Source of the DNA: Peristeroidobacter agariperforans
GTDB taxonomy: Bacteria; Pseudomonadota; Gammaproteobacteria; Steroidobacterales; Steroidobacteraceae
DNA length: 64,000 nt
Assembly (NCBI RefSeq): GCF_004138335.1
Contig: NZ_RYFW01000002.1
Span: 62,001 to 126,000, forward strand
Direction of reading: 5' to 3'
Made by a program: the position numbers and the translations under genes. Shown here one piece after another: positions 1 through 64,000 of the stretch (the stretch's first letter is position 1; each line of letters begins with the position of its first letter). The notes under the pieces were generated by a model. It did no database searches. It was not told the DNA's origin and worked only from the letters and a program-made list of their open reading frames with translations.

Positions 1-192
1 TATCACCTGTATTCCGAGGCTACTCACACGGATGTCTGGGGCAACACTCCGACGACTGGCTTCAACCACGTGGGTGATGGCACCGCCACCGATCTGACTG
101 TGTATGGCGTGATTCCGGCCGAGCAGAACGTGATCGCCGGCTCCGACGCCACGGCTTATGCCGACACAGTGGTTGCGACGGTCACGTTCTGA
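1..192 (+). CDS. Spore coat U (SCPU) domain pilin, 3' end only
   Basis: The reading frame is open from the first base and ends with TGA at 190-192, giving the last 63 residues. The ending with the aromatic/TVTF tail is the C-terminal beta-strand pattern of SCPU-domain pilins of archaic (Csu-type) chaperone-usher pili, and it closely resembles the end of the complete SCPU protein at 3293-3727. Such subunits are secreted to the periplasm, held by the chaperone and polymerised through the usher. The stop overlaps the chaperone start (TGATG), indicating translational coupling in one operon. The N-terminus and any upstream pilin genes lie outside the window. Confidence 0.8.
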   Translation, partial: YHLYSEATHTDVWGNTPTTGFNHVGDGTATDLTVYGVIPAEQNVIAGSDATAYADTVVATVTF

Positions 193-941
193 TGAACGCG
201 ATGTTCGATCGCACGGCGCGCCGCCTGCTCGGCGGCGTGCTGCTCCTTGCAGCGATCGGGCCGGCGTTTGCCGGCTCGATTGCAGTCAATCCCATTCGGG
301 TGAACTTGAGCGCGACGCAAACGACCAGTCCATTGGTCGTGCGTAACAGCGGCGCCGAGCCCAGCGTCGTGCAATTGCAGATCGTCACCTGGTCGCAGCA
401 GGACGGCAAAGACGTCCTCGTTCCGAGCCGAGACCTGCTCGCCACGCCGCCCATATTCACTGTTCCCGCAGGTGGATCGCAGACGGTGCGGGTCGGTCTG
501 CGGCAGCGAACCGCTGCACAAATCGAAGGCAGTTACCGATTGATCCTGCAAGAGGTGCCGCCCCCGCCGAAGCCGGAGTTTCGCGGCCTGCAAGTGGCGT
601 TGCGCTTGAGCGTGCCGGTCTTCGTCGCTCCGGCCGTGGCGCCGACGACGGCGCTGACGTGGCAAGCGAATGTGACTTCGACTCCGGATTCGCACGCTTT
701 GAGGATCTCATCCGTCAATACCGGCAATGCGCACGTGCAGGTGCTGGGATTCAAGCTGTTCTCGGGCGGCGTGGAATTGCCGGTGGCGTCGCCGGTCGAG
801 ACTGCTTATCTGCTGCCCGGGCAGCGTCGCGAATGGGCTCTGCGACTCACTTCGGCGCCTGCGGCCGGCAGCGACATTCGGATCGAAGCAAGAACCGATG
901 CGGGTGACGTGCAGGCCAGCGTCGCGGTGGCGGGACCCTGA
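192..941 (+). CDS. Periplasmic pilus assembly chaperone (PapD/CsuC-like)
   Basis: 249 residues. The N-terminus has a basic start, a hydrophobic stretch and an AFA-G signal-peptidase site (about residues 1-28). The mature part starts with an immunoglobulin-like fold pattern: 'IAVNPIRVNLS', 'SVVQLQIVTW', then the 'RVGLRQ' strand typical of the first domain of PapD-family chaperones. The second half is the smaller second Ig domain. These proteins donate a beta-strand to pilin subunits and deliver them to the outer-membrane usher. The start overlaps the stop of the upstream SCPU gene, and the usher follows 18 bp later. The partners are SCPU pilins, so this belongs to the archaic/sigma chaperone-usher class. 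Confidence 0.88.
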   Translation: MNAMFDRTARRLLGGVLLLAAIGPAFAGSIAVNPIRVNLSATQTTSPLVVRNSGAEPSVVQLQIVTWSQQDGKDVLVPSRDLLATPPIFTVPAGGSQTVRVGLRQRTAAQIEGSYRLILQEVPPPPKPEFRGLQVALRLSVPVFVAPAVAPTTALTWQANVTSTPDSHALRISSVNTGNAHVQVLGFKLFSGGVELPVASPVETAYLLPGQRREWALRLTSAPAAGSDIRIEARTDAGDVQASVAVAGP

Positions 942-959
942 GATGCTCATGCCCCGCCC

Positions 960-3296
960 ATGCCCGGACGCAAAAAGAAAAATAACATCGGTGTCGTGGC
1001 GGGCCTGCTCTGGGGGCTGCTATCAGTGGCCGACTCGAGCGCCGATGCAGCGGCGCCGGCAATCGTCGACGCGCGAGAAGTCGAAGAACTGTTGCTGGCA
1101 GTGGCCATCAACGGTCAGAGGGTGACGCAGGGAACGGTCATCGCGCGCATCGGGGAGCGTCTCTGGGTGCGCCGTGAAGACCTGTTGCAGTGGCGCTTGC
1201 ACGTTCCCAATGAGGTGGTGTCCTGGGACGGAGAGTTGCTCGCTCCCTTGCACGGCCTGAACGGTCTTTCCTACCGAATCGACGATCAGCAACAGCTGCT
1301 GCTGATCGATGCACCGGCCGTCCTGTTCTCGCTGACCCGCGTCGAGGCGAAGCGAGGAGTGTTCACGAAGCCGATGCCGTCGCCGTTGGGCGGATTCTTC
1401 AACTACGACGTCTTCTCCACCAGCGATCAACGGCGCAGCGCGACCAACGCTCTGGCGGAGATCGGCGTGTTCAATGGCTTCGGGGTTGCAGTCGGCAACT
1501 TCGTTCGACGCGATTTGCCCGAGGGCGACCGGCTGATTCGCCTGGAGACTACCTGGACCGACGATCGTCCGGAGGAGATGGTCAGCGCGCGTGCCGGCGA
1601 TCTGATCAGCGGTGCGGGGGCTTGGGGACGAGCAGTGCGTTTCGGCGGGCTGCAATGGGCGACCAACTTCGCCACGCAGCCGGGCTTCAGCAGTGTGTCG
1701 CGGCCGGCGATGCAAGGTGAAGCGGCGCTGCCCTCAACGCTCGAGCTGTACGTGAACGACATGTTGCGACTGAAGCGTGATGTGCCCTCGGGGCCGTTCT
1801 CGATTCAGGATATGCCGGTAGTCACGGGGCAGGGCGAGGCCCGCCTGGTCGTCACCGATCTGTTGGGCCGTGAGCAAGTGATCGTGGCGCCTTACTACGC
1901 GAGTCCGCGTCTGCTCGACACCGGGCTGAACGCCTATTCGTATGAGATCGGCGCGATTCGTGAAGACTACGGCCTGGTGAGCAACAACTATGGCCGAGCG
2001 ATGGCCGTGGGCACGTTCCGGCGCGGCATGACGAGTCGCTGGACGTCGGAGGTGCACGCCGAGCTGCTGGAAGAGCAGCAGACGGCCGGTATCAGCAGCG
2101 TATGGTTGTGGCCGGCCGTCGGCGTATTCAGCGCTTCCATGGCGGGCAGCCAACGCAACTCGGCGACCGGCTCACTGTTCAATCTCGGCTTTCAAGCACA
2201 GCAACGGCGCATGGGCTATGGCGCATCGGTGCAATGGAGCAGCGCTGAATTTGCCCAGCTCGGTCTGGAGGAGGGGCGGCCTGCGCCTCGCGCGATCGCA
2301 CAGGCGTTCGTCAATGTCTCGATCGGTCGCGCCGGGGCGGTATCGGTGAGCTATTCCTATCAGGAGCCGCGGGACGCGGAGCGCACCGAGCTGATCAATG
2401 CAAGTTATGGGGTGACGCTCGGCCGTGCCGGATTTCTGAGTTTGTCGCTGGTGAGAATCATGGGGGATTCGTCGGAGTCGATAGCGAGCTTGAATTTCAC
2501 CCGGCTGCTCGGATCGCGCGACACGGGCAGTTTGTTTGTTTCGAAAGATGCGGATGACACCCGCGGGAGCGTGCGCTTACAGCGCGGCCTGCCACAGGGC
2601 GAAGGCTTTGGTTATCGCATGGTCAGTGGATTTGCGGAATCTGACCTGCGAGAAGCATCGCTCGCGTATCAGGGCGGCATCGGCGCCTATGAAGTGGGAG
2701 TGGGGCAGATCGATGACTCCACGAGCTATCGTGCTCACGCCAGCGGCGGTGTCGCGTTGCTGGGCGGCGATGCATTCCTCAGCCGGCGCGTGGATAGCAG
2801 CTTCGCCGTCGTCACGGTGCCCGGATATGAAGGCGTGAACGTCTATCGCGACAACCAGGCGGTCGCTCGCACGAATGACGAAGGTGTGGCATTGATCTCG
2901 CGACTGCGCCCGTACGAGGTCAACTCGGTGCGCATCGAGTCAGCCGATCTGCCCATGGATGCGACCATCGGGACGCTTCAGCTCGATGCGATACCCTACC
3001 TGCGCAGCGGGTTGCGATTGGCTTTTCCGGTGCAACGCTCCCGCGGTGCTGTCTTCAATATCGTGCTGGAGAACGGCGAGCCTATGCCGGCCGGCGCCGT
3101 CGTGACGATTGCCGGGAGCAGTGAAGAATTCCCCGTGGGGTTGGGCGGTGAGGTTTACGTGACCGGACTCGATGCCAGCAATCAACTGGTGGCGCTGTGG
3201 GGTCAGCAACGCTGCAACCTGCAGGTTTCTTTTCCAGAATCGGACGATCCGTTGCCGCACCTCGGCGCCTTTGCGTGCAGGTGGAGCGAACGATGA
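960..3296 (+). CDS. Outer membrane usher of a chaperone-usher pilus (FimD/CsuD-like)
   Basis: 778 residues, close to the size of archaic-type ushers. After a basic N-terminus and a hydrophobic signal segment there is an N-terminal chaperone-binding region, a long alternating-strand barrel with a plug region, and a C-terminal part with 'VTVPGYEGVNVYRDNQ' and 'GLRLAFPVQRS', which are usher hallmarks. It forms the outer-membrane pore that receives chaperone-pilin complexes and secretes the fibre. ATG at 960 lies 18 bp after the chaperone stop and no strong ribosome-binding site is visible. The stop overlaps the next gene's ATG (ATGA at 3293-3296), so the cluster reads as one coupled operon. Confidence 0.9.
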   Translation: MPGRKKKNNIGVVAGLLWGLLSVADSSADAAAPAIVDAREVEELLLAVAINGQRVTQGTVIARIGERLWVRREDLLQWRLHVPNEVVSWDGELLAPLHGLNGLSYRIDDQQQLLLIDAPAVLFSLTRVEAKRGVFTKPMPSPLGGFFNYDVFSTSDQRRSATNALAEIGVFNGFGVAVGNFVRRDLPEGDRLIRLETTWTDDRPEEMVSARAGDLISGAGAWGRAVRFGGLQWATNFATQPGFSSVSRPAMQGEAALPSTLELYVNDMLRLKRDVPSGPFSIQDMPVVTGQGEARLVVTDLLGREQVIVAPYYASPRLLDTGLNAYSYEIGAIREDYGLVSNNYGRAMAVGTFRRGMTSRWTSEVHAELLEEQQTAGISSVWLWPAVGVFSASMAGSQRNSATGSLFNLGFQAQQRRMGYGASVQWSSAEFAQLGLEEGRPAPRAIAQAFVNVSIGRAGAVSVSYSYQEPRDAERTELINASYGVTLGRAGFLSLSLVRIMGDSSESIASLNFTRLLGSRDTGSLFVSKDADDTRGSVRLQRGLPQGEGFGYRMVSGFAESDLREASLAYQGGIGAYEVGVGQIDDSTSYRAHASGGVALLGGDAFLSRRVDSSFAVVTVPGYEGVNVYRDNQAVARTNDEGVALISRLRPYEVNSVRIESADLPMDATIGTLQLDAIPYLRSGLRLAFPVQRSRGAVFNIVLENGEPMPAGAVVTIAGSSEEFPVGLGGEVYVTGLDASNQLVALWGQQRCNLQVSFPESDDPLPHLGAFACRWSER

Positions 3297-3727
3297 GGTC
3301 GCCGCTCATCGCCTTGTCGGGCGTCGTACTGTCGCTGCTGTGCTGCGGGTCATGGGCCGCCAGCTGTACGTTGAGCACCAGCGGCATCGCCTTCGGCGCT
3401 TACGATCCCTTTGTCGCGCAGAGCCTCGACAGTGTTGCAACTATCACCGTCACCTGCGACGAGCCGGCGTCGTATTCGATCGCGTTGAGCACGGGCAGCG
3501 GCACGTACGAGCAGCGAGTGATGACCAGCGGCCTGCACCAGCTGCTCTACAACCTCTATACCGATGCGACCCTGAGCACGGTCTGGGGCGATGGCACCGG
3601 CCATTCGGCGACCCTCAGCAACACTCAGCTGGCGGCCATCCACACTGTCTATGGCCGAATCCCTGCGCGCCAGGATGCCTACGTTGGCGCGTACAGCGAC
3701 ACGATCGTCATCACCCTGACGTTTTGA
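3293..3727 (+). CDS. SCPU-domain pilin/adhesin subunit
   Basis: 144 residues from the ATG that overlaps the usher stop. The open frame extends upstream to 3197, but that part lies inside the usher and lacks a secretion signal, so the coupled ATG is preferred. Residues 1-23 form a signal peptide ending near AAS. The mature chain has two early and mid cysteines (in 'SCTLST' and 'TCDEP'), conserved 'FGAYDP' and a final 'VITLTF' strand, all typical of the SCPU domain. In Csu systems the gene after the usher encodes the tip adhesin, but this protein has only one domain and is shorter than CsuE, so its position in the fibre is uncertain. It ends 17 bp inside the convergent acyltransferase gene. Confidence 0.87.
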   Translation: MRSPLIALSGVVLSLLCCGSWAASCTLSTSGIAFGAYDPFVAQSLDSVATITVTCDEPASYSIALSTGSGTYEQRVMTSGLHQLLYNLYTDATLSTVWGDGTGHSATLSNTQLAAIHTVYGRIPARQDAYVGAYSDTIVITLTF

Positions 3728-4649
3728 TCGTGGGTTTGCGCTTGTAGTAATCCGGATAGTCCGGCGTGAGCCCTTTGAAGCGGCGGTGAATCCACAGGTA
3801 CTGCTCGGGCGTGCGACGCACCTGCAATTCGATCAGATGGTTGAAACGCTTGGCGTCCGCGACCGGATCGTCACTGGGGAAGTCTTCCAGCATCGGATAG
3901 ATCACCATGCGGTACTTGCCGCTCGGTAATCGCTCCTGGAAGTAGGGCAGCACGGCGGCTCCGGTCATGCGCGCGAGGCGCGACGTCGCTGTATTGGTTG
4001 CAGCCGGAATACCGAAGAACGGCACCATCTCCGCGCCCTTCTTCCGATACGCCTGATCGGGTGCATACCACACCGGCTCGTTCGCCTTCAGCGACGTGAT
4101 GAGCGTGCGGACGTCATCGCGAGGAATCGCCCGCTTGGCTTGGCGGCTGCGGTTACGCGCCAGAAACCGCTCCAGCACTGCATTTCCCGTCGGCCGATAC
4201 ATGACGTTGACACTGCCGGGGTGTCCGTCGCACAGCACCCGGCCGCCAATTTCCAGCGTGGTGAAGTGTGCGCTGAGCAGGATGGCCCCTCGGCCTCGCT
4301 CCAGGGCAGCTCGCAAATGCTCGACGCCTTCCAGCTGCGTCAGCTTGGCAATGCGCGATTTCGAGGCCCACCATGAAAGCGCAGTCTCGAAAATGCCCAC
4401 GCCCAGGCTCTTGAAATGTTCCTTGACCAGCAGCTCGCGCTGCTGATCGGACAACTCCGGCAAGCAGATCCCAATGTTCGTCCGCGCGATGCGCACGAAG
4501 GACAGAGGGAGACGCGCCGCCAGGCTGCCCACACCGCGGCCCAGCGCCGCCAGCACAACATAGGGCAACGGCTCCAGCGCCTTGAGCGTGCCAAGGGCCA
4601 GCCAGGTCGGCCAATAGTGGGGGCGGAGCAAGGGCAACAGGGTCTTCAT
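3711..4649 (-). CDS. LpxL/HtrB-family lysophospholipid (lipid A) acyltransferase, copy 1
   Basis: 312 residues from the ATG at 4649. The open frame continues upstream, but this ATG overlaps the stop of the preceding paralog (TGATG) and begins right before a hydrophobic N-terminal anchor. The family catalytic HX4E motif is present in 'SAHFTTLEIGGR', followed by an Arg-bearing 'MYRPTGN' block and 'WYAPDQ', matching the His/Glu/Arg/Asp set of LpxL. These inner-membrane enzymes transfer an acyl chain from acyl-ACP to Kdo-lipid A. The divergent waaA supports a lipid A role. Which secondary acyl position it serves cannot be told from sequence. The final codons overlap the convergent pilin gene. Confidence 0.88.
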   Translation of the reverse strand: MKTLLPLLRPHYWPTWLALGTLKALEPLPYVVLAALGRGVGSLAARLPLSFVRIARTNIGICLPELSDQQRELLVKEHFKSLGVGIFETALSWWASKSRIAKLTQLEGVEHLRAALERGRGAILLSAHFTTLEIGGRVLCDGHPGSVNVMYRPTGNAVLERFLARNRSRQAKRAIPRDDVRTLITSLKANEPVWYAPDQAYRKKGAEMVPFFGIPAATNTATSRLARMTGAAVLPYFQERLPSGKYRMVIYPMLEDFPSDDPVADAKRFNHLIELQVRRTPEQYLWIHRRFKGLTPDYPDYYKRKPTIKTSG

Positions 4650-5584
4650 CAGCGTCGATACGGGTCGTCGTCCGGGCGCTTGAAGCGCTTGTAGGTCCAC
4701 AGGTACTGCGCCGGATTGCGGCGGGCATGATCTTCGATCAGCTCGTGAAAGCGGCGCGTATCGGCCACCGGGTCGCTGGAAGGAAAATTCTCCAGCGGCG
4801 GATGAATCACGATCACATAGCCGGAATTGTCCGCGCGGCGCTCAGGAAAGTAGGGTAGCACCGGTGCGCCGGAGATCTTCGCCAGTCGTGAAGTGGCGAC
4901 GTTGGACGCGGCTGGCACGCCGAAGAACGGCACGATCTCGCTGTTCTTGCCGGTGTAGCGCTGATCGGGCGCGTACCAGACCGGCAGATTGTTTTTCAGA
5001 TTGGTCAGCAGCTCGCGGATCTGCTCGCTGGTGACCGCCTGGACGGTATGTTTTTCCCGGTTACGGCGCGACAGCTCGGCGATCAGCGGATTGCTGGGCG
5101 TCAGATACATGACGCTGGTCGGGCCGAGCAGCGTCAGTGCGCGCGCACCCATTTCCAAGGTCGTGAAGTGGGCGCTCAGCATCAGCGCGCCACGGCCCTT
5201 GGCCAGCGCGGCGTGCAAATGTTCCTCGCCTTCGAACTGAATGAGCCTGCGCAGGCGCGCGTCGCTGGCCCACCAGACGAGGCCGGTCTCGAGCAGCGTG
5301 CAGCCCAGCGATTCGAAGTGTTCGCGGACCAGTTCGTCACGCTCTTGCGCGGACAAGCCCGGCAGGCACAGCGCGATATTGATCGAAGCAATGCGGCGAT
5401 CCCGGTGCGCGAAGCGAAAAGCCAGCCGTCCGAGTGCGCGGCCCACCGCCAGCTGCACGCGCAGTGGCAAAACATTCAGGGCGCGCACCACGCCGAGCCC
5501 CAGCCAGATGGGCCAGAACCTGGGTCCGAGAAAGCGATAGAGCGGCACGCGCTGAGTGGATGGGGCCGGCGGTGATGTAGTCAT
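4649..5584 (-). CDS. LpxL/HtrB-family lysophospholipid (lipid A) acyltransferase, copy 2
   Basis: 311 residues from ATG at 5584; an alternative in-frame ATG at 5617 would add 11 residues. The open frame runs further upstream through waaA on the other strand and that part is not coding. The protein shares the HX4E motif ('SAHFTTLEMG'), 'VMYLTPSNPL' and 'WYAPDQRYTGK' with its downstream neighbour, to which it is coupled by a TGATG overlap. The pair is a tandem duplication that has diverged considerably. Role as above: secondary acylation of Kdo-lipid A at the inner membrane. The pair may divide the two secondary acyl positions, like LpxL and LpxM, but this is inference. Confidence 0.88.
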   Translation of the reverse strand: MTTSPPAPSTQRVPLYRFLGPRFWPIWLGLGVVRALNVLPLRVQLAVGRALGRLAFRFAHRDRRIASINIALCLPGLSAQERDELVREHFESLGCTLLETGLVWWASDARLRRLIQFEGEEHLHAALAKGRGALMLSAHFTTLEMGARALTLLGPTSVMYLTPSNPLIAELSRRNREKHTVQAVTSEQIRELLTNLKNNLPVWYAPDQRYTGKNSEIVPFFGVPAASNVATSRLAKISGAPVLPYFPERRADNSGYVIVIHPPLENFPSSDPVADTRRFHELIEDHARRNPAQYLWTYKRFKRPDDDPYRR

Positions 5585-5638
5585 CACTTCATAGATGGCA
5601 GCAGTTGCGGGTACCATCTTATAGAAGAACACCACAAC

Positions 5639-6928
5639 ATGCTGCGTTCCGTCTATACCGCACTCCTTTATGTATTTGCGCCCATTGCACTGGCGGCCAC
5701 CGCCTTGCGAGGGCTGCGCGATCCCGCCTATCGGGACCGGCTGTCGGAAAGATTGGGATTCACGCGGGTGGTTCCGCCGGCCGGCAGTGCCCCTTGCCTG
5801 TGGATCCACGCGGTGTCGGTGGGCGAAGTGCAGGCCGCCGCGCCTTTGATTCGAGCGCTGCTGAAAAAATACCCGCAGCACTCGCTGTTGATCACGACTG
5901 CGACGCCTACCGGCGCGCAGCGGGTGCGGGCAATGTTCGGCGACTCGGTGCGTCATGCCTACTTGCCCTACGACCTGCCGGGCGCGGTGCGTCGTTTCCT
6001 GGATCGTGTGCGACCTTCGCTGGCCGTCGTGATGGAGCGCGAGATCTGGCCGAATCTGTTTGCCGAGTGCCAGCGTCGTCGCATTCCGATTCTGCTCGCG
6101 AGCGCACGCATCTCTGAACGTTCTGCGGTCCGGCATCGGAAGTTTGCGACACTGTTTCGTGACGCACTCTCCGGCAATGTCACAGTGGCGGCGCAGACAT
6201 CGCAGGATGCCGAGAGATATCGTTCGATCGGCGCGCAGCGTGTCCTGGTCACGGGCAATGTGAAATTCGATATCGAAGCCCCGCAGGCGGCGCGCGAGGC
6301 AGGAGAAACTTTGCGAGCTGCGCAGTTCGCGAATCGTCCCGTCTGGGTCGCGGGCAGCACTCACGACGGTGAGGAGCAACAGATCCTCGCCGCACATCGC
6401 GCTGTGACTGCTGCACGCTCCGATGCGTTGCTCGTGCTCGTGCCCCGTCATCCAAATCGGTTCGACGCCGTGCGTGCCTGGTTGAAGAGCGAGCAGGTCG
6501 AATTTGCTTCGCGCAGTCGCAATGAAGCAGTGACGCCGTCAACCTCGGTGTTGCTGGTCGATACGCTCGGTGAGTTGATGATGTTTTATGCCGCGGCCGA
6601 CATCGCGTTCGTGGGCGGCAGTTTGATCGCGACCGTCGGAGGTCACAACCTGTTGGAGCCGGCGGTGCTCGAGCGTCCGGTCCTGGTCGGGCCTCACAAT
6701 TTCAATGCGCCCGACATCGCGCAACTGATGATCGAGAGCGGCGCTGCGCGAGAGGTGAGCTCGTCGGAGCAACTCGCCGCAGCCGTTCTGGAGCTATGCG
6801 CGAATCCGGCGGCTCGCGCCGACATGGGGGCGAAGGCCAATGCCATCGTGACCGCGAATCGCGGCGCTCTGAGCCGGGTGATGGAGTTGATCGAGCCGCT
6901 GCTTCAGGCGCCTTCGCACACCACGTGA
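5639..6928 (+). CDS. waaA: 3-deoxy-D-manno-octulosonic acid (Kdo) transferase
   Basis: 429 residues, the normal length for WaaA/KdtA. It adds Kdo from CMP-Kdo to lipid IVA at the inner membrane. A single N-terminal membrane anchor (about residues 1-23) precedes 'WIHAVSVGEVQAA', which carries the catalytic Glu of the N-terminal GT30 domain. The C-terminal nucleotide-sugar half has 'VPRHPNRFDAV' and the signature 'GGSLIATVGGHNLLEP'. The start lies 54 bp from the divergent acyltransferase start, so both lipid A units share one short promoter region. The 3' end overlaps the convergent MEDS gene by 25 bp. Copy number of Kdo residues added cannot be judged. Confidence 0.95.
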   Translation: MLRSVYTALLYVFAPIALAATALRGLRDPAYRDRLSERLGFTRVVPPAGSAPCLWIHAVSVGEVQAAAPLIRALLKKYPQHSLLITTATPTGAQRVRAMFGDSVRHAYLPYDLPGAVRRFLDRVRPSLAVVMEREIWPNLFAECQRRRIPILLASARISERSAVRHRKFATLFRDALSGNVTVAAQTSQDAERYRSIGAQRVLVTGNVKFDIEAPQAAREAGETLRAAQFANRPVWVAGSTHDGEEQQILAAHRAVTAARSDALLVLVPRHPNRFDAVRAWLKSEQVEFASRSRNEAVTPSTSVLLVDTLGELMMFYAAADIAFVGGSLIATVGGHNLLEPAVLERPVLVGPHNFNAPDIAQLMIESGAAREVSSSEQLAAAVLELCANPAARADMGAKANAIVTANRGALSRVMELIEPLLQAPSHTT

Positions 6929-7437
6929 CTGTGAATGCTGTGCAGGAGCTTGCGGTAGCGCGGATTCTCGGTGAACGGCGACACCTTGTAGGCACAGAAC
7001 AGGCTGAAGCTGTGTTGACGGCTCAGCTCGTTCCACAGCTCTTCGAGCTGGATCGCCAGCGCCGGCCGGCCTTGCTCCGCCAATAACGAAACCATTTCGC
7101 CGAAAAGTCGCACCGGTTGCCCGCGTGAGGCCGCCTGAATGATCAGCTGATTGAACTGGCGATGGAAGCGGTCCTGATCGATACCGGCGTGCGCATCGCA
7201 GAATGTCGGCAGCAGCTGTTCGGCTTGCAGCGGCACGTAACGATATTCGGCCGAGAGCGTGTCGGGATCCAACCCGGCCTCGCGCAGATACCGGTCGAGC
7301 TGGCGGTGATGCTCGGCGGTTGCGACTGCCACGCAGGTCTCGTGCGCCAGCAGGCCTTCCCGCAGGAAATAGCCGGCCGCGCGCACGTACTCTTCGTCGC
7401 TGCGGAAAAAATGAACGATGTGTTCAGAATTGCTCAT
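6904..7437 (-). CDS. MEDS-domain sensory protein
   Basis: 177 residues from the ATG at 7437. The open frame continues upstream to 7602, but that part is Arg/Ser-rich without domain character. The N-terminus 'EHIVHFFRSDEEYVRAAGYFLREGL' and later 'FGEMVSLLAEQG' with 'LCAYKVSPF' are the pattern of the MEDS domain (methanogen/methylotroph DcmR sensory domain), a KaiC/RecA-like fold without an obvious ATP-binding loop here. Such domains occur alone or joined to histidine kinases and regulators; ligand and partner are unknown. No DNA-binding or kinase domain is attached. The gene overlaps the end of waaA and is divergent from the TonB receptor. No clear ribosome-binding site is visible. Confidence 0.75.
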   Translation of the reverse strand: MSNSEHIVHFFRSDEEYVRAAGYFLREGLLAHETCVAVATAEHHRQLDRYLREAGLDPDTLSAEYRYVPLQAEQLLPTFCDAHAGIDQDRFHRQFNQLIIQAASRGQPVRLFGEMVSLLAEQGRPALAIQLEELWNELSRQHSFSLFCAYKVSPFTENPRYRKLLHSIHSHVVCEGA

Positions 7438-7658
7438 TGGGGCCGGGTATGACGGGCCGCTGTTCCCGTACTGTCCTTGCGGCTCGGTACAGATGATAGT
7501 TGCATGACAGTGCCCGCGAGCAGTGCTGCTTTCCGAAGTGACCGTCCTGCTCGCCCGGTGTTCCTTCTCGGCACCGTCATCTGCTCGCAACGAAACCGTC
7601 ACGACTGCGCTTCATAAAGCCTCCCGCGAATCGCCGCTACAGATCGGGGAGCAATGTC

Positions 7659-10526
7659 GTGAAAATTAACAAAGGCGCGCATTGGCGCAGAGATGGCCGT
7701 GGTATTTGGTCCACACCGGTGAGCCTGACGGCCCTGGTCGTGGCCGGCTCCTGTGTGACGTCGGCGGCGTTGGCAGGCTCTTTGTCCGGTCGCGTGAGCG
7801 ATGCTTCCGGCGTCAAGTCGCTGCAGAGCGCCGAGGTCGAGATCGTCGAGCTGCAACGTCGCGCGCAGACCGGCAGCGACGGCGCGTTTCGTTTCGGCGA
7901 TGTTCCCGACGGCTCGTATACATTGCGCACGCAGTACGTGGGGGCCGATCCTGTCGAAATAAAAGTTGACGTTGCAGGTGACACGCGTAGCGCCGACATC
8001 CTGCTCGGCGCCGCTCGCGCCGATGGCGGCTATATCGATAACGTGCTGGTCGTCGGCCAGCGCGCCAGCCTGGCAAGCGCCTTGTCTCGGCAGCGCGCTG
8101 CCGATGGTGTCGAAAGCGTGCTGAGTCGCGACGGCATCGGTCAGTTTCCCGATCAGAACGCTGCCGAATCGTTGCGGCGTGTTGCCGGCATCAATGTGTT
8201 GAACGATCAGGGCGAAGGCCGCTTCGTCGCCGTGCGCGGCCTGTCGCCGGATCTGAATGCCGCGTCCATCAACGGCGCGCGCGTGCCGGCGCCTGAAGCC
8301 GATGTGCGCTCCGTCGCGCTCGACGTGATTCCCGCCGAGCTGATCGAATCCATCGAGATCAAGAAGTCGCTGACGCCCGACATGGATGCCGACACCATCG
8401 GCGCGTCGATCGAGATCAACACCACCAGCGCCTTCGATCGCAACGAGCCGTTCCTGTCGTTCTCGGGCGAAGGCTCGTTCAACGACTTGAACCGCGAATG
8501 GTCGCCGAAGGGCAGCCTCGATTTCTCCACCACGATCAATGACCGCCTCGGCATCGCCGGCGGCTTGTCCTATTACAAGCGCGAGTTCTCGACCGACAAC
8601 ATCGAGATGGACGGCTGGGGCGCGAGCGATGACGTGGCGTTCGCCAACACGGTCGAGTATCGCGACTACGATGTGGAGCGCACGCGTCTCGGAGGTTCTC
8701 TGTCGCTCGATTTTCGCGCCAGCGACACAACCACCTTGTATGCGCGCTTCCTGCGCAGTGAGTTCGAGGATCAGGAATATCGCGGCCGCCTGATTTTCGA
8801 GATGGAGGAAGATCCCAACAGCGGCGACGCGAACACGGCAAGCTTTTCGGATGCGGACGGCGAGATCCAGGCGGTTCGCGACATCAAGGATCGCTTCGAG
8901 AAGCAGACCATCACGTCGCTCAACCTGGGCGGCGAAACGTTTGCCGGCGCCTGGACGCTCAAGTACAACGGTTCCTGGTCGGCCGCCAAGGAGCGCGAGG
9001 CCGGCTCGCTCGATCCGGTCGAATTCCAGCGCGAGTTCGACGGCGATGACGAGCTCGATGTGAGCTTCGACTACAGCGACTGGCGCCTGCCGCGCTACAC
9101 GCTGAGCGGCAACAACGTCGCGGCAGTCAGCGATCCCGCTGAGTTCGAGTTCGACAAGATCGAGCGCACCACGTTCAGCCTGGCTGAAGATGAGGAGTTT
9201 GCGGCGCGCTTCGATATCTCGCGCGACTTTGCCTTGAGCAACGGCCAGTTCACATTCCAGATCGGCGCCAAGGGGCGGCTGCGCGAGAAGACCTACGACA
9301 AACAGGCCGATATCTTCGACGGCTTCGACGGCGACTTCACGCTCGCCGACGTGATCGGCTCGCCGAGCTACGGGCTCGTCGGCATCGGCCCGGTGCCCAA
9401 TGGGCCCGCGGTTCGCGATTTCATCGATAGCAACATCGCCGACTTCGAGTTGAACGATGTGGATACGGCGTTCGAATCGAACATCGCCTATTACAGCGTC
9501 GATGAGGATATCTATGCAGGCTACCTGCTCGGGCGACTCGATCAGGGCCCACTGCGGCTGATCGGCGGCGTGCGCATCGAGCAGACGCGTAATGACATTC
9601 GCGCGAACGCCGTCGAGTTGGTGGAAGGCGAGGACGATACCGACGTCGATGTCACGCCGACCAGATTCGAGCGCGACTACACGGATGTGCTGCCGAGCCT
9701 GAATGTTCGCTATCAGGCTGCCGAGGATGTGCTATTGCGCGCAGGCGTGTATCGCAGCCTCGTGCGTCCGCAGATCGGGCAGCTCGCGCCGCGCTTCGTG
9801 GTCGAGCAGACGACCGAAGAGGACGACGATACCGGCGAGGAAGTGATATTGCGCGAGGGCGAGTTCGGCAATCCCGAGCTGAAGCCCTATGACGCCTGGA
9901 ACGTCGATCTGTCCGCCGAATGGTACCTGGGCAACAACGGCGTGCTGCAGGCGGGTGTGTTCTACAAGCGCATCGAGGATTTCATCGTCAACGTGGTGTT
10001 CGAGGACTCTGAGTTCCTCGGCGTCGAGTTCAGCGAAGCGACGATCCCGCAGAACGGCGATGAGGCCAAGGTGAAGGGCTTCGAGCTGGGCTATCAGCAG
10101 TCCCTGAACTTCCTGCCGGGAGCGCTCGATGGGGTGATCGTCGGCTTCAACTACACGTACACGGACGCCGAGGGTGAGATCGGCGATCGGACCATCTCGC
10201 TGCCGGCCTCGGCGGAGAATACGTTCAACGCGTCGCTGGGTTACGAGAAGGGGCCGCTGAGCTTACGGCTGACGGCGGCGTATCGAGATAAGTATCTCGA
10301 CGAGCTGGGCGACGATCCGGAGCAGGATCGTTTTGTCGCAGATCACATCCAGTTCGATCTCAGCGCGAAGTATCGCGTGACACCGCAGTTCCAGGTGTTC
10401 GCCGAGTTCGTGAACCTGGGCGACGAGCCGTACGTGGCGTATCAGAACCTGGGCGGCCGCAAGCGACTGCTGCAGTATGAAGAGTACTCGTGGACGGGTA
10501 AGACGGGATTTCGTTACGCCTTCTGA
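7659..10526 (+). CDS. TonB-dependent outer membrane receptor with N-terminal carboxypeptidase-like domain
   Basis: 955 residues, starting at GTG 7659 with GGGGA about 8 bp upstream; an ATG slightly earlier hits a stop at once. Order: signal peptide (to about residue 39, ALAG), a CarboxypepD_reg-like beta-sandwich ('LSGRVSDASG... SGSYTLRTQYVG'-type), a plug domain with 'QNAAESLRRVAGI' and 'FVAVRGLSPDLNAASING', and a long beta-barrel ending in aromatic Phe ('GFRYAF'). It would import a large substrate across the outer membrane using TonB energy. The architecture is common in oligosaccharide or peptide uptake receptors, but no transporter, hydrolase or regulator lies beside it, so the substrate is unknown. 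Confidence 0.92.
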   Translation: MKINKGAHWRRDGRGIWSTPVSLTALVVAGSCVTSAALAGSLSGRVSDASGVKSLQSAEVEIVELQRRAQTGSDGAFRFGDVPDGSYTLRTQYVGADPVEIKVDVAGDTRSADILLGAARADGGYIDNVLVVGQRASLASALSRQRAADGVESVLSRDGIGQFPDQNAAESLRRVAGINVLNDQGEGRFVAVRGLSPDLNAASINGARVPAPEADVRSVALDVIPAELIESIEIKKSLTPDMDADTIGASIEINTTSAFDRNEPFLSFSGEGSFNDLNREWSPKGSLDFSTTINDRLGIAGGLSYYKREFSTDNIEMDGWGASDDVAFANTVEYRDYDVERTRLGGSLSLDFRASDTTTLYARFLRSEFEDQEYRGRLIFEMEEDPNSGDANTASFSDADGEIQAVRDIKDRFEKQTITSLNLGGETFAGAWTLKYNGSWSAAKEREAGSLDPVEFQREFDGDDELDVSFDYSDWRLPRYTLSGNNVAAVSDPAEFEFDKIERTTFSLAEDEEFAARFDISRDFALSNGQFTFQIGAKGRLREKTYDKQADIFDGFDGDFTLADVIGSPSYGLVGIGPVPNGPAVRDFIDSNIADFELNDVDTAFESNIAYYSVDEDIYAGYLLGRLDQGPLRLIGGVRIEQTRNDIRANAVELVEGEDDTDVDVTPTRFERDYTDVLPSLNVRYQAAEDVLLRAGVYRSLVRPQIGQLAPRFVVEQTTEEDDDTGEEVILREGEFGNPELKPYDAWNVDLSAEWYLGNNGVLQAGVFYKRIEDFIVNVVFEDSEFLGVEFSEATIPQNGDEAKVKGFELGYQQSLNFLPGALDGVIVGFNYTYTDAEGEIGDRTISLPASAENTFNASLGYEKGPLSLRLTAAYRDKYLDELGDDPEQDRFVADHIQFDLSAKYRVTPQFQVFAEFVNLGDEPYVAYQNLGGRKRLLQYEEYSWTGKTGFRYAF

Positions 10527-10538
10527 TCCAAAGCAAGA

Positions 10539-10559
10539 GGGGCCTCCAGTGGAGGCCCC
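10539..10559. terminator. Strong hairpin between convergent genes
   Basis: A perfect 9-bp stem (GGGGCCTCC at 10539-10547, GGAGGCCCC at 10551-10559) with a 3-nt loop lies 13 bp after the TonB-receptor stop and 8 bp before the stop of convergent opgD. There is no U-run on either side, so it may act as a bidirectional terminator or a 3'-end stabiliser rather than a classical intrinsic terminator. Confidence 0.6.
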
Positions 10560-10566
10560 CATGCGT

Positions 10567-12162
10567 CTAGTGGCCGGCTTGCTGCAACATCAGCAATCGA
10601 TCTTTCATCGCCGGCGGCGACCACTGATAGGTCCAGACCTCGCTGAGGACCGTGTGGCCGATGCGCAGGTACAGCCGGATGTCGACCGGGTCCATGCTCT
10701 CGTCGGGCAATTTCACATCGAACATCGCGCGATAGCCGCTGATTGCTTTGAGCGGGCGCGCTGAAGTGATCTCGACTTCGCCGCGCGATACGGTGATGAC
10801 CGGCTCCACTTTCGCGCGTTCCGGCAGCGTCGCGAGCTCGCCGCCTTTGAAGTCGATGGCAAAGCGCCACGAGAAATATCTGCGGCGCTGCCCGACGACA
10901 CCGCCGAGACCGGTGCGTGTGGCCACCGCTTCGGCGAGATTCGAAGACACCGGCATCTGCGTGCCCCAGTACATGCGATAGCTGTACAGCAGCTCTTCGC
11001 CGCCCTTGACCGGCGTCTCGGGATTCCAGAACGCGACGATGTTGTCGAACGTTTCATCCACCGTCGGAATTTCCGTGAGCTGCACCGAGCCCTTGCCCCA
11101 GGGCGACTTCGGCTCGATCCACAAGCTCGGGCGGCGCTCGTAGAACACGCCGTCGTCCTGGTAGTTGTCGAAGTCACGGTCCCGCTGCAACAGGCCGAAG
11201 CCGCGCGGGTTCTCGTCGAAATACGAATTGAACCGCAGCAGCGGCGGATTGCTGATCGGGCGCCACAGCCATTCGCCATTGCCCCGATACATCGACAGGC
11301 CGTCCGAGTCGTGGATCTCCGGCCGCCAGTCGTAACCCATGCGGCGATCGTTCTCGCCGACTTGATACATGCTGGTGAGCGGCGCGATGCCAAGGCGTCG
11401 AATCGCCTTGCGCGGATAAATGGCCGCGTCTACTTCGACGATTTGCGGGGCGCCTGGCGTCAGCGCGAAGCGATAGGCGCCGGCGACGCTGGGCGAATCC
11501 ATCAACCCATAGATCACCAAGGTGCGTGCGTCCGGCGACGGGCGCTCGAAGTAATATTCCGAGAAGCGCGGAAACTCCTCGGGATCGAGCGCCGTGTCGA
11601 TCGCCAGGCCGCGGGCCGACAAGCCGAACTGTCTCGTATCGTTGCCGATGCTACGGAAATAACTCGCGCCCAGGAACGACGCCACGTCTCGTTCCCAATC
11701 GGTGGCGGTGTGAATGCGGAAGCCGGCCCACGACAGGTCCTTCGGCAGCGAGCGCGGATTGATGCCGCTGCGACTCAGGTCGAACAGCTCCGGGCGGTAC
11801 AGAAGCTCGCGCGCCTGACCATTGACGATCTCGTGCATGCGCACCGGCTCCTTGAAGCCGCGGCCCATGTGAAAAAATTCCAGACGGAAGTTGCCTTCGA
11901 CATCGGCCCACAGCGCGTCTTCGCGCTTGAAGCGGATCGATTGATATTCGTCGTAGCCCAGCTCTTGCAGCGCCCTCGGCGCGAGTTTGCTCGGCGGCTC
12001 GTACGCTTTGCTCGCCAGCGCCCGCGCCTGGCCTTTCAGCACGGCGTAATCGAAGGGGCGGGCGGGCCCGCGAAACGCCTGTTCGGCGGCGGAGACCAGA
12101 CCGGAGGCAGACAATGTAGACAGCAGGGCAGCGGAGTGCAGGAAGTCGCGGCGTCGGAGCAT
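10567..12162 (-). CDS. opgD: Glucan biosynthesis protein D, Tat-exported (osmoregulated periplasmic glucans)
   Basis: 531 residues from ATG at 12162, close to E. coli OpgD (551). The frame is open for 23 more codons, but the chosen start gives a clean twin-arginine signal 'MLRRRDFLHSAALL' ending near SAAEQ. The mature protein shows the MdoG/OpgG-OpgD fold: 'EYQSIRFKREDALW', 'FRLEFFHMG', 'ARTLVIYGLMDSPSVAGAY' and the C-terminal Ig-like part. It acts in the periplasm in building the branched glucan backbone. The Tat signal favours OpgD over Sec-exported OpgG. No opgH membrane glucosyltransferase is adjacent, which is common for opgD. Confidence 0.9.
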   Translation of the reverse strand: MLRRRDFLHSAALLSTLSASGLVSAAEQAFRGPARPFDYAVLKGQARALASKAYEPPSKLAPRALQELGYDEYQSIRFKREDALWADVEGNFRLEFFHMGRGFKEPVRMHEIVNGQARELLYRPELFDLSRSGINPRSLPKDLSWAGFRIHTATDWERDVASFLGASYFRSIGNDTRQFGLSARGLAIDTALDPEEFPRFSEYYFERPSPDARTLVIYGLMDSPSVAGAYRFALTPGAPQIVEVDAAIYPRKAIRRLGIAPLTSMYQVGENDRRMGYDWRPEIHDSDGLSMYRGNGEWLWRPISNPPLLRFNSYFDENPRGFGLLQRDRDFDNYQDDGVFYERRPSLWIEPKSPWGKGSVQLTEIPTVDETFDNIVAFWNPETPVKGGEELLYSYRMYWGTQMPVSSNLAEAVATRTGLGGVVGQRRRYFSWRFAIDFKGGELATLPERAKVEPVITVSRGEVEITSARPLKAISGYRAMFDVKLPDESMDPVDIRLYLRIGHTVLSEVWTYQWSPPAMKDRLLMLQQAGH

Positions 12163-12330
12163 GAGTGGTCCAAGTGGCTGACGAGAAAGGCTCAACGTCT
12201 GAGGCGCCCGAAGAGTACCAGCTGAACGCAAGCTGACAATAATTTATGGTGGGTCGTTCAGCTTCCGATCAGATGGGCTGGTCAATAGTGTCTCCCAACC
12301 CGGCACTGCCGGTGTTACGAGGAGATGGCG

Positions 12331-12867
12331 ATGAAGACCCTGTTTGCTGCTGCGGTGACGGTGTCGATGCTGATGGGCACGGCGGCCACGGCGTACGCGG
12401 ACAACGATCGCGGCCGTCACGAGCGTCGCTACGACGACCACGGCAAGGATCGTCGCGACTATCGCGGCCACCGTGACGACCGAAGGGATTGGGATCGCCG
12501 CGATCACGACCGTCGCGACTGGGATCGCCGCGATCACGATCGTCGCTATGAGCGTCGCGATCATGATCGGCGCTACGACCGCCGCGATGCGTATCGCGCC
12601 GGCTACTTGAACGGTCGGGTTGACCAGCGCCGGTACGACCGAGGTCACTACATCGTCCCGCGTGGCTACTATGTCCGTTCTTGGCGACATGGCGACTATC
12701 TGCCGCGCTCTTACTGCGAGCGCCGGTACATCGTCAGCGACTACGGCCGCTACCACTTGCACGCGCCCCCGCGGGGTCACCATTGGGTGCGGGTGAACAA
12801 TGACGTGGTCCTTGCTGCTGTTACGAGTGGATTGGTGGTCAGCGTCGTGAGCGGCTTGTTTTACTAA
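12331..12867 (+). CDS. RcnB-like periplasmic protein with Arg/Asp repeat region
   Basis: 178 residues. Two ATGs (12325, 12331) compete; GAGGAG directly abuts the first and stands 6 bp before the second, so 12331 is chosen. Order: signal peptide (about 1-23, ending AYA-D), a highly charged region rich in D-R-R-D/H repeats (about 24-88), then a C-terminal domain with 'GYYVRSWRHGDYLP', 'YHLHAPPRGHHWVRVNNDVVLAA' and a final hydrophobic tail, which is the RcnB pattern (periplasmic protein affecting Ni/Co homeostasis in E. coli). The repeats are encoded by 30-bp units (12,488-12,580). Whether it binds metal is unknown; many Arg-rich RcnB relatives are uncharacterised. Confidence 0.8.
   Translation: MKTLFAAAVTVSMLMGTAATAYADNDRGRHERRYDDHGKDRRDYRGHRDDRRDWDRRDHDRRDWDRRDHDRRYERRDHDRRYDRRDAYRAGYLNGRVDQRRYDRGHYIVPRGYYVRSWRHGDYLPRSYCERRYIVSDYGRYHLHAPPRGHHWVRVNNDVVLAAVTSGLVVSVVSGLFY
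12488..12580 (+). repeat. 30-bp in-frame tandem repeat inside the RcnB-like gene
   Basis: Units starting at about 12,491 and 12,521 are nearly identical over 30 bp, followed by a diverged third unit. Each encodes ten residues of D/W/R/H pattern. The period is a multiple of three, so copy-number changes would keep the frame. Confidence 0.8.
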
Positions 12868-12930
12868 GTTGTAGAACAGGAAGCTCTCTGGGTTCCGGGC
12901 CCTCCGCAGGAGAAAAAATAAAAATGGTTT

Positions 12931-12974
12931 CCCCCTCCCGTACACGGGAGGGGGGCAGGGGTGGGTCTTTCGCC
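12931..12974. repeat. Palindromic dispersed-repeat candidate (CCCTCCCG hairpin)
   Basis: A perfect 10-bp stem (12931-12940 with 12945-12954) with loop TACA is followed by GCAGGGGTGGGT. This C-rich/G-rich arrangement resembles short interspersed palindromes common in intergenic regions of GC-rich proteobacteria. On the minus strand the stem is followed by a U-rich stretch (about 12930 down to 12912), so it could also stop minus-strand transcription, although no minus-strand gene ends here. Confidence 0.5.
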
Positions 12975-13096
12975 GAGCTGAAGAACCAGTCTTTCCTCCC
13001 GGTCAGCACATAAAGCAATAATGAGAACCGCGTCACGCGGCAAACGTGACCGAATTCCGTAACCTCGCCTCGGTTCACCGCCGTTGGCGACAGATT

Positions 13097-14632
13097 ATGG
13101 AAAGACATGAGTTCTCGGCCCTGATCGGGCGTCTGGAACGTCAGGCCGACGATAATCCCCAGTTTTATGCGATGAAAGTCGGTGCGCTCGCAGCGCTGGG
13201 CTATGCGTCTATCTTTCTGCTCGCGGTCATCATCCTCGTCACCTTCTGGTACACCTTCAGTCCACTGCTCTCGGGCGAGCGTTTCCGTGCGCCGCTCGTG
13301 GTCGCTTGCGCCGTCGGGCTCATCACACTGGTTGGAATGATTCGCGCCCTCTGGGTGCGCATCGCCGAGCCCGCGGGATTGCGTGTCACTCGCGAAGAAA
13401 CACCGCAGCTGTTCGCCGCCATCGATGAAGTCGCGGCGAAGATCGGCGGCGTGCGCGTCGATTCCGTCTCCGTCAGCGCCGAGTTCAACGCCTGCATCGT
13501 GCAGACGCCGAGCTGGGGCATCTTCGGCAACTATCGTAATCATCTCGAGATCGGCTTGCCGCTCGCGATGGTGCTCACCATCGATGAGTTGAAGGCGGTG
13601 ATCGCGCACGAGATGGGGCATTTGTCACAGGCGCACGGCAAGTTCGGGGCGTGGATTTATCGCCAGCGCGTCACGTGGCATGCGCTGGAGTCGAAGTTCA
13701 GCAATCCCGTCGGAATCTTCGATCAGATCCTCGGCGCGTTCTACGGTTGGTACGCGCCGTACTTTTATGCATACAGCTTCGTGCTCGCGCGCAATCACGA
13801 ATACCTTGCAGATCGCGCGGCCGCGAACGTTACCAGCCCTGCTGCGATCGCTGCCGCGCTGACCAAGCTGGAGCTGGCCGGACGATTCCTGTCCGAGGTG
13901 TTCTGGAAACGGTTGTACGATCAAGTCGAGCGACAACCCGATCCGCCTTACATGCCGCACGCTCTGATGCCGCGTGCGTTCAAAGCAGCGGAGCAGCAGT
14001 GGGCGCGACCGGATTGGTTACAACAGAGCTTGCGCCGCTATGCCGCCGATGACGATACGCATCCCAGTCTCGCCGAGCGCCTGGCTGCGCTCGAGGTCGA
14101 GCCGGTCACGCCCGTGCACGATCCGGAACGCCTGGCGCTGACGTTGTTTCATCCGGCGACGCCGTCGCTGGTGAAATTCTTCGACGATGAGTGGCAGCAG
14201 GATACGACGCCGAAGTGGCGCAAGCGTCACACCGAAATCGCCGAGGCCAAGGCCAAGCTCACGCTGCTCGAGGATGCCGAGAACGCGCAGCTCAACGACA
14301 AGGAGGTTTGGGAAAAGGTGCTGCTGCTGCTCGAAATCGACCGGGACGTCGAGGCAATGGAGGCGCTCGAGCACATCCTGTCGCGGGACGGCGAGTATCC
14401 CAGGGCGCATCTGTTGATGGGCCGGATGCTGCTGGATCGGAACGACGACCGCGGCCTGAAACATTTGCTGCTCGCGATCGAGCAGAATCTGGAGCTGACC
14501 GACGAGGCTGGCCGCGCCGGCTATGTTTATCTGATGCGCCGGGGCCGCGAGAAAGAAGCCAAACGCTTCTGGGGCAAGGCGCAGGATTTATACGAGAACC
14601 CGCGTCACATGCCGGACTCGCTGGCCGAATAA
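13097..14632 (+). CDS. M48-family integral membrane metalloprotease with C-terminal repeat region
   Basis: 511 residues from ATG 13097; a GTG at 13046 would add 17 residues. No strong ribosome-binding site distinguishes them, but 'MERHEFSALIGRLE' looks like the normal family beginning. Two membrane helices (about 30-52 and 66-86) precede the zinc protease domain with HEMGH at 171-175 and a downstream 'NHEYLADRAA' carrying the third zinc ligand. The C-terminal third is helical and TPR-like ('ALEHILSRDGEYPRAHLLMGRML'). It resembles HtpX/Oma1-type quality-control proteases of the inner membrane. Substrate unknown. The gene stands alone and converges on the CsbD-like gene. Confidence 0.87.
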   Translation: MERHEFSALIGRLERQADDNPQFYAMKVGALAALGYASIFLLAVIILVTFWYTFSPLLSGERFRAPLVVACAVGLITLVGMIRALWVRIAEPAGLRVTREETPQLFAAIDEVAAKIGGVRVDSVSVSAEFNACIVQTPSWGIFGNYRNHLEIGLPLAMVLTIDELKAVIAHEMGHLSQAHGKFGAWIYRQRVTWHALESKFSNPVGIFDQILGAFYGWYAPYFYAYSFVLARNHEYLADRAAANVTSPAAIAAALTKLELAGRFLSEVFWKRLYDQVERQPDPPYMPHALMPRAFKAAEQQWARPDWLQQSLRRYAADDDTHPSLAERLAALEVEPVTPVHDPERLALTLFHPATPSLVKFFDDEWQQDTTPKWRKRHTEIAEAKAKLTLLEDAENAQLNDKEVWEKVLLLLEIDRDVEAMEALEHILSRDGEYPRAHLLMGRMLLDRNDDRGLKHLLLAIEQNLELTDEAGRAGYVYLMRRGREKEAKRFWGKAQDLYENPRHMPDSLAE

Positions 14633-14634
14633 CA

Positions 14635-14672
14635 GCGTCGAGCCTCGGCCGGGGCGGCCGAGGCGTCGACGC
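14635..14672. terminator. Hairpin between convergent genes
   Basis: A perfect 9-bp stem (14642-14650 with 14656-14664) is extended by an outer 6-bp stem (14635-14640 with 14667-14672) across a small internal loop. It lies between the stop of the M48 gene (14632) and the stop of the CsbD-like gene (14682). No U-tract follows on either side, so the terminator role is inferred from position. Confidence 0.55.
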
Positions 14673-14681
14673 ATTAAACGA

Positions 14682-14894
14682 TCACTGCCAATTGTTGCGG
14701 GTCTGGAAGTCGCGCGCCTGACGTTCAGCGTCATCACGCGCCAAGCCGTAACGCTCCTGCAGCTTGCCAGCGAGAATCTCAGCGTGGCCTTCCATCTGGT
14801 CGATCTCGTCGTCCGTAAGTTTGCCCCACTGCTCTTTGATCTTGCCCTTGAGCTGCTTGAAGTTGCCGCCTGCAATATCTCTGTTCATGCCCAT
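14682..14894 (-). CDS. CsbD-family stress protein
   Basis: 70 residues from ATG 14894 (GGAGA a few bases upstream on the minus strand); an internal ATG is two codons later. The open frame continues far upstream without domain character. 'MNRDIAGGNFKQLKGKIKEQWGKLTDDEID' is the CsbD/YjbJ signature: a small, hydrophilic, helical protein usually induced by general stress and of unknown molecular function. The C-terminal part 'AGKLQERYGLARDDAERQARDF' also matches. It is probably monocistronic, between convergent M48 and the upstream AAA ATPase gene on the same strand. Confidence 0.88.
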   Translation of the reverse strand: MGMNRDIAGGNFKQLKGKIKEQWGKLTDDEIDQMEGHAEILAGKLQERYGLARDDAERQARDFQTRNNWQ

Positions 14895-15010
14895 GAGAGT
14901 CTCCGATATCAACTTGGTCCGCGTCGCGCTCATGCGCCGCGCCGTAGTAACGGCTCGCGGCTTCGCAAAGTTCAACTTGTTGGCTGTGGGATATTTGCGG
15001 ACGTGCGCGG

Positions 15011-16174
15011 TCAGCGCTCCGGCCAATGCCATGACGGTCGATCGAGCAGGCCTTGTTCCTGGACGACGGTCTCGCCGAATTCTTTGCTGAGTTGGATGGC
15101 ATTGCAGCGCTCGTCTTGCTGAAGCGCGGAGAGCAGGCGAGCGGAGTGCGAGACGACCCACAGTTGAGTCGAGCGACTCGCGGCGGAAATCAGGCGGGCG
15201 AGCGCTGGCAGCAGGTCGGGATGCAGGCTGGTTTCGGGCTCGTTCAACACCATGAGCTGCGGCGGACGCGGCGTGAGGAGAGCGGCGATCCACAGCAAAT
15301 ATCGCAGCGTTCCGTCGGAGAGCTCGGCGGCGCTCAACGGGCGCAACAAACCGTGCTGGTGGAATTCCACCGTGAATGCATTGCCAGTCTGGCCGATATC
15401 GATCGATGCGCCCGGGAAGGCGTCGGCGACGGCTTGATTCAATTGCGCCACGTCGCCGATCTCACGAATCGTTTGTAACGCCGCCGCCAGGTCGTGGCCG
15501 TTGTGACTCAGTACGGGTGTTCGGGTGCCGAGTTGCGGCTGGCGAATGGGAGAGTCGGCGTCGGTACGAAGGTGATCGTAGAAACGCCACGCACGGATCT
15601 GCTCGCGGACGGTGAGAATTTCGGGCGCGCGTTCGGCATCGAGAACTTGCGTCAGCATGCTGTCGAATGTCGCGAGGCTGGAAGCGATGATGCGCCACTC
15701 GCCTCGGGCATCGCGTGTGCGAACAACAGGGCCGCGACGATCGATGAGCAATGACGACGGACGGAACTTCGGTCCGGTCCAGATGCACTCCCGTTTGATC
15801 TCCGGATCGAACGCAAATGCGGAAGTGCTCGGCGTGGGCAGGCCCAGATCGATGGCGTAATTGAAGTCGCTGCCGGCAAAGCCCAATCGCAAGCTCACTG
15901 GCTCGCGGCGTGGCCCGCCTTGCACCGCGTGCTCGCCGCGTTTCATCGCGGCGGAAATCGTTTCCGGCCCCGCCCACAGAGTCGACGAGAGTCCGCCCTC
16001 GCGCGCCAATGAAGAAATGACATTGCCCTGCGCCGTATCGGCGAGCAGCCGCAGCGTGCGATACAGATTGGATTTCCCGGTGCCATTCTCGCCGCTGACG
16101 ATGTTCAATGCGGTCAGGGGCACGATGACGGAGCGCAGCGAGCGGTAGTTGGCGACGGCCAGAGTGGTCAACAT
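15011..16174 (-). CDS. AAA-family ATPase, RecF/SMC-like (COG4637 type)
   Basis: 387 residues from ATG 16174, preceded by GAGGGA on the minus strand. The N-terminus 'NYRSLRSVIVPL' followed by Walker A 'GENGTGKSN' (about residues 29-37) is the RecF-like head. The C-terminus carries the ABC-type signature region 'LSDGTLRYLLWIAALL' and Walker B 'MVLNEPETSLHP', then a switch His in 'VVSHSARLL'. These stand-alone ATPases are widespread; some work with nucleases in defence or repair, but no nuclease or toxin partner is adjacent here. Function is therefore unassigned. It is divergent from the riboswitch-controlled aspartokinase gene. Confidence 0.8.
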   Translation of the reverse strand: MLTTLAVANYRSLRSVIVPLTALNIVSGENGTGKSNLYRTLRLLADTAQGNVISSLAREGGLSSTLWAGPETISAAMKRGEHAVQGGPRREPVSLRLGFAGSDFNYAIDLGLPTPSTSAFAFDPEIKRECIWTGPKFRPSSLLIDRRGPVVRTRDARGEWRIIASSLATFDSMLTQVLDAERAPEILTVREQIRAWRFYDHLRTDADSPIRQPQLGTRTPVLSHNGHDLAAALQTIREIGDVAQLNQAVADAFPGASIDIGQTGNAFTVEFHQHGLLRPLSAAELSDGTLRYLLWIAALLTPRPPQLMVLNEPETSLHPDLLPALARLISAASRSTQLWVVSHSARLLSALQQDERCNAIQLSKEFGETVVQEQGLLDRPSWHWPER

Positions 16175-16228
16175 AAGGTCCCTCGCCGGCCAGACTGGCA
16201 CATTGATGCGCAGCGGGCCAGGGGTTCC

Positions 16229-16256
16229 TTGACAGGCCCCGGCCCGAGCCTTTAGC
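16229..16256 (+). promoter_or_regulatory. Sigma-70-type promoter for the AK-HSD gene
   Basis: A perfect -35 hexamer TTGACA (16229-16234) is followed after 16 bp by TTTAGC (16251-16256) as a moderate -10. Predicted transcription starts near 16,263, exactly at the 5' edge of the SAM-II-like aptamer. The fit of promoter, aptamer and terminator supports all three. Confidence 0.6.
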
Positions 16257-16263
16257 GTTCGCC

Positions 16264-16313
16264 TTGCGCCGATTTGAGTTCAGCTTGCGGGCGCGTAAGA
16301 AATACGGCTAAAG
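16264..16313 (+). ncRNA. SAM-II-like (SAM_alpha) riboswitch aptamer
   Basis: The 50-nt stretch has the SAM-II layout: P1 5' strand UGCGCC (16265-16270), conserved loop GAUUUGAG, GCUUGC before the P1 3' strand GGCGCG (16290-16295), then a 17-nt block that aligns without gaps to the known aptamer and ends in the invariant GCUAAAG (16307-16313). SAM-II binds S-adenosylmethionine and is known upstream of methionine-synthesis genes. The pseudoknot stem P2 is weak by eye (positions equivalent to the known pairing give one C-A mismatch and wobbles), so this is a diverged member. The downstream gene makes homoserine, the methionine precursor, which fits. Confidence 0.75.
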
Positions 16314-16319
16314 CGAAGC

Positions 16320-16353
16320 AACCCTGCTTGAGCTTTGGCGAGCGGGTTTTTTT
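16320..16353 (+). terminator. Intrinsic terminator of the riboswitch expression platform
   Basis: AACCC (16320-16324) plus GCU (16326-16328) pairs with AGC plus GGGUU (16341-16348), with a single bulged U and a 12-nt loop, followed by a run of seven T (16347-16353). It begins 7 nt after the aptamer and lies about 95 bp before the likely start codon. The 5' arm can alternatively pair with aptamer bases 16282-16291, which would form an antiterminator. Confidence 0.8.
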
Positions 16354-16446
16354 ATGCCTGCTTGCCGACCACCGACCCCGGTCGCCGTCTCTTTCCCGCC
16401 AGCCCTCGTCGACGCCTTGAACCAACGGAACAGGCTGGAGAGTGGC

Positions 16447-18195
16447 GTGAATCCTTCCATTGTCGTGCTCAAATTCGGCAGCTCGGTGTTACAGACCGAA
16501 GCGGATCTGCCGCAAGCGATCGATGAGATCTACCGTGAATGGCGTGCTGGCCGGCGAGTGATCGCCGTGGTCTCGGCTTTTGCGGGCGTCACAGATCAGC
16601 GCTTTGCGCAGACTCGAGCTGTCACGAACGATCTGCACGAGCAGGCCGCCTGGGTCGCAGGCGGCGAAGAAGAATCCGGCACCAAGTTGGCTGCGGCGTT
16701 GATCGCCAACGGCGTGTCGGCCCGTTACGTCGATGCCCGCGAAGCGGGGCTGCGCGCGCATGGCGAACCGCACGAGTCCACGCCGGTTGCATTGAACGCC
16801 AGTTATCTCCACGACCATCTGTGCGATCACGCAGTGCTGGTCGTGCCCGGATTCATCGCGCAGGATATTCAAGGCCGCACGGTATTGCTGGGTCGCGGCG
16901 GCTCAGACCTCACGGCGTTGTTCCTTGCCAAGAGTCTGGAAGCGCGCTGTCGTCTGTTGAAGGACGTCGACGGCGTTTATGAAAGCGATCCAGCGGTGGT
17001 GGAGAATCACGCGCAACGTTTCAATCGGTTGAGCTGGCGCACGGCGCTGGAGATCGGCGGACGAATCATTCAACCGCGTGCGCTGCAATTCGCCCAGTCG
17101 CATGGGCAGTCGTTCGAAGTCGCGTGTGTGGGGTCGAACTTGTCTACACTGGTCGATCACGGTCCCGACGACATTGCGACCGTTCCTCACGAAAACATCC
17201 AACCCGTGCGCGTCGTGCTGCTCGGCCTGGGCACGGTCGGTCTCGGCGTGTATGCGCATTTGATCCGCCGGCCGGATTTGTTTCAGGTCGTGCGCATCGT
17301 CGTCAGAGACCTGGACAAGCCGCGGCGGATCGACGAAGCCAATCTGGAGGTGCCGAAGTCGTTGCTATCGGTCGACCCCTGGGATGCCGTTACGCAGCCC
17401 GCTGATCTGGTCATCGAGACCATCGGTGGCCTCGAGCCGGCCGGGGAGATCGTGCACGCGGCGCTGCTGCGCGGGCGCGCGGTGGTGACAGCAAACAAAG
17501 CGCTGATCGCTTCCCGCTGGTGGGAAAAGCTGGCGCGCTTCGCCACGGGCAACCAACCTCTCCTGAAATTCGGCGCCGCGGTCGGCGGCGCCGTGCCGGT
17601 GCTCGAAACCGTGAGCGCGCTGGCCCGTCATGCCGGTGTCTTGCAGGTGCGCGCCATCCTCAACGGTACGTGCAACTTCATTCTCGACGCCCTCGAGCAG
17701 CGGATAGACTTCGACACGGCGCTCGCGCAGGCACAGGCTAACGGCTTCGCCGAAGCCGATCCGCATGACGACCTGGTGGGACTGGATGCTGCGCGCAAGC
17801 TGGAATTGATTGCACGAGCCGCCTTTGGCGAGGCCTCGCACTTCGAGCTGAATGTGCGCGGCATAGTCGGAGTGACGGCCAGCCAGGCGGCGTTGGTGCG
17901 CGAGGAAGGGCTGAGTCTGAAGCTGGTCGGCGTCTGCGAGCGAAGTGAAGGGCATGTCCGGGGTGTAGTAAAACTTCAGGAGCTGCCGGCGAGCGATTTC
18001 CTGGCAGGGGCGCGGGCCGAACAGAATCGGGTCGAGATCGTGGCAGGAAACGGCCAGGTAGTGCGTCTGGCGGGGAAGGGCGCGGGCCGTTGGCCGACCG
18101 CACTTTCCATCCTGGGCGATGTCCATGAATACTTGCGGGAGGGGCGCATTGCCCAGCAGGACGAGCAGGTGCAGCCCGCGGTTGTGAATGCATGA
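16447..18195 (+). CDS. Aspartokinase-homoserine dehydrogenase fusion lacking ACT domains
   Basis: 582 residues from GTG 16447, chosen because GGAG lies 6 bp upstream; the frame is open back to ATG 16354, but that codon abuts the terminator T-run. Residues about 1-245 are an amino-acid-kinase domain: 'VLKFGSSVL' (family usually KFGGTS), 'GRGGSDLTA', 'DVDGVYESDP'. Residues about 255-575 are homoserine dehydrogenase: 'GLGTVGLGVY', 'TANKALI', 'LNGTCNFIL', 'EADPHDDLVGLDAARKLEL' with the catalytic Lys. Classical ThrA/MetL are about 810 residues with two ACT domains between; these are missing. It would convert aspartate to aspartyl-phosphate and aspartate semialdehyde to homoserine. The SAM-II-like leader suggests methionine-branch (MetL-like) use. 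Kinase motifs deviate (KFGSS, IIQP for VLHP), so kinase activity needs care. Confidence 0.85.
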   Translation: MNPSIVVLKFGSSVLQTEADLPQAIDEIYREWRAGRRVIAVVSAFAGVTDQRFAQTRAVTNDLHEQAAWVAGGEEESGTKLAAALIANGVSARYVDAREAGLRAHGEPHESTPVALNASYLHDHLCDHAVLVVPGFIAQDIQGRTVLLGRGGSDLTALFLAKSLEARCRLLKDVDGVYESDPAVVENHAQRFNRLSWRTALEIGGRIIQPRALQFAQSHGQSFEVACVGSNLSTLVDHGPDDIATVPHENIQPVRVVLLGLGTVGLGVYAHLIRRPDLFQVVRIVVRDLDKPRRIDEANLEVPKSLLSVDPWDAVTQPADLVIETIGGLEPAGEIVHAALLRGRAVVTANKALIASRWWEKLARFATGNQPLLKFGAAVGGAVPVLETVSALARHAGVLQVRAILNGTCNFILDALEQRIDFDTALAQAQANGFAEADPHDDLVGLDAARKLELIARAAFGEASHFELNVRGIVGVTASQAALVREEGLSLKLVGVCERSEGHVRGVVKLQELPASDFLAGARAEQNRVEIVAGNGQVVRLAGKGAGRWPTALSILGDVHEYLREGRIAQQDEQVQPAVVNA

Positions 18196-18225
18196 TGGAT
18201 AACACTGACAGGAACCTGGTAGGGC

Positions 18226-20286
18226 ATGAAAAAATCATTGCTGCTGATCGTGGCGCTGGCGCTGAGCTCTGGCTGTGCCAAACAGGAGCCGAAGCCGGTC
18301 GCGGACGCCAACGCCGATGCTCCGGCCGCGCCGAAGGTTGAGCTGGGAGAATTCGGCTTGGACCTGACCGCCGGCAATCCTCAGGTCAAGCCCGGCGACG
18401 ACTTCTTCGCATTTGCCAGCGGCAAGTGGTACGACACGTTCGAGATTCCGCCGGATCGCTCGTCCTACGGCCCGTTCCACAAGCTCAGCGATCTCTCCGA
18501 GGAGCGCGTCAAGAAGCTGATCGAGCAGGCCGCGCAGGCCAGCCCGGCCGCCGGCACGCCGGAGCAGAAGGTCGGCGATTACTTCGCGAGCTTCATGGAT
18601 GAGGCCGGCATCGAGGCTCGGGGCGTCCAGCCCATCGAGGCGGATCTCGCGCGCATCCAGGCGGCGAAGACCAAGAAAGACATCGCGACTTTGTTCGGCT
18701 TGCCGGGCTTCATGTCAACGTTCGGCGTCGGCATCTCGCCGGACATGAAGAATCCCAGCCGCTATTCCATCGAGATCGGCCAGAGCGGGCTGGGTCTGCC
18801 GGATCGCGATTACTATCTGAAAGACGATGCCAAGCTCAAAGAGCATCGCGCCAAGTACCTGGAGTTCATCGAGCAGATGCTCACGCTCGGTGGGGTCCCG
18901 GATGCGGCCAAAAAGGCGCGCGGCATCCTGGAATTCGAAACGGCGCTGGCCAAAGTGCAATGGCCGCTGGAGAAGCGCCGCGACGCCGAGGCGAATTACA
19001 ACCCGCGCACCAAGGCTCAGTTGCTTGCTTACGCGCCGGGCTTCGACTGGCAGGCGTTCTTCGACGCGTCCGATGTCGGTGCGCGCGAGAACTTCGTGCT
19101 CGGTCCGCTCACCGCGATTCGCGACAGCGCGAAGGTCGTCGACAAAACGTCGCTGGATACGCTGAAGGATTACCTCACGTTCCATCTGCTGCGCACGAAT
19201 TCGCCGTTCCTGCCGAAGCGCTTCGATCAAGCGAACTTCGCGTTCTACGGGCAGCAGCTGCGTGGCCAGCCGCAGCAGCGTGACCGTTGGAAGCGGGGTG
19301 TCGCGATCACCAACGACGCGCTCGGCGAGCTGGTCGGCCAGGTCTACGTCAAGGAATATTTCCCGCCCGAGTCGAAGGCCAAGATGGAAGTGCTGGTCGG
19401 CAACCTGCGCGCGGCGCTGAAGGAGCGACTGGCGAATCTGAGCTGGATGAGCCCGGATACGCGCAAGCGCGCCGAGGAGAAGCTCAACACCTTCGTTGCG
19501 AAGATCGGCTATCCCGACAAATGGAAGGACTACTCGGCGCTCGAAGTGAAGCGTGACGACGTTATCGGCAACGTGCGTCGTGCGTCGATCTGGGATTGGA
19601 ACCGGCAGGTCGCGCGCCTGGATCAGCCCGTCGATCGTGACGAATGGTTCATGAACGTCACCGACATCAACGCCTATTACAACCCGCTCAACAACGAGAT
19701 CGTGTTCCCGGCCGCCATCCTGCAGCCGCCGTTCTTCGATCCGGCCGCCGACGACGCGGTGAACTACGGCGGCATCGGCGCGGTCATCGGTCACGAGATC
19801 GGCCACGGCTTCGACGATCAAGGCCGCAAGTTCGCGCCGGACGGCAGCTTGACCGACTGGTGGACCAAGGCCGACGCCGATGCGTTTGGCGCCAAAACGA
19901 AGGTGCTGGTCGATCAGTACTCAGCGTTCGACGCGCTGCCGGGGCTGAAGGTCAACGGCGCCACCTCGCTCGGCGAGAACATCGGCGATCTCGGCGGCCT
20001 GAACATGGCCTATGAGGCGTATCACAACTCGTTGCAGGGCAAGCCGGCGCCGGTGCTCGGCGGCCTGACCGGCGACCAGCGCTTCTTCCTGTCCTGGGCG
20101 CAGGTGTGGCGAACCAAGATCCGTGACGAGGCGATGCGCGCGCAGGTGCTGTCGGATCCGCACGCTCCACCGTATTTCCGAGTCAATGGCGCTGTGCGTA
20201 ACATGGACGAATGGTATGCCGCATTCGACGTGAAGCCTGGCGACAAGTTGTTCCTGGCGCCAGAGCAGCGAGTAAAGATCTGGTGA
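18226..20286 (+). CDS. M13-family (neprilysin/PepO-like) zinc metallopeptidase, lipoprotein
   Basis: 686 residues. A lipoprotein signal ('ALALSSGC', lipidated Cys about residue 17) places it in the envelope. The M13 N-terminal domain follows ('NPQVKPGDDFFAFASGKW', 'SPDTRKRAEEKL'), then the catalytic part with 'NAYYNPLNNEIVFPA', zinc motif HEIGH at 523-527, and ENIGDLGG with the third ligand E584. The protein ends in the usual 'VKIW'. It would degrade peptides in the periplasm or at the outer membrane. It starts 30 bp after the AK-HSD stop and its stop overlaps the GTG of the next gene (GTGA), so the pseudo-subtilase is co-translated with it. Confidence 0.92.
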   Translation: MKKSLLLIVALALSSGCAKQEPKPVADANADAPAAPKVELGEFGLDLTAGNPQVKPGDDFFAFASGKWYDTFEIPPDRSSYGPFHKLSDLSEERVKKLIEQAAQASPAAGTPEQKVGDYFASFMDEAGIEARGVQPIEADLARIQAAKTKKDIATLFGLPGFMSTFGVGISPDMKNPSRYSIEIGQSGLGLPDRDYYLKDDAKLKEHRAKYLEFIEQMLTLGGVPDAAKKARGILEFETALAKVQWPLEKRRDAEANYNPRTKAQLLAYAPGFDWQAFFDASDVGARENFVLGPLTAIRDSAKVVDKTSLDTLKDYLTFHLLRTNSPFLPKRFDQANFAFYGQQLRGQPQQRDRWKRGVAITNDALGELVGQVYVKEYFPPESKAKMEVLVGNLRAALKERLANLSWMSPDTRKRAEEKLNTFVAKIGYPDKWKDYSALEVKRDDVIGNVRRASIWDWNRQVARLDQPVDRDEWFMNVTDINAYYNPLNNEIVFPAAILQPPFFDPAADDAVNYGGIGAVIGHEIGHGFDDQGRKFAPDGSLTDWWTKADADAFGAKTKVLVDQYSAFDALPGLKVNGATSLGENIGDLGGLNMAYEAYHNSLQGKPAPVLGGLTGDQRFFLSWAQVWRTKIRDEAMRAQVLSDPHAPPYFRVNGAVRNMDEWYAAFDVKPGDKLFLAPEQRVKIW

Positions 20287-22736
20287 CATTGCGCCCGGCG
20301 TGGATGCGCCGGGCTTGGCCCGTGGCGATGCTGGGCATCGCCACGTTGGCTGGCTGCAGTAAAGCGCCGCCCGAACCGCCGCCGGCGCCTCCACCCCTCA
20401 GCAAACAAGGGCTGTCGCTTTCTTCCTGGAAAGCCGCGAGCCCCGATCTGCACGACCGTCTGCTGCTCGCCAACGCCACGGCCAAGGGCGACACCGAGGC
20501 CATGGTCATGGTGGCCACCGAGGTCGGCAAGACCAAGGAAGTGGCGGCCGCGATCGCCGCGCTCGGCGGCGACATTCAAACGCGCTTCGACGAGGTCGGC
20601 TATCTGCGAGTGAGGCTCGCGCTGGATCGCTTCGCCGAAGTTGGCGCGTTACCCAACGTGCTGATGGCGCACCTCGACGGTGGCGGTGCGCACGGTTTGT
20701 ATGCCAACGATCGCGACCTGGTCCGCTATCCATTGAGCGACGCGGATCAATCTCCAGCCACGCACCGGCAGTCGCCAGAGTCGACCGATACTTTGTTAGG
20801 CAACGATGTCGGCTCTGCCTCGTCTTCGCTCGCGATCGAGATCGAGTCGCTCCTGACTGCCGCGGTCAGCAATGAGAACAAAGTTCTGGCGCGCGATGAG
20901 GATGGTGGCAGATTGCCGGGCGGCGGGCTCGATCTGTTCGCGCTCATGGCGAATCGCGCTTTCGAAGTTCACAGCACGCCGCTGTTATTTGCCGCTGGCG
21001 CGTTTGGCCGCGTGGAAAGTGTGACGGGCGCGTCGAGCGGGCGACGCGTGATCTCTGTTGGCGAGTTTGCAGACAATCGGCTTGCGGTGACGGCTTCGCT
21101 CGGCCCGGCTGCAGATGGCGCTTCGAAGCCCGATGTCCTTGCGCCGGGCGGCTTTGCAAACGCTGCCAGCGAGACCGAAGCTCTGATCGCCGCCGCGCGA
21201 GCCGAGAACCTTCCTGCCGATGCTCGTCATATCGCTTGGGCGCTCCGCATGAGCGCGCGGCGAGTCGAAAGCCTGCAAGCGCATCAGCAGGGCTTCGGTG
21301 TCATCGATACCGCTCGCGCGCTGGAACTGCTGAAGCAGTTGCGCGACAGCAAGTTGGACTTGCCGGATATTCAGACGCGCGCGCCGGTCAAGACATACCT
21401 GTCGCGTTTCCTGCCTGAGCCGGGCATTGGCCAGGGGTTGTATGAACGCGAGGGGTGGCTGGCGCGCCAGAAGGACACGCGCAAAATCACCTTGCTCCGT
21501 CAAAGCGGCGCCGATACCCCGCTGACTTATTCACTGCAGTGGCAAGGCAACGATGGAACATTCAAGACGGCACAGCAAGAGGTGTCGCTGCCGTTCAACG
21601 AGCCTGTCGAGATTCCGCTCGAGATTTCGGCCGCGGATGTCGGCGTTCACAGCGCGCAGTTGTATCTGATCGATAAGGCGAGCGGATTGCCGGTACACGC
21701 GCTCATGACCACGATCGTCGCGGCGGAGCCGTTCACGGCAGCGAACAACTACCGCGTCGAGCTTCGCGAGCAATCGCTGCCCGGCGCAAGCGTGAAAAGA
21801 TATTTTCTGGACGTGGCGCCGAACATCGGCTCGCTGCGGCTGGAGGCGGGGGTCGGCGCCGGGCAGGTGCAACTGATGCTCACCGGCGGCGAGCTCGATT
21901 TGCTGCCATCGAAGATCATTGCGCCAAACCAGCCGGCCGTGTTGCTCGTGCCGTATCCGCCGCCCGGCGTGTATGAAGTTACCGTGCTGCCGACCAGTGC
22001 CGGCGCGAAGGATGTGAGCGTCGCTGCATCCATTCGCTATGTCGATTCGCAACTGGACGACAAGGTGCCGGGCGTCAACTCGACTACGTTCTGGCTGAAC
22101 AATATCTACGCGCCTCTGCAACGGAGCGAAATCGTCGCGGAAGTCGGTGCGCGTCGCGTGCTGAAAGACGTTGGCGGCGCGGGCGGCATGCGTGCGTACA
22201 ACATTTCAGTCGAGCCTGGCAGCACGACGTTACGAGTCGCGGCGTCGCCGCCCGACGGGCGCGCTCGCATCGGCCTTTACTTGTATGACTGTGTCACCGG
22301 CGCGTGCAAGTTGTGGGGCAGTGAAGTCTTTACGCGACCTGCAACCAAGTCGCTGTCGGTTGCGACGCCGCGTCCTGGATTGTGGCGGGTCGTCGTCGAT
22401 GCCACCGCTCCGGGAACGGCATTCGAGTACACCCAGATCGTGACGCATCCTCGCTTCGGCGCCGGCGCCGTTGCCGGTGAGAACACGGCGCGCAAGACCG
22501 GCGCGCGCTGGAATCAGAAGGTGAGCTTTCAGGTTGGCGCAGCGGCGCCCTTCGGGCACGACCTCGTCGGGTTGATGGATATCATCGATCCGGTCAGTGA
22601 AGCCGACGAACGCGCTGCGCCGTTCAGCGACTGGCAGGCAACTGGCGACGCTCGCCATCAGCCGCTGCGTCCGGTGCGACTGACGACTCAGGTGTTGCGG
22701 CTGGATGTCAGGGGTGCGCCCGCGTCCGGATCGTGA
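20283..22736 (+). CDS. Subtilase-like (S8, TPPII-type) lipoprotein lacking catalytic residues
   Basis: 817 residues from GTG 20283, which overlaps the M13 stop (GTGA); ATG 20304 is an alternative. A lipobox 'GIATLAGC' follows a basic start, then a Pro-rich linker. The middle keeps structural boxes of subtilases: 'LLFAAGAFG', 'RRVISVGEF', 'GPAADGASKPDVLAPGG'. The Asp and His boxes are not recognisable, and the region that should hold the Ser box (GTSMA) reads instead 'ENLPADARHIAWALRMSA'. A downstream 'GIGQGLYEREGWLA' and beta-sandwich repeats match tripeptidyl-peptidase-II-like subtilases. The frame is intact for more than 800 codons, so it is a maintained pseudoenzyme rather than a decaying gene. 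A scaffold or inhibitor role with the M13 peptidase is inference. Confidence 0.7.
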   Translation: MTLRPAWMRRAWPVAMLGIATLAGCSKAPPEPPPAPPPLSKQGLSLSSWKAASPDLHDRLLLANATAKGDTEAMVMVATEVGKTKEVAAAIAALGGDIQTRFDEVGYLRVRLALDRFAEVGALPNVLMAHLDGGGAHGLYANDRDLVRYPLSDADQSPATHRQSPESTDTLLGNDVGSASSSLAIEIESLLTAAVSNENKVLARDEDGGRLPGGGLDLFALMANRAFEVHSTPLLFAAGAFGRVESVTGASSGRRVISVGEFADNRLAVTASLGPAADGASKPDVLAPGGFANAASETEALIAAARAENLPADARHIAWALRMSARRVESLQAHQQGFGVIDTARALELLKQLRDSKLDLPDIQTRAPVKTYLSRFLPEPGIGQGLYEREGWLARQKDTRKITLLRQSGADTPLTYSLQWQGNDGTFKTAQQEVSLPFNEPVEIPLEISAADVGVHSAQLYLIDKASGLPVHALMTTIVAAEPFTAANNYRVELREQSLPGASVKRYFLDVAPNIGSLRLEAGVGAGQVQLMLTGGELDLLPSKIIAPNQPAVLLVPYPPPGVYEVTVLPTSAGAKDVSVAASIRYVDSQLDDKVPGVNSTTFWLNNIYAPLQRSEIVAEVGARRVLKDVGGAGGMRAYNISVEPGSTTLRVAASPPDGRARIGLYLYDCVTGACKLWGSEVFTRPATKSLSVATPRPGLWRVVVDATAPGTAFEYTQIVTHPRFGAGAVAGENTARKTGARWNQKVSFQVGAAAPFGHDLVGLMDIIDPVSEADERAAPFSDWQATGDARHQPLRPVRLTTQVLRLDVRGAPASGS

Positions 22737-22819
22737 ATTGGTGAATCAAACTACGCACGTCCATTCCTGGCGTTGCGCCAGCAAGTCTCGTATAACCGGC
22801 GCAGCGATTGGAGGTAGGT

Positions 22820-24274
22820 ATGACTGAGTTTGCAGACGTCGGTTTGATCGGGCTCGCGGTGATGGGCGAGAACCTGGCGCTCAACATGGAGAGCCGCGGC
22901 TTTCGCGTCGCTGTCTTCAATCGCACCACTGCACGGGTCGACGATTTCATCCAGGGGCGCGCCAGGGGCAAGCGCTTCATCGGCGCCCATGACTTGAAGG
23001 AATTCGTCGGGTCTTTGCAAAAGCCGCGCAAGATCGTGATGCTGGTGAAGGCCGGCGCCGCCGTCGATCAATTGATCGATCAGCTGCTGCCGCTGCTGGA
23101 GCGCGGCGACATTCTCATCGATGGCGGCAACAGCCTGTTCACGGACACTATCCGTCGCACGAAGCGAGTTGAGGAAAGCGGCATGCTGTTCGTCGGCTCC
23201 GGCGTGTCGGGCGGCGAAGAGGGCGCATTGCATGGTCCTTCGCTGATGCCCGGCGGCAGCGCCGCCGCGTGGCCGCACATCAAACCGATTTTCCAAGCGA
23301 TCGCCGCGCGCACTCCGGACGGCGAGCCGTGTTGCGACTGGATGGGCGAAAACGGCGCCGGCCACTTCGTGAAGATGGTCCACAACGGCATCGAGTACGG
23401 CGACATCCAGCTCATCTGCGAAACCTACGATGTGATGAAGCGCGTGTTGGGCATGAGCAATGCCGAGATGCACGACGTGTTCGCCGAATGGAATCGCGCC
23501 GAGCTGGACAGTTATCTGATCGAGATCACTCGCGACATCCTCGGCTTCCTCGACAAGAACGGCGAAGCGACCGTCGACAAGATCCTCGATGCGGCCGGCC
23601 AGAAGGGCACGGGCAAGTGGACTGTGATCGAGTCGCTGGATGAAGGGACGCCGCTCACGCTGATCGGTGAGGCCGTGTTTGCTCGTGCGCTATCGGCGGC
23701 GAAGGAAGAGCGCGTCAATGCGTCCAAACAACTCAAGCCGGTGGTGAGCGAGTTCAAAGGCGAACGCAAGCAGCTCATCGACGATCTTCGCCAGGCGTTG
23801 TATGCGTCGAAGATCATCAGCTACGCGCAGGGTTATCAGTTGATGCGCGCGGCCGCGAAGACCTATCAGTGGAATCTGAACTACGGCGGCATCGCGCTGG
23901 TCTGGCGCGCGGGCTGCATCATTCGCTCGGCGTTCCTGGGAGACATCAAGAAAGCTTTCGAGCGCGATTCGCAGTTGGTCAACCTGCTGCTGGATCCTTT
24001 CTTCCGGGAGGCGGTGTCGAGCCGACAGGCCGGCTGGCGTCGAGCGATCGTCGCGGCGGTTCAGAGTGGCATTCCGGTGCCGTGCATGAGTGCCGCTTTG
24101 TCGTATTTCGACGGCTATCGTGCCGAACGGCTGCCGGCAAACCTGTTGCAAGCTCAGCGCGATTTCTTCGGCGCGCACACCTACGAGCGTATCGATCAGC
24201 CGCGCGGTCAATTCTTCCACACGGATTGGACCGGGCACGGCGGTGCTACGACATCTCGTTCATATAGCGCGTAG
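22820..24274 (+). CDS. gnd: 6-phosphogluconate dehydrogenase, decarboxylating
   Basis: 484 residues, the usual length of the long-chain (E. coli type) enzyme. It oxidises 6-phosphogluconate to ribulose-5-phosphate and CO2 with NADP+ in the oxidative pentose phosphate pathway. Start at ATG 22820 with GGAGGT just upstream. Motifs: Rossmann 'GLAVMGENLALNM', 'FNRTTARVDDF', 'DGGNSLFTDT', 'GSGVSGGEEGALHGPSLMPGG', catalytic Lys in 'FVKMVHNGIEYGDIQLI', and C-terminal 'FHTDWTGHGG'. It appears monocistronic, 83 bp after the pseudo-subtilase. Together with tkt later in the window it supplies pentose phosphate interconversion. Confidence 0.96.
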   Translation: MTEFADVGLIGLAVMGENLALNMESRGFRVAVFNRTTARVDDFIQGRARGKRFIGAHDLKEFVGSLQKPRKIVMLVKAGAAVDQLIDQLLPLLERGDILIDGGNSLFTDTIRRTKRVEESGMLFVGSGVSGGEEGALHGPSLMPGGSAAAWPHIKPIFQAIAARTPDGEPCCDWMGENGAGHFVKMVHNGIEYGDIQLICETYDVMKRVLGMSNAEMHDVFAEWNRAELDSYLIEITRDILGFLDKNGEATVDKILDAAGQKGTGKWTVIESLDEGTPLTLIGEAVFARALSAAKEERVNASKQLKPVVSEFKGERKQLIDDLRQALYASKIISYAQGYQLMRAAAKTYQWNLNYGGIALVWRAGCIIRSAFLGDIKKAFERDSQLVNLLLDPFFREAVSSRQAGWRRAIVAAVQSGIPVPCMSAALSYFDGYRAERLPANLLQAQRDFFGAHTYERIDQPRGQFFHTDWTGHGGATTSRSYSA

Positions 24275-24413
24275 CGTCGATATGCGGTCCGAGCGCCGCT
24301 GAGTTGCTTCCCAGTCATCGCGAAAATACCGCGGGCGATATGTGTTGAATATAGGCCGCCGATCCGACAGGGTGGCGGTGTCACTCCTCTCAGTGTGACA
24401 GTGAAGAAGGAGA

Positions 24414-24494
24414 ACACCGCCGGCAACGGATCTGCTGGGTGTCGGCGCGCCGCGGACCACAAAGCTCGTGACGGTGAGTTTTGAATCCGCGGCG
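24414..24494. other. Intergenic inverted repeats between gnd and the minus-strand envelope gene
   Basis: The 236-bp gap (24275-24510) holds two spaced inverted repeats: GGCGGTGT (24374-24381) with ACACCGCC (24414-24421), and CGCCGCGGA (24448-24456) with TCCGCGGCG (24486-24494). They sit downstream of both convergent genes, so termination or mRNA 3'-end protection is the simplest role. No coding signal is seen. Confidence 0.4.
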
Positions 24495-24510
24495 TCCGTT
24501 TATTTCATGA

Positions 24511-25848
24511 CTACTGCTTGATCATCGGCTGGCTGGGCGGCGGAGGGCGCAGTCGATCGCGCTTCTGGCCGAATTGCATTTCGACGGCGATGCCGATTTC
24601 GGGACTGGCTTCACGTTCTTCGCTGAGCTTCCGGCGCGGCCAGGAAACACCGCCGCGCAGCTCGAGAATCAACCACTCGGGAGTGAGCTGACGGCGCATG
24701 ATCAAGCGCGCCGCCGTGCGTGTCATCTGTACTTCGTTGTCGGTCTCGCCTTCGACCTGCGCCTGCCACGCGAGGCCGGTGCGCTGGCCGACGCTTTGAA
24801 ACAAGGTCAATTGCGAGTACCACTCCAGGCCGATCGTTTCCTCGGTGAACTTGCCGAGGTTCGCCCAGCGCAGCAGGAAACGATCGGAGATAACGCGATC
24901 GAGATTGATGCGCGTGGTCGTGCCGAACCCTTCGGTGTTCTGCCAGAACACGGTTTCGCGTGCGGTGAAAACATACCGCTCGGCGAAGGAGCGCACCACT
25001 TCATATCGAGCGCGCGCGTACGGATCGAGCGGCAGGTCGATGCGCACGCCGACGCCCGCATCGAAATCGTTACCGGTGCGCTCGGGGCTGGAATAGCCCA
25101 AGCCGACCAGCACGCTCTCGTCTTCGAGCGTGCCGAACTGACGCGTCGGCAACGCGTCGAAGTCGCCTTCGGTATCGCTGATGTAATCGTCTTCGCCGAC
25201 GCGGCCGGCGAACGCGGAGATGCGCTCGTCCCACTGCGGCAGTTGCAGACGCGCACGGAAGCGCAGGCGTGGATCGAAGCCGTCGTAGTCGCTCCACAGA
25301 AGGCCGGTCGTTACAGTGCCGTACGTTGCGTGATATTCGTCGCGGTAGATCTGATCGCCGAACAAGCCATCGAGCCATGCAGACGATGCGCAGGCCCCGA
25401 CCGTGAGGCTGCGACGCACGCGCTGTAGGACACCGACATCGCCGGCGGGCGGCTGTGCGCAGATCTCCATCGGGCCCGCTTCCACCTTTTTATCTTGCGG
25501 CGGCCCGGCGGCTTCGGGATCTTCAGTCTGCGGCTCGCGCTCCAGCGTGCCCGGCTCGGCTTCGTCCTGTTGCAAGACCGGGTCGCGCAACGGACCTTGA
25601 TTCACATCCTGCGGATTGGGCTCGGGCTTGTCGCCCGGCTGTTCGGGTTGTTCCGGGGCGTCGTCCGGGATATCGGGATCGGGCTGAACGGGTTCACCCT
25701 GCTGGGGCGCCGGTTGTGGGCCGGGCTCGGGCGTTTGCGCCAGGGCATGGCTGCTCCAGATCAGGAGCCATAGCAGCGCCAGCGCTATCGCCAGGGGCGA
25801 TAACCATGACCGTGGAACTGCGTCGAGTCTTGGCGCATCCGCACCCAT
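24511..25848 (-). CDS. Uncharacterised exported protein with Pro-rich linker and beta-barrel-like domain
   Basis: 445 residues from ATG 25848, with AAGGA directly upstream on the minus strand. I do not recognise the family. Residues about 1-38 give a signal peptide (hydrophobic 'LAIALALLWLLIW', ending ALAQ). Residues about 39-120 are low-complexity Pro/Glu/Gln/Asp ('PEQPEQPGDKPEP'), a likely wall-spanning linker. The rest is rich in alternating strands ('LRFRARLQLPQW', 'GLGYSSPERTG', 'RYVFTARETVFWQN', 'LILELRGGVSW'), as in outer-membrane barrels. The barrel-like pattern and linker suggest an outer-membrane protein; function unknown. It is divergent from glyoxalase I. Confidence 0.7.
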   Translation of the reverse strand: MGADAPRLDAVPRSWLSPLAIALALLWLLIWSSHALAQTPEPGPQPAPQQGEPVQPDPDIPDDAPEQPEQPGDKPEPNPQDVNQGPLRDPVLQQDEAEPGTLEREPQTEDPEAAGPPQDKKVEAGPMEICAQPPAGDVGVLQRVRRSLTVGACASSAWLDGLFGDQIYRDEYHATYGTVTTGLLWSDYDGFDPRLRFRARLQLPQWDERISAFAGRVGEDDYISDTEGDFDALPTRQFGTLEDESVLVGLGYSSPERTGNDFDAGVGVRIDLPLDPYARARYEVVRSFAERYVFTARETVFWQNTEGFGTTTRINLDRVISDRFLLRWANLGKFTEETIGLEWYSQLTLFQSVGQRTGLAWQAQVEGETDNEVQMTRTAARLIMRRQLTPEWLILELRGGVSWPRRKLSEEREASPEIGIAVEMQFGQKRDRLRPPPPSQPMIKQ

Positions 25849-25968
25849 ATGTCCTTTTTTTGCCGGTAGCCTCGGGGAAATCAACGCAATCCCATTGCCG
25901 GAGTTCCTTGTGGGCCCGCCGCTGCGTTTATCATCGCTGGTCTTGTTCTGTCGTCGAGGGTATCGCCC

Positions 25969-26388
25969 ATGAGGTATCTGCACACTATGGTGCGCGTCAC
26001 GGATCTGACGGCTTCCTTGCGCTTCTACTGCGAGGCGCTTGGATTGCGCGAGATTCGCCGCATCGACAACGAGAAGGGTCGCTTCACGCTGGTGTTCCTG
26101 GCGGCGCCGGGCGACGAGCAGGCTCAGGTCGAGCTGACCTACAACTGGGACCCGGAAAAGTACGGCATCGGGCGCGCTTTCGGCCATCTGGCGTATGAAG
26201 TCGACGACATCTATGCGGCCTGCCAGCGGCTGATCGATCATGGCGTGACCATCAACCGTCCGCCGCGCGACGGCCGCATGGCGTTCGTGCGCTCACCTGA
26301 CAATATCTCGGTCGAGTTGTTGCAGCAGGGCGGCTCGCTCGAGCCGCGCGAGCCCTGGAAGTCCATGGGCAACACCGGCGAGTGGTAG
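25969..26388 (+). CDS. gloA: Glyoxalase I (lactoylglutathione lyase)
   Basis: 139 residues, matching bacterial GlxI. It isomerises the hemithioacetal of methylglyoxal and glutathione to S-lactoylglutathione in the cytoplasm. The four metal ligands are visible at H5, E55, H73 and E116 ('YLHTMVRV', 'QVELTYNW', 'FGHLAYEV', 'SVELLQQ'). The length and absence of the extra loops fit the Ni/Co-dependent E. coli class rather than the zinc class. It is followed 59 bp later by the ClpP-like gene on the same strand, which has its own ribosome-binding site. Confidence 0.95.
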   Translation: MRYLHTMVRVTDLTASLRFYCEALGLREIRRIDNEKGRFTLVFLAAPGDEQAQVELTYNWDPEKYGIGRAFGHLAYEVDDIYAACQRLIDHGVTINRPPRDGRMAFVRSPDNISVELLQQGGSLEPREPWKSMGNTGEW

Positions 26389-26447
26389 AATCCGCGTCCG
26401 CCCAAGGCATGTCTGTACGAGATTTAGTGCTCCAAGGAGTCTGTTCC

Positions 26448-27053
26448 ATGTCCGCCCCCATCTTTAACGCCGAGCGAGAAGAGAAGCAGCCCGAGAAGAC
26501 CGACCGTCCGGAGACGCTGGCGGAGCAGCTGTCGTTCAAGTCGCGTTTCGTGCTGGTGTTCGGCGAGATCAATCACACGGTCGCGCGCGGCGTGTGCGAG
26601 AGATTGATCGCTCTGTCGCAGCAATCGGATGCACCGATCCGCGTGCTGATTTCTTCGCCCGGCGGCCACGTCGAATCCGGCGACGCGATTCACGACATGA
26701 TTCGTTTCATCAATGCGCCAGTCATCACCATCGGCACGGGCTGGGTGGCCAGCGCCGGCACGCACATTTTCCTGGCGGCTGAAAAGCAGAACCGCGTGTG
26801 CCTGCCGAATACCCGCTTCATGATCCATCAGCCTGCGGGCGGCGCCGGCGGTCCTGCGGCCGACATCGCCATTCAGGCCAAGGAAATCCTGCGCACCCGC
26901 GAGCGCATCGCGCGCACCATCGCGAAGCAGACCGGCCGGCCGTACGAGAAGGTCGTCGTCGATCTGGAACGTGACTTCTGGATGAGCGCCAACGAAGCGA
27001 TCGATTACGGCATCGTGTCGCGAGTGGTCGAGTCGTACAAAGATCTAGCCTGA
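26448..27053 (+). CDS. ClpP-like serine protease subunit (stand-alone paralog)
   Basis: 201 residues from ATG 26448 with CAAGGAG upstream; the frame is open back to 26382 but that part overlaps gloA. The ClpP fold is clear and the triad is intact: S102 ('VASAG'), H127 ('MIHQP') and D176 ('LERD'). The usual ClpP context (tig, clpX, lon) is absent, so this is likely a second ClpP-type subunit. It lacks recognisable membrane segments and would be cytoplasmic. Whether it docks a Clp ATPase or forms mixed rings cannot be seen. Its end overlaps the convergent LysR gene by 9 bp. Confidence 0.85.
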   Translation: MSAPIFNAEREEKQPEKTDRPETLAEQLSFKSRFVLVFGEINHTVARGVCERLIALSQQSDAPIRVLISSPGGHVESGDAIHDMIRFINAPVITIGTGWVASAGTHIFLAAEKQNRVCLPNTRFMIHQPAGGAGGPAADIAIQAKEILRTRERIARTIAKQTGRPYEKVVVDLERDFWMSANEAIDYGIVSRVVESYKDLA

Positions 27054-27956
27054 TCGCTCGGCCAGGCAAGCCTTCACCTGCGCCCGGAACCATTGCGAGG
27101 CCGGGTCTTCGTCGACGTTGGAGTGCCAGTACAGGAAGGACTCCAACGGCGGCACTTCGATGGGAAAGGGCAACAGCTGATTGGCGGTTGCCCGATTGAC
27201 GATCACCGCCTGGCCGCGAGTCATCGTCGCCAGCAGGTCGGACCGACTCACCACCTGACTGGCGGCCGCATGGTGCTGACAACGCATCTTGATGTGCCGT
27301 GACATTCCCAGCCGCGCCAGCGCGCCGTCTTCATAGCCGCCGCCCCGCCGCCGCCCGGTAATCAGAATGTGCGACAGGGACGTATACGTTTCGATGTCCA
27401 GTTTGCCTTGCACGACCGGATGATCGGCGCGCGCCAGCACCACCAGCGGCTCGGCCCCGATGCGCTCGCGTCGCACGTCATTCGATAACGGCAGCGCCAC
27501 GTCGATCGCCAGATCGATCTCGCCACTTTGCAAATCTTCTTCGAGATCGCGGCGGTCGATGCGTACCGAAGCGATATCGATGTGCGAGGCCTCCTCGCCG
27601 ATGCGGCTCATCAGCGCCGGCAGGAAGGTCAGCTCGTGCGATTCGCGGGCGGCAATGGTGAAACAGCGCTGCGCCGTGCCGGGCTCGAAGTGGCCGACGC
27701 GCTGGAGCATCTGTTCCAGGTTGCCGAGCGAGCTGGCGATGCTGTCGGCCAGCGAGCGCGCGCGCGGCGTCGGGATCATCTCGTGCCCCCGGCGTTCGAA
27801 CAGCGGATCATTCAGCAGCTCGCGCAGACGCCCGAGCGCGTGACTGACCGCGGGTTGGGACAGGTGCAGACGCCGGCTGGCCGGCGTGATGCCACCCTCG
27901 CGGTAGATCGCGTCGAACACGGTAAACAGGTTGAGATCGATCCTGGACAGCTGCAT
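27045..27956 (-). CDS. LysR-family transcriptional regulator
   Basis: 303 residues from ATG 27956, chosen because GGAGG lies 5 bp upstream on the minus strand; earlier in-frame ATGs at 27974 and 27998 lack this. The N-terminal winged helix-turn-helix 'NLFTVFDAIYREGGITPASRRLHLSQPAVSHALGRLRE' is textbook LysR, followed by the periplasmic-binding-protein-like effector domain ('ESHELTFLPALMSRI' onward). It is divergent from the acyl-CoA dehydrogenase gene (167 bp between starts), and LysR regulators usually control the divergent neighbour. An effector related to an acyl-CoA is plausible inference. Confidence 0.92.
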   Translation of the reverse strand: MQLSRIDLNLFTVFDAIYREGGITPASRRLHLSQPAVSHALGRLRELLNDPLFERRGHEMIPTPRARSLADSIASSLGNLEQMLQRVGHFEPGTAQRCFTIAARESHELTFLPALMSRIGEEASHIDIASVRIDRRDLEEDLQSGEIDLAIDVALPLSNDVRRERIGAEPLVVLARADHPVVQGKLDIETYTSLSHILITGRRRGGGYEDGALARLGMSRHIKMRCQHHAAASQVVSRSDLLATMTRGQAVIVNRATANQLLPFPIEVPPLESFLYWHSNVDEDPASQWFRAQVKACLAERSG

Positions 27957-28122
27957 CGAGCCTCCGGCGCCCATGGTCTGGCTGCTATTGTCGGGCATGG
28001 GCACCACTATGCATACCGCTGATTGGGCTGCATTCACACAATGCATTGGCGCCCCGGCCCGGCCAGACGGCAAGTTAGCGCATCGAGCGACCGATTGAAG
28101 CTACCCTCGAGGGGAGACGAGC

Positions 28123-29385
28123 ATGGATTTCGAATACAGCCCACGCGTGCGCGAACTGCAGGCGCGCCTGCTGAAGTTCTTCGACGAGCACATCTATCCG
28201 AACGAAAAAGTCTACGAGAACGAAGTGGCGCAGAACCGCCGCAACGGCGATGCCTTCATTCCGACCAAGATCATCGAGGACTTGAAGGTCAAAGCGCGGG
28301 CCGCGGGCTTGTGGAATCTGTTCCTGCCCCATTCGCCGCGCGCGCCGGAAGGCTTGTCGAATCTCGAATATGCGCCGCTGTGCGAAATCATGGGCCGCGT
28401 GCCCTGGGCGCCGGAAGTGTTCAATTGCGCCGCGCCGGACACGGGCAACATGGAAACGATCGAGCGCTACGGCACCGAAGCTCACAAAGATAAATGGCTG
28501 GCGCCCTTGCTCAAGGGCGAGATTCGCTCGGCGTTTCTCATGACGGAGCCGGCGGTGGCGTCGTCGGATGCGACCAACATCGAATGCAGCATTCGCCGCG
28601 AGGGCGACGAGTACGTGATCAACGGCCGCAAGTGGTGGTCGAGCGGCGCGAACGATCCCCGCTGCAAGCTCTACATCGTCATGGGCAAGACCAATCCCGA
28701 GGCGAGCAAACATCAGCAGCAGTCGATGATCCTGGTGCCGGCGGACGCGAAGGGTGTGACGGTGATGCGGCACTTACCGGTGTTCGGGTTCGACGATGCG
28801 CCTCACGGTCACGCGGAGGTCGATCTCAAAGACGTGCGCGTGCCGGTGTCGAACATTTTGCTCGGCGAGGGCAGGGGCTTCGAAATCGCGCAGGGTCGCT
28901 TGGGGCCGGGGCGCATTCACCACTGCATGCGGTCGATCGGTGTCGCGGAGCGGGCCATCGAGTTGATGTGCAAACGGTTGAGCTCGCGTGTGGCGTTTGG
29001 CAAGCCGGTGTCGGCGCAGTCGGTGTGGCACGAGCGAATCGCGGATGCGCGTTGCATGATCGATCAGGCGCGCCTGCTGGTGTTGAGGGCGGCATACATG
29101 ATGGACACGGTTGGCAACAAGGTCGCGAAGCAGGAGATCGCGCTGATCAAGGTCGTTGTTCCCAATATGACTCTGCAGGTTCTGGATTGGGCGATTCAGG
29201 CGCACGGCGCGGGCGGTGTGTCGAATGACTTCCCGCTGGCGAAGTTGTGGGCGGGGCAGAGGACGCTGCGTCTTGCTGATGGACCGGATGAGGTTCACCG
29301 GAATGCGATTGCCAAGTTGGAGCTGGCGCGGCACGTCCCGAGGGCGGGAGCTGACGTGGAGATGCCAGTTACTCGGGGGAGTTGA
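28123..29385 (+). CDS. Acyl-CoA dehydrogenase family protein
   Basis: 420 residues, start at ATG 28123 with GGGGAGA upstream. It is an FAD flavoenzyme that introduces a 2,3-double bond in an acyl-CoA. Seen: helical N-domain, '[17 protein letters not shown]' (flavin-contact region), '[13 protein letters not shown]', '[12 protein letters not shown]', '[21 protein letters not shown]', then '[36 protein letters not shown]', which carries the C-terminal FAD-binding helix. The sequence is closest in feel to the ACAD10/11-like group acting on unusual or long-chain substrates; substrate not determinable. No other beta-oxidation gene is adjacent. The divergent LysR gene probably regulates it. Confidence 0.92.
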
Positions 29386-29464
29386 TCACGCCTGAGTTTG
29401 TCGTCTGCGTCGCCGGGGATGTCCTAGCTCGGCGTCGCTGTCGGAGGCGTGGTGGTCTGCGGCG

Positions 29465-29608
29465 CCGGGAACGTCCTAGGTCTTCCCGGCACCGTGCTCC
29501 CCGTCACTCGCGCTATCGCGCGGATTCCTTGGGTCCCGTCCCTGGGCGCACTGCTCCGGCGAGGTCCCTCTCGTCCGAAGCTGCCGGGAAGACCTAGGAC
29601 ATTCCCGA
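29465..29608. repeat. 27-bp inverted repeat pair with 90-bp spacer (element A)
   Basis: Arms at 29465-29491 and 29582-29608 are complementary at 25 of 27 positions. Each arm is itself an imperfect palindrome (CCGGGAA...CCTAGG...TTCCCGG), so the structure is two copies of a palindrome around a GC-rich spacer. Confidence 0.8.
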
Positions 29609-29706
29609 CGCCGCCGAAACGTCACTGGCGCATTCGCGCGTGACTCTGCTCCGACCGTGCAACCGTTGGTTGTGAGTTTGAGGTTGATCGATGTCGACGC
29701 TCAGTT

Positions 29707-29728
29707 GCGGCCGCGCTGGCGCGGCCGC
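29707..29728. repeat. Perfect 10-bp hairpin
   Basis: GCGGCCGCGC (29707-29716) and GCGCGGCCGC (29719-29728) form a perfect 10-bp stem with a 2-nt loop, inside the repeat-rich region. No adjacent gene end explains it. Confidence 0.6.
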
Positions 29729-29742
29729 CGGGTGACGTAACA

Positions 29743-29837
29743 GCAGTTCGGTCGAGCAGATCTCTGTTGCGAGTCAGTGGCCTCGCCGCAGTTCGATCGG
29801 GCAGCTCTCTTCCGCGAGTCGTCGCGAAGACGACTCG
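29743..29837. repeat. 45-bp imperfect direct repeat with terminal hairpin
   Basis: Two units beginning GCAGTTCG at 29743 and 29788 share most positions over about 36 bp. The second ends in a perfect hairpin CGAGTCGTC/GACGACTCG (29815-29823 with 29829-29837) with loop GCGAA. Confidence 0.55.
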
Positions 29838-29939
29838 TCTAGTTTCGCGCGATAGCAAGAAACGTGAGCGCTCGTTGGAGCGCGGTAGCCGCGACCGCAG
29901 GTCGCCCGTCCGACTTCGCAGCTGACGTCTCGGCGGCGT

Positions 29940-30078
29940 CGGGAGCGACCTACCTCCTTCCGGCAGCTTTTCGGCACAGGGACGGGGCCGAAACAGCAGG
30001 GCTCACCATGGACGTGACGCGAGGAGCGCACTGCGCTCCGGCGGGCGCCCGGTCCCGGAAGGAGGTAGGTCGCTCCCG
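29940..30078. repeat. 24-bp perfect inverted repeat with 91-bp structured spacer (element B)
   Basis: Arms at 29940-29963 and 30055-30078 are perfectly complementary over 24 bp. The spacer contains two further hairpins: TTTCGGC/GCCGAAA around 29,969-29,993 and GGAGCGCA/TGCGCTCC at about 30,022-30,039. The central motif resembles the spacer of element A in reverse orientation, so A and B may be copies of one family. Confidence 0.75.
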
Positions 30079-30087
30079 GCGACGCGA

Positions 30088-30210
30088 ACCACCGACGCCT
30101 CCGACAGCAACGTTGAGCTAGGACACTACCCGTCCACGTAGACCACCGACGCCTCCGACAGCAACGTTGAGTCAGGACACTACCCGTCCACGTAGACCAC
30201 CGACGCCTCC
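30088..30210. repeat. 54-bp tandem repeat, about 2.3 copies
   Basis: Units start at 30088, 30142 and 30196 with ACCACCGACGCCTCC; the first two are nearly identical over all 54 bp and the third is truncated after about 15 bp. Units abut directly without spacers. Confidence 0.85.
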
Positions 30211-30308
30211 AGCTCTTCAAGCCACCACTGCAACCTTACGCGCCAATTCCACGTCTCAACTCCAAGAGCGCCGGTTCGGATCGGCGCAGGTCGGAGGAGG
30301 AGAGGGCG

Positions 30309-30512
30309 ATGTCTTTCGTGCTGGTAGTGCTCGTCTGGTGCGTGCTGTTCGTGGTTGCCTGGCCGCTGGCGCTGCTCGCCATTTTTCTGTTGCCGCTCCT
30401 GTGGCTGTTGTCGCTGCCTTTCCGGGCGGTGGCGGTGGTGTTGGAGGCGTTGTTTGCCTTCATCAAGGCCGTGCTGTTCTTGCCGGCCCGGCTGTTGGGC
30501 TACCGGGGCTGA
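30309..30512 (+). CDS. Small hydrophobic membrane protein, unknown function
   Basis: 67 residues with a very strong purine-rich ribosome-binding stretch (GGAGGAGGAGAGG) just upstream of ATG 30309. The protein is almost wholly hydrophobic: two membrane helices (about 3-32 and 38-60) and a basic tail 'ARLLGYRG'. No family is recognised with certainty. It is the only gene between the repeat region and the convergent molybdenum hydroxylase operon, whose last stop lies 5 bp away. The strong Shine-Dalgarno and clean topology argue that it is real. Confidence 0.7.
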   Translation: MSFVLVVLVWCVLFVVAWPLALLAIFLLPLLWLLSLPFRAVAVVLEALFAFIKAVLFLPARLLGYRG

Positions 30513-30517
30513 TGCAG

Positions 30518-31483
30518 TTACTTCGCGGCGAGAATGGTCCGTTTGATCACGGTTTCCAATACAGGGACCTTGTAAGCGTTCCTCGCCAGCGGAGTCGCGC
30601 TTCGGATAGCCGCTGCAGCGGCTTCGCTGGCGGATTGGTCGTCGAGCGAACGGCCGACCAATATTTCCTCGGCATCCACGGCTCGCCGTGGGACGGGCGC
30701 TACCCAGCCTAGAACGACCTTCGCGCTCGCCACCGTATCTCCATTCATTTGCAGCACGACGGCCACGTCACAAATCGGCCAGTCGTAGCTGTCTCGCTCG
30801 GTTTGCTTGTGATACGCGCAACGTGTGCTCGGGTGAATTGGTGGGACGCTGATGTGAGTCAGGATCTCGCCGTCGGCGATGATGGTGTCACGGTCTCGCG
30901 TCATCGACGGCGGCAGCAGGAAGTCCTTCAGCGCAACGCTGCGCGACGCGCCTTTGCCCAACGTGAGGTGAATACTGGCGTCATAAGCGAGCAGCGGCGT
31001 GGCGAGTGTCGAGGCATGAACCATCACCGTCTGCTGGTTCTCGAAGATCGCGTGATGCTGATGCTCGCTATGGTCAGCTTCAGTGACGCGATGAAAATGC
31101 TCGTTGCGGAAATACCAGCAGCGCGGCCGCTGCAGCAGGTTGCCGCCGATGGTGGCCGCGTTTCTCACTTGGGGCGTAGCGGCGTGTGCTGCCGCGTCAG
31201 CCAGCGCTCGGTAGTGCGATCGAATGCCCGGCTGACGTTCGATCTGAGCCAGGGTCACCAGAGCGCCCAGCTGCATTCCTGAGTTGTCGAGCTTCACATC
31301 GCCGAGCGAAGGAATCGATTTGAGATTGACGACCCGCGCTGGCTGGACGATGCCTTCCTTCATCAGGTCGAGTAAATCCATGCCGCCTGCTTTCGCAATC
31401 ACCGGCGCGTTCGCCGTCGTTGCCGTAAGCAGCGAGACGGCTTCATCGACCGACTTTGCATCCACCCACTCGAAGCTTCGCAT
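30518..31483 (-). CDS. Molybdenum hydroxylase FAD-binding subunit (xanthine dehydrogenase family, subunit M)
   Basis: 321 residues from ATG 31483, 2 bp after the stop of the large subunit, with GGAG upstream inside it. Family motifs: 'AKAGGMDLLDLMKEG' (FAD pyrophosphate loop), 'QVRNAATIGGNLLQRPRCWYFRN', and the C-terminal CO-dehydrogenase-flavoprotein domain. It carries electrons from the iron-sulfur clusters to FAD. Relatives such as PaoB and this subfamily often carry extra Cys ligands for a [4Fe-4S] cluster after the CWYFRN block; here that stretch reads 'HFHRVTEADHSEHQHHAIF', with one Cys only, so the cluster is probably absent. Operon order is 2Fe-2S, Mo, FAD. Confidence 0.88.
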   Translation of the reverse strand: MRSFEWVDAKSVDEAVSLLTATTANAPVIAKAGGMDLLDLMKEGIVQPARVVNLKSIPSLGDVKLDNSGMQLGALVTLAQIERQPGIRSHYRALADAAAHAATPQVRNAATIGGNLLQRPRCWYFRNEHFHRVTEADHSEHQHHAIFENQQTVMVHASTLATPLLAYDASIHLTLGKGASRSVALKDFLLPPSMTRDRDTIIADGEILTHISVPPIHPSTRCAYHKQTERDSYDWPICDVAVVLQMNGDTVASAKVVLGWVAPVPRRAVDAEEILVGRSLDDQSASEAAAAAIRSATPLARNAYKVPVLETVIKRTILAAK

Positions 31484-31485
31484 GA

Positions 31486-33861
31486 TCACTCCGCGCGCAA
31501 AGCCGCGAGGACGTTCGCGGGTGTCATGGGCAACGTGTAGATGCGCTTGCCCGTGGCGTTGAAGAACGCGTTGGCGATCGCGGCGGCGGTAGCAACATTG
31601 GCGGGCTCGGCAACGCCGCGCGCGTCCGTGGAAGATTGGGCGCCGATCAGTTCGATCAAATGCACTTCGATCTGCGGCGTCTCGCGAGAGCCGACGATCT
31701 TGTATTGATCGATGTTCGCATTGAGTTGCACGCCGGTCGCAGCGTCGAGGCGGCGGTCTTCGTAGAGTGCGTAACTCACGCCCTGAACGACGCCGCCGAG
31801 GATCTGGCTTTCGACGAGCTTGGGATTGATGGGCCGTCCGCAATCGTGCACGGCGAGCATGCGCTCAACCTTCACCGCGCCCGTCTGCGTATCGACGCAG
31901 ACTTCGGCGAACTGCACACCGCCGATGGCGTGCGGGCTGATATTCAGCTCGCCGGCCTTGCGGGCGTAACCTTCGTAGTCGTCGCGGCGATCGGCTCGGT
32001 GCACGAGCGTCTCGATGCCAGCGCGCCGTAAAGCTTCGGCGAAGCCGAGCGAGGTTTTCGAGTCGCCGCGACGTTCGATGTGGCCCTTCTTGAAGATGAG
32101 CTCGTCCGCTGGTGCTTTCAGCAACGGCGCCACTCGCGAAGCAATGTCGCGGGCCGCTGCATGAGCAGCATTGCGCGCAGCGGGCGTAAGAGAGCTGGTG
32201 ACGCGACTGCCGCCAGAGGGCGGGCCGGGAGGAAAGCGTGAGTCGCCGACATGAACTCGCACATCTTCTGCGCGCAAGCCCAATTCTTCGGCAACGACTT
32301 GAGCGAACACGGTTCGCGTGCCCGTGCCGATATCCTGCGTACCGCAGAAGGCGTCGACCGTGCCGTCGCCTGCAATGCGGATCTCACATGTGGTGTAGCT
32401 GTTCACGATGTAAGGCCACATGGACTGCGCCATGCCGATGCCGCGCTTGATCGGTCCTGCATCGCTGCCTGGTGCGCGTCGGCGCGACCAGCCAAATTTT
32501 TCCGCACCGATGCGACGCTCTGCCGCGCGAGCGCGAACGTCGTCGGCATCACGCGTATCGATCTTGTCTCGCATGGCGATGGGGTCGATGCCGAGGCGCG
32601 CAGCGACCGCGTCGATGGCCTGCTCGAGCGCGAATATTCCCTGTGTCTGGCCCGGGCCGCGGAATGCAGCGCAGGGGCCGGCGTTCGTGAAAACATCGTA
32701 GTGCTCGATGCTCACGTTCGGACACGGATACATGCTGTGATGGCACATGCCAACGCCCGCCCCAGCGGCGACGCCGCCAGTGCCGAAGCTGTGCAACTCG
32801 ATTGCCGTCAGCGAGCCGTCGCGTTTCGCACCGATCTTCAGACGTTGTAGCGTGCTGGGACGATTGCCGACCGAGACATGCTCTTCCCGTCGATCCAGCA
32901 CCAGGCGTACGGGGGCGCCCGCCTTGCGGGACAGGTGAATGGCGAGCGTGCCGTAGTTGCCCACACCGTATTTCGCGCCAAACCCGCCGCCGGTGTAGTC
33001 GCTGATGGCGCGGATCTTTTCCTTCGGCAGCTTGAAAATCTCCGCGGCCTCATCGCGCACGCTCATGACGTGCTGCGTCGATGCGTAGATCGTCAGTTCT
33101 TCGTCACGCCAATCGGCAACGATGCCATGAGGCTCGAGCGGCGTATGAGTCTGAACCTGAGTGCGGTATTCACCCTCGACGACGACATCGGCTTCCTTGA
33201 AGCCGCGTTCGATCTCACCTCGTGAGCCGCCTGTGCTCGGGCCGCGCAGGTTACCTTTTTGCGGCAGTCCTTGCGCCGCGCCGCCGCCACCGGCGGTGGC
33301 TCGCTGCTCGGTGGGACCAGGAAATACCGGAGGAGAGCTCGACTGGATCGCGTCCTCGAACTCCGTGACATGAGGGATGGGCTCATATTCGACTCGAATC
33401 AATTCGAGCGCGGCTTCCGCGGCTCGAGCGGATGTCGCAGCGACGGCCGCGATCGGTTGCCCGGTAAAGCGCACGATAGGATAAGGCTCGCTTGCTTCGT
33501 CACCGGGATCGCGCAGCTCTGCGATCATGAGTAAGCGTTCGAGCACGTGAACGGCGCGCACGCCCGGAGACTTTTCCGCTCGCGAGGTATCGATCGACTT
33601 GATGCGAGCGTGTGGCACCGTGCTGTTCAGTGTCCGCGCGTACAGCATTCTCGGCAGCTGCACGTCGAAGGTGTAGCGTGCCCGGCCGGTGACTTTGTCC
33701 AGCGCATCCATGCGTGGCACATCTTTGCCGACGACCTGCAGTTCCGCGTTCGCAGGCCACGCAGGCGGCTCGCCTCGAGGTACGTTGCGAGTGACCTGTT
33801 TGACGGCATCGCCGACGATGCCCGCGGGCAGCGAGCGCTGTTCGAAAGCGTCCGCGCTCAT
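31486..33861 (-). CDS. Molybdenum hydroxylase large (molybdopterin-binding) subunit, xanthine dehydrogenase family
   Basis: 791 residues from ATG 33861, which overlaps the stop of the 2Fe-2S gene (ATGA). Order: N-terminal Ald_Xan_dh domain ('VVGKDVPRMDALDKVTGRARYTFDVQLPRML'), then the two molybdopterin-binding domains with 'GGGFGAKYG', 'AFRGPGQTQGIFALE', 'DIGTGTRTVFAQV' and the near-C-terminal 'RGVAEPANVATAAAI' holding the catalytic Glu. The active-site Mo-cofactor hydroxylates an aldehyde or N-heterocycle. Subunit make-up resembles the PaoABC/YagTSR type rather than classical xdhABC, and no purine genes are nearby, so an aldehyde or aromatic substrate is as likely as xanthine. No signal peptide is seen. 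Confidence 0.88.
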   Translation of the reverse strand: MSADAFEQRSLPAGIVGDAVKQVTRNVPRGEPPAWPANAELQVVGKDVPRMDALDKVTGRARYTFDVQLPRMLYARTLNSTVPHARIKSIDTSRAEKSPGVRAVHVLERLLMIAELRDPGDEASEPYPIVRFTGQPIAAVAATSARAAEAALELIRVEYEPIPHVTEFEDAIQSSSPPVFPGPTEQRATAGGGGAAQGLPQKGNLRGPSTGGSRGEIERGFKEADVVVEGEYRTQVQTHTPLEPHGIVADWRDEELTIYASTQHVMSVRDEAAEIFKLPKEKIRAISDYTGGGFGAKYGVGNYGTLAIHLSRKAGAPVRLVLDRREEHVSVGNRPSTLQRLKIGAKRDGSLTAIELHSFGTGGVAAGAGVGMCHHSMYPCPNVSIEHYDVFTNAGPCAAFRGPGQTQGIFALEQAIDAVAARLGIDPIAMRDKIDTRDADDVRARAAERRIGAEKFGWSRRRAPGSDAGPIKRGIGMAQSMWPYIVNSYTTCEIRIAGDGTVDAFCGTQDIGTGTRTVFAQVVAEELGLRAEDVRVHVGDSRFPPGPPSGGSRVTSSLTPAARNAAHAAARDIASRVAPLLKAPADELIFKKGHIERRGDSKTSLGFAEALRRAGIETLVHRADRRDDYEGYARKAGELNISPHAIGGVQFAEVCVDTQTGAVKVERMLAVHDCGRPINPKLVESQILGGVVQGVSYALYEDRRLDAATGVQLNANIDQYKIVGSRETPQIEVHLIELIGAQSSTDARGVAEPANVATAAAIANAFFNATGKRIYTLPMTPANVLAALRAE

Positions 33862-34397
33862 TTCGTTTTGCCTTTCCGGCTGGCGGCTGCGGCGGCCAGC
33901 GTGGCTTTGAAGATGTTGGGATAGGTTCCGCAGCGGCACAGGTGGCCGGAGATTGCGGTCTTCACATCGTCGAGCGTGCAATCGGGATTCCGGTTCACGA
34001 GCTGCGCGCAGCTCATCACCATGCCAGGCGTACAGAAGCCGCATTGGAGCGCATCGTGCTCGATGAAGGCCTGCTGTACCGGGTGCAGCTCGCCTGCACG
34101 GCTCAAGCCTTCAATTGTGGTGATATTCCGTTCGCGCACGTCGAGCGCGAGCGTCATGCAGCTGGCCGCAACCTCGCCATCGATCCATACCGTGCACGCC
34201 GAGCACGCTCCTCGATCGCAACCGATCTTGGTGCCGGTGAGCCCGAGCGCGTCGCGCAGGAATTCCACCAGTGTGGTGGCGGGATCGGCGAGCGCTGTGC
34301 GCACTTCACCGTTGATGAGCAAGGACAACGGCTGCGGCTCGGGACTGAACGTCCCGAGTTGTTCGCGGCCAGGTGGGTGCTGAGTAGCGACGCTCAT
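33858..34397 (-). CDS. Molybdenum hydroxylase [2Fe-2S] subunit
   Basis: 179 residues from ATG 34397 (GGAGG upstream on the minus strand). The plant-type ferredoxin domain has cysteines C60, C65, C68 and C80; the C-terminal four-helix domain holds the second cluster at C119, C122, C154 and C156. This is the full ligand set. It passes electrons from the molybdenum site to FAD. The N-terminal 25 residues are polar and lack a twin-arginine motif, so unlike PaoA the complex is probably cytoplasmic. First gene of the three-gene operon. Confidence 0.93.
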   Translation of the reverse strand: MSVATQHPPGREQLGTFSPEPQPLSLLINGEVRTALADPATTLVEFLRDALGLTGTKIGCDRGACSACTVWIDGEVAASCMTLALDVRERNITTIEGLSRAGELHPVQQAFIEHDALQCGFCTPGMVMSCAQLVNRNPDCTLDDVKTAISGHLCRCGTYPNIFKATLAAAAASRKGKTK

Positions 34398-34502
34398 GAG
34401 AGCCTCCGTCGAAGCCCGATCCTTCGGCGCCAGGTCCCTAGCGTGAATAAGATGGGCAACGCGCCGAGGCCGGTCGAGTTCCGATGGACAGGATGTCCAA
34501 GC

Positions 34503-34521
34503 GCCGGGCGTGCACCCCGGC
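34503..34521. terminator. Short GC hairpin after the TolC-type gene
   Basis: GCCGGG (34503-34508) and CCCGGC (34516-34521) form a 6-bp stem with a 7-nt loop, 17 bp beyond the stop of the minus-strand TolC-type gene. No U-run is visible. The rest of the 34398-34537 gap shows no other feature. Confidence 0.35.
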
Positions 34522-34537
34522 CGATGACAACAACGGA

Positions 34538-35956
34538 TCAGCGGGTAATCGTTCGCTCTCTCAGCGAGGCGTTGATCTCTTCCAGGTCGGCCCGGTCGAG
34601 CGTGCCGGTCGAGAACTGCAGCTGTAATACATTCAGGATGTAGTCGTATCGGCTGCGCGCGTAGTTGGTTTGCGCCTCGAACAATCTACGGCGCGCATCG
34701 AGCACGTCGACGGTGGTGCGAGTTCCTACTTCGAATCCCGCCTCGGTGGCTTGCAGCGCCGTGCGGCTGGATTCCAGCGCCTGGCGAAGCGCGCGCACGC
34801 GGGAGATTTCGCTCAGCACGCCGAGATAAGCGTCGCGAGCGGAGCGTTCGGTTTCGCGATTGGCTCGCTCCAGACGCTCACGGGCGGCGCGGTGCAGATA
34901 GACCGTCTGGCGCACCCGCGAGGAGGTGGCGCCGCCTGAGTAGATCGGCACGGTGACCTGAATGCCGATCGAATCCGTCGTCTGCGTTTGATCGGCGGGG
35001 GCGCGCGACACGCCGCCTTCATTGCGACCGACCTGGTCGCCGGTGAAGTCCTGATCGCCTCGGCTCGCGACCAGGTCGATGGAGGGCAGGTGACCCGAGC
35101 GCGCGACCCGCACGTCCTGTTTGGCGATGTCAGTTGCGAGCCGCGCCGAGATGACCGCCAGATTCTGTTCCAACGCGCGGCTCACCCATTGCTCCTCGTC
35201 CTCGGGATTGGGCGACTGCAAAGGCATGTCGTCGACCGGTGTCGCCAACGTATCGAACGATTCGCCGGTCAACTCACGCAACAACTCACGAGCCGTCGCC
35301 AGTGTGCGCTTGGCTGCAATCACGGCAGCGGCTGCCTGGTCGTGCGCGGCCTTCGCTTCCTGAACGTCGGTGATGGCGATCAGGCCGACTTCGAAACGCT
35401 TGTTTGCTTGTTCCAGCTGACGTGAGAACGCTTCCAGCGCCGCCGCGGCGGCGTCGACCGTGTCCTGCGCGGCCAGCACGTCGAAGTAACGCACCGAAGT
35501 GCGCTGAATCAGATCCTGCTGGGCGAACATATAATCCGCTTCGGCCTGCGCGACTTCGGCGTCGGCGCGCTTCAACGTCATCCACTGATCCCAGCGGAAC
35601 AGACTCTGCCGCAGGGTGAGGTCATATTGTTTGGCGGTGATATCGGAGGTGCTGGTGATATCGATCGGCACCAGCGGGCTGAGCGGATCGGACGGGTCGC
35701 TGCGGGTCAGCGTGGTGCGGCCGCTGTCTTCATCGAACTTGCTGTACGAGCCTCCGACTTCGATCTGCGGCAGCAACGCCGCCAGCGCTTGCGGCTTGGA
35801 TTCGCGGCTGGCGAGACGAAGCGCGTCCGCTTCTCTGATCTGCGGATCGTTCTGCAAGGCGCGTTGATAAACAGTGACCAGGTCGGCAGCATCGGCCGCC
35901 GCCGAAGCCAGGATCAGACTGCAAGCGGCGACGATGAGCGGAGCGCGTACTTTCAT
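34538..35956 (-). CDS. tolC: TolC-family outer membrane efflux/secretion protein
   Basis: 472 residues from ATG 35956; the frame is open 32 codons upstream but only this start is followed by a signal peptide (about 1-24, ending ADAAD). Two internally repeated halves are visible, each with long amphipathic helices and strands ('LVTVYQRALQNDPQIREADA', 'GTRTTVDVLDARRRLFEAQTNYARSRYDYILNVLQLQFSTG'), which is the trimeric TolC channel pattern. It forms the outer-membrane exit duct for efflux pumps and type I secretion. It is the third gene after pcm-like and rhodanese genes on the same strand, with 176 bp before its start, so it may also have its own promoter. The symbol is by family. Confidence 0.9.
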   Translation of the reverse strand: MKVRAPLIVAACSLILASAAADAADLVTVYQRALQNDPQIREADALRLASRESKPQALAALLPQIEVGGSYSKFDEDSGRTTLTRSDPSDPLSPLVPIDITSTSDITAKQYDLTLRQSLFRWDQWMTLKRADAEVAQAEADYMFAQQDLIQRTSVRYFDVLAAQDTVDAAAAALEAFSRQLEQANKRFEVGLIAITDVQEAKAAHDQAAAAVIAAKRTLATARELLRELTGESFDTLATPVDDMPLQSPNPEDEEQWVSRALEQNLAVISARLATDIAKQDVRVARSGHLPSIDLVASRGDQDFTGDQVGRNEGGVSRAPADQTQTTDSIGIQVTVPIYSGGATSSRVRQTVYLHRAARERLERANRETERSARDAYLGVLSEISRVRALRQALESSRTALQATEAGFEVGTRTTVDVLDARRRLFEAQTNYARSRYDYILNVLQLQFSTGTLDRADLEEINASLRERTITR

Positions 35957-36132
35957 CTTGTTTCGTTCCAGTCCCAGTTGCGTTCGCCGGATGATGACAC
36001 GCTGGCGAATTAATTTATGTCTAGACCACGCGCGCCGGACGAGCTTAACCATTCATGCCACAGACCCGGCGCGTTCAGCCACCGTCCGTGGGTGCCATAC
36101 AGCGGCCAGGTCAGTGATGCGGCTTGAGACGC

Positions 36133-36471
36133 TCAATAAGTCGGAATGGTTGCATCGAGCTCGCGCGACCACGCGAGGATGCCGCCCGCTACGTTGACCG
36201 TGCGGAAACCGTTCTGTTGCAAATACCTGGCGACCTCCAGACTGCGCCGTCCTGAACGGCACAACACCGCCACTTCCTTGCTCTGGTCGAGCTCGCCGAT
36301 GCGCTCGGCCACTTCGCCCATGGGAATGTGTACGACCTGCTGATCGGCCGGCACGCTGGCGACGCCGAGCTCCCAGGCTTCGCGCACGTCGAGCAGCGTC
36401 AGCACATCGCCGCGCTGGCGGCGGGCGACGAATTCGGTCGGGGTGATCTCGGCAATCTGTGGAGTGCTCAT
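36133..36471 (-). CDS. Rhodanese-like domain protein
   Basis: 112 residues, a single rhodanese domain. The predicted active-site loop is 'LCRSGRRS' with catalytic C71, and the domain opens with 'LLDVREAWELGVASVPADQQVVHIPMGEV'. Such single-domain proteins (GlpE type) bind persulfide sulfur; the acceptor here is unknown. It starts 18 bp after the stop of the methyltransferase gene and lies before tolC on the same strand, a neighbourhood also seen in related bacteria. No signal peptide, so cytoplasmic. Confidence 0.92.
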   Translation of the reverse strand: MSTPQIAEITPTEFVARRQRGDVLTLLDVREAWELGVASVPADQQVVHIPMGEVAERIGELDQSKEVAVLCRSGRRSLEVARYLQQNGFRTVNVAGGILAWSRELDATIPTY

Positions 36472-36489
36472 GATGGCGAGGAGACTTGA

Positions 36490-37140
36490 TCAGAACACGA
36501 ATTCGGACGGGCGCGGCGCGTTCACCAGCGGCGCGAGCACGGTTTCGAACAGGCTCTCACGCTGCCATTCACGTTCGCCGACGCGCGTGACTTTCCAGGC
36601 TTCCATCACCGGCGCCTGACCGACCACCACGAACAAGCGGCCGCCGATACGCAGCGCCTGCTGGAAGCGCTCGTCATACAACGGCAGCGAGCCGGTCACG
36701 GCGATCACGTCGTAGGTGGACTGTTCGGTGAGCTGCATGCCGTCGCCCACCTCCACGGCCACGTTGTTGACCGCGGCGGCAAACAGGTTGCGTCGGGCGA
36801 TCTCGGCCAGCTCAGGCAGGATCTCGACGGTGCGCACACGAGCCGCCAACATGCCCAGGCAAGCGCTCAGGTAGCCGCTGCCGGTGCCGACTTCCAGCGC
36901 GACGTCCGCCGGATTCGGCAGCAGCGCCTGCAGGATGCGGCCGTGAACCTTGGCCGGCAGCATCGACTGGCCGCCCGGGAGCGGAATCGAGGCGTCGGCA
37001 AAGGCGACCTGGCTGAAGGGCGCCGGGGCGAATTGCTCGCGCCGGACCGTGCGCATGGTGCTCAACACCCGCTCGTCGAACACGTCCCAGGCGTGCACCT
37101 GCTGTTCGATCATCTGCTGGCGGGCCAACTCGATATTCAT
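36490..37140 (-). CDS. Protein-L-isoaspartate O-methyltransferase family protein
   Basis: 216 residues from ATG 37140; an in-frame TTG six codons earlier is less likely. S-adenosylmethionine fold motif I is 'VALEVGTGSGYLSACLG', preceded by 'GGQSMLPAKVHGRILQAL', where classical Pcm has G-(Q/H)-T-ISxP. The TIS block that contacts isoaspartate reads 'QSMLPAK', so substrate use may differ from true Pcm. The family repairs isoaspartyl residues by carboxyl methylation. It heads the minus-strand group with the rhodanese and tolC genes. Confidence 0.82.
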   Translation of the reverse strand: MNIELARQQMIEQQVHAWDVFDERVLSTMRTVRREQFAPAPFSQVAFADASIPLPGGQSMLPAKVHGRILQALLPNPADVALEVGTGSGYLSACLGMLAARVRTVEILPELAEIARRNLFAAAVNNVAVEVGDGMQLTEQSTYDVIAVTGSLPLYDERFQQALRIGGRLFVVVGQAPVMEAWKVTRVGEREWQRESLFETVLAPLVNAPRPSEFVF

Positions 37141-37489
37141 AGGCAAATTCGTAGACAAATCAGGCCGGATAGGCTGGCGGCGGCAAGGGTACGGACTTTG
37201 ATTCGGCGGTACAAGTTAAAGGGCGGACAGCTCCCCGGCGGGCATGGCGCAGTGCCGATGCGCCTGCAGGGAACCCTGAATTTTCCTCTTCGGCCGCATT
37301 CAGGCCAATATTTACCTGCTCGCCGCATACAATATGGTCAATCCCCCCGGCAGATGTTCAGCCGTTCGCTATGCTCCTTTCCCGGCTAATTAGGTGCCTG
37401 CGCTCGTCTCTTCTCAGCGCCACTCCAATTTACCGGGTGCCGGGGCTCGCCGCGGCAACCTAGGGGATCGAAGCAAAGAGCGTTTTCAT
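37141..37489. other. Divergent promoter region between pcm-like and GGDEF-EAL genes
   Basis: About 350 bp, shorter if the upstream GTG at 37394 is used for the GGDEF-EAL gene. A TACAAT hexamer at 37328-37333 could be a -10 element for the plus-strand gene, but no matching -35 is evident at 17 bp. No gene or strong palindrome is seen. Confidence 0.35.
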
Positions 37490-39802
37490 GTGAGTGCCCT
37501 GTTGGGGACTTTGACCATTTCTCTCGCCGTCGCGGTCTTGCTGCTGCTGGGTTTCATCCTCTGGCGGGAGCGCCGGAGCGCGGCCCTGACTCGCGCTGCC
37601 GGACAACTGGAGGCTATCGTTCGCTCCGGGAAATTCGCCGAGCGCGTCCGCGTCGCTGGCCCGGCGTCCGAGTTCGCCGAGAATGCGAACCGTCTGCTCG
37701 AGCAGATGGCGATGAAGGATCTGATGATCGGCGAGCGTGAGCGCTCGTTGGTCGGCTTGCTGGCGGGCCTGCAGGAAGCGGTTGCCGTCCATCGCGATCA
37801 CATCGTGTTTGCCAACGAGCGCTTCGCCGCGCTGACCGGCGCCGCGGCGGCCGAGCATCTCACCGGTAAGAAGATCGCCGAGCTGCTGCACCCCGATTAC
37901 ACCGAGCTGGTCGTCGAGCATCTGCGTCGCTCGCTGGCCGGCGAGCCGGGGCTGGAGCGGCTGGAGATCGAGCTGCACCCCGATACCGAGGGCGGGACCG
38001 CGCGGGTCGAGTTGAGCGCCGTGCGTATCGACTATCAGGGCGGCCCGGCTTTGTTGTTGACGCTGCTCGAGATGGGGCCGCGTTCGTTGCCGGCGTCGAT
38101 ACCGGCGCGCAGTGGGCGGCCTACCGCTTGGGAAACGCTCGATTCGCTCGGCGAGGGCATCATCACCACCGATGTCAGCGGCCGCATCGACTACGTGAAT
38201 CAAGCCGGCGAGCAGCTGATGGGCGTGAGTGCCGTGGATGCGCTCGGCAAGAGCATCACCGACATCATTCAATTGCTGGATGAAAGCGACCGCCGCTCGC
38301 TCGGCGACCCCGTGCGTCATTGCCTCGCGACCCAGTCGAAAGTCTCTGCCGGTCGCCGTGGTGTGATGATCTCCCGCGACGGCAGCGAAGAGCGCTCGGT
38401 GGAGCTGACTGTCACGCCGTTGAAAGGGCAGAAGGGCGAGCTGGTCGGCACGGTGGTCGTGGTGCGCGATGTGAGCGAGCTGCGCGGCATCACCAAGCAG
38501 ATGTCGTACCAGGCGAGTCACGACGCGCTTACCGGCCTGGTGAATCGCCGCGAGTTCGAGCGTCGCTTGGAAGAGTCGCTGCAGACGGCGCACACCAACG
38601 AAGCCAAGCACGTGCTGTGCTACCTCGATCTCGATCGCTTCAAAGCCGTGAACGACACCTGCGGTCACATGGCCGGCGACGGCATGCTCCGCGAGGTTGC
38701 GGCGCTCATTAAAGAAACAGTGCGCGATTCCGACACTGTCGGCCGTCTCGGCGGCGACGAGTTCGGTCTGCTGCTGGTCGGCTGTCCGCTCGACAAAGCG
38801 CGGCAGATCGCCGACGACGTCGTGAGGAAGATCAGTGACTACCGATTCGTGTGGAAGGACAAGATCTTCAACATCGGCATCAGCGTCGGCTTGATCGAGA
38901 TCTCACGCGAGAGCGGCGCGCCGGATGAAGTGATGAGCGCGGCCGACTCGGCCTGCTACGTCGCCAAGAAGCAGGGCAATCACGTCCATGTTTATTCGGC
39001 GCGCGATGAAGCGGTCGCGCGTCATCGTGGCGAGATCCAGTGGTTGCAGCGCCTGCAGTCCGCGCTCAAGGACAATCGTTTCGAGCTGATGGCTCAGCCC
39101 ATCATCGCGTCCTCGGCGACGGAGACAGGGCCGGCGCTCGAAGTGCTGCTTCGTTTGCAGGACGACAATGTGCCGGGCGGCATCTCGCCGGCGGAATTCC
39201 TGCGCGCGGCGGAGCGTTATCGATTGATGTCGGACGTCGATCGCTGGGTGGTGCAGACGGCGCTGACGGCGTTGGGACGCGGCGGCATTCGTCTGCCGTC
39301 GAGCCGCAGTCTTGCGATCAATCTTTCCGGCCAGACTCTCGGCGACCCGCAGTTCCTGGAGTTCGTCGTCGACGTGCTCGATCGTACCGGCGTGGCGCCG
39401 ACCCAGCTGTGCTTCGAAGTCACCGAGAACTCCGTGATTACGAACATTGAACATGCGCAGCGCTTCATCGGCGTATTGCACGGCATGGGCTGCCAGTTCG
39501 CACTGGACGACTTCGGCCGCGGGCTGTCCTCGTTCGGCAATCTGAAGAACCTGTCGCTTGATTATCTGAAGATCGACGGCACGTTCATCCGCAACCTGGC
39601 GGTGGACTCGGTGAACCAGGCCATGGTCGCTGCGATGATCAAGCTGGCGCGCACGCTGAATTTCCAGGTGATCGCCGAGCAGGTCGAAGATGCCGGCGCG
39701 CTCGACGCGGCGAAGAAGATGGGCGTCGATTTCCTGCAGGGTTTCTATCTGGGGCGGCCCCAACCGCTGGCGCGCGTCGTGCCGGCGCGGAGCATCGGCT
39801 GA
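37490..39802 (+). CDS. Membrane-anchored PAS-GGDEF-EAL cyclic-di-GMP protein
   Basis: 770 residues from GTG 37490; GTG 37394 would add a polar 32-residue extension. Order: membrane helix (about 3-24), HAMP-like/helical linker, first PAS (about 85-195), second PAS (about 215-335, 'GIITTDVSGRIDYVNQAGEQLMG'), GGDEF domain with intact GGDEF at 421-425, EAL domain with EVL at 551-553. Both sites look usable: GGDEF intact, and in EAL the 'MAQPI', 'NLSG', 'FEVTEN', 'LDDFG', 'LKIDGTFI' and 'AEQVE' residues for metal and c-di-GMP are present. It could make or degrade c-di-GMP in response to a PAS ligand. Monocistronic. Confidence 0.92.
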   Translation: MSALLGTLTISLAVAVLLLLGFILWRERRSAALTRAAGQLEAIVRSGKFAERVRVAGPASEFAENANRLLEQMAMKDLMIGERERSLVGLLAGLQEAVAVHRDHIVFANERFAALTGAAAAEHLTGKKIAELLHPDYTELVVEHLRRSLAGEPGLERLEIELHPDTEGGTARVELSAVRIDYQGGPALLLTLLEMGPRSLPASIPARSGRPTAWETLDSLGEGIITTDVSGRIDYVNQAGEQLMGVSAVDALGKSITDIIQLLDESDRRSLGDPVRHCLATQSKVSAGRRGVMISRDGSEERSVELTVTPLKGQKGELVGTVVVVRDVSELRGITKQMSYQASHDALTGLVNRREFERRLEESLQTAHTNEAKHVLCYLDLDRFKAVNDTCGHMAGDGMLREVAALIKETVRDSDTVGRLGGDEFGLLLVGCPLDKARQIADDVVRKISDYRFVWKDKIFNIGISVGLIEISRESGAPDEVMSAADSACYVAKKQGNHVHVYSARDEAVARHRGEIQWLQRLQSALKDNRFELMAQPIIASSATETGPALEVLLRLQDDNVPGGISPAEFLRAAERYRLMSDVDRWVVQTALTALGRGGIRLPSSRSLAINLSGQTLGDPQFLEFVVDVLDRTGVAPTQLCFEVTENSVITNIEHAQRFIGVLHGMGCQFALDDFGRGLSSFGNLKNLSLDYLKIDGTFIRNLAVDSVNQAMVAAMIKLARTLNFQVIAEQVEDAGALDAAKKMGVDFLQGFYLGRPQPLARVVPARSIG

Positions 39803-39804
39803 GA

Positions 39805-40206
39805 TTATTCGGCTTTCGGCGGCGGCTCGGGCCGTAGCCATAGCCACATCAGTACCAGCGCCATCACGGCGGTGAGGAGCTCCGCGACCCACCTTCGCGG
39901 ACTCACCATGAAGAAGATCACCGCAGACCCGGACATCATGACGGTCGCCATGATTTTCGCCCGACGACTCACGGCGCCGTGCGCTCGCCAATCTCGCAGC
40001 ATCGGGCCGAAGTGGCGATGGTTTACCAGCCAGTCGTGAAATCGCGGCGAGCTGCGCGCCGCCGCCCAACCGGCGATCAGAATGAAGACGGTGGTGGGCA
40101 GGCCGGGAATGAAAAGCGCGATCACCCCGATCGCGAGGCACACGACCGCAAACACCAGCAGCAGATAGCGCACCACTGTGGGCAGGGGTTTGCGGGTGTG
40201 ATCCAT
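39805..40206 (-). CDS. DUF454 (YbaN-like) inner membrane protein
   Basis: 133 residues. The conserved core 'VFAVVCLAIGVIALFIPGLPTTVFILIAGWAAARSSPRFHDWLVNHRHFGPMLRDW' is characteristic of DUF454. Three membrane helices are apparent (about 14-36, 38-54, 88-120). The function of the family is unknown. It converges on the GGDEF-EAL gene with only 2 bp between stops, and the hppA terminator lies upstream. Confidence 0.9.
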   Translation of the reverse strand: MDHTRKPLPTVVRYLLLVFAVVCLAIGVIALFIPGLPTTVFILIAGWAAARSSPRFHDWLVNHRHFGPMLRDWRAHGAVSRRAKIMATVMMSGSAVIFFMVSPRRWVAELLTAVMALVLMWLWLRPEPPPKAE

Positions 40207-40277
40207 CGGCGGAGTTTGCCCTTATCCCTAGCCGATCCGTCAATCCAAATAGCACCACGTGCCGCCGGCTGAAACGA

Positions 40278-40305
40278 AAACGGCGCAGCGTTAGCTGCGC
40301 CGTTT
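40278..40305 (-). terminator. Intrinsic terminator of hppA
   Basis: A perfect 12-bp stem (40278-40289 with 40294-40305) with loop GTTA lies 24 bp beyond the hppA stop. Read on the minus strand it is followed by TTTTCGTTTC, a U-rich tail. Confidence 0.85.
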
Positions 40306-40329
40306 GCAAATATCGCCTTGGCGGCGTTG

Positions 40330-42378
<2,049 letters not shown>

Positions 42379-42562
42379 CAACTTCCTCCCCCTTGCGGGT
42401 GCATCGTTGTGAGCAAATTTTTAGAGCAGGCAGATCGTCAGTAAGGCAGTTCCAAATCAAACGTTGAATCGAGCCCGCGCCGGGCAGTCGCCGGCGCGGG
42501 CTGTCTCAGAGCAAGCTTGTCCGGCCTCAGCAGTGACTAAGTGCCGGAAAAAAGTCGCGAAA

Positions 42563-43885
42563 CTATAGCACAAAGGGGGTGTCGAGCTTTTTCTTCACCG
42601 GTGCGTTCTTCAGCGTCACGTACTGGGGCAGGCCATCTTTATACGGCGGATAGTCTTCACCGCGGATCAACGGGCTCAAATACCGGCGCCCCTTGGCGGT
42701 GATGTGGAAGCCATCCTCGGTGATGTAGTCACGCGGCAGCATTTTTTCCTGATTCGCGACCTGGTCGAGCGGCGCCATGCCGATCTTCCATTTGTACGGG
42801 CTGCTGGAGGTGCGCACGATGGTCGGCATCACTGAGTTGTGACCCTTGAGCGCCAGTTCCACCGCCGCCTTGCCGACCGCATAAGCCTGTTCGACGTCGA
42901 CCTTCGAAGCGATGTGGCGCGCGGCGCGCTGCAGGTAGTCGGCGACAGCCCAGTGATATTTGTAATTCAGCTTGGCTTTGACCAGCTGCGCGATCACCGG
43001 CGCGACGCCGCCGAGCTGCGCATGACCGAACGCGTCCCGCAGGCCGGCATCGGACAGGAACTTGCCGTCCGCGGTCTTGACGCCTTCCGACACGACGATG
43101 GCGCAATAGCCGTACTTCTCCACGCACTCCTTCACGCGCGCGCAGAACTTGTCTTCGTCGAATGTGATTTCCGGGAACAGGATGATGTGGGGCGAGTCGC
43201 CTTCCTTCTCGGCGGCGAGCCCGCCGGCGGCTGCGATCCAGCCTGCATGGCGGCCCATCACTTCCATGATGAACACCTTGGTGGAGGTTTTGGCCATCGA
43301 GGCCACGTCGAAGCCCGCCTCGCGGATCGATACTGCGACATATTTCGCCACCGAGCCGAAGCCGGGGCAGCAGTCGGTGATCGGCAGGTCGTTGTCCACG
43401 GTCTTGGGCACGTGGATGGCCTGAATGGGATAGCCGAGGTTGTCGGCCAGCTGCGAGACCTTCAGGCAGGTGTCGGCCGAGTCGCCGCCGCCGTTATAGA
43501 AGAAATAACCGATGTCGTGCGCCTGGAACACTTCGATCAGGCGCTGATATTGCGCCGGATTGTCCTCGAATTTTTTCAGTTTGAAACGTGCTGAGCCGAA
43601 CGCGCCCGAGGGCGTATGACGCAGGGCGCGAATGGCCGCGGCCGACTCCTTGCTGGTGTCGATCAGGTCTTCTGTCAAAGCGCCGACGATGCCGTTGCGG
43701 CCCGCATAGACCTTGCCGATGCGGCTGCCGGCGCGGCGGCAGGCTTCGATGACGCCGGCCGCCGACGCGTTGATGACAGCGGTAACACCGCCGGACTGGG
43801 CGTAAAAGGCGTTGCGGGGGCGGGCGGTCTTCTTCGCCCGGCCAGTTTTCGAGTTAGTAACTCTGTTCCCAGTCTTTTTTGGCAT
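42563..43885 (-). CDS. pfp: 6-phosphofructokinase, probably pyrophosphate-dependent
   Basis: 440 residues from ATG 43885. The first 30 residues are basic and low in complexity; the PFK fold follows ('AFYAQSGGVTAVINASAAG'). Motifs: 'YNGGGDSADTCLKV', 'PKTVDNDLPITDCCPGFGS', 'MEVMGRHAGWIAAAGGLA', 'FPEITFDEDKF'. The ATP-specific GGDGS is not present and the PKTVDND block matches PPi-dependent enzymes, so reversible phosphorylation of fructose-6-phosphate with PPi is inferred. The neighbouring proton-pumping pyrophosphatase uses or makes the same PPi. Divergent from adenylate kinase, 104 bp apart. Phosphoryl donor is not proven from sequence. Confidence 0.88.
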   Translation of the reverse strand: MPKKTGNRVTNSKTGRAKKTARPRNAFYAQSGGVTAVINASAAGVIEACRRAGSRIGKVYAGRNGIVGALTEDLIDTSKESAAAIRALRHTPSGAFGSARFKLKKFEDNPAQYQRLIEVFQAHDIGYFFYNGGGDSADTCLKVSQLADNLGYPIQAIHVPKTVDNDLPITDCCPGFGSVAKYVAVSIREAGFDVASMAKTSTKVFIMEVMGRHAGWIAAAGGLAAEKEGDSPHIILFPEITFDEDKFCARVKECVEKYGYCAIVVSEGVKTADGKFLSDAGLRDAFGHAQLGGVAPVIAQLVKAKLNYKYHWAVADYLQRAARHIASKVDVEQAYAVGKAAVELALKGHNSVMPTIVRTSSSPYKWKIGMAPLDQVANQEKMLPRDYITEDGFHITAKGRRYLSPLIRGEDYPPYKDGLPQYVTLKNAPVKKKLDTPFVL

Positions 43886-43989
43886 GTTTCGACCTGTGCA
43901 ATGGAACCAAGATCGTCGGCGCGAAGGATAGCGCTCGAACGGCGCTTTCTGTACCCTCCCCGGCTCTTGTCGGGAGGTCGGATTCAAAA

Positions 43990-44946
43990 ATGATGCGGAT
44001 CGTATTACTGGGGGCACCCGGTTCGGGCAAAGGAACTCAGGCGCAGCGCCTCATGGGCAAATATGGCGTGCCGCAGGTTTCCTCCGGCGATCTGCTGCGC
44101 GATGCCGTGGCGCGGGGCACCGAGCTCGGCAAACAAGCCAAATCGGTCATGGACGCCGGCCAGCTGGTCTCCGACGACATCGTGCTCGGCCTGATTCGCG
44201 AACGCCTGAGCCGTGCCGATGCCGCCAATGGTTTCATCCTCGACGGCTTCCCCCGCAACATCGACCAGGCGAATTCGCTGAATGCGCTGCTGGAAGAAAT
44301 CGGCCAGCCGCTGGACGCGGTGCTGTTGCTCGACGTGCGCAACGAGACGTTGATGCAACGCCTCGCCGGCCGTCGCATCTGCCCGAAGTGCGGCACGGTT
44401 TACAACATTCACTCGCTGCCGGCCGGTACCACCGCTTGCGAGAAGGACGGCACGGAGCTGTATCAACGCCCCGACGACAAGGAAGAAGTCATCGGCAAGC
44501 GTCTGTCTGTGTATGACCAGCAGACCAAGCCGCTGATTGCGCACTATTCCAAGCTGGGCCTGCTGCGCAAAGTCGCGGGCGAGGGCGAGCTGGAAGAAGT
44601 GTCCGAGCGCATGGAAGCCGCCGCGCTGGCGAAGCCGGTGCCGGCCTCGAAAGTGAAAGTCACGAAGACGCCGGCGCAGGCCAAACGCAAGAGCTCAGCG
44701 GTCAAGTCGGCGAAGCCGGCGGCCAGGAGCGCCAGCAAGACTGCGTCGAAGTCGGCCAAGGCCAAGGCCAAGTCGAAGTCGAAGTCTGCTGCCAAGAGCA
44801 AGGCGCCGGCCGCGAAAGGCAAAGCCGCCAAGAAGTCGGCGAAGAAATCTTCCAGGACTGCCGCTCGCAGCCCCAAGAAGGCTGCTCGCAAGGCGCCGGC
44901 CAAGAAAGCTGCGCGTCGCGCGACCAAGGCTCGCAAGAAGAAATAA
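43990..44946 (+). CDS. adk: Adenylate kinase with histone-H1-like Lys/Ala-rich C-terminal tail
   Basis: 318 residues from ATG 43990 (a second ATG follows at once; GGGAGG is 12 bp upstream). Residues 1-215 are a complete long-LID adenylate kinase: 'GAPGSGKGTQ' P-loop, 'DGFPRN', LID with C131, C134, C150 and D153 as a zinc-type site, 'QRPDDKEEVIGKRL'. Normal bacterial Adk stops near here. Residues about 221-318 are an extra tail made almost only of Lys, Ala, Ser and Arg ('KKAARKAPAKKAARR'), like histone H1 or AlgP/HctA tails. The frame and stop are clear and the codons are ordinary. The tail could bind DNA, RNA or polyphosphate; this is inference. Confidence 0.93.
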   Translation: MMRIVLLGAPGSGKGTQAQRLMGKYGVPQVSSGDLLRDAVARGTELGKQAKSVMDAGQLVSDDIVLGLIRERLSRADAANGFILDGFPRNIDQANSLNALLEEIGQPLDAVLLLDVRNETLMQRLAGRRICPKCGTVYNIHSLPAGTTACEKDGTELYQRPDDKEEVIGKRLSVYDQQTKPLIAHYSKLGLLRKVAGEGELEEVSERMEAAALAKPVPASKVKVTKTPAQAKRKSSAVKSAKPAARSASKTASKSAKAKAKSKSKSAAKSKAPAAKGKAAKKSAKKSSRTAARSPKKAARKAPAKKAARRATKARKKK

Positions 44947-44972
44947 TCTCGATTGCCGGCTGGCGCGCCGTA

Positions 44973-45037
44973 GCGCGCTCAGCCTGCTGAGAGCGCGATG
45001 TTCGCGAGGTAGCGCCAGATTCAATGCGAAGCGCTAC
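44973..45037. terminator. Two hairpins between convergent adk and rnd
   Basis: A stem CTCAGC/GCTGAG (44978-44991) extended across one mismatch by a 4-bp stem, and a second stem GTAGCGC/GCGCTAC (45009-45015 with 45031-45037), lie between the two stops. No U-run follows, so the terminator role is inferred from their position. Confidence 0.45.
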
Positions 45038-45072
45038 GTTCAAGACGTAGCCGATGGCGCGCTCGAATTCGC

Positions 45073-46203
45073 TCAGCGAGCGGACGCTTCCTGCGAAAGT
45101 GCGATCAATCGATCGCCAATCACATCTTTGCGCCAACCGCTACTGAGGCGGTCGGTGCGGCGTGAGAACACCAGCTGTTCCACGTCGCGTCGGGTCGCCA
45201 GTATTTCCGGACTGATCTTCAATTCTTCCGCCGTCGTGCGCGCGAGGTTCATCAGTTTCGTGACCAGCGCGAGCTTCTGAGTCTCGGGTTTCGGCGGGAT
45301 GAACGCGGCCGGCTCCGATTGCGCCAGTTCGCGGCCGCGCGTGACCAGCGCCAGCAATTCTTCGCCGCGCCGGCGCGCAACACCTGCGGGCAGCGTACGG
45401 ATGCTTTCCAGATCTGCCGCCGTGCCTGGCAAGCGCTCGGCGATCTCGCGCAGCGCATCGTCGGCCAGAATCCAGCCGCGCGGCTTGTCGTGTTTGATCG
45501 CTGTTTCCTCACGCCAGTGCGCGAGCAATTTAGCGGTGGCGCGCTGCTCAGGGCGCAACCGATCCAGCCCTTTCAAGCGTTTCCAGGCTGCTTCCGGCTC
45601 GGTGCGATGGAGCGCGGGGGATTCCAGCTCGCGTGTCTCTTCATAGAGCCACGGGATGCGTCCGGCTTCTTGCAGGGCGTCGCGCAGGTTCTGATACAAC
45701 GGCACCAGATAGCGCACATCGTCCTCGGCGTACTGCAGTTGTTCGGGACTCAGCGGTCGACGCGACCAATCGGTGCGCGTATGGCCTTTTTCCAGCTGGT
45801 GATCGAGCCGCGCGGCCACCAGCGCTCCGTAGCCGATTTGCGCCGGCTGGCCGAGCAGGGCGGCCGCGATCTGGGTATCGAAGATCGGACCCTGAAGCGC
45901 GCCACGCATGGCAACCGCCAGGACTTCCAGATCCTGGCGCGCGGCGTGCACGACTTTGATCCGGGCGCGGTCGTTCAGAAAATCCCACAATGGCTGCAGG
46001 TCGGGGACCGCCACTGGATCGACCAGTGCGCACGGTGTCGTTCCGTCGCGACCGGGCGCCGCCATCTGCACCAGGCAGAGCTTGGGAAAGTACGTGCTCT
46101 CACGCATGAACTCGGTATCCAGCGCGATGAAGTCGGCAGCGCGAAGCTGTTCGAGCGCGTGTAGAAGTTCAGCGGACGTGGTGACTATTGGCGGTGGCTG
46201 CAT
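45073..46203 (-). CDS. rnd: Ribonuclease D
   Basis: 376 residues from ATG 46203; ATG 46224 would add 7 residues, but a minus-strand TATAAT at 46228-46233 would place transcription start at about that codon, and family members begin close to the chosen start. DEDDy exonuclease motifs are present: 'IALDTEFMRESTYFP' (D, E), 'VVHAARQDLEVL' (D), 'YAEDDVRYLVPLY' (D and Y). Two HRDC domains follow. It trims 3' ends of tRNA and other stable RNA precursors in the cytoplasm. It is divergent from the membrane protein gene upstream of mpl. Confidence 0.94.
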   Translation of the reverse strand: MQPPPIVTTSAELLHALEQLRAADFIALDTEFMRESTYFPKLCLVQMAAPGRDGTTPCALVDPVAVPDLQPLWDFLNDRARIKVVHAARQDLEVLAVAMRGALQGPIFDTQIAAALLGQPAQIGYGALVAARLDHQLEKGHTRTDWSRRPLSPEQLQYAEDDVRYLVPLYQNLRDALQEAGRIPWLYEETRELESPALHRTEPEAAWKRLKGLDRLRPEQRATAKLLAHWREETAIKHDKPRGWILADDALREIAERLPGTAADLESIRTLPAGVARRRGEELLALVTRGRELAQSEPAAFIPPKPETQKLALVTKLMNLARTTAEELKISPEILATRRDVEQLVFSRRTDRLSSGWRKDVIGDRLIALSQEASAR

Positions 46204-46227
46204 GGGCGTGCGTGTACAATTCATCGC

Positions 46228-46233
46228 ATTATA
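46228..46233 (-). promoter_or_regulatory. TATAAT -10 element upstream of rnd
   Basis: The minus strand reads TATAAT in 46228-46233. No clear -35 is seen at 17 bp. Transcription would begin near 46,221, which supports the rnd start at 46203 and a very short leader. Confidence 0.4.
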
Positions 46234-46279
46234 GGGGAGTCCGCCGGCATGGCTCGCCGGTACAACACGCGTTTCGCTC

Positions 46280-46795
46280 ATGGTCATTTTGCGATTTCTG
46301 CAAAGCTTCCTGGATATCGCGCTCTGGCGAAAGGGACCGCAGGACCTGCCGGCTTCGAGCACTCTGGCGACACTGGCCCTGATCGCTTATCTGAGCACCG
46401 GCTTCCTGCGCATGCGGCTGTTCACGCTCGATCGGCCGACCGCGCTGTTGTTCATCTGTGTCGACGCTTTGATGCTCGGCGCCTGGCTGTGGCTGGTGCT
46501 GGCGTTCTTCGGGCGCCGCCAGCGTTTCGTGCAGACCATCACGGCGACGCTGGGGGTCGGTCTGCTGGTATTGCTGCTGGATGTGACGATCCGTTCGGCG
46601 CAGCTGGCGCTGGGCTGGGGCAATGAAGTGTCGATGACCTGGCTGAAGCTGCGCTTTCTGGTCGTCGCCCTGGTGCTCGGCCGCGTTTTCATGCTGGCGC
46701 TGGATCGCGGCCTGATCACCGGCATCGCGCTCACCATCGCAATCATTTATTCCACTCAGGCGGTCGTGCAGCTGATGCTCGATCTGCGCGGTTAA
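46280..46795 (+). CDS. Uncharacterised integral membrane protein upstream of mpl
   Basis: 171 residues with about five membrane helices (about 27-45, 50-73, 82-105, 120-140, 145-168). The N-terminus 'MVILRFLQSFLDIALWRKGPQDLP' is partly amphipathic and looks like a Yip1-like membrane protein start, but I cannot assign a family. It lies 22 bp before mpl and the Lon-N-domain gene follows mpl, so the three may form an operon. No catalytic motif is visible. Confidence 0.8.
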   Translation: MVILRFLQSFLDIALWRKGPQDLPASSTLATLALIAYLSTGFLRMRLFTLDRPTALLFICVDALMLGAWLWLVLAFFGRRQRFVQTITATLGVGLLVLLLDVTIRSAQLALGWGNEVSMTWLKLRFLVVALVLGRVFMLALDRGLITGIALTIAIIYSTQAVVQLMLDLRG

Positions 46796-46817
46796 GGCCA
46801 GGAAAGATAGAGGATTC

Positions 46818-48188
46818 ATGCACGTTCACATTCTTGGCGTTTGCGGCACCTTCATGGGCGGCATCGCGGCACTGGCGCGCGCCTCGGGCCATCGCGTTAC
46901 TGGATCGGACCAGAGCGTCTATCCGCCCATGTCCGATCAGCTGCGCGAGCTGGGCATCGACATCATCGAGGGCTACGGGCCGGAGCAGCTGAAGCTGAAA
47001 CCCGACGTGGTCGTCGTCGGCAATGTCATGAGCCGCGGCAATCCGCTGATCGAAGCGCTGCTGGAAAGCGACATTCCCTACACGTCGGGGCCGGAGTGGC
47101 TGGCGCGGCACGTGTTGAACAAGCGCTGGACCCTGGCGGTCGCCGGCACGCACGGCAAGACCACCACCTCGAGCATTCTCACCTGGCTGCTGGAATACGG
47201 CGGCCTGGAGCCGGGCTTCCTGATCGGCGGCGTGCCGGGCAATTTCAACGTGACCGCGCGCCTCGGCACAGGTCAGCATTTCGTGGTCGAGGCCGACGAA
47301 TACGACACCGCGTTCTTCGACAAGCGCGCCAAGTTCGTCCACTACCGGCCGCGCACGGCCATCATCAACAATCTCGAGCACGACCACGCGGATATCTACC
47401 CCGACGTGGCGTCCATCCAATGGCAGTTCCATCAGTTGATGCGCATGGTGCCGAGGCACGGGCTGGTCGTCGCCAACTCGGGCGACGCGAACGTGATGCA
47501 CGTGATCGACATGGGCTGCTGGACGCCGGTGGAGCGTTTCTCAACCGGCACGCACGGCGACACGGCGTGGTATGCGATCGCGCCGCCGGGCGGGGACTAC
47601 AGCAGTTTTTCCATCATGGAGGGCAACGCCGCAGTGGCGGAGGTGAACTGGTCCATGCTGGGCCGTCACAATGCCGAAAATGCACTGGCTGCCATCCTCG
47701 CCGCGCGCAGCGCCGGCGTGCCGATAGAAACATCGGTTGCCGCGTTGAAGGAATTCCAGGGCGTGCGTCGGCGAATGGAAGTGCGCGGTGTGGTCAATGG
47801 CATTACCGTCTATGACGATTTTGCACACCATCCGACCGCGGTGGCGACCACCATCGATGGCTTGCGACGAAAGATCGGTTCGGCGCGTTTGATCGCTGTG
47901 CTGGAGCCGCGCTCCAACACGATGAAGCTGGGTACGCACTCCGCGGCTCTGGCGGGCGCGTTGTCACAGGCCGATCATGTATGGATGTATCAAGGACCGA
48001 ATGTCACTTGGGATGTTGCGGGCTCGGTCGCTGCGCTCGGTAAACGGGCGGAGACGGTGAAGGATCTGGATCAGCTCATTACCCAGCTCGACGCGTCGCT
48101 GGTAAGCGGAGATCATGTGCTTATCATGTCCAACGGCGGCTTCGGCGGCATCCACGGAAAGTTGCTGGACCGTTTGCGGAAGCGTTGA
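46818..48188 (+). CDS. mpl: UDP-N-acetylmuramate:L-alanyl-gamma-D-glutamyl-meso-diaminopimelate ligase
   Basis: 456 residues, matching Mpl. It reattaches the recycled murein tripeptide to UDP-MurNAc in the cytoplasm, saving peptidoglycan synthesis steps. Mur-ligase N-domain 'HILGVCGTFMGGIAALARASGHRVTGSD' is the Mpl-type signature (GTFMGG), ATP loop AGTHGKTTTSS at 109-119, 'VEADEYDTAFFDKR', 'LGRHNAENALAAI', and C-domain 'DDFAHHPTAV'. The start lies 22 bp after the membrane protein gene, with AGGAA upstream. The Lon-N-domain gene follows 17 bp after the stop. Confidence 0.96.
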   Translation: MHVHILGVCGTFMGGIAALARASGHRVTGSDQSVYPPMSDQLRELGIDIIEGYGPEQLKLKPDVVVVGNVMSRGNPLIEALLESDIPYTSGPEWLARHVLNKRWTLAVAGTHGKTTTSSILTWLLEYGGLEPGFLIGGVPGNFNVTARLGTGQHFVVEADEYDTAFFDKRAKFVHYRPRTAIINNLEHDHADIYPDVASIQWQFHQLMRMVPRHGLVVANSGDANVMHVIDMGCWTPVERFSTGTHGDTAWYAIAPPGGDYSSFSIMEGNAAVAEVNWSMLGRHNAENALAAILAARSAGVPIETSVAALKEFQGVRRRMEVRGVVNGITVYDDFAHHPTAVATTIDGLRRKIGSARLIAVLEPRSNTMKLGTHSAALAGALSQADHVWMYQGPNVTWDVAGSVAALGKRAETVKDLDQLITQLDASLVSGDHVLIMSNGGFGGIHGKLLDRLRKR

Positions 48189-48205
48189 GGGCGCGAGGAG
48201 GACAC

Positions 48206-48787
48206 ATGTCGGTGGTCCTGCCTTTATTCCCGCTGAACACCGTGCTGTTCCCGGGCGGCCCGCTGCGCCTGCGCATCTTCGAGCCGCGCTATCTCGACAT
48301 GATCAGCCGCTGCATGCGCGAGAACAGCAACTTCGGCGTCGCGCTCATCACTGAGGGGCGCGAGGCTGGAGGCACTGCGCGCACCACGGTCGTTGGCACA
48401 ACTGCACGCATCGTCGACTTCGAACGTCTGGACGATGGGCTGCTCGGCATCACTGCGCGGGGCGGGCAGCGTTTCAGCATCATCGAAGTCAAAACGCAGA
48501 GCGATGGGTTGAACGTCGCCGACGTCGAGTTTCTGCCGGACGAGCCGGCGATGGAAATTCCGGACGATCTCGCGATCCTGGCCGAGCTGTTGAAACAAGC
48601 GTTCGTGCAAGTGGGGACGGCGTACGGAGCAGAGCCGCCGCACTTCGAGAACGCGAGCTGGGTGGGAATGAGGCTGGCAGAGATCCTGCCGCTGCCCATG
48701 CCGGAGAAGCAGCAGTGCCTGGAGATGGATAACGCGGTGGAGCGGCTGCGGCTGCTGCGGGAACGGTTGGATATTCGGCAGGCTTGA
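48206..48787 (+). CDS. Lon N-terminal (substrate-binding) domain protein
   Basis: 193 residues from ATG 48206 with AGGAGG upstream; the frame is open 7 codons earlier, across the mpl stop. 'LPLFPLNTVLFPGGPLRLRIFEPRYLDMI' is the Lon substrate-binding (LAN/PUA-like) domain. There is no AAA module or protease domain, so it is a stand-alone copy of the kind found widely in proteobacteria. Its client or partner is unknown. Likely co-transcribed with mpl. Confidence 0.9.
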   Translation: MSVVLPLFPLNTVLFPGGPLRLRIFEPRYLDMISRCMRENSNFGVALITEGREAGGTARTTVVGTTARIVDFERLDDGLLGITARGGQRFSIIEVKTQSDGLNVADVEFLPDEPAMEIPDDLAILAELLKQAFVQVGTAYGAEPPHFENASWVGMRLAEILPLPMPEKQQCLEMDNAVERLRLLRERLDIRQA

Positions 48788-48985
48788 GACTGCGGTGCGC
48801 GCCGCCGTGCGCGCCTGTCGTAGCAACCTGAGTCACCTGTCACCTGAGCATGAGCTGGCGGGCCCAACCCACTTGCGGCTAACAATCCCGCCGCGCGACG
48901 ATCCCCAGGGTGCCGACGATCGAGGAGTCGTTACTAGAGGACTTTCATCCATTGGACTAAGTCGACGCTTGTTCTCCAACGTCTC
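48788..48985. other. Gap between Lon-N-domain gene and CPBP protease gene
   Basis: About 200 bp downstream of two convergent genes. I see no credible gene, long palindrome or U-tract terminator in it. Confidence 0.5.
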
Positions 48986-49858
48986 TTAGTTCCCAATCCG
49001 GCGCCGGCTCAAAACAGCAAACATAGCGGCGATCACCGCGAACCAGACCAGCGCCGCCCAACCGATAACTCCGTCGTAATTGCCGACCAGCGCCGCGAAC
49101 TCCGTGCTCGGGTTCACGAGCGTCGCTTCACGGAGCACGGCGATGAACGCCACACCCGCGGCGTGCAATCCGATGCACCCTGCTATCGCGCCCGTGCGGA
49201 GCCGAACGAGAGCAAACAACACGCCCAACATCGCGAGCGCGACGAACGAATCAGCGAACGTCAGCGGCTGCACGTATCGTTCGAACAGCTTGCTCAGCAC
49301 CTCGAAGCCGTGCACCCACGACACCTCTTCCGGCGGCACGCGCAATTTTCCGCCCAGAAAGTGCAGTGATGCGTAAAGCACGCTCGGTGCAATCACGGCC
49401 GCAGCCGCGCCCGACGTTCGTGAGACAGCGGTAAACAACACGCCGCGGAAAAATGTTTCTTCGATAAACGCTACGGTCACGCCCGTGAGCAGGCCACCCG
49501 CGATGAGGCCGAGCCACGCGCCGTCGAAGCCTGGCTTCACTTCGCGAATATCGAGGCCGAGCAACAATGCCGTGAGCGGCAGCATCAGGCCGATGCCGCA
49601 CACGAACCCGATACTCATCTGCCGGAGAAATTCACGGCGGGGCAAGCCGTACCCCAGCGATTCCTTATCTGTCAGTCCGAGTCGGCGCGTCAGCACCACC
49701 AGTCCGATCAGCGCCAACAGCATGGCGATGCGATGCATGACGCGGTGAACCGGTTCTATGGAAACGAGGCTGACCAGCCACCAGGCCGGATAGGTGAAGA
49801 CCGCGGCAACCAGCAGCGAGCCCGCAAGCAGCGCGACGAACAAAGCAAACGCGCGCAT
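48986..49858 (-). CDS. CPBP (CAAX/Abi) family intramembrane metalloprotease
   Basis: 290 residues with about eight membrane helices. The three family motifs are present: EExxxR as 'IEETFFRGVLF', a His block 'SVLYASLHFLGG', and the C-terminal His in 'GCIGLHAAG'. These are intramembrane glutamate/metal proteases; bacterial members act in peptide maturation, immunity to bacteriocins or membrane-protein processing. No bacteriocin gene is adjacent. There is no Shine-Dalgarno before its ATG, but a small frame ends 3 bp before it, which would allow coupled translation. Confidence 0.88.
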   Translation of the reverse strand: MRAFALFVALLAGSLLVAAVFTYPAWWLVSLVSIEPVHRVMHRIAMLLALIGLVVLTRRLGLTDKESLGYGLPRREFLRQMSIGFVCGIGLMLPLTALLLGLDIREVKPGFDGAWLGLIAGGLLTGVTVAFIEETFFRGVLFTAVSRTSGAAAAVIAPSVLYASLHFLGGKLRVPPEEVSWVHGFEVLSKLFERYVQPLTFADSFVALAMLGVLFALVRLRTGAIAGCIGLHAAGVAFIAVLREATLVNPSTEFAALVGNYDGVIGWAALVWFAVIAAMFAVLSRRRIGN

Positions 49859-49861
49859 GGG

Positions 49862-50014
49862 TCAGCGAGCGCTTAACAACAGATCGCGCGTCGGAAAGCG
49901 CGCCATTTCTCGATGAATCGCCAGGTATACGGCGGATCTGCGCGGCGTGCGCGCGCCTACACTGCCGTCGGCCTCGAGGTTGCGCGCCCCGAGGCGGAAA
50001 GGATTCTGATTCAT
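49862..50014 (-). CDS. Possible 50-residue protein coupled to the CPBP protease gene
   Basis: The frame from ATG 50014 encodes 50 residues ('MNQNPFRLGARNLEADGSVG' then a basic/aromatic half) and stops 3 bp before the protease start. The protease lacks its own ribosome-binding site, which supports this frame being translated. No Shine-Dalgarno is seen for the small frame itself and I recognise no family. It lies in the interval between two divergent starts, so it might be leader sequence only. Confidence 0.35.
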   Translation of the reverse strand: MNQNPFRLGARNLEADGSVGARTPRRSAVYLAIHREMARFPTRDLLLSAR

Positions 50015-50045
50015 CGAGTGCAACGCTTTTATGGAGAACAGCATT

Positions 50046-50456
50046 ATGGATGACAACAAGGCTCTGAGCATCGTGTCCGCGCTGGCGAATGGCGTCAACC
50101 CGCAGACCGGTGAAATGTTCGAGATCGACTCGCCATATCAGGCCGCGGATGTGATCCGCGCACTGTATGTCGCGGTCCGCGCGCTGGAGTTGAGCAATCG
50201 ATCCAAGGGCCGGGGCAACCGCGCGCGACTGCCGGTCAATGCCGGCAAGCCGTGGGCGGAACAGGAGGATCGTGATTTACTGGAAAGATTCGACGCCGGT
50301 CAGTCGATTGCGCAACTCGCTCAGGCACATGACCGAACCATGGCCGGCATTCAGGCGCGGCTGGAACGGCATGGCCGGCAGGTGGGGCAAGGGCTGCAGT
50401 GGCGCGGGCGGGCGGGTCATGCGCTGGCATATCGTGCCGACCACGCTGAGTCGTGA
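50046..50456 (+). CDS. Small protein with SANT/HTH-like DNA-binding domain
   Basis: 136 residues from ATG 50046 (GGAG about 9 bp upstream); ATG 50031 adds five residues. The N-terminal half ('ALSIVSALANGVNPQTGEMFEIDSPYQAADVIRALYVAVRAL') is a short helical region seen in small hypothetical proteins. Residues about 72-110, 'PWAEQEDRDLLERFDAGQSIAQLAQAHDRTMAGIQARLERHG', are a helix-turn-helix of the SANT/sigma-like kind with the pattern of 'IAQLAQAHDRTMAGI'. Regulation or DNA binding is likely; no target can be named. Confidence 0.75.
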   Translation: MDDNKALSIVSALANGVNPQTGEMFEIDSPYQAADVIRALYVAVRALELSNRSKGRGNRARLPVNAGKPWAEQEDRDLLERFDAGQSIAQLAQAHDRTMAGIQARLERHGRQVGQGLQWRGRAGHALAYRADHAES

Positions 50457-50481
50457 GGCGCGAGCACGAGCGAATCGCCGT

Positions 50482-50502
50482 GGCGACGCGTTTGGCGTCG
50501 CC
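50482..50502 (+). terminator. Hairpin after the HTH protein gene
   Basis: GGCGACGC (50482-50489) and GCGTCGCC (50495-50502) form a perfect 8-bp stem with a 5-nt loop, 25 bp after the stop. There is no clear U-run. The rest of the 50457-50683 gap shows no gene. Confidence 0.45.
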
Positions 50503-50683
50503 GCTTCAGCCTTCGCTTGCGGAAACGGCGCGTACACGATCGGTCGCATGGGGCGTGCCAGTAGAATGGCACGAGCGTCCCGCTCCCTGGCCGGTTCGGC
50601 TATCAAGGCGGCGTTCATGGTGGGTAATATCCAATGGCCCGGTTAGCGGCGCGCGCCCAGTGCGCCGGAGGTCAGCGATACAC

Positions 50684-51697
50684 GTGCTAAATAGAGTGGC
50701 AACTCCTTACAAGATCCGCATCATCGGTAAAGTCAACGGCGTCGGGTTGACGCGTGACATCAAATTGCTGAGCGATTGCTTGCGCTTGGAAGGGCACGAC
50801 GTGAGCGTGCATGCCATTGACGCCGATGCAGCCAAGCGGCGGCGCTCCGGCCTCCGCCAATTGCTCCTGAAGCTGCGGCTCGGTCGGCCGCGCGCGACAC
50901 CGCGCGATGTCGACCTGAACATCATGCTGGAGCACGTCTGGGCCGAATTCCTGCCGCTGGCGCGCAGCAGCGTCGTGGTGCCCAATCCTGAATGGTTCGA
51001 CCGTCACGACGTTCGTTTCCTGCCGCACGTGGATCACGTCTGGGCGAAGACCCGTCACAGCGAAGATATTTTCCGGCGCCTGGGCCGGGACACGTTATTC
51101 CTGAGCTTCGACAGCGACGATCGGCATCGCCCCGAGGTGCCGCGGGAGCGGCGCTTTTTTCACCTCGCCGGCAAGAGCACGATGAAGGGAACGGACCGCT
51201 TGCTGCGTCTCTGGGCGCAACGGCCCGACTGGCCGACCTTGACGGTGATTCAGCATGGCCGCGATGCGCACGCGCCGGAAATTCAGGCTGCGAACATCGA
51301 TCGTCGCCACGGTTATCTGAGCGAAACCGAATTGCTGGAACAGCAGAACGCTTGCATGTTCCATGTCTGCCCGTCCTTGTCGGAGGGCTGGGGTCACTAC
51401 ATCGTCGAAGCCCTGAGCGTCGGAGCGGTGGTGCTGACGGTGGCGGCGCCGCCGATGGATGAGTTGGTCACCGCGGAGCGTGGCTTGCTAGTGCCGTACG
51501 AGCGGGTCGGCGAGCAGCGCCTGACGAGCACTTATTATTTTTCCACCGCTGGCTTGGAAGCTGCAGTGGAGCGCGCAGTGGCAATGAGCGACAGCGAGTG
51601 GGCGCGCATGTCTGCTAACGCGCGCCGCTGGTTCCAGAGCAACCGGGACGATTTTCCGCTGCGAGTGAGATCGGCGCTGCTCGAGTCGGTACAATAA
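50684..51697 (+). CDS. GT4-type glycosyltransferase (surface polysaccharide island)
   Basis: 337 residues from GTG 50684 (GGAGG at 50667-50671, 12 bp upstream). The open frame extends further upstream without domain character. A Rossmann start 'KIRIIGKVNGVGLTRDIKLLSDCLRLEGHDV' and the C-terminal 'HVCPSLSEGWGHYIVEALSVGAVVLTVAAPPMDEL' match GT4 enzymes, with the family's E-rich donor-binding loop. A second block, 'FFHLAGKSTMKGTDRLLRLW', is also typical. It would add a sugar to a lipid-linked oligosaccharide in the cytoplasm. The Wzi-like gene starts 37 bp later and a GT2 gene follows it. Confidence 0.85.
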   Translation: MLNRVATPYKIRIIGKVNGVGLTRDIKLLSDCLRLEGHDVSVHAIDADAAKRRRSGLRQLLLKLRLGRPRATPRDVDLNIMLEHVWAEFLPLARSSVVVPNPEWFDRHDVRFLPHVDHVWAKTRHSEDIFRRLGRDTLFLSFDSDDRHRPEVPRERRFFHLAGKSTMKGTDRLLRLWAQRPDWPTLTVIQHGRDAHAPEIQAANIDRRHGYLSETELLEQQNACMFHVCPSLSEGWGHYIVEALSVGAVVLTVAAPPMDELVTAERGLLVPYERVGEQRLTSTYYFSTAGLEAAVERAVAMSDSEWARMSANARRWFQSNRDDFPLRVRSALLESVQ

Positions 51698-51734
51698 TCA
51701 TGGAAGGTTGGATACGCGCGGGAAAGGTGCAAGT

Positions 51735-53705
51735 TTGAGCAGCAGTCGAAGGGTCCAGGTCGCCGTCGCGGTGGCCGCTGCGTTTTCGTCAAGCGCCGCG
51801 CTGGCGCAGGGGCCGAGTCCTTATCTCCCCCTGAAAATGGCGCCCGAGATCGAACGTCAGATCGATCAGGTGCTGCTGCTGGCGGGCCGCCCGATCGTGC
51901 GCCGTCCGATTGCGGCCGTCACAGTGCTGGAGGCGCTGCCCGCCGCTTGTCAGGTCGATTCGCTTCTCTGCGAGCGGGTGCGCGCCTATCTCAGCTCTTA
52001 CACCGAGCGTTTCGGGGTCGCGCACGTCGGTCTCGAGGCAGCCGGAACGCGCAATTCCGAAAAGACTCTGCCGAATAGTTTCGGAATGAGCGCGGGGGAT
52101 GAATGGTCGGCATCGGTGGCCGGCCAGTTTCGTATTTTCGATTACATGCAGCTGCAATTGGGCGCAGTCGCCTATCCCGACGAAATCATTCCGTCCGGTT
52201 CCATGCTCAGCATCGGCAATCATTACTTTCAGCTGGATATCGGTTATCGGGATCATTGGTGGTCGCCGATGAGCGACAGCGCCATGCTCATCGGCACGCA
52301 GGCGCAGACCATGCCTGGCGTGACGCTATCGAATTACAAGCCGATGACCGGTTGGAATTTCACGTATGAAGCGTTCATCGCACGCATGGACTACGTCGAG
52401 GATATCGCTTACCAGGGCGGGACGACTGCCGGCTATCCGCGACTCGCGGGCGTGAACCTGGCTATCGAGCCGGTGCTGGGCTGGTCGCTTGGCGCAAGTC
52501 GGGTATTGCAATACGGGGGCGGCGAGCGCAAGCGCTCGTTCGGTGATCTGTTCAATGCGTTCTTTTCGCCGACGCGCTACGACAACATCAGCGACGAGAC
52601 CGGCAGCGACGATCAGTTCGGCAACCAGGTGGCGGCGCTGACCAGCAAGTTCGTGTTTCCCGCGCGGGTGCCATTCTCGGTGTATTTCGAGTATGCCGGA
52701 GAGGACGGCTCGCGCGCGGAAGGTTGGCGTCTCGGTAACGTGTCGCTGTCCGCGGGCATCGACATTCCGCGGATCTGGCGGCGCTTCGATATGACCTACG
52801 AGGTCTCCGATTGGCAGAACGCCTGGTACGTGAACGGCGTCTATCCAGACGGCACGTCCAACGACGGTCACGTGATCGGGCATTGGGGCGCCGACGATCG
52901 GCTGGCCCGCGATGCCGTCGGCGCGACCAGTCACATGCTGCGCGTCGGCTGGGCTGCTCCGTTCGGCGGAACGTTCGATGTGCGCTATCGAACGCTGCAG
53001 AATGAAGACTACGGGGTCGGCGATTATCAACGCGAGCATGACGTCGCACTCCGATACTCGCGCAGCTGGAACGAATTCGTCTATGGCGCCGAGGTCAACG
53101 TCGGCAGCGATGTGTTCGGTGAGGATTTTCGTCGCGTCGGCGCGTTCGTACGTTACTCGCCGGGCGCCCGGGAAGAGTTCGCTGGACCGATCGAGCCATT
53201 GCCCGAGCAAGCGGCGCGCAACGTGGACATCTTCGTCGATGCGGGCGTCAACGTCAGCCAGGTGGAATACGACCCGTCCGACGGCGGTGTCACGCCGATC
53301 GAGAAGACATCCTCAGTCGGGCCGCACATCGGTGTGGGCGTGCGCCGCGCAGTGACTTCGCGTAGCGATCTGGGCGTGCGCGTCGAGATGGACGATTTCG
53401 ATGGTCTGACTGCAATCGGCGTTCGAGCCCTCGACTACCGCTACCGAGTCGGTCGGAAACTCTCCATCGGCGCCTACGCGGGGGCCATGCGCCTCAACGC
53501 GCCTACTGCCGCTTACGGTTATTACGGCGGCATCGGCGCCCAATTGCGCGACGTGCTGCCTCGCTTGGATCTCACTCTCGACTTGCGCGCTTCCGACAAA
53601 ATCGCCCGCGATGTGCTGCTGCCGTCCGACCCAGCCGGCAATACGTGGGGCGATGTCATCTATCAGATGTACGGCGCGAGCGCGTATTTGAGCTATCGGT
53701 TTTGA
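51735..53705 (+). CDS. Wzi-family capsule assembly outer membrane protein
   Basis: 656 residues from TTG 51735, chosen because AAAGGTG lies 5 bp upstream; the frame is open to 51708. Signal peptide about 1-23 (AALAQ). The chain is a beta-barrel with Wzi-like 'HYFQLDIGYRDHWWSPMSDSAMLIGTQAQTMPGVTLSNYKP' and 'GWSLGASRVLQYGGG', and ends in aromatic Phe ('AYLSYRF'). Wzi holds group 1 capsule on the cell surface as a lectin. The protein is longer than E. coli Wzi (about 480) by an extra barrel-like C-terminal part after about residue 490. Flanking glycosyltransferases support a capsule/exopolysaccharide role. Confidence 0.85.
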   Translation: MSSSRRVQVAVAVAAAFSSSAALAQGPSPYLPLKMAPEIERQIDQVLLLAGRPIVRRPIAAVTVLEALPAACQVDSLLCERVRAYLSSYTERFGVAHVGLEAAGTRNSEKTLPNSFGMSAGDEWSASVAGQFRIFDYMQLQLGAVAYPDEIIPSGSMLSIGNHYFQLDIGYRDHWWSPMSDSAMLIGTQAQTMPGVTLSNYKPMTGWNFTYEAFIARMDYVEDIAYQGGTTAGYPRLAGVNLAIEPVLGWSLGASRVLQYGGGERKRSFGDLFNAFFSPTRYDNISDETGSDDQFGNQVAALTSKFVFPARVPFSVYFEYAGEDGSRAEGWRLGNVSLSAGIDIPRIWRRFDMTYEVSDWQNAWYVNGVYPDGTSNDGHVIGHWGADDRLARDAVGATSHMLRVGWAAPFGGTFDVRYRTLQNEDYGVGDYQREHDVALRYSRSWNEFVYGAEVNVGSDVFGEDFRRVGAFVRYSPGAREEFAGPIEPLPEQAARNVDIFVDAGVNVSQVEYDPSDGGVTPIEKTSSVGPHIGVGVRRAVTSRSDLGVRVEMDDFDGLTAIGVRALDYRYRVGRKLSIGAYAGAMRLNAPTAAYGYYGGIGAQLRDVLPRLDLTLDLRASDKIARDVLLPSDPAGNTWGDVIYQMYGASAYLSYRF

Positions 53706-54694
53706 CAGACACGACGGTGCTGCGGCGAGGACCTCACAGAGCAAGTATCCTGTTGTTGGCGTATCGCATGGAGAACACGCTGCGACCGGCGCTGGCGTCC
53801 GCGCTCGCGCAGACCGTGCCATGCGAGATCATCGTGTCTGACGATGCTTCGGGTGACCGTAGCCTGGAGATAGCGCGCGAGATGACGGCGGCCTACGCCG
53901 GTCCTCACAAAGTGATCATTCGCGGCAACGAGCAGAACCAGGGCTTGTGCCGGCACATCGATACGGTGTCGAAGATCGCGAGCGGCGAAATCCTGATCTT
54001 CATGGCAGCCGACGATGTTTCCTACCCACAGCGTGTGGCGCGGCTGCTGGCCGCCTTCGACGCTCATGCGGATGCCTACGCGGTGGGGTCGGCCGTCGAC
54101 GAGATCGACGTGTCGGGTCAAGTGCTGCGTCGAGGCGCTTGGTATCTCGACTCGCCGATGGACCAGCGCAAGCTGCTGCACCTTGGAAAGTTCGTCACGC
54201 TGCTGGGAGCGTCGATGTCCCTGCGTCGCGAGTTGCTCGACGATCTGCCGCCGCTGACCGGGCTGGTCGAAGACAACATGCTTACATTACGCGCCAGCTT
54301 GTTCGGTCGGATCTATTGCCTGAAAGAATCGTTGCTGGGCTATCGCCGACACGAAGGCAATCTGGGCCGGACTGTGTTCGTTCGCACCGGACCGGGCAGG
54401 GCGGCGCGCCGTAAGCGCTACGAGCGCACGATTCGCATGTATCGCGAGATCGCCAACGATCACGAGCGCTGTCTGCAGGCGCTGCCGCAGTTGCCGCCGG
54501 AGCGGCGGCAACTGGGCGAGCAGATCGTTTCGATGTACCGCATCGAAGCGGAGAGTCGCGAGGCGGTGCTCAACCTGCCAAAGCGCCAATGGCTGAGTCC
54601 CATCTGGAGAGGCATCAAACATCCGGGGCTGCGTCGCAAGTCCGTTGAGCGCGCGTTCAAACTGGCGGTGCCGCGCAGTTGGCTATTGTCCTGA
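53702..54694 (+). CDS. GT2-family glycosyltransferase (surface polysaccharide island)
   Basis: 330 residues from TTG 53702, whose TTGA overlaps the stop of the Wzi-like gene; GTG 53717 is an alternative. The GT-A core is clear: 'ASILLLAYRMENTLRPALASALAQTVPCEIIVSDDASGD', then the acidic metal site 'FMAADDVSYPQRV' and acceptor region 'LLGASMSLRRELLDDLP'. It would transfer a sugar in capsule or exopolysaccharide assembly. Coupled to the Wzi-like gene. No polymerase, flippase or export gene is present, so this is a satellite of a locus elsewhere or a modification unit. Confidence 0.87.
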   Translation: MTDTTVLRRGPHRASILLLAYRMENTLRPALASALAQTVPCEIIVSDDASGDRSLEIAREMTAAYAGPHKVIIRGNEQNQGLCRHIDTVSKIASGEILIFMAADDVSYPQRVARLLAAFDAHADAYAVGSAVDEIDVSGQVLRRGAWYLDSPMDQRKLLHLGKFVTLLGASMSLRRELLDDLPPLTGLVEDNMLTLRASLFGRIYCLKESLLGYRRHEGNLGRTVFVRTGPGRAARRKRYERTIRMYREIANDHERCLQALPQLPPERRQLGEQIVSMYRIEAESREAVLNLPKRQWLSPIWRGIKHPGLRRKSVERAFKLAVPRSWLLS

Positions 54695-54723
54695 GCGCTT
54701 GAGAAGCGACGCCCGCTAGTCCC

Positions 54724-55992
54724 TTACAAGGTCGCAAATACCTTCTTCGCTGCGTCGATCGTGGCGTCGATGTCCGCCGCTGTGTGAGCTGCGGAAACGA
54801 AGCCCGCTTCGAACGCCGAGGGTGCAAGATAGATTCCTTCGTCCAGCATGCCGTGGAAGAAACGTTTGAAGCGCTCCACGTCGCAAGCCATCACTTCACG
54901 GAAATACCGCACCGGCGCCTTGTCAGTGAAGAACAGGCCGAACATGCCGCACGCATGGTTGGTCGAGAGCGGAATGTTCGCCAGCTTCGCGGCGTGCTGG
55001 AGTCCTTCCATCAACTGCGCGGTGCGCGCGGCGATCTGTTCGTAGAACTGCGGCTGATCGAGCAGTTCCAGCGTCGCAAGCCCGGCGGCCATCGCGACCG
55101 GATTGCCGGAGAGCGTGCCGGCTTGATACACCGGTCCGAGCGGCGCGATCTTTTCCATGATGTCGCGCCGTCCGCCGAACGCGCCGACCGGCATGCCGCC
55201 GCCGACGATCTTGCCGAGCGTGGTCAGGTCCGGACGAATGTTATAAAGCGCCTGTGCGCCGCCGCGCGCGACACGGAAGCCGGTCATCACTTCGTCGAAG
55301 ATCAGCACGCTGCCGTGCTGATCGCACACCGAGCGCAATGCTTCCAGAAAACCCGGCACCGGCGGCACGCAATTCATATTGCCCGCAATCGGCTCGACGA
55401 TGATGCAGGCGATCTCGTTGCCGCTGTCACTGAACAGCTGCTGGAGCTGAGCGATATCGTTGTAGTTGAGCGTGATGGTCTGGGCCGCGAATTCCTTCGG
55501 CACGCCCGGCGACGTCGGCACGCCGAAGGTGAGGGCGCCCGAGCCCGCTTTCACCAGCAACGAATCGGAATGGCCGTGATAGCAGCCTTCGAATTTCACG
55601 ATCTTGTCGCGGCCGGTGAAGCCGCGCGCCAGCCGAATCGCGCTCATGGTCGCTTCGGTGCCGGAGCTCACCATGCGCACCAGCTCGATCGACGGCATGA
55701 TCTCGCAGATCTTCTGAGCGACTTTGGTCTCGATCTGCGTCGGCGCGCCGAACGACAGGCCCAGCGCGGCGCGCTCCTGCACGGCCCGGATCACGTTGGG
55801 GTGCGCGTGGCCCAGGATCATCGGGCCCCAGGAGCCGACGTAGTCGATGTAACCTCGATCGCTCTGATCGAAGACACGCGAGCCGGCCGCGCGCTCGATG
55901 AAAACAGGCTCGCCGCCGACGCCGCGAAACGCGCGGACGGGAGAGTTCACGCCGCCGGGGATGTAGCGGCTGGCATCGGAAAATAACGACAC
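54724..55992 (-). CDS. hemL: Glutamate-1-semialdehyde 2,1-aminomutase
   Basis: 422 residues from GTG 55992 (GGAG 7 bp upstream); an earlier in-frame GTG at 56031 is less likely. It converts glutamate-1-semialdehyde to 5-aminolevulinate, the first committed tetrapyrrole intermediate, in the cytoplasm. Motifs: '[20 protein letters not shown]', '[12 protein letters not shown]', '[17 protein letters not shown]', '[10 protein letters not shown]', '[11 protein letters not shown]', and the PLP Lys K261 in '[16 protein letters not shown]'. Divergent from the rubredoxin gene. Confidence 0.96.
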
Positions 55993-56082
55993 GGGAGAGC
56001 TCCGGATGATCTCGGACGCGGAGTGTACCACCCGGGGTCGGATCGACGGCTCAGCGGCCTCCCATCGCCGGCTTCAGTTCCC

Positions 56083-56088
56083 TATAAT
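56083..56088 (+). promoter_or_regulatory. TATAAT -10 element upstream of rubredoxin gene
   Basis: TATAAT occupies 56083-56088 in the hemL-rubredoxin divergent gap; no good -35 lies 17 bp upstream. Transcription would start near 56,095, giving a leader of about 34 nt. Confidence 0.45.
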
Positions 56089-56128
56089 CCGGCCCCTTGT
56101 CTCACCTAGGTTCGGTCGGCGCTGCGAA

Positions 56129-56293
56129 ATGAAAGCCTATATGTGCGTGATCTGCGGTTACGTCTACGAAGAAGAAAAAGGCGATCCCGCATCCGGCATT
56201 GCAGCCGGCACGCGCTGGGACGACGTGCCGCTGTCCTGGCGCTGCCCGGACTGCGGCGCCGGCAAGGAAGACTTCGAGATGGTCGAGGTCTGA
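56129..56293 (+). CDS. Rubredoxin
   Basis: 54 residues, the standard rubredoxin size; the frame extends upstream to 56006 but only this ATG gives the normal N-terminus 'MKAYMCVICGYVY'. Cys ligands for the single iron are C6, C9, C39 and C42 in CxxCGYVY and CPDCG. It is a one-electron carrier in the cytoplasm, serving alkane hydroxylases, oxidative stress reductases or other partners; none is next to it here. The gene is divergent from hemL, a pairing seen in several gammaproteobacteria. Confidence 0.95.
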   Translation: MKAYMCVICGYVYEEEKGDPASGIAAGTRWDDVPLSWRCPDCGAGKEDFEMVEV

Positions 56294-56297
56294 GCGC

Positions 56298-57161
56298 TCA
56301 GTGCTGCGTGACCTTGTGACCCTTGTTTTCCAGTAGATCGATCAGGCTGTCCTTGCCCACCAGGTGCAGCGTCCCGACGATCACCAGATAGTCCTCCCGA
56401 TCGTCGAGCAGTTGCTCGACCTGGCTCAGCCACCGGCGGTTGCGGTCGGTGGTCAACGGCCGGTAAAGATCCGGATATTGCTCGAACCCTTCGGCCAGCA
56501 ACGCGGCCAGCGCCTGGCTGTCGCCCCGACGCCAGGCTGACAGCAACTCGTCGATCTCCTCCGCAATCCGATCCGTGTCTTCGATGCTGTAGAGCAGGAA
56601 CTCGCGTTGCTGGCGCTCCGGCAATCCGGCCAGCATGCCCAGCTGCTCGCGCAATGTTTCCAGGCCGTGGATGGGCTTTTTGTCCGCGACCGCGCGGGTC
56701 GTGAAGCGTTGCTCGATTCCCGACGTCGGCGCGAGCCCCATTTTCACCAGCTGCAGCTGCACCAGGGTCATGGCTGCGAACCAGGGCTTGAAGCGATTGA
56801 GCAGCATGGGATCGACGCCGACTTCCTGCGCGCGCGTGCTCAGTTTGGAGTAGGTGGGCTTGCCGAGCTGTTGCTCGAGCGATTGACCGGCGGGCAGCAT
56901 GCCCAGCTCGAGCGTGACCTGCTGAGTCTCGGCCGGATCGAGATCGTCCATGTCGATCTCCATCAGCAGCACTTCGGCGTCTTTATAAGCCTCGTCGAGC
57001 GCCGCAGGCAGCTTTTCGGACTCGTTGAGGAAATGCACCGAGCCGAGCAGATACACGGTATTGGTCTTGCCCTGGAGCGACCACAGGCTGTGGTGCTGTT
57101 CGGCGGCGCAGGCGCCCGCGCTGAGCCAGAGCGCGCACAGCGCCACGAGTATTTTATTCAT
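56298..57161 (-). CDS. TraB/GumN-family protein
   Basis: 287 residues from ATG 57161 (AAGGA upstream); the frame is open 7 codons earlier. Signal peptide about 1-20 (SAGACA). Conserved TraB/GumN motifs are 'NTVYLLGSVHFLNESEKLP' at the start of the mature protein and 'YLVIVGTLHLVGKDSLIDLL' near the end (two GxxH motifs). The family has been linked to metal-dependent protease-like activity (Tiki), but its bacterial role is unsettled; in Xanthomonas a gumN gene lies by the xanthan cluster. Here it sits between rubredoxin and cpdA, on the same strand as cpdA, whose stop is 48 bp upstream. Confidence 0.88.
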   Translation of the reverse strand: MNKILVALCALWLSAGACAAEQHHSLWSLQGKTNTVYLLGSVHFLNESEKLPAALDEAYKDAEVLLMEIDMDDLDPAETQQVTLELGMLPAGQSLEQQLGKPTYSKLSTRAQEVGVDPMLLNRFKPWFAAMTLVQLQLVKMGLAPTSGIEQRFTTRAVADKKPIHGLETLREQLGMLAGLPERQQREFLLYSIEDTDRIAEEIDELLSAWRRGDSQALAALLAEGFEQYPDLYRPLTTDRNRRWLSQVEQLLDDREDYLVIVGTLHLVGKDSLIDLLENKGHKVTQH

Positions 57162-57208
57162 TCCTTGTCCCCAGCGGCTCAAACCGTCGCGGACAAGACT
57201 AGCGCACC

Positions 57209-57982
57209 TCAGGCGACGCTGCTTTGGGCATACGCCTCGAGCCAGCAGACTTCCGTGGCAATCGAGCCGTCGGGCATCAGCTCCAGCACGCGGTAACCGG
57301 GCGGGCGGTCATCGATGGCGAAATCGACGCTGCCGGGCACGAACTGTGCGCAGGTGGCCGGCGTCGCCATGAAGCGCACGCCGTGAATGAAGCTGTCCAA
57401 TGACTGGTGCACGTGGCCCCAGAGCACACCGCGCACGTTCGAGTGCTCGCGCACGATGGTCATGAACTCATCGGCGTCGTACAGGCCGACCTGGTCGAGC
57501 CACTGGCTGCGGATCGAGATCGGGTGATGGTGCAGGCACACCAGCACATGGTGATTGCGATGAGTGCGCAGCACCTCGCGCAGATAGTTCAGCTGCTCGG
57601 CGCCGACGCGTCCGGCGGCGTCGTTGGCCACCCAGGAATCCAGCATGACCACCAGCCAGCGGCCGAACTCGGTGTGACCGCCGACTTTGAACGGCCCGCC
57701 GCGCAAGGCTGCGCGCATGTGATCGGGAAGATCATGATTGCCCGCGAGGCACAGCACTGGCGCGCGCGAGGAGCCAAACACGTGGCGCACCCAGCGATAG
57801 CCTTCCGGGTCGTCCTGCACCAAGTCGCCTGTCAGCAACACGCCGTCAGCCCGATGACTGCGACGCTGGGCGTCCGCAACCGCGGCTTGCAGCGCAGGCA
57901 AGCACGCAACGCCACGCAGGCGCCCGCCCGCTTCACCGAACAGGTGCAGATCGCTGAACTGAATGAGGCGGACCGATTGCAT
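57209..57982 (-). CDS. cpdA: 3',5'-cyclic-AMP phosphodiesterase
   Basis: 257 residues from ATG 57982. The calcineurin-like metal sites are complete: 'FSDLHLFG' (D, H), 'LLTGDLVQDD' (D), 'LAGNHDLPDH' (N, H), 'CLHHHPI' (H), 'WGHVHQ' (H, H). It hydrolyses cAMP to AMP in the cytoplasm and so tunes CRP-type regulation. The upstream open frame to 58171 overlaps no gene but is Arg/Val-rich without a domain. The gene is divergent from tkt. The TraB/GumN gene follows it, so both may be one unit. Confidence 0.9.
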   Translation of the reverse strand: MQSVRLIQFSDLHLFGEAGGRLRGVACLPALQAAVADAQRRSHRADGVLLTGDLVQDDPEGYRWVRHVFGSSRAPVLCLAGNHDLPDHMRAALRGGPFKVGGHTEFGRWLVVMLDSWVANDAAGRVGAEQLNYLREVLRTHRNHHVLVCLHHHPISIRSQWLDQVGLYDADEFMTIVREHSNVRGVLWGHVHQSLDSFIHGVRFMATPATCAQFVPGSVDFAIDDRPPGYRVLELMPDGSIATEVCWLEAYAQSSVA

Positions 57983-58347
57983 CGTTACTGTCTTCGAAAT
58001 CTTGACCCTGGAGCGCGCGACATAATGGGGCAAAATAGCCACAATCATCGTAGCAACGAGGGCGGGGCGAAAAGGTGACCAGTGTCTAATCGCACGGCTC
58101 GCAGGCGTTGCGAGCGTGAGTTTTGCGCTTCGTCTCACAAACTCCAGGTGTCGCAACGGAACGACCCACAACGCAACAACGTGCCGTCCCTGTTCCGGTT
58201 CCGACTGGCGAGGCGGCGTTTCGTTCCCCGGCGGCCCCCGCCCGCATTTGCCCCACCCCGCCTAGTAGTCCAAAATGCGCGGCCTTCCTAAGCGCTCATC
58301 GCATGCTCTTGGGCGAGCCTCTCCACGCACCTTTCGAGATAATTTGA
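57983..58347. other. Divergent control region between cpdA and the glycolytic operon
   Basis: 365 bp without a credible gene. A hairpin GCTCGCA/TGCGAGC (58097-58115, 5-nt loop) lies in the leader side of tkt. GAGATAA just before ATG 58348 is a weak ribosome-binding site. No good sigma-70 promoter was identified by eye. Confidence 0.4.
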
Positions 58348-60351
58348 ATGCAGACATCGCACCGCCGGCAGCTCGCCAACGCCATCCGTGCCCTGGCGAT
58401 GGACGCCGTGCAGAAGGCCAACTCCGGCCATCCGGGCATGCCCATGGGCATGGCCGATATCGCCGAAGTCTTGTGGAACGATCATCTCAAGCACAATCCC
58501 GGCAATCCGCTGTGGTCGGACCGCGACCGCTTCGTGGTGTCCAACGGTCACGGCTCGATGCTGCTGTACTCGCTGCTGCACCTGACCGGCTACCCGCTGA
58601 AGATCGAAGATCTGCAGAAATTCCGGCAGCTCGGCTCGCACACCGCCGGTCATCCCGAGCATGACGCGCACCTCGGTATCGAGACCACGACCGGCCCGCT
58701 GGGCCAGGGCCTGGCCAATGCGGTTGGCATGGCGCTCGCGGAAAAGCACCTCGCCAGTGAGTTCAATCGCCCGGGGCACGACATCATTGACCATCGCACC
58801 TGGGTGTTCCTCGGCGACGGCTGCCTCATGGAAGGTGTGTCGCACGAGGCCTGTTCGCTCGCCGGCACGCTGAAACTCGGCAAGCTGATCGCGTTCTACG
58901 ACGACAACGGCATCTCCATCGACGGCGAAGTGCACGGCTGGTTCACTGACGACACGCCGAAGCGTTTCGAAGCCTACGGCTGGCACGTCGTACCGAATGT
59001 CGACGGCCACGATCCGGCGGCGATCGAGAAGGCGATCGCGGCGGCAGTCGCACAAACCGACAAGCCTTCGTTGATCTGTTGCAAGACCATCATCGGTTGG
59101 GGCTCCCCGAACAAGCAGGGCACCGAAGCGACGCACGGCGCGGCGCTCGGCGCCGACGAAGTCGCGGCCACGCGCAAGCACCTCGGCTGGGACTACGAGC
59201 CGTTCGTGATCCCCGATGAAATTCGCCAAGGCTGGGACGCGCAAGCGCAAGGCGCGAAGCGCGAAGGTGAGTGGCAACAGCGCTTCAACTCCTACAAGTC
59301 GAAGTTCCCCGAGCTCGCGGCGGAGTACGAGCGCCGGCAGGCAGGTGAGCTGCCGTCGTCGTGGCGCGATGTGGTCACGAAGTACGTCGCCGACGTTGCC
59401 AAGGAGAGCAAGCCGCTGGCGACTCGCCAGAGCTCGCAGGCCTCGTTGAACGCCTACGGCCCGGGCTTGCCGGAATTGCTGGGCGGCTCGGCCGACCTGA
59501 CCGGCTCGAACAACACCAATCGCAAGGACTCCCGCTCCCTCACCGGCGCGGACGCGTCCGGCAATTACATTCATTACGGCGTGCGCGAGTTTGGCATGTC
59601 CGCGATCATGAACGGCATGGCCCTGCACGGCGGCCTGATTCCCTACGGCGGCACCTTCCTGGTGTTCTCCGACTACGCACGCAACGCCATGCGCATGTCG
59701 GCGCTGATGAAACAGCGGGTCATCTACGTCATGACCCATGACTCCATCGGCCTGGGCGAAGACGGCCCGACGCACCAGCCGGTGGAACATCTGCCGAGCC
59801 TGCGCATCATCCCGAACATGACGGTCTGGCGTCCCTGCGACAGCACCGAGACCGCCATCGCATGGGCGGACTCGATCGAGCGTCGCAACGGCCCGTCGAC
59901 GCTGGCGCTCACCCGTCAGGCGCTGCCGCCCCAGACTCGCACCGAGCAGCAGATCGCGAACATTCGCCGCGGCGGTTACGTGCTGAAGGATTCGGAGGGC
60001 ACGCCCGAAGTGATCCTGATCGCAACCGGCTCGGAAGTCGCGGTCGCGGTCGAAGCGGCCGGGCTGTTGCAACAGAACGGCAAGCGAGTGCGCGTAGTCT
60101 CCATGCCGAGCACGAACGTGTTCGATGCGCAGGACGAGGCGTATCGCGAGCAGGTGCTGCCGCGCGGTGTCGAAGTCCGCATTGCTATCGAAGCGGCCGC
60201 GACCGACACGTGGTACCGCTACGTCGGTTTGCGCGGCGCCATCATTGGCATGACCACGTTCGGTGCGTCCGGTGTGGCCAAGGATTTGTTCAAGCACTTC
60301 GGGTTCACGGCGGACAATGTTGTCCGCACCGTGCAGAAGCTGCTGCAGTGA
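58348..60351 (+). CDS. tkt: Transketolase
   Basis: 667 residues, normal for the bacterial enzyme. It moves two-carbon units between sugar phosphates using thiamine diphosphate. Motifs: '[17 protein letters not shown]', '[21 protein letters not shown]', the ThDP-binding '[18 protein letters not shown]' through '[11 protein letters not shown]', '[17 protein letters not shown]', and '[19 protein letters not shown]'. First gene of a tkt-gap-pgk-pyk run, with gap 20 bp downstream. Such clusters link the pentose phosphate pathway or Calvin-type steps with lower glycolysis; no RuBisCO or phosphoribulokinase is seen. Confidence 0.97.
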
Positions 60352-60371
60352 TTCTAACGAGGTAACCTTAA

Positions 60372-61385
60372 ATGCCCATCAAAGTTGGTATCAATGGCTA
60401 CGGCCGCATCGGCCGCAACATCCTGCGCGCGCTGTACGAGGCCAATCGCCAGAAGGAAATCCAGATCGTTGCGCTCAACGATCTCGGCGATGCGCAGACC
60501 AACGCGCACCTGACGCGCTACGACACCGTGCACGGCAAGTTCAACGGCGAAGTGAAAGTCGACGGCGACTCGCTGGTCATCAACGGCGACCGCATCAAGG
60601 TGCTCGCCGAGCGCGATCCGGCCAAGCTGCCGTGGGGCCAGCTCGGCGTCGATTACGTGTTCGAGTGCACCGGCCTGTTCACCAGCAAGGCGAAGGCGGG
60701 GCTGCACATCCAGGGCGGCGCGAAGAAGGTCGTGATCTCCGCTCCGGGCGAGAAGGACGTCGATGCCACCGTCGTCTACGGCGTGAACCACAACACGCTG
60801 AAGGCCAGCCACACCGTGATCTCCAACGCGTCGTGCACGACCAACTGCCTCGCGCCGCTCGCCAAGGTGCTGCACGAGAAGATCGGCATCGTGTCGGGCG
60901 TGATGAACACGATCCACTCGTACACCAACGACCAGGTGCTCACCGACGTATTCCACAAGGACCTGCGCCGCGCGCGCTCGGCCACTCAGTCGATGATTCC
61001 GACCAAGACGGGCGCGGCTGCCGCGGTCGGCCTGGTGTTGCCGGAACTGAACGGCAAGCTCGATGGCTTCTCGGTGCGTGTGCCGACCATCAACGTGTCG
61101 CTGGTCGATCTGAGCTTCGTCGCCAAGCGCGCGACGTCGATCGAAGAGATCAACAGCGTAATGAAGGAAGCCGCCAACGGTGCGTTCAAGGGCATCCTGG
61201 CCTATACCGACGGCCCGCTGGTGTCGGTGGACTTCAACCACGATCCACATTCCTCGTCCTACGACGCCACCATGACCAAGGTCATCGACGGCACGCTGGT
61301 GAAGGTCTGCGCGTGGTACGACAACGAGTGGGGCTTCTCCAACCGCATGCTCGACACGACGGTAGCCTGGTCGAAGGCTGGCTGA
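60372..61385 (+). CDS. gap: Glyceraldehyde-3-phosphate dehydrogenase, type I
   Basis: 337 residues. It oxidises and phosphorylates glyceraldehyde-3-phosphate with NAD(P)+. Motifs: Rossmann '[16 protein letters not shown]', '[22 protein letters not shown]' with the Asp that contacts the ribose, catalytic Cys in '[21 protein letters not shown]', and '[15 protein letters not shown]'. GAGG precedes the ATG. pgk starts 3 bp after the stop, so the two are tightly coupled. Confidence 0.97.
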
Positions 61386-61387
61386 AC

Positions 61388-62578
61388 ATGACCACTACAG
61401 GGGCCGTCTTGCGGATGGTCGATTTAGACCTGCGCGACAAGCGCGTGCTGATCCGTGAGGATCTGAACGTGCCAGTGCAGGGTGGAGTTGTGACCAGCGA
61501 CGCGCGTATTCGCGCGTCGCTGCCGACGATCCAGGCAGCGAAGGAAAAGGGCGCGCGCGTCCTCGTCATGTCGCACCTGGGGCGCCCGGAGGAGGGCGTG
61601 TACGACGAAGAGTTTTCGCTCGCGCCGGTCGCGCAGCGGCTGTCCGAGCTGCTGGGCTTCAAGGTGCGCTTCGAGAAGCATTGGCTGGATGGCGTCGAAT
61701 GCGCTCCCGGCGAAGTGGTGCTGCTCGAGAACGTGCGCTTCAACAAGGGCGAGAAGAAAGACAAAGAAGACCTCGCCAAGAAGATGGCCGAGCTGTGCGA
61801 CGTGTTCGTGATGGACGCGTTCGGCACGGCGCATCGCGCTGAAGCCAGCACCCACGGTGTAGCCAAATTCGCGAAGGTGGCCTGTGCCGGGCCGCTGCTG
61901 ATGAACGAGCTGGTGGCGCTCGAAACCGCGCTGGAAAAACCCAAGCGGCCGTTGATCGCCATCGTCGCGGGCTCCAAGGTCTCGACCAAGCTCACGGTGC
62001 TGGAGAGCCTGCTGTCCAAGGTGGACACGCTGATCGTCGGTGGCGGCATCGCCAACACGTTCATCGCCGCGCAGGGGCATTCGGTGGGCAAGTCGCTGTA
62101 CGAAGCCGACATGATCGATATCGCCAAGAACCTGCTGAAGCGATCGGCCGAGTTGAAGGTGCAGATCCCGATCCCGACCGACGTAGTCGTGGCCAAGGAG
62201 TTCTCCGCCAACGCCGAAGCCGACGTGCGGCCGGTGACCAAGGTCCAGGCCGACGAGATGATCCTGGACATCGGTCCGGACACCGCGGAAAAGTTTGCAC
62301 GCACGTTCGCGAGCGCCGGCACCATCGTCTGGAACGGCCCGGTGGGCGTGTTCGAGTTCGATCAATTCGGCGAAGGCACGCGGACATTAGCGCAAGCGAT
62401 AGCGAAATCATCGGCGTTCTCCATCGCCGGTGGTGGGGATACTCTAGCGGCCATCGAGAAATATCGTGTAGAAGACGACATTTCCTATATCTCGACCGGT
62501 GGCGGTGCGTTCCTGGAATTCCTGGAAGGCAAAAAGCTGCCAGCGGTTGCGGTCCTGGAAGAGCGCAGTCGCACTTAA
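61388..62578 (+). CDS. pgk: Phosphoglycerate kinase
   Basis: 396 residues from ATG 61388, 3 bp after gap; ATG 61415 is an alternative giving a shorter N-terminus. It forms ATP from 1,3-bisphosphoglycerate. Motifs: '[16 protein letters not shown]', 'SHLGRPEEG', '[13 protein letters not shown]', '[38 protein letters not shown]', '[10 protein letters not shown]', and '[14 protein letters not shown]'. The same frame stays open back through the gap gene, but that part is a shadow. Confidence 0.97.
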
Positions 62579-62591
62579 CACGAGGTTTTCA

Positions 62592-64000
62592 ATGCTCCGT
62601 CGCACCAAGATCCTGACCACCCTCGGGCCGGCCACCGATAACCCAAAGGTGCTTGGTGAGATGCTGCGGGCCGGCGCCGACGTCGTGCGAGTGAACTTCT
62701 CGCACGGCGAGGCCGCGGCCCACGCCAATCGCGTCAAGATGGTGCGCGAAGTGGCCGAGCAGGTCGGCAAGTGGGTCGCCGTGCTCGGCGACCTGCAAGG
62801 CCCGAAGATCCGCATCGATCGCTTCGTCGAAGGCAAAGTGTTCTTGAACGAGGGCGAGCCGTTCGTCCTCGACGTGTCGCTCGACTCCAAGGCGGGCACC
62901 GCCAAGTCGGTGGGTGTGGCGTACAAGAATCTGCCCAGGGATGTGCGCGGCGGCGACACGCTGTTGTTGAACGACGGCCTGATCGTTCTGGAAGTCACCG
63001 ATGTCGATGGCCCGCGCATCATGACCAAGGTCGTGGTGGGCGGTGAGCTCTCCGACAACAAGGGCATCAACAAACAGGGCGGCGGCCTGTCGGCTGGCGC
63101 GCTGACGGACAAGGATCGCGAGCACATCAAGCTCGCAGCCGAGCTCGGCGTCGACTATCTCGCCGTTTCGTTTGCTCGCGACGGTCACGACATGGAAGAA
63201 GCCCGTCACCTGTTGCGCGGGGCGGGCGGTCACGGTCACCTGGTCGCGAAGATCGAGCGCAGCGAAGCGCTGGTGAACCTCGATCGCATCATTCAAGCCA
63301 GCGACGCCGTCATGGTGGCGCGTGGCGACCTCGGCGTCGAAGTCGGTTACGCCGAGCTGACGGGTCTGCAAAAGCACATCATCTCCGCGTGTCGTAAGCG
63401 CAATCGCGTGGTCATCACGGCGACGCAGATGATGGAATCGATGATTCACAACCCGGTGCCGACGCGCGCCGAAGTTTCGGATATCGCCAACGCGGTGATG
63501 GACGGCACCGACGCGGTGATGCTCTCGGGCGAAAGCGCCGTGGGCAAGTATCCGGTCAAAGCCGTGGCGACGATGGCCCAGGTCATCCTCGGTGCGGAGA
63601 AGTACGAAAGCTCGCATACGCCGGTGCGTGCCCGCAGCGAGCACGGGATTTTCGAGAAGACCGATGAAGCCATCGCTATGGCGGTGATGTACACAGCCAA
63701 TCATCTGAAGGTGAAGGCCATCGTCGCGTTGACCGAGTCGGGCTCGACGCCGCTGTGGATGTCGCGTATTCGTGCCGATATTCCAATCTATGCGTTCACG
63801 CGGCACGAAGAGACGCGCCGTCGCGTGATGCTGTATCGCGGTGTGTATCCGGTGACGTTCGATATCACTCACACCAATGCACAGCTGTTGTACGCGGACA
63901 TTTTCAAGCTCATGCTCAAGCAGGGCATGGTGGAGATGGGCGACCGCATCATCCTCACCAAGGGTGAGTTGTCCGGCGTTTCTGGCAAGACCAATGCCAT
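62592..64000 (+). CDS. pyk: Pyruvate kinase, 3' end beyond the window
   Basis: 469 residues are present and the frame is open at the last base; the family ends near 470-480, so only a few codons are missing. GAGG precedes ATG 62592. Motifs: 'RRTKILTTLGPATDNP', 'ADVVRVNFSHG', 'GDLQGPKIRI', 'LLNDGLIVLEV', 'KIERSEALVNLDRI', 'VMVARGDLGVEVG', 'TATQMMESMI', 'DGTDAVMLSGESAVGKYPV'. It makes pyruvate and ATP from phosphoenolpyruvate, ending lower glycolysis. It follows pgk by 13 bp. Allosteric class cannot be decided from the part seen. Confidence 0.96.
   Translation, partial: MLRRTKILTTLGPATDNPKVLGEMLRAGADVVRVNFSHGEAAAHANRVKMVREVAEQVGKWVAVLGDLQGPKIRIDRFVEGKVFLNEGEPFVLDVSLDSKAGTAKSVGVAYKNLPRDVRGGDTLLLNDGLIVLEVTDVDGPRIMTKVVVGGELSDNKGINKQGGGLSAGALTDKDREHIKLAAELGVDYLAVSFARDGHDMEEARHLLRGAGGHGHLVAKIERSEALVNLDRIIQASDAVMVARGDLGVEVGYAELTGLQKHIISACRKRNRVVITATQMMESMIHNPVPTRAEVSDIANAVMDGTDAVMLSGESAVGKYPVKAVATMAQVILGAEKYESSHTPVRARSEHGIFEKTDEAIAMAVMYTANHLKVKAIVALTESGSTPLWMSRIRADIPIYAFTRHEETRRRVMLYRGVYPVTFDITHTNAQLLYADIFKLMLKQGMVEMGDRIILTKGELSGVSGKTNA

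Follow-up and report, generated by a model that had tools for sequence, protein, structure and literature searches.

Positions 16265–16317 of the window (the whole 64-kb stretch of DNA analyzed here) encode an aptamer of the SAM-II pseudoknot type; an intrinsic terminator and then the gene for a bifunctional aspartokinase-homoserine dehydrogenase (AK-HSD) come after it. Judged by its sequence, the element is confirmed as real. The leader RNA very probably senses S-adenosylmethionine (SAM), its predicted ligand, and stops transcription when SAM is plentiful, and we predict with high confidence that it is a transcriptional OFF switch controlling a second AK-HSD that lacks ACT domains. A sequence-only reading had already proposed a SAM-II-like aptamer with a terminator in front of an AK-HSD gene. 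This core stood, but its view that the mechanism and the target are unusual did not: switches of this type are known and widespread, and only the controlled enzyme, which is without the usual built-in feedback domain, is mildly out of the ordinary.

Table 1. Features of the leader and of the gene behind it (positions in the window).
Feature	Position	Strand	Details
-35 hexamer TTGACA	16229–16234	+	From sequence; 42 nt upstream of GATTT
P1 hairpin	16265–16295	+	UGCGCC (16265–16270) pairs with GGCGCG (16290–16295); closes a loop with GAUUUGAG and the 5' P2 strand
P2 pseudoknot	16279–16317	+	UUC-a-GC-UU-GC (16279–16288) with GC-u-AA-a-GC-GAA (16307–16317)
Predicted SAM pocket (P1 loop and P2)	UUU 16273–16275; UUGC 16285–16288; GCUAAA 16307–16312	+	Core strings
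Predicted antiterminator hairpin	16307–16339	+	GCUAAAGC/GCUUUGGC plus AAGCA/UGCUU; MFE -16.9 kcal/mol
Intrinsic terminator	16320–16353	+	AACCC-u-GCUUG/CGAGC-GGGUU stem; seven-T tract 16347–16353; -12.4 kcal/mol
Shine-Dalgarno-like GGAG	16437–16440	+	From sequence; six bases upstream of GTG 16447
Bifunctional AK-HSD	16447–18195	+	Probable start GTG 16447; 582 aa

A SAM-II-type aptamer under the Rfam threshold

The string GATTTGA..CAGCTTGC..GCTAAA (16271–16312) occurs once in the 64 kb, and none of 100 shuffled sequences matched it. GAUUU, CUUGC and GCUAAA all lie within this span, and presumably they are the SAM contacts of the SAM-II crystal structure. We also took their contact role from the SAM-V structure paper (PMC6061858), which calls the SAM-V and SAM-II sites virtually identical.

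No Rfam family reached its gathering score anywhere in the 64-kb window. At a permissive threshold, SAM_alpha (RF00521) matched 16256–16328 over its full length (model positions 1–79) with 27.8 bits. The sequence-only reading had offered this model as a check and had named a score below threshold as one half of what would speak against it; the match is complete, but it falls short of the curated threshold of 36 bits. Across the whole 7.65 Mb genome, the window gave the best SAM_alpha match (E 9e-4), the next being at E 0.23. A second model, R2, whose 44 training sequences all came from other, named records, gave the window a score of 74.6 bits (E 3.4e-15); the runner-up in the genome reached 22.5 bits. 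We reject chance as an origin of the aptamer because of this score and the complete lack of matches in shuffled sequence.

The Rfam cut-off was passed by 6 of 18 named motif loci, three of which (L058, L092 and L100) sit inside R2 itself, and a permissive search of 8 of the 18 loci placed SAM_alpha on the motif in all 8. Hence, the subfamily straddles the Rfam threshold rather than standing apart from it. We regard it as a common SAM-II subfamily of Beta- and Gammaproteobacteria that the Rfam cut-off mostly misses, as it did at the other 12 named loci. Collectively, the covariance models, the covariation and the competing antiterminator described below support a SAM-II-like aptamer with a terminator in front of the AK-HSD gene.

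Covariation in P1 and P2

Relatives were gathered with the Rfam model from 60 genomes, among them that of the window, with E 0.05 as the upper limit. SAM_alpha was found at this level in 16 of the 60, 2 of them over the cut-off, and in 3 of 14 controls, none over it. Of the 19 Rfam-model matches, 17 went into alignment A2, which was thus chosen without the fixed pattern introduced below; L022 was dropped as a weak match (20.6 bits), and L020, a match in G006, was rejected as spurious, being partial and without GCTAAA. Alignment A3 comprises 44 of the 83 available references, picked by hand.

In A2 (n = 17), 94.1% of P1 cells, 90.2% of P2 cells and 91.8% of both together were paired; in A3 (n = 44), the values were 95.8% for P1 and 87.1% for P2. 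P1 pairs changed on both sides in three of six cases in A2 and in two of six in A3. The covariation score of P1 plus P2 in A2 was 0.122, against at most 0.061 in slid registers, and none of 500 shuffles was as high; that of A3 was 0.116, with slid registers at or under 0.047. We scored both helices as covarying: the P1 stem, and P2 as an H-type pseudoknot of the P1 loop with the 3' tail, its inner pairs mostly invariant. The signal comes from few pairs (for P2, two outer pairs per set), since inner P2 and most of P1 hardly vary, and the outer P2 pairs, columns 19–57 and 20–56 of A2, were unpaired in 7 and 3 of the 17 sequences, respectively. Further pair types in A2 did not rise above the controls (28 of 500 shuffles did as well, as did the +2 and +3 slides), and neither did the number of A3 pairs with both partners changed, which 111 of 500 shuffles equalled. 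UUU, CUUGC and GCUAAA were invariant in the 17 A2 sequences, and the G and A of GAUUU nearly so.

A larger set of 153 instances (135 non-redundant) was defined by matches to a fixed pattern (GATTT[GA]A, CA[GA]CTTGC and GCTAAA), so that conservation of these letters is built in. The pattern leaves the variable P2a letters free, but in the scan of named contigs GCGGGC was fixed as well, a constraint on P1. Among the 135 instances, 76% formed the first variable P2a pair (shuffled mean 58%, maximum of 1000 shuffles 66%), and the next two, in this register, were no better than chance (33% against a mean of 36%, and 42% against 38%). Since only the first variable pair beats its null, P2a is short in this subfamily. 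The earlier impression that P2 is weak by eye therefore fits the subfamily, but the window itself is able to form nine P2 pairs with bulges.

A terminator and a predicted competing antiterminator

The proposed TTGACA promoter was upheld only in its -35 hexamer: the -10 hexamer (near 16252–16257) is weak, and a full-consensus promoter scan returned none. TTGA[CA] was seen 76 times at 40–44 nt upstream of GATTT in the 135 non-redundant instances, and with such a fixed distance the transcript start would fall just before P1.

The intrinsic terminator with its seven T is present as claimed. A pattern scan placed its stem at 16323–16346, the single hit in 351 bases; shuffles averaged 0.5 hits, and taken by itself the terminator could thus have arisen by chance. 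The predicted antiterminator consumes the 3' strand of P2 together with the 5' arm and loop of the terminator and, in the predicted folds, excludes the terminator. When the nascent transcript was folded without pseudoknots, the antiterminator was dominant from about 16338 on.

We then judged the terminator in 151 of the 153 relatives, two being too short; by set criteria, 102 of the 151 carried one and 49 did not. The core paired downstream using the 5' arm of the terminator in 78 of the 102 terminator-bearing relatives, and the other 24 were without an antiterminator. In a permuted-core control, which a length limit restricted to 97 of the 102 instances, about 39 of the 97 (~40%) paired, against 74 of 97 observed. 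Words antisense to GCTAAAGC were found in 30 of 151 relatives, against 5.3 in shuffles.

An AK-HSD without ACT domains

The longest frame behind the leader runs from 16354 to 18195 (613 aa), its ATG directly after the T tract of the terminator. GTG 16447 is the probable start instead, since five orthologues align only from VNPSIVV. Pfam bore out the gene as AK-HSD, with AA_kinase, NAD_binding_3 and Homoserine_dh domains, and a Pfam search at E 0.001 found no ACT domain in the protein. The same genome encodes a normal ThrA of 840 aa with ACT domains. It also encodes a kinase-diaminopimelate decarboxylase fusion of 872 aa (L216, G000:C14:101000-105000), and its three aspartokinase genes hence have different partners.

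ThrA-sized frames (827–852 aa) with homoserine dehydrogenase occur in 12 of the 14 genus genomes, their domains having been checked in the window genome only. The ACT-less AK-HSD is present in 5 of the 14, and these same five gave riboswitch matches; absence of the riboswitch from the other nine refers to a strictly filtered Rfam search at E 0.05, in which the only further match was the spurious one in G006. The flanking M13-peptidase gene has homologues in all 14 genomes, at 87–100% identity only in the five with AK-HSD and at 70% or less elsewhere. A divergent gene for an AAA ATPase (PF13304; 15011–16201, minus strand) lies directly upstream of the element and has relatives in 6 of the 14 genomes; it is missing from one of the five with AK-HSD. 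Looking across the 14 genus genomes for an intact empty site in AK-HSD-less relatives, we thus obtained no simple picture of insertion or loss.

Proposed mechanism

From the sequence, the covariation, the competing predicted folds and the gene content, we infer that SAM is the ligand, that termination depends on it and that the switch has a metabolic role. The RNA would start from the TTGACA promoter near P1. At low SAM, the 3' strand of the aptamer, GCUAAAGC, would pair with GCUUUGGC in the terminator loop, AAGCA/UGCUU would complete the antiterminator, and RNA polymerase would read into the AK-HSD gene. At high SAM, the ligand would fill the P1/P2 pseudoknot and hold GCUAAAGCGAA in P2; the terminator arms would then be freed, and transcription would stop at the seven-U tract. 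The predicted sign of the switch is OFF because SAM would hold the P2 strand, so that the terminator forms. The supply of homoserine for methionine would be set by SAM at the RNA level rather than by allosteric feedback, since this second AK-HSD has no ACT domains.

A broader evolutionary scenario, which in our estimate may equally well be right or wrong, is that a methionine-dedicated AK-HSD lost its ACT domains, that feedback moved to a SAM-sensing RNA, and that gene and riboswitch were kept or lost together. There would then be one aspartokinase per branch: ThrA with its ACT domains, the kinase-diaminopimelate decarboxylase fusion, and the one controlled by the SAM riboswitch.

Distribution and targets of the motif

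At E 0.001, R2 had matches in 181 of the 370 genomes that were sampled from the class, and a further model, R1, matched 34 of 196 genomes of the order at E 0.01. Confinement of SAM-II to alphaproteobacteria is contradicted by the class-wide count, and also by PMC2704228. The fixed-pattern scan of named contigs returned at least 118 stretches; among the 80 matches listed, 42 bore a betaproteobacterial label and most others a gamma- or alphaproteobacterial one. Also among the matches listed were four metagenome-assembled genomes labelled Acidimicrobiia, Planctomycetota or Chloroflexi (L080, L091, L128 and L129), which could reflect either real spread or mis-binned contigs.

Targets were counted in the 134 of 153 instances with a frame of at least 120 aa within 600 nt. 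The main clusters were of O-succinylhomoserine sulfhydrylase type (36), MetX type (20) and homocysteine methyltransferase type (14), the smaller ones of SsuA type (6) and MTHFR type (3), counts that do not represent natural frequencies since the collection is weighted to relatives of the window and to the fixed pattern. At least 12 of the 134 instances, 5 of them from the window's genus, had an AK/HSD-type protein downstream. Named representatives were of metZ, metX, metA, metK, betaine-homocysteine methyltransferase, MTHFR and SsuA type, one per cluster, by HMM search, some from the first 260 residues and several with scores under curated cut-offs. Choosing the longest frame errs at times: a cluster of 8 members resembles out-of-frame metX, and the longest frame was wrong at L010 and L012, where the genes are HSD and AK-HSD, respectively. 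Outside the genus, ACT-less AK-HSDs stand behind the same RNA at L205, L206, L207, L208 and L072 (the HSD catalytic domain of L208 is under the Pfam cut-off), and the RNA also precedes kinase-only (L209 and L210) and HSD-only (L211) proteins.

Tandem copies were seen at L014/L026, L071, L099, L110 and L009/L024. In four of five aligned pairs, the second copy has a CCGCC/GGCGG P1 and combines GATTTAA with CAACTTGC, so that two distinct core positions both have A in place of G. One genome, G432, carries 10 copies as five tandem pairs (loci L276, L280, L286 and L289); they precede an uncharacterised protein, which had no Pfam match when examined at L276, and a protein identified at L286 as having an HD domain (HD_4). 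Copies in G525 (L284 and L287) precede a protein similar by eye to the uncharacterised one of G432. In the literature, 44 tandem SAM-II have been reported (PMC9481103), and SAM-II variants are mentioned (PMC2864571).

Alternative explanations

The same SAM-II aptamer might act on translation, SAM hiding the ribosome-binding site, as is thought for the Sargasso Sea SAM-II RNA and as is described for S. meliloti metA (PMC9373788). However, the GGAG of the AK-HSD gene is about 120 nt past P2 with the terminator in between, no complement to it was seen by eye in the aptamer, and the terminator and antiterminator are predicted to compete; we consider a translational output highly improbable. We give equally little credence to a SAM-II fold variant with a changed ligand, for example S-adenosylhomocysteine (SAH) or another metabolite of the pathway. 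Such a change would fit the score under the Rfam cut-off and a gene product that makes homoserine rather than methionine itself, and riboswitch classes can switch, as from SAM-I to spermidine (PMC10853860). Yet the core strings match the Rfam SAM_alpha consensus, the same subfamily precedes metX-, metZ-, metA- and metK-type genes, and the letters of the U-A-U triple that helps SAM-V to discriminate SAM from SAH (PMC6061858) are present here.

An antisense or trans-acting small RNA in place of a cis riboswitch was raised by a minus-strand match to RF02424 (Bp2_287) at 16232–16394, with 29 bits against a gathering score of 70. RF02424 also lies, below its cut-off, opposite the SAM-II motif in five of eight named loci (L058, L066, L071, L098 and L108); hence, this Burkholderia sRNA family seems to be the reverse strand of the SAM-II leader. 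Moreover, the terminator and the -35 box are on the plus strand and face the gene, and we find a small RNA scarcely credible.

Comparison with known systems

Published work on SAM-II riboswitches does not bear out the first proposal that output and target are unusual. Most SAM-II riboswitches are transcriptional according to the SAM-V structure paper (PMC6061858), and SAM-dependent termination has been predicted for S. meliloti metZ (PMC9373788). In their account of SAM_alpha, Leyn et al. (2014) give hom among its targets, with hom-metXC in Hyphomonadaceae, and place SAM_alpha only in Rhizobiales and Rhodobacterales (PMC4239095); AK/HSD-type proteins behind the motif, counted above, agree with such a target. 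No paper joining 'SAM-II riboswitch' with 'homoserine dehydrogenase' turned up among open-licence papers, a scope in which this shows little.

The window element shares with SAM_alpha the P1 stem, the P2 pseudoknot, the GAUUU/CUUGC/GCUAAA core, a terminator output (predicted here) and control of methionine-pathway genes. It differs from the Rfam consensus in a shorter loop and 3' tail (2 and 4 positions deleted), a nearly fixed GCGCC/GGCGC P1, a short P2a, a score of 27.8 bits against a cut-off of 36, and a fused AK-HSD as the target. The elements before hom-metXC in Hyphomonadaceae, as far as they are described, and before hom in Oceanicaulis (L106) likewise precede a short homoserine dehydrogenase, but one that is separate, without a fused kinase. 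At L106, hom is followed by genes resembling, by eye, metX and a metC/metB-type enzyme.

The subfamily probably also explains an orphan. For the metXZ element of betaproteobacteria, Leyn et al. (2014, PMC4239095) describe conserved regions that may form a pseudoknot, then a terminator, before metX or metZ, and they report it in front of metZ in Methylophilales and Nitrosospira. Our motif likewise precedes metZ-type genes, in Methylophilales HTCC2181 (L113) and in a Nitrosospira (L066). Pseudoknot, terminator, gene type and lineages are thus alike; the description in PMC4239095, however, treats the element as new and separate from SAM_alpha, with another alternative fold. The metXZ element is probably a SAM-II subfamily, an assignment drawn from the shared lineages and gene type.

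The gene recalls a protein-regulated system at the head of the same pathway. E. coli MetL (AK-HSD II) is a second isozyme, thought to serve methionine, and is repressed via MetJ when SAM is high. The AK-HSD of the window is likewise a second isozyme and resembles an RNA-regulated counterpart of MetL. MetL, by contrast, has ACT-type domains and a protein repressor, whereas the window enzyme is without ACT domains and would be under the control of an RNA. It offers a clean, testable case in which feedback on the first steps of the aspartate pathway would be carried by RNA instead of a regulatory domain of the protein.
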